From the NCBI GenBank assembly GCA_023382535.1, contig JAHDWA010000090.1, forward strand, positions 21,481 to 31,637: a DNA stretch of 10,157 nt, read 5' to 3'. Positions 1-10,157 of the stretch are shown in pieces; position 1 is the stretch's first letter; each line of letters begins with the position of its first letter. The position numbers and the translations under genes are program-made. Source of the DNA: Anaerolineae bacterium (lineage in GTDB: Bacteria > Chloroflexota > Anaerolineae > 4572-78 > J111). Below the pieces are notes generated by a model. It was not told where the DNA came from. It saw only the letters and a program-made list of their open reading frames with translations, and did not search any database.

Positions 1-114
1 CACGATGTCGGATGTAGCTTGCTTGGGCGGCGCTGCCAAAGCCTGGGTTACGCCGGTCACCAACAGCAGGATAACCAGCATAAATGGAACGAATTTTTTG
101 ATTGGGTTGGACAT
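1..114 (-). CDS. Secreted protein, N-terminal fragment (truncated by window edge)
   Basis: Only the first 38 codons are present and the gene continues past base 1. The translation starts MSNPIKKFVPFM, followed by a leucine/valine-rich hydrophobic core and then ALA-APP, a good type I signal-peptidase site near residue 27. The product is therefore probably exported and not lipidated, since no cysteine follows the core. The start is chosen because an AAGGAG Shine-Dalgarno (reverse complement of 124-129) lies 9 bases upstream of the ATG at 112-114. The mature domain is outside the window, so function cannot be assigned. The gene points the same way as the sigma/anti-sigma pair but is separated from it by a terminator, so it is probably an independent unit. 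Confidence 0.75.
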   Translation of the reverse strand, partial: MSNPIKKFVPFMLVILLLVTGVTQALAAPPKQATSDIV

Positions 115-164
115 GAGTTACTTCTCCTTTTTCTTAAAAATAAATTGTTTGTCGAGAGATTTTT

Positions 165-187
165 GAGCTGCTGTTTTTTAGCAGTTC
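165..187. repeat. Inverted repeat in the leader of the secreted-protein gene
   Basis: Two 8-base arms, GAGCTGCT (165-172) and AGCAGTTC (180-187), pair with one G-T wobble around a 7-base T-rich loop. The repeat lies about 50 bases upstream of the minus-strand ATG at 114, so it would form a hairpin in that gene's 5' leader or be a protein-binding site. No T-run follows it in the minus direction, so it does not look like an intrinsic terminator for that strand. Its function is unknown. Confidence 0.4.
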
Positions 188-278
188 ACTTTATATTACG
201 CAGCTCAACGGAGTTTGCATTCAAAAAATCCAGATTTTGTTACTAATTTGTCTATAATTTGTATAAATTTAAGGTTAC

Positions 279-312
279 AAAAAAAGCCCCCCGGTCAGTA
301 GGCGGGAGGCTT
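279..312 (-). terminator. Rho-independent terminator after the anti-sigma gene
   Basis: Read on the minus strand, a 9-bp stem (AAGCCTCCC pairing with GGGGGGCTT, one T-G wobble) encloses an 11-base loop and runs into seven T residues (A279-A285 on the plus strand). It begins about 20 bases after the anti-sigma stop codon. This is a classic intrinsic terminator and marks the end of the sigma/anti-sigma transcript, separating it from the secreted-protein gene at 1-114. Confidence 0.85.
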
Positions 313-332
313 GAATACTATGGGAATACTCT

Positions 333-1496
333 TTAAGAGGAGAGGTTGCCGAGCATGATCATCTCGTTGCTGGAACTGCCGCTGCTGTTCGCCGGCTCAA
401 CAGAAATGCCCATTGCCTCGTAAGAGCCAATAGCCGTATCTGCAGCCACCTGCAATAACCCTAAGCCTGAGGTATCTACGGTGAATTCACCGGCCCGTCT
501 TAGTTGGCCGTTTTGGACCAGCCAAAACTGATAGACCAGCCCGGGTTGAAGGGGAGGCAGGCCCGACACAATTAATACGGCTGTATCCTCGCCCGGATTG
601 GCGATGAGCTGGCCGTGAGCCTGCGGAATCGTTTCTGTTCCGGCAAGTTTCATCGCCTGGACATCGGGTGAAGTAACTTCAGCCATTACCGCGCGCTGGG
701 TTACAAGCTCCCGTCCCAGGTTGGTGTTCACAGCCTGAAGCTGCGCTACCTGGTTGTCGAGGGCAGCCAGTTGTTCGCGCTGGGTGGTCAATTCCTGTTG
801 CAGAGCCGCCACGGTTTCGGCTGAAACGGTAGGCTCCCCTGGTGGCTGAGATGCAGCCTGGTCGAGGGCAGCGAGCTGCTCCGCCTGGGCAGCTAACTCC
901 TGCTTGAGGGTACTGTTTTCGGCCTGGAGTGGTTCGACAGCCTCATTCAACTTGGCTAAAGCAGCTTTCTGCGCCCCCACTTCATTTTTGAGCGCCGCGT
1001 TTTCTTGCTGAAACGGCCCCATTCGCTCAAGCACGGCAGCCAGGGTTTCATTTTGCCGGGAAAGCTCGTGTTCGAAAGCCAGGTTTTGCTGTTGAACCTG
1101 GGATATTTGCCCATTCAGCAGAACGGCCCAGCTCCCGGCCAGTAAGGCCAGCAGCAGGCTCAACCCGACCAGGGCCGGCATAGCCCAGTTCCATTGAGGA
1201 GTTTGCCACAGCCGCTCCCAGAAACTCGGCCTACGAACCGCAGGGAATGGGGCGGGTTGGAGGCGAGGTTGGCGCTTCTCCGCGTTGATCCGATTCAGGA
1301 GCGCCAGCTTAACTTGCGGCGATGGCCTGGCCGGCCTGGCCGCGTAAGGCAAAGCCGAGGTAATTTGACAGGCCTCAACCAATCGCCCCTGAGCCGCCCT
1401 ATTTACGGCCACATAAGCCTCAACCTGGGCCTTTTCGTCATCGCTGAGCGCACCCAGGGCGTAGAAAGGGAACAGTTCTTCAAAGTGCTCGTCCAT
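333..1496 (-). CDS. RskA-type transmembrane anti-sigma factor with long coiled coil
   Basis: This is the likely membrane regulator that holds the co-encoded ECF sigma factor inactive. Residues 5-31 (LFPFYALGALSDDEKAQVEAYV) match the N-terminal helix of RskA-like anti-sigma factors; there is no HxxxCxxC zinc motif and only one cysteine (C43). A single membrane segment spans about 105-127, so residues 1-104 should be cytoplasmic and the rest extracytoplasmic. Residues 130-275 are a Gln/Ala/Leu/Glu-rich predicted coiled coil, and about 275-387 fit the RskA C-terminal domain (FWLVQNGQ, GEFTVDTSG, GISVEPANSS). At 387 residues it is longer than typical RskA proteins (around 230-250), the excess being the coiled coil. 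The ATG lies 5 bases after the sigma stop with only a weak purine-rich site, so translational coupling is likely. Release of the sigma factor by regulated proteolysis is known for RskA and inferred here. Confidence 0.88.
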   Translation of the reverse strand: MDEHFEELFPFYALGALSDDEKAQVEAYVAVNRAAQGRLVEACQITSALPYAARPARPSPQVKLALLNRINAEKRQPRLQPAPFPAVRRPSFWERLWQTPQWNWAMPALVGLSLLLALLAGSWAVLLNGQISQVQQQNLAFEHELSRQNETLAAVLERMGPFQQENAALKNEVGAQKAALAKLNEAVEPLQAENSTLKQELAAQAEQLAALDQAASQPPGEPTVSAETVAALQQELTTQREQLAALDNQVAQLQAVNTNLGRELVTQRAVMAEVTSPDVQAMKLAGTETIPQAHGQLIANPGEDTAVLIVSGLPPLQPGLVYQFWLVQNGQLRRAGEFTVDTSGLGLLQVAADTAIGSYEAMGISVEPANSSGSSSNEMIMLGNLSS

Positions 1497-1501
1497 GATG
1501 A

Positions 1502-2065
1502 TTACTCTTCAAATCCTTGCTCCTGCAAGGCCTCCCGCAGCTTTTGCAGCCCCAGCCGCGCCCGGGTATGGATTGTACCCAGGGGGACGCCCATCGCCTC
1601 GGCAATTTCTTGCCGGGTCATACCCCCAAAAAAAGCCATTTCGACTACCTCACGCTGGGCTTGAGGCAAGGCATTCAACGCCTGGCGCACCTGGAGGTGT
1701 TTCATAGCCGTCCAGGCTGATTCGGTCACATCTGCCTGGAGGTCAGGGCTGTCTTCAAGCTGCTGCTCTTCGTTACCATCAAAAATAGGCTGGGGCCGTG
1801 CCTTGCGCCGGCGCCACGTGTCAATGGATAGATTACGCGTAATCCCAAACAGCCAACCGGGAAAGGCCCCCTGCTGCTCGCAAAAAGAGGCGGCATTGCG
1901 CCACACTCGCCAAAAAGTTTCCTGAACCACCTCTTCGGCGCTGGGCCGGTCGCCCAGCATTTTGAGAGCCAGGCCCAACACCGCCGGAGCATACTGTTCG
2001 TAAAGCGTTTCCAGGGCAGCCGCATCCCCGTTGGCGACACGTTTCATCAGTTGTTCGTTATTCAA
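1502..2065 (-). CDS. ECF-family RNA polymerase sigma factor (SigK/RskA-associated type)
   Basis: A 187-residue two-domain sigma factor. Region 2 spans about 21-88 (LYEQYAPAVLGLALKMLG, then AEEVVQETFWRVWRN and the -10 recognition segment ending in DTWRRRKAR). Region 4 spans about 125-180, with the helix-turn-helix TRQEIAEAMGVPLGTIHTRA that would contact the -35 element. The size and lack of sigma regions 1 and 3 are typical of ECF factors. Pairing with a downstream RskA-like protein fits the SigK-type group. The start is a TTG (2063-2065): an AGAGG site ends 9 bases upstream, and this start gives the usual ECF N-terminus. An in-frame ATG at 2045-2047 has no ribosome-binding site and would remove six residues. 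Its target genes cannot be read from this window. Confidence 0.93.
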   Translation of the reverse strand: MNNEQLMKRVANGDAAALETLYEQYAPAVLGLALKMLGDRPSAEEVVQETFWRVWRNAASFCEQQGAFPGWLFGITRNLSIDTWRRRKARPQPIFDGNEEQQLEDSPDLQADVTESAWTAMKHLQVRQALNALPQAQREVVEMAFFGGMTRQEIAEAMGVPLGTIHTRARLGLQKLREALQEQGFEE

Positions 2066-2135
2066 TTCTTTGTGCCTCTTAATCCGGACTGAGCCAAGTT
2101 GTTGTCATTAAAATATTAGATGCAGGTCAGCGCTC

Positions 2136-2163
2136 AGTATACTAAAAGAATTTCGAAATTCAA
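2136..2163 (-). promoter_or_regulatory. Sigma-70-type promoter of the sigma/anti-sigma operon
   Basis: On the minus strand TTGAAT (-35, 2158-2163) and TATACT (-10, 2136-2141) are separated by 16 bp. Transcription would start near 2129, giving a leader of about 64 bases before the TTG start. The elements resemble a housekeeping promoter rather than an ECF promoter with an AAC-type -35, so there is no visible sign of autoregulation. The spacer contains a perfect palindrome, listed separately. Confidence 0.55.
2148..2161. promoter_or_regulatory. Perfect 14-bp palindrome, candidate operator
   Basis: GAATTTCGAAATTC reads identically on both strands. It fills most of the spacer of the predicted sigma-operon promoter and overlaps the last four bases of the -35 element, exactly where a dimeric repressor would block polymerase. 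It does not resemble the two Fur-family-like boxes at 5734 and 5804. The regulator is unknown. Confidence 0.45.
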
Positions 2164-2294
2164 AGTGAAACAGCCAGGACGAGAGGCGACTCAATAATTT
2201 GGGGATTACTCTCTTTAAAGATATACGGATGGCCCTGATTATTACATTTATGGAGTCATGACTTTGTTGAGATGGCTTGAGGGGAAGATAAAAA

Positions 2295-3770
2295 CTACGG
2301 CAGCCAGGTGGGCCGATTGCCAGAGCGAATCAATTCTTGGGCGCGTTCGGTCTGGGTATCCAGCAGCCAAATGCTGGGCTGCGCGCCCAATTCTTTGAGA
2401 GAATAGCGATGGTAGAGCAAATAGCGGCTGTCGGGCGACCATGCCGGCAGGCCGTGATTAATCTCGGTGTCATTGGTCAGATAACGTGCTTCGCTGCCAT
2501 CGGGCCGCATGAGCCAGATTTGTTTGCCCATCGCTGCCCCGGCCACTTTGCGGGTCAGCACAATCCAGGCTCCATCGGGCGACCAGGCCGGCGAACCGTC
2601 TTCGACATTGGCATTGGCGCCGCTCAAATCGGTCAACCGGCCGTTGGTCGGGTCGGCCCGCAGCAGGTGAACGGCAAAACCTTCCTCCTGCCGTTGAATA
2701 TCGCTGACCAGCAAGGCGTTCCCCTGCGGACTCCAGACCGCCAGGCCACCCATTTGGCTGGGAATCACGAAGCTGCGGCCATCATTGATGTTGTATATCT
2801 GCACCCCCTGGCTGCTCGGCGAAACATAACTCAACCAGTTGCTGTCGGGGGACCAGCGCGCCCCGTAGCCGATCCACTGCCGGTCCTCAAAAACGGGTAC
2901 TGTTTCACCCGTCGCCGGGTCTAACCACCATAGATGCGGTGGACCGGGGGCAGCACCGGAAACCAGCATATTTCGCCGCTCATAAACCAGACGCTGGCCG
3001 TCGGGCGAGGGGGCGGCGCCGCTGCACGACATCTCCGGGCAGGCCAATAAGGGCTGCGCGCCGCTGCCATCGGCTGCCACTTCCCACAGATCGCTGCCGC
3101 CATCCTCGCGCAGGGCGGCATAGATAATCGTCATCCCATCGGCGGCGAGGGCATAATCCCAGACGCCCAATTCTGCCCGGGTCAATTGGGTTGGCTGTCC
3201 GCCTGATGGATTGATGACAAACAATTGATCTTTGCCCGCCGTATCCTGGCTAACGTAGAGGATACGGGGGGAGCGGGTGTGGAATTGCCAGGTGAGCGCC
3301 CCATTCAGAGGCCGTCCCTGCTGGCTTTGCAGCTTGCCAGTTAAGGTGACAGTGTAGGTGGTCTCCGGGGCCAGCGCTGGCGACGGGACAAAAGCCAGAG
3401 CGGACTCCTCCCAGCGCAGCGTGCCGCTGACCGGCGGGGAGATTGAGAGAGGAAAATCAGAGCCAATTGCGGCAATCTTTTGATCAAAAGCAACCTGGAT
3501 CCTGGCTTGGGTGGATACCTCGGCTGCCCCTTCGGCCGGGCTAACCGAAACCACCTGTACCCCCACCTGATCACCACGCCAGATCGTGAGCAGGGTCAGC
3601 AAAAGTAGCCCGGCCAGGGTAGCCAGGGCGACCCGGTCAAAACGGCTTAAGGTGACCACCGGCCACCAATCGCCGGCTGCTGTTAAAGACACAGCAATTG
3701 GCTGAGAGACAGACCCATCTGGCCGCAGACCGCCGTCAGCCGTCTGCGGTCGTTCTTCTAACCTGGACAT
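2295..3770 (-). CDS. Membrane-anchored Ig-like (Big_5) plus TolB-like beta-propeller protein
   Basis: A 491-residue protein with one N-terminal membrane segment (about 45-64) after a 44-residue cytoplasmic tail, so the remainder is extracytoplasmic. Residues 72-166 fit a Big_5 Ig-like domain (VVSVSPAEGAAEVSTQARIQ, then LAPETTYTVTL and WQFHTRS). From 168 to the end it is a propeller of PD40/WD40-like repeats, with blade motifs near 253 (APSPDGQRLVY), 304 (ARWSPDSNWLSY), 344 (AVWSPQGNALLV), 394 (PAWSPDGAWIV) and 442 (PAWSPDSRYLLY). C244 and C249 flank one blade and could form a disulfide. Such propellers bind proteins or ligands; no catalytic residues are evident. The ATG lies 2 bases after the DUF1980 stop (TAAAGATG) without a strong ribosome-binding site, so it should be the third, translationally coupled gene of the permease operon. 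No terminator is visible after it. The ligand or partner is unknown. Confidence 0.82.
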   Translation of the reverse strand: MSRLEERPQTADGGLRPDGSVSQPIAVSLTAAGDWWPVVTLSRFDRVALATLAGLLLLTLLTIWRGDQVGVQVVSVSPAEGAAEVSTQARIQVAFDQKIAAIGSDFPLSISPPVSGTLRWEESALAFVPSPALAPETTYTVTLTGKLQSQQGRPLNGALTWQFHTRSPRILYVSQDTAGKDQLFVINPSGGQPTQLTRAELGVWDYALAADGMTIIYAALREDGGSDLWEVAADGSGAQPLLACPEMSCSGAAPSPDGQRLVYERRNMLVSGAAPGPPHLWWLDPATGETVPVFEDRQWIGYGARWSPDSNWLSYVSPSSQGVQIYNINDGRSFVIPSQMGGLAVWSPQGNALLVSDIQRQEEGFAVHLLRADPTNGRLTDLSGANANVEDGSPAWSPDGAWIVLTRKVAGAAMGKQIWLMRPDGSEARYLTNDTEINHGLPAWSPDSRYLLYHRYSLKELGAQPSIWLLDTQTERAQELIRSGNRPTWLP

Positions 3771-3772
3771 CT

Positions 3773-4531
3773 TTAGTAAGGGTACAGATACGGTTGGTCG
3801 GGAACTTCTGTGGGGGTCACTTTATCGGCGCTGAGGATGGGCATCTGCTCACCGTCAAATTCGCCGACCTGAAAGCGCCCAGACACTTCGACCCACTGGT
3901 CACTGGCCAAACTGCCCGTGTCCGGCCAGTGGACAACCAGGCCCAGGGGAGCCGCATCGGCGGCGCAACAACTGATGGCGAAGCGGCTGACCATAAACTG
4001 ATCGCTGCCAAAGCGGTCATCCCGGTAGACGAAACCAATGACCCTGGCCTCCTGATCGGCAAAAGCAGCCGGATTCTGGGCGAGGCGGAAATCAATCAGC
4101 CAGTCGAGCACATTTTTCTCGCTGGCAGGCCGAGAAATAACTTGTGACGTTTTGGGCGAAGTGGCCGACGTTACCGAACCGACGCTAATTTCGCGATTGC
4201 TCATCGCGGCTGCGCCCAGCGGCTTGGGCGGGACCAGCAGTCCCAGGATCACCGGCAAGACCACCAGCAGCAGTCCAGCCCACGACAAGTTGCCGGGCTG
4301 GTGCCCGGCGTGGTTGTGATTATGGCTGTCGGCCTGCTCATGCTCGTCGGGTTGAGCCGGCTCGGCCCGGTAGCGATAGCTGACTGCTACGACGATAAAG
4401 CCAATTGCTGCCAGGAGAGTCAGCCAGGCAAAACGCTCGCTGATATAGTAGAACAGAGTGCCGTTATAAATGCGGCTGTAAAGAAACAACCCCAAAGCAA
4501 TCAACGCTAATCCCTTAAAACTTCCCTTCAT
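3773..4531 (-). CDS. DUF1980 / TIGR03943 (YcgQ-like) putative permease subunit
   Basis: A 252-residue protein with membrane segments at about 4-22, 33-51 and 82-101 and a soluble C-terminal domain (about 140-245). The hydrophilic loop at 63-77 holds five histidines (H64, H70, H72, H74, H77) with several acidic residues, a likely metal-binding patch. The C-terminal domain has the motif RFAISCCAADAAPLGLVVHW with adjacent C188-C189, typical of this family. These proteins are almost always encoded next to a YraQ/ArsP-type permease, as here, and are thought to act as its partner, but the substrate is not established. The ATG abuts the permease stop codon directly (TAAATG) and a GAGGTGG ribosome-binding site overlaps the end of the permease gene, so the two are translated together. 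Family assignment is firm; a metal role is inferred from the histidines and cysteines. Confidence 0.85.
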   Translation of the reverse strand: MKGSFKGLALIALGLFLYSRIYNGTLFYYISERFAWLTLLAAIGFIVVAVSYRYRAEPAQPDEHEQADSHNHNHAGHQPGNLSWAGLLLVVLPVILGLLVPPKPLGAAAMSNREISVGSVTSATSPKTSQVISRPASEKNVLDWLIDFRLAQNPAAFADQEARVIGFVYRDDRFGSDQFMVSRFAISCCAADAAPLGLVVHWPDTGSLASDQWVEVSGRFQVGEFDGEQMPILSADKVTPTEVPDQPYLYPY

Positions 4532-5608
4532 TTACCACCTCACGTTCAAACCCAGATAGACCGCAATGGCCATGGTCAGCATCAAAGGTAGAAGTATCAA
4601 ATAAACTACAGCGCGACGGCGAAAAACACCCAGGAACATCAGCGAGCTTTTAATATCAACCATCGGCCCGAAAACCAGAAAGGCCAGGATCGAAGCCGGG
4701 GTAAAGGTATTGACAAAAGCCAGGGCCAGAAAGGCATCTACCGTGGAGCAAACCGAGAGGACAAAGGCCAGCGCCATCATCATTAAAACCGACGACACCG
4801 GCCCGGCGCCTAGCGCCAGCAAGGCGGATTGAGGGACCAGTGTCTGCATGCCTGCCGCCAGCATCGAGCCGGCAATTAGGTAGCGGGCCATATCCAGAAA
4901 GTCGTCGCCGCCGGTTGCCAGGGCATGCCAGATTTGCTGCTGGCGGCTGGCGGCCTTCTGCGCATGGGGGTGGTGATGACAGTTCAGGTGCTCTTCAATC
5001 GTCTCCGGCAAGAGCACCTCCTGGGGTTTGGCCAGGTAGAAGAGGAAGCCGACGACGGCGGCAATCAGAAAGCTGAAGCCCAGGCGGCCCCACAGAATTG
5101 GACCCCAGCCAAAGGCCGCGTAGGTGCTGGCAATAACGACCGGATTGACCACCGGCGCCGCCAGTAGAAAGGCAATACCCATCGAGATAGGCAGCCCTTT
5201 CTGGTAAAGCCGACGCGTAACCGGCACCACGCCGCACTCGCACACCGGGAAGGCTATTCCCAGGGATGCGCCGGCCAAAGCGGCCAGGAGGGGCTGGCGC
5301 GGCACAAAGCGATCCAGGAGTTTCTGATCTACAAATACGGCGATAGAGCCGGAAACCAGCGAACCGGCCAGCAAAAAGGGCGCCGCTTCAATAAAAATGC
5401 TGAGGAAAATAGTGACAAAAGTTTGCAGCCGGTCGCTCAGCGGCACGGTCGTGTTGCGCAGGGAGCTTTCGCCGATGACCAGCACCAGGGCCAGGACCAG
5501 CAGGGCTAAAATCAAACGATAGGCCGGCTTAAATATAAACCGGCCGGAACGGCGGGGGGCAGCCTCGACAGCTTCAGCCGGAACCAGGGGAGTGTCCAGG
5601 GTTTTCAT
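4532..5608 (-). CDS. ArsP/YraQ-type (DUF318) multi-pass permease
   Basis: A 358-residue inner-membrane permease of the PF03773 family with about eight hydrophobic segments. Family motifs are visible: [15 protein letters not shown] at 120-134 (C123, C125), AAPVVNPVV at 150-158, [13 protein letters not shown] at 284-296 (C287), and [11 protein letters not shown] at 314-324. The central cytoplasmic loop carries a His/Cys cluster (H207, C210, H211-H213, H215) typical of a metal site. Some relatives export organoarsenicals, but no arsenic genes are nearby; pairing with DUF1980 and divergence from znuACB point instead to transition-metal or metal-complex transport. That is an inference, and direction and substrate are unknown. 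It is the first gene of the minus-strand operon. No Shine-Dalgarno precedes the ATG, which fits the almost leaderless transcript predicted from its promoter. Confidence 0.87.
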
Positions 5609-5618
5609 ACCATAAACG

Positions 5619-5646
5619 ATTATAGCGGGGAGTAATTCATTGTCAA
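5619..5646 (-). promoter_or_regulatory. Perfect-consensus promoter of the permease operon
   Basis: On the minus strand TTGACA (5641-5646) and TATAAT (5619-5624), both exact consensus hexamers, are separated by 16 bp. Transcription should begin around 5611-5613, only 3-5 bases before the permease ATG at 5606-5608. The mRNA would be effectively leaderless, consistent with the absence of a Shine-Dalgarno. Neither Fur-like box overlaps this promoter; the nearer one is centred about 95 bp upstream of the -35. Confidence 0.75.
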
Positions 5647-5703
5647 AGTCTTCAAGCGGGCAGTTGGGAAGGCTTCAGGGCTTCTTTACTGTCTTTAGGT
5701 CAT

Positions 5704-5731
5704 TTGACAATTAAACCTTTTGCCCTACAAT
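5704..5731 (+). promoter_or_regulatory. Upstream znu promoter (P1)
   Basis: TTGACA (5704-5709, exact consensus) and TACAAT (5726-5731, five of six) are separated by 16 bp. Start would be near 5738, inside Fur-like box 1, so a bound repressor would occlude initiation. The resulting znuA leader would be about 178 bases. Confidence 0.55.
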
Positions 5732-5733
5732 TT

Positions 5734-5748
5734 TGAGAATAAGTCTCA
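5734..5748. promoter_or_regulatory. Fur/Zur-family operator-like box 1
   Basis: TGAGAATAAGTCTCA has the 7-1-7 layout of Fur-family boxes: the half-sites TGAGAAT and TGAGACT (reverse complement of AGTCTCA) match at six of seven positions around one central base. It resembles the E. coli Fur core TGATAATNATTATCA. It starts two bases after the -10 of P1. Zur is the favoured regulator because a zinc importer lies downstream, but sequence alone cannot tell Zur from Fur. Confidence 0.65.
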
Positions 5749-5802
5749 TTTCTGAAATTAATAATGTACTCGGTAGAGACCAATAGGATTTTTGCATCTT
5801 AA

Positions 5803-5832
5803 TTGAGAATAAATCTCATTTATTTATATGAT
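5803..5832 (+). promoter_or_regulatory. Proximal znu promoter (P2)
   Basis: TTGAGA (5803-5808) and TATGAT (5827-5832, five of six) are 18 bp apart. Fur-like box 2 covers the -35 and half of the spacer. The start would fall at about 5839-5840, coinciding with an ATG at 5840. It is weaker than P1 by consensus match. Confidence 0.45.
5804..5818. promoter_or_regulatory. Fur/Zur-family operator-like box 2
   Basis: TGAGAATAAATCTCA has the same 7-1-7 form as box 1 with six of seven half-site positions matching. Over the extended 19 bases, TTGAGAATAARTCTCATTT, it differs from box 1 at a single position. The two start exactly 70 bp apart. It overlaps the -35 of P2, a repressing position. Confidence 0.65.
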
Positions 5833-5839
5833 CTCTAGC

Positions 5840-5905
5840 ATGGGTAATAAAGAAAACTCAGGCGTGCCAGAGGGCACTTTGATATGCCTGAATATCACCG
5901 TTTAA
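5840..5905 (+). CDS. Possible 21-codon upstream reading frame in the znuA leader
   Basis: An ATG at 5840 opens a 21-residue frame (MGNKENSGVPEGTLICLNIT, then V) ending in TAA at 5903-5905, just before the AAAGGGGG ribosome-binding site of znuA. It has no Shine-Dalgarno, but the predicted P2 start falls on or next to its A, so a P2 transcript could be leaderless. The peptide resembles nothing known to me, and a chance frame of this length is plausible. Confidence 0.2.
   Translation: MGNKENSGVPEGTLICLNITV
5860..5889 (+). promoter_or_regulatory. Hairpin in the znuA 5' leader
   Basis: The inner stem GTGCC-AGAG-GGCAC (5864-5877) and outer pairing AGGC (5860-5863) with GCCT (5886-5889) form a bulged hairpin about 25 bases before the znuA start. 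An alternative pairing GATAT/ATATC (5881-5885 and 5892-5896) would compete with the outer helix. No T-run follows, so it is not a terminator. It may affect leader stability or translation. Confidence 0.3.
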
Positions 5906-5915
5906 AGGGGGCAGA

Positions 5916-6884
5916 ATGAAATCGTTAAAAATAGGTTTAAAGCACACCTTGTTGCTAACGGCGCTGGTACTGCTGGTGGGCTGTGGCAGCAGCCAACCTG
6001 ATCAAGTAGCGGCCTCCTCGACGAGTGAGAAACTCAAAGTAGTTGCCACGTTTAGCATTTTGGGGGATTTAGTGCAAAATGTTGGCGGCGACAAAATTGA
6101 GCTGTACACCCTGGTTGGGCCGGGCAGCGACACGCACACCTTTGAGCCTAGCCCCAGCGACAGCGTGGCCCTGGTCGAGGCGAAGCTGATTTTTGAGAAC
6201 GGCCTTGGGCTTGAAACCTGGCTGGATAAGCTCTATACCGCCTCCGACTCCCAAGCTAAGCGGGTGGCTGTGACTGAAGGTCTTGAACCTATCGCTATGG
6301 CCGAAGGCGATCACGAGGAGCATGGCGCGGTTGACGAACATGGGCACGGCGAGTTTGATCCGCATGTCTGGCAGGATGTGGCCAATGTAATCCACGAGGT
6401 GGAGGGCATCCGTGATGCCCTGGTCGAAGCGGACCCGGCCGGCGCCAAAACCTACCAGGCCAATGCCGAGACTTATCTAGGCCAGTTGAAAGAACTTGAT
6501 GCGTGGGTGATTGCGGAAGTTGAAAAATTGCCCAAAGGCCGCCGTAAACTGGTCACTTCACACGACACATTTGGTTATTTTGCCCGCCGCTATGGTTTTG
6601 ATATGGTGGGCAGCGGCCTGGGCTCGACTACGGAGGCAGGCGATCCCTCTGCCACGCAATTGGTCAGCCTGGTTGAAGAAATCAAAGGGGCCGGGGTCCT
6701 GGTTATCTTTGTCGAAAATGTTTCCAATCCCAGGTTGATGGAACAGATCGCTGCCGAGGCCGGGGTAACGCTTGGCCCGGCCTTATACACCGATGCCCTG
6801 ACCGAGCCGGGCAGCGATGGTGATACCTATATCAGGATGATGCGTCACAATGTTACTGTCATAGTAATGGCGTTGAGTCAGTAA
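5916..6884 (+). CDS. znuA: Zinc-binding lipoprotein of the ZnuABC importer (cluster A-I solute-binding protein)
   Basis: A 322-residue metal-binding lipoprotein that captures Zn outside the membrane and delivers it to the ABC permease. A lipoprotein signal ends in LVGC with lipidated C23. The mature protein shows the cluster A-I signature: VVATFSILGDLVQNVGGD at 42-59, metal ligand H74 (DTHTFEPSPSD), H150 (DPHVWQD), H216 (TSHDTFGYFARRYG), and D293 (LYTDAL). A histidine at the third ligand is the zinc-type arrangement (as in ZnuA and TroA); Mn-type PsaA has glutamate there. The segment 132-148 between ligands one and two is His/Asp/Glu-rich (H133, H136, H142, H144), another zinc-uptake hallmark. 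The start is supported by an AAAGGGGG site 4 bases upstream. It is the first gene of a znuA-znuC-znuB cluster under the two Fur-like boxes. A Mn role is less likely but not excluded. Confidence 0.92.
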   Translation: MKSLKIGLKHTLLLTALVLLVGCGSSQPDQVAASSTSEKLKVVATFSILGDLVQNVGGDKIELYTLVGPGSDTHTFEPSPSDSVALVEAKLIFENGLGLETWLDKLYTASDSQAKRVAVTEGLEPIAMAEGDHEEHGAVDEHGHGEFDPHVWQDVANVIHEVEGIRDALVEADPAGAKTYQANAETYLGQLKELDAWVIAEVEKLPKGRRKLVTSHDTFGYFARRYGFDMVGSGLGSTTEAGDPSATQLVSLVEEIKGAGVLVIFVENVSNPRLMEQIAAEAGVTLGPALYTDALTEPGSDGDTYIRMMRHNVTVIVMALSQ

Positions 6885-6905
6885 TTTTCGGACGATCCCA
6901 ATGAG

Positions 6906-6971
6906 TTGGAAGGCTGAAAGATTGGAGGATTGGATAAAATAATCCAACCTTCCACCCTTCCAATCTTCCAA
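6906..6971. repeat. Long imperfect inverted repeat in the znuA-znuC gap
   Basis: Arms 6906-6935 and 6942-6971 (30 bases each) match at 23 of 30 positions as inverted repeats around a 6-base AAAATA loop; several mismatches would be G-U pairs in RNA. Both arms are built from repeated TTGGARG-like units. It begins 21 bases after the znuA stop. No T-run follows, so it is not a normal intrinsic terminator. It may stabilise the znuA mRNA end or be a REP-like dispersed element. Confidence 0.75.
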
Positions 6972-7026
6972 ACAGATTATCGAATTTGGTTGTCAAACTT
7001 TATTGGTTTAAATTGGACAAATTATT

Positions 7027-7800
7027 GTGAGCCGACCACGTTTTCCTTATAATCGCCAGGGGTTTGCCGAGCCGATCCCGGACGCGCCTGCCCTGGAAGC
7101 TGTCAATGTCAGTGCCGGATACCCCGACGGCAGTAGTGCGGCCCTGCGCGGAGTTAGTCTGCGCGTGCCGGTGGGAACGAAGGTGGCTCTGGTGGGGCCA
7201 AACGGCGCAGGCAAATCAACCTTGCTCAAAGCGGCGGCAGGGTTGCTGCCGGTGGAAGGGGGCGAACTGCGTCTTTCCGGCTGGCCGGTGGGGGTATGCC
7301 GGCAGCGGGTTGCCTATCTGCCCCAGCGCAGCGAGATAGACTGGCGTTTTCCCATTAATGTCCGCCGGCTGGTGCTGACCGGGCGCTACATTCACCTGGG
7401 CTGGTTAAAACGTCCGCATGCCCATGATAAACATCTGGTTGAGCAGGTTCTGGACCGATTAGGGCTGAGCCATCTGGCAGAACGGCAGATTAGCCAACTT
7501 TCGGGCGGCCAACAGCAGCGGGCACTGCTGGCCCGGGCGCTGGTGCAAGAGGCCGAACTGCTTCTGCTCGACGAACCTCTGAATGCCGTAGACGCCGAAA
7601 CCCGCACGGTGATCACCGAGGTGCTGGCCGAACTCCAGCAGCAGGGCAAAACGGTGCTCGTGGCCACGCACGACCTGGGACGGCTGGAGACGGACTTCGA
7701 CGGCGCGCTCTACCTGAACGAGGGCCGGGAAGTCCCCGCTCCACCGGGGGCCTTTGTCGGCTTGCAGGTAGGCCGGGAGGCGGCATGGGAAGCTGGCTGA
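7027..7800 (+). CDS. znuC: Zinc ABC transporter ATP-binding protein
   Basis: A 257-residue ATPase that powers zinc import on the cytoplasmic face. All ABC motifs are intact: Walker A GPNGAGKST at 57-65, Q-loop Q100, signature LSGGQQQR at 158-165, Walker B LLLLDEP at 178-184, D-loop near 186-189, and H-loop H215 (ATHD). The segment YLPQRSEIDWRFPINV at 97-112 followed by LTGRY is characteristic of the Zn/Mn ABC subfamily. The start is a GTG at 7027 with no clear ribosome-binding site; it gives about 20 residues before the ABC fold begins, and no better in-frame start is seen. The gap from znuA is 142 bp and holds a long inverted repeat, so znuCB expression may differ from znuA. The last 16 bases overlap the permease gene. 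Confidence 0.92.
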   Translation: MSRPRFPYNRQGFAEPIPDAPALEAVNVSAGYPDGSSAALRGVSLRVPVGTKVALVGPNGAGKSTLLKAAAGLLPVEGGELRLSGWPVGVCRQRVAYLPQRSEIDWRFPINVRRLVLTGRYIHLGWLKRPHAHDKHLVEQVLDRLGLSHLAERQISQLSGGQQQRALLARALVQEAELLLLDEPLNAVDAETRTVITEVLAELQQQGKTVLVATHDLGRLETDFDGALYLNEGREVPAPPGAFVGLQVGREAAWEAG

Positions 7801-8615
7801 TTGAACCCCTGGAGTATGCCTTTATGCGCTCAGGCATGCTGGCCGTCCTGCTGGTAGGATTGACCTGCGCCACGCTGGGCGTGTATGTGGTGCTGCGGCA
7901 CATGGCTTTTATCGGCGATGCCCTGGCCCATACCGTTCTTCCCGGCCTGGTGGTGGCCTACCTCAATAGCTGGAACCTGTTTGGCGGCGCAGTGGTGGCC
8001 GGACTGCTCACTGCTCTGGGAATTGGCTGGCTCTCCCGCCGGCGAGAGGTCCGCGAAGATACGGCCATCGGTATCCTCTTTACCGGGATGTTTGCTTTGG
8101 GCATTTTGCTCATCAGCACGGTCCGCTCCTTTCGCGACCTGTCACATATCCTCTTTGGCGATATCCTTGGCGTGACCCCCACCGACCTGGCTCTGATTGC
8201 CGGGGTGGCCGTGCTGGTCCTGCTGGTCCTGACCCTTTTTCACAAAGAGCTGGAACTGACCTCGTTTGATCCCATCCACGCCCAAGTGATTGGTCTGCGC
8301 GCGGATGTGGTGCGCTACGGGCTGCTGATGCTGCTGGCCTTGACAGTGGTCGTCGGCATTCAAGCCGTAGGGGTGGTGCTGACGAATGCTCTGCTCATCA
8401 CCCCGGCCGCCACGGCGGCCCTCCTCACCCACCGACTGCCCCGCATGATGGTCATCGCGGCGCTTGTGGCGATGGTTTCGGGCCTGGTTGGGCTGTATGC
8501 TTCATACTATTTCAGCGTCTCCTCCGGCGCGGCGATTGTCTTAACCTGTACCGCTTGTTTTGGGCTGGCCTGGCTGGGACAAATGCTCCACCAGCGGCTG
8601 ACCGGTAACTACTGA
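7785..8615 (+). CDS. znuB: Zinc ABC transporter permease (ABC-3 family)
   Basis: A 276-residue inner-membrane permease of the PF00950 family with about eight hydrophobic segments, forming the translocation channel. Family features visible are the N-terminal FIGDALAHTVLPG at 42-54, LFGDILGVTPTDL at 123-135, LLITPAATAALLT at 203-215, and SGLVGLYASYYFSVSSGAA at 232-250. The ATG lies 16 bases inside the 3' end of the ATPase gene, with GGGAGG (7775-7780) four bases upstream, so the two are co-translated. With the solute-binding protein and ATPase it completes the importer. No terminator is visible after it; the next gene has its own promoter. Substrate (Zn rather than Mn) is inherited from the ligand set of the binding protein. 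Confidence 0.92.
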   Translation: MGSWLIEPLEYAFMRSGMLAVLLVGLTCATLGVYVVLRHMAFIGDALAHTVLPGLVVAYLNSWNLFGGAVVAGLLTALGIGWLSRRREVREDTAIGILFTGMFALGILLISTVRSFRDLSHILFGDILGVTPTDLALIAGVAVLVLLVLTLFHKELELTSFDPIHAQVIGLRADVVRYGLLMLLALTVVVGIQAVGVVLTNALLITPAATAALLTHRLPRMMVIAALVAMVSGLVGLYASYYFSVSSGAAIVLTCTACFGLAWLGQMLHQRLTGNY

Positions 8616-8663
8616 ACCGCACCTCCTCAATCTTGGTCCTCCTGCCTGAACAAGAAACTATCT

Positions 8664-8691
8664 TTGACATCACGGTTAAAAAGTAGATAAT
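8664..8691 (+). promoter_or_regulatory. Promoter of the small His-rich exported protein
   Basis: TTGACA (8664-8669, exact) and GATAAT (8686-8691, five of six) are separated by 16 bp. The start would be near 8698, giving an 18-base leader. No Fur-like box overlaps it. The gene can thus be expressed independently of znuB. Confidence 0.6.
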
Positions 8692-8715
8692 TTGGGGCGG
8701 GGAATTTGAAAATCA

Positions 8716-9162
8716 ATGCTGCATCAAAAGATCCTGACGGGGTGGATCAAAAAGCTATTCTACGGCTGGCTTATTTTTTGTCTGGGGGGAGTGGGTTCGC
8801 TGGCCTATTTTGATGGTTTTGCGCCCGGGCACGAGCATGGACAGCATCCTTATCACTTGAGTGTTTTTGATGAGGCAACCCATGCTCACAATCCTTTGCC
8901 ACCCCTGTCTGAGGACCTGGCCGAGGAAATACGCTTCTGGCTGGTCAGCCACCTCAATCCCCTAACCAATATTCTCCGTACTGCTCAAAATTTTGTACCC
9001 GGTTTTTCCTCATTTTTCGCCTCAGGTTTGGGTGATGGTTATATTTTGATGGCAACTCGCTTCAAGATTTTTCACCTGCCTGCCCTCTTTGATGTGGTTG
9101 CGCTGGCTGCCCTCAACGGGCGTTCGGCATGGCTGGTCCCTCTCGATAAACCCCCCATTTGA
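8716..9162 (+). CDS. Small His-rich membrane-anchored or exported protein, unknown function
   Basis: I do not recognise this 148-residue protein. It has one N-terminal hydrophobic segment (about 14-31) preceded by lysines, so it is an uncleaved anchor or a signal sequence with the rest outside the membrane. Right after it, residues 39-58 contain six histidines (H39, H41, H44, H47, H56, H58) with two acidic residues, a plausible metal-binding tail. The middle (64-90) is likely helical and the C-terminus (118-148) partly hydrophobic. It contains a single cysteine, C22, inside the hydrophobic segment. It sits between the zinc importer and copper-chaperone genes and has its own promoter. A purine-rich GGGGCGGGGAA lies 11 bases upstream of the ATG. 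The gene is supported by promoter, start context and coding-like composition; a metal-scavenging role is inferred from position and histidines only. Confidence 0.72.
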   Translation: MLHQKILTGWIKKLFYGWLIFCLGGVGSLAYFDGFAPGHEHGQHPYHLSVFDEATHAHNPLPPLSEDLAEEIRFWLVSHLNPLTNILRTAQNFVPGFSSFFASGLGDGYILMATRFKIFHLPALFDVVALAALNGRSAWLVPLDKPPI

Positions 9163-9203
9163 CCCGGTTAGCCTGACCTTCAGATTATCCTGTTAAAAAC
9201 CTA

Positions 9204-9230
9204 CCCGAAAACTCGGGCCTAAATTTGTTT
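9204..9230 (+). terminator. Weak possible terminator after the His-rich protein gene
   Basis: A short 5-bp stem, CCCGA-AAAC-TCGGG (9204-9217), is followed by CCTAAATTTGTTT, which is only moderately T-rich. A second small hairpin, GTTTG-GTTT-CAAAC, overlaps at 9227-9240. Either could reduce read-through into the Sco gene, but neither is a strong terminator. Confidence 0.25.
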
Positions 9231-9333
9231 GGTTTCAAACAGGCGACGAATTTTCGGATAGCCATCAGGTTGCTATTGCTTTTCAGTCTTAGAACTCTTT
9301 ACGATTGTAAACAGTATGCCGCAGGAGTGAATC

Positions 9334-9954
9334 ATGGTTCTTCCGAAAGGCGCAAACTTTGCTTTGCTGCTTCTTTTGCTGGGATTGGCTGTCGTCGGCG
9401 GGGGCTGCCAAACTTTTGCCTCCGCCTACGAATACAAAGGGTCCGTGCTGGAGCCGCCTGCTCCCCTGCCCGATTTTGAACTCATGGCTGCTACCGGCCA
9501 ACCCTTTCGCCTAAGCCATGTTAAAGGCGACATCGTCCTGATATATTTCGGCTACACCTTTTGCCCCGATGTCTGCCCCTTGACCCTGGCGAATGTCAGG
9601 CAGGCGTTAAATGGGCTTGAGCAGGGCCGGGAGCGGGTGCATGTTGTCTTTGTCTCGGTTGACCCGGAGCGCGACACCCCCCAAGTCCTGGGGCGTTATC
9701 TGAAGGCTTTCGACCCCGGTTTTATCGGCCTGACCGATGATTTCGAGAAGGTCAAAGAGGTCATGAAACCCTACGGCGCTTTTGCCGAAAAAGAAACGGT
9801 GACCGGCTCTACGGCCGGCTACCTGGTCAATCACAGCGCGCGCTTATACCTGGTCACTCCTGACCAAAAATTGCTCTTGATGTATCCTTTTGGCTTTAAA
9901 GCTGAAGATCTGCGGAGCGACCTGGCCTATCTGTTAAGCCAGGAAAATTCATGA
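9334..9954 (+). CDS. Sco1/SenC-family copper-binding lipoprotein
   Basis: A 206-residue thioredoxin-fold protein that binds copper outside the membrane and helps build the CuA centre of cytochrome c oxidase. The ligands are present: C77 and C81 in TFCPDVCP and the distal H167 in YLVNHSARLYLV. Other family motifs are LPDFELMAATGQPF at 45-58, IYFGYTFCPDVCP, and VSVDPERDTPQVL at 107-119. An N-terminal hydrophobic stretch ends in VVGGGC (C25), a probable lipoprotein site although glycine instead of leucine at -3 is atypical. The start is fixed by GCAGGAG 6 bases upstream of ATG 9334. It is followed after 24 bp by a PCuAC gene, a classic partnership in CuA assembly. A terminal oxidase itself is not in the window. 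A weak TTGCTT/TACGAT pair (9276-9305) could be its promoter. Confidence 0.93.
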   Translation: MVLPKGANFALLLLLLGLAVVGGGCQTFASAYEYKGSVLEPPAPLPDFELMAATGQPFRLSHVKGDIVLIYFGYTFCPDVCPLTLANVRQALNGLEQGRERVHVVFVSVDPERDTPQVLGRYLKAFDPGFIGLTDDFEKVKEVMKPYGAFAEKETVTGSTAGYLVNHSARLYLVTPDQKLLLMYPFGFKAEDLRSDLAYLLSQENS

Positions 9955-9978
9955 TGTGAGCAAAGGAATAGGACTATA

Positions 9979-10157
9979 ATGAAAAACTTTATATATGTGA
10001 CGATTTTGCTGGTATTTTCTGTGATGGCGGCGCAATGCGGCCCGGCGGCTGCTCCATCCCAGGGCGTTACGGTCAGCGATATTTTTGCCAGGGTTACGAC
10101 CGAGAACGGGGCCGTCTATATGACTATAAAAAATGGTGGTCAAAGTGATGATACCCT
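9979..10157 (+). CDS. PCuAC (DUF461) copper chaperone, N-terminal part (cut by window edge)
   Basis: The first 59 codons are present; the gene runs past the window end. A hydrophobic leader ends in MAAQC, so C20 should be lipidated. The mature start matches the PCuAC family: VTVSDIFARVTTENGAVYMTI followed by KNGGQSDDTL, corresponding to the usual V-x-D-x-W/F-A-R and AVYM-x-I-x-N-x-G-x-x-D-x-L pattern. The copper-binding HxxM and histidine motifs of this family would lie in the missing part. PCuAC proteins hand Cu(I) to oxidase subunit II together with Sco proteins, which matches the upstream neighbour. An AATAGGA ribosome-binding site is 5 bases before ATG 9979, and the gap from the Sco stop is 24 bp, so the two are probably one operon. 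Confidence 0.85.
   Translation, partial: MKNFIYVTILLVFSVMAAQCGPAAAPSQGVTVSDIFARVTTENGAVYMTIKNGGQSDDT

Follow-up and report, generated by a model that had tools for sequence, protein, structure and literature searches.

The window analysed here, a stretch of 10,157 nucleotides from an Anaerolineae bacterium, carries on its minus strand an ECF sigma and anti-sigma pair, a gene for a PD40 protein, DUF1980 and yraQ, and on its plus strand znuA, znuC, znuB, an open reading frame (ORF) of 148 aa and SCO1. The features around the yraQ–znuA gap are collected in Table 1. AztA, AztB and AztC are the best NCBIfam models for the three transporter subunits, though each of the scores lies below the cut-off of its model. 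The nearest solved relatives of the substrate-binding protein are metal-binding or periplasmic by description, with Mn binders next. The likely substrate of the importer is zinc. YraQ itself matches the SO_0444 Cu/Zn efflux family weakly (84.8 bits, cut-off 300). A plasmid search found nothing.

Table 1 Features of the window on either side of the yraQ–znuA gap, in window positions
Feature	Position	Strand	Details
DUF1980/TIGR03943 permease partner	3773–4531	−	Pfam DUF1980; TIGR03943 173 bits, above cut-off
yraQ, ArsP_1 permease, divergent neighbour	4532–5608	−	Pfam ArsP_1 223 bits
Predicted divergent yraQ promoter, TTGACA-N16-TATAAT	5619–5646	−	12/12 consensus matches; kept in L001 and L002
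P1, predicted znuA promoter, TTGACA-N16-TACAAT	5704–5731	+	11/12 consensus matches
Box 1 (O1) TGAGAATAAGTCTCA, candidate Zur operator	5734–5748	.	exact match; kept in L001 and L002
P2 of the sequence-only reading, TTGAGA-N18-TATGAT	5803–5832	+	10/12 consensus matches
Box 2 (O2) TGAGAATAAATCTCA, candidate second Zur operator	5804–5818	.	exact match; kept in L001 and L002
znuA, aztC-like metal-binding protein	5916–6884	+	Pfam ZnuA 294 bits; best NCBIfam AztC 309 bits, cut-off 350
znuC, aztA-like ATPase	7027–7800	+	Pfam ABC_tran; best NCBIfam AztA 209 bits, cut-off 220
znuB, aztB-like permease	7785–8615	+	Pfam ABC-3; best NCBIfam AztB 238 bits, cut-off 280

The 307-bp gap between yraQ and znuA holds both boxes, 70 bp apart and exactly where a sequence-only reading of the window had placed them. 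Each is an imperfect 7-1-7 palindrome with six of its seven positions paired and, again as that reading had it, boxes and flanks are identical at 18 of 19 bases over TTGAGAATAARTCTCATTT (5733–5751 against 5803–5821). The two boxes are the only exact occurrences of TGAGA-N5-TCTCA within the window. At least one such pattern arose in 10 of 2000 dinucleotide-shuffled windows and two arose in none of them; shuffling the 307-bp intergenic region gave one in 8 of 20,000 cases and two in 0 of 20,000. The pair far exceeds chance, and the boxes are real. General 7-1-7 palindromes are not enriched in the window (17 against a shuffle mean of 16.6), so that the signal resides in the particular TGAGA-N5-TCTCA sequence. 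An Rfam search of positions 5600–5930 returned no family. A weak, terminator-like hairpin lies at 5864–5877 (one found against 0.4 expected).

A scan of genome contigs, with the window ZnuA aligned with 19 of the 120 homologues listed, gave 80 loci. The two best are L001 (genome G001, MAG H5_CFX7), whose ZnuA is 82% identical to that of the window, and L002 (G002, H5_CFX5; 69%). Both boxes are kept upstream of these two orthologues, conservation on which the sequence-only reading had staked its proposal, and together with P1 and the yraQ promoter they make up the clearest conserved blocks of the gap. Also kept beside the znu region at both loci is the ECF sigma and RskA-type anti-sigma pair (window 333–2065). 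The 148-aa ORF (8716–9162), which lies between znuB and SCO1 and has clustered histidines, finds no match in Pfam or NCBIfam; its identity is 74% in L001 and 61% in L002, where a second match has 33%. The 400 bp before the ZnuA match were scanned at 66 of the 80 loci, the 14 omitted being mostly those where the match started inside the protein. Three loci from further Anaerolineae (L013, L015 and L017) have a single TGAGAATC[AG]TTCTCA and a Fur-family gene divergent from znuA, and the remaining 61 comprise nine with other palindromes and 52 in which none passed the thresholds. Another palindrome, in most cases resembling TGATAGTNRCTATCA, precedes znuA at L032, L033, L034, L035, L038 and L057; its carriers are Roseiflexaceae, a MAG labelled Thermoflexus and another Chloroflexi MAG, and it is perhaps another Zur motif.

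The G001 locus has lost both yraQ and DUF1980, with the two boxes intact (one MAG contig, and this locus only). A match to YraQ residues 1–75 (56% identity) overlaps there a match to PD40 residues 158–491, in one frame by coordinates. An in-frame-looking deletion (L001:8513–9682) appears to join the start of yraQ to the later PD40 gene, and the yraQ promoter remains. This natural loss separates the two divergent operons and, since the boxes were kept without the permease genes, selection on them would come from znu. It weighs against a bidirectional switch in which zinc-loaded Zur, besides repressing znu, would act on the divergent yraQ–DUF1980 permease too, perhaps as an activator. Such a switch would fit the gene order, yraQ–DUF1980 diverging from znuA in the window and in G002 and from zur in G160 and G159 (L206), and it has precedents in B. 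anthracis, where Zur is reported to bind two boxes before an ArsP_1 permease with activation proposed (PMC6336718), and in S. coelicolor, where an exporter gene is described as induced by Zur (PMC5472717). In the window, however, the boxes begin at distances of ~88 and ~158 bp from the yraQ −35, on its upstream side, and lie over no predicted element of the yraQ promoter, and we regard control in both directions as possible but rather unlikely.

The yraQ promoter is covered by neither box. Its −10 ends 10 nt before the ATG (window 5606–5646), as it does in L001 and L002, and from this short distance the yraQ mRNA should be nearly leaderless. On the znu side, P1 ends 2 nt before box 1, which bears out the view that this box abuts the −10, and both its −35 and its −10 are kept in L001 and L002. 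With the start of transcription placed from the −10, box 1 is predicted to cover roughly −5 to +10 relative to P1, and box 2 roughly +66 to +80. In 6 of the 13 regions inspected (the window, G001, G002, G106, G156 and G159), a TTGACA is followed, at a spacing of 16 or 17, by a hexamer that resembles a −10 and stands 0–2 nt before box 1; G155 has a P1-like layout with a gap of 3–5 nt to the box, and the remaining six are without it. Lying 2 nt behind the −10 of a near-consensus and recurring promoter, box 1 should therefore block initiation.

The sequence-only reading had gone further and set each box on a znu promoter of its own, box 2 over the −35 of P2. The letters of P2 are indeed present in the window, and in G160 a TATAAT abuts box 2, but no −35 was found there. 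Neither the spacing nor the −10 of P2 is conserved in the closest genomes, the spacing being 14 in G001 and no −10 being seen in G002. Promoter-like sites number three against 1.0 expected from shuffles, so that one weak extra is unremarkable. P2 is probably not a real promoter, and the idea of a separate znuA promoter under each box, P1 and P2, fails in that the conserved promoter is found at box 1 only; we hold it to be quite improbable. Lying ~66 bp inside the predicted transcript, box 2 is more plausibly an auxiliary operator or one that acts as a road-block.

The motif was then followed through a sample of 25 genomes of the order, with the strict pattern WTGAGAN5TCTCAW and its reversed form as control. 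The strict pattern has 34 sites in 17 of these genomes against 11 for the reversed pattern. Fifteen of the 34, tallied by eye, lie within ~220 bp before zur-clade, znuA or znuC genes (three in G160, two each in G001, G163 and G168, and one each in G002, G017, G156, G162, G159 and G145), which agrees with the predicted enrichment upstream of znu and zur. One more precedes a SLAC1/TDT transporter gene that itself precedes znuA (G155), two lie further along the znu cluster of G160, and the other 16 fall inside script-called ORFs, two of them short and doubtful; one of these ORF-internal sites also lies 98 bp upstream of a 387-aa ORF (G157, L231). Boxes before ribosomal-protein paralogues, which had likewise been anticipated, were not seen among the 34 strict sites, part of whose neighbours were named. 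The G160 cluster goes on with a DUF5132 protein and a heavy-metal P-type ATPase (L213:6990–11029) and has its two further boxes at 9731 and 10477. In G155, two boxes 28 bp apart stand before the SLAC1/TDT-family gene (L224:1739–2960).

The motif of the order is ATTGAGA-N5-TCTCAAT, with GAGA and TCTC near-invariant and the five inner bases loosely A/T-rich. It has the marks of a Zur box, namely a Fur-family-type palindrome in the promoters of putative zinc-uptake genes, conserved with the importer genes. We scored upstream regions with a matrix from which the tested genome was omitted (the window, G001 and G002 being omitted together), with 400 shuffles per region. The best site lies above all 400 shuffles in 22 of the 27 regions, which were partly chosen for pattern matches (G163, G162, G159, G168, G145 and the tdt region of G155) and scored from pattern-picked training sites; the five that fall short are the znuA regions of G017, G161 and G152 and the zur regions of G001 and G002. 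Box 2 scores 27.1 against a shuffle maximum of 15.5, and box 1, as second-best site, 23.6 against a shuffle maximum of 7.6 for second-best sites. Among the 13 order genomes picked by the ZnuA search, nine have a box at znuA or at a zur just before znuA, whilst no box was found in three (G152, G154 and G161) and the upstream region of G158 was unreadable.

Two boxes 57–76 bp apart recur in 7 of the 14 znuA regions scored, at spacings of 70 bp in the window, 68 in G001, 60 in G002, 76 in G106, 74 in G156, 57 in G160 and 64 in G159. G163 has two boxes at 31 bp, the znuA regions of G168, G157 and G155 have one each, and those of G017, G161 and G152 have none. This recurrence lends the proposal of a double lock on znu partial support; its second promoter finds none, the conserved promoter being that at box 1. 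Paired boxes might also suggest a loop, both being bridged by one Zur assembly. The seven spacings, however, amount to 5.4 to 7.2 helical turns and share no common phase, so that a fixed helical phase between the boxes is ruled out and a loop of this kind seems very improbable.

Fur-family genes are found twice each in G001 and G002 (PF01475, above cut-off). A quick tree of 70 rows (72 Fur-family rows, of which two were dropped), built on few columns and weak at its deep forks, places L100 of G001 and L099 of G002 in a clade of 14 rows with an SH-aLRT of 96, eight of whose 14 members lie 1.2 kb or less from znuA. The other two genes, L098 of G001 and L097 of G002, group with proteins not seen beside znu. 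The four cysteines of the structural CxxC motifs are present in all 14 members of the first, or zur, clade, as is a histidine aligned with His37 of PerR. Of the 12 order genomes with a zur-clade gene, 8 have a box before it; the genes of G001, G002 and G126 have no box, the first two not being beside znu. In G160 the arrangement DUF1980–yraQ divergent from zur–znuABC is that of the window plus zur, with one box before zur and two before znuA. G159 has, between yraQ and zur, a box variant with its arms six bases apart, TTGAGA-N6-TCTCAA (L206:1426–1443), which lies behind TTGACA...CATAAT.

The name Zur for this clade is likely and rests on gene neighbourhood and boxes. Against the curated NCBIfam Zur model, which is of E. 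coli type, L100 scores 34.7 bits (cut-off 167), and for that reason it is not filed as an E. coli-type Zur; the NCBIfam models for Fur and for PerR come closer to it than that for E. coli Zur, though every score falls well short of its cut-off. Its sister L098 outscores it on the same Zur model (54.6 against 34.7 bits) and against solved Zurs such as 2o03 (65.5 against 47.5), and is by plain similarity nearer than L100 to known Zurs and known Furs alike. An arginine that most members of the clade have before ATVYR was considered as the cause of the TGAGA half-site and rejected, since it is absent in Thermoflexales-type proteins beside the same half-site.

A looser search was made in a class sample of 150 genomes, with the pattern TGAGAATNATTCTCA at up to one mismatch and its reversed form as control. 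It gave 49 sites in 42 genomes against two for the reversed pattern. Twelve of the 49 lie near znuA or a Fur-family gene (two of the three in G001 and ten of the 46 elsewhere), and two of those ten are at Fur-family genes without a zur assignment (L108 and L139); many other sites are within ORFs. Three one-mismatch sites precede iron genes, FTR1 (L124), feoAB (L128) and feoB (L134), and all three read TGCGAAT on one side. Seven more neighbours of class sites were scanned and showed no clear metal gene, one being a general solute-binding protein. Given the iron genes behind class sites, the loose pattern is probably, at the level of the class, a mixture of at least two kinds of Fur-family site, and TGCGAAT-N-ATTCTCA or its reverse is perhaps an iron-regulator motif, a near neighbour of the zinc motif. 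For the canonical Fur box TGATAATNATTATCA there is no enrichment, with 10 sites in six genomes and 11 for the reversed control. Sites with two mismatches to TGAGAATNATTCTCA (20 in G001 and 26 in G002) were tried as a motif list. Nine of them were examined in G001 and 11 in G002, znu sites included, and 13 of the 16 non-znu sites lay inside a called ORF, so that the list was dropped for TGAGA-N5-TCTCA. A 17-mer identical in G001 and G002 (L208 and L210) was likewise set aside as an operator; it lies inside a glycosyltransferase-like gene, is similar in G145 (L232) and is, from its place within the gene, ascribed to coding conservation.

The iron genes behind class sites raise the question of whether it is the sister protein, of iron-Fur or PerR type (L098 in G001), that binds the boxes, with an importer that answers to iron or peroxide or carries Mn or Fe. 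TGAGAAT-N-ATTCTCA has been published as the E. faecalis Fur box and is close to the X. campestris Fur consensus, and the higher scores of L098 than of L100 against known Zurs point the same way. The strict sites of the order, on the other hand, accompany znu genes and members of the zur clade, and the search turned up none beside a gene of the sister clade. As to the metal, solved relatives of the substrate-binding protein include both Mn and Fe binders and NCBIfam MntC ranks second for it, but behind AztC, the zinc models of the AztABC set being best for all three subunits, if below cut-off. We consider it unlikely that the sister protein is the regulator.

We therefore return to Zur. The comparison supports the clade, the layout of the promoter and a pair of conserved boxes associated with znu and zur-clade genes; from it we infer that Zur binds the boxes, that it does so with zinc and thereby represses, and what box 2 does. 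The boxes would be two operators for the zinc-sensing Fur-family repressor Zur, a reading to which we give a probability of roughly 80%. Zur, already named as regulator by the sequence-only reading, is the best candidate because the boxes precede znu and zur-clade genes and because a Fur-family protein of the close relatives falls in the znu-adjacent Zur clade. Zinc-loaded Zur dimers on box 1, over the predicted start of transcription from P1, would prevent promoter opening by RNA polymerase. Further repression would come from box 2, ~66 bp inside the transcript, either as a second operator or as a road-block to polymerases that had escaped. When zinc falls, Zur would lose its zinc and leave both boxes, and znuABC would be made. 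That this is a switch of the whole order, with a block of initiation by one Zur at the transcription start and a road-block by a second 57–76 bp into the transcript, run by a Zur with a Cys/His sensing site of the cyanobacterial SynZur type, is conceivable but doubtful. For Anaerolineae, which are largely uncultured, the motif and the likely Zur protein would allow zinc regulons to be predicted from their sequences. Since the paired boxes vary in helical spacing, they offer a way to test whether twin Zur boxes act as backup or by a loop.

Zur in Anaerolineae is the subject of no paper among the matches listed in our literature search, and those parts of PMC3087516 that name Zur and Chloroflexi give no Chloroflexi Zur motif. 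The motif may already be contained in RegPrecise, which is described as having a Chloroflexi collection and a Zur collection (PMC3840689). A search for the perfect palindromes found them in PMC6056675, PMC1790865 and a sesame paper only. The first two concern the Fur boxes of Enterococcus faecalis and Xanthomonas campestris (AATGAgAATcATTctCATT), which have, as here, a TGAGAAT half-site and a 7-1-7 core (PMC1790865, PMC6056675). They belong to Fur and iron genes, whereas in the present order the five bases between the arms are free and strict sites are found at zinc genes. Given these iron-Fur boxes and the few class one-mismatch sites before iron genes, the suggestion that TGAGAAT is a lineage-specific Zur half-site is not supported in that form, and the part that is nearly invariant in the order is TGAGA...TCTCA.

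As to the protein, the sensing-site cysteine and the C-terminal histidine of cyanobacterial SynZur (PMC9337993), placed by their spacing from the structural cysteines, each have a counterpart in 13 of the 14 zur-clade members and in none of the 10 members of the sister clade. The position of Asp77 of SynZur is Gly in 13 of the 14, and the cysteine is found outside the zur clade too (8 of 25 other znu-adjacent rows and 8 of 21 other rows). With one ligand missing and the cysteine in other groups, a SynZur-type sensing site in the zur clade is only a candidate.

As to the arrangement, znuA of S. coelicolor and yciC of B. subtilis are reported to have at least two Zur boxes at one promoter, the downstream box being thought a backup for tighter repression (PMC6103462). 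There the boxes lie over the −35 and −10, whereas here box 1 is just behind the −10 and box 2 would be ~66 bp into the transcript; motif and phylum also differ. In B. anthracis, BAS1632, which encodes an ArsP_1 permease, and yciC are described with two Zur boxes each (PMC6336718), so that a permease of this family is tied to Zur boxes as it is here; those boxes, unlike ours, follow a 9-1-9 motif of the Bacillus kind and lie upstream of the permease's own −35. Twin Zur boxes and TGAGAAT half-sites being already known, the finding is a new instance with a twist in the location of box 2, most likely an ordinary and well-founded kind of switch in a little-studied lineage, the largely uncultured Anaerolineae.
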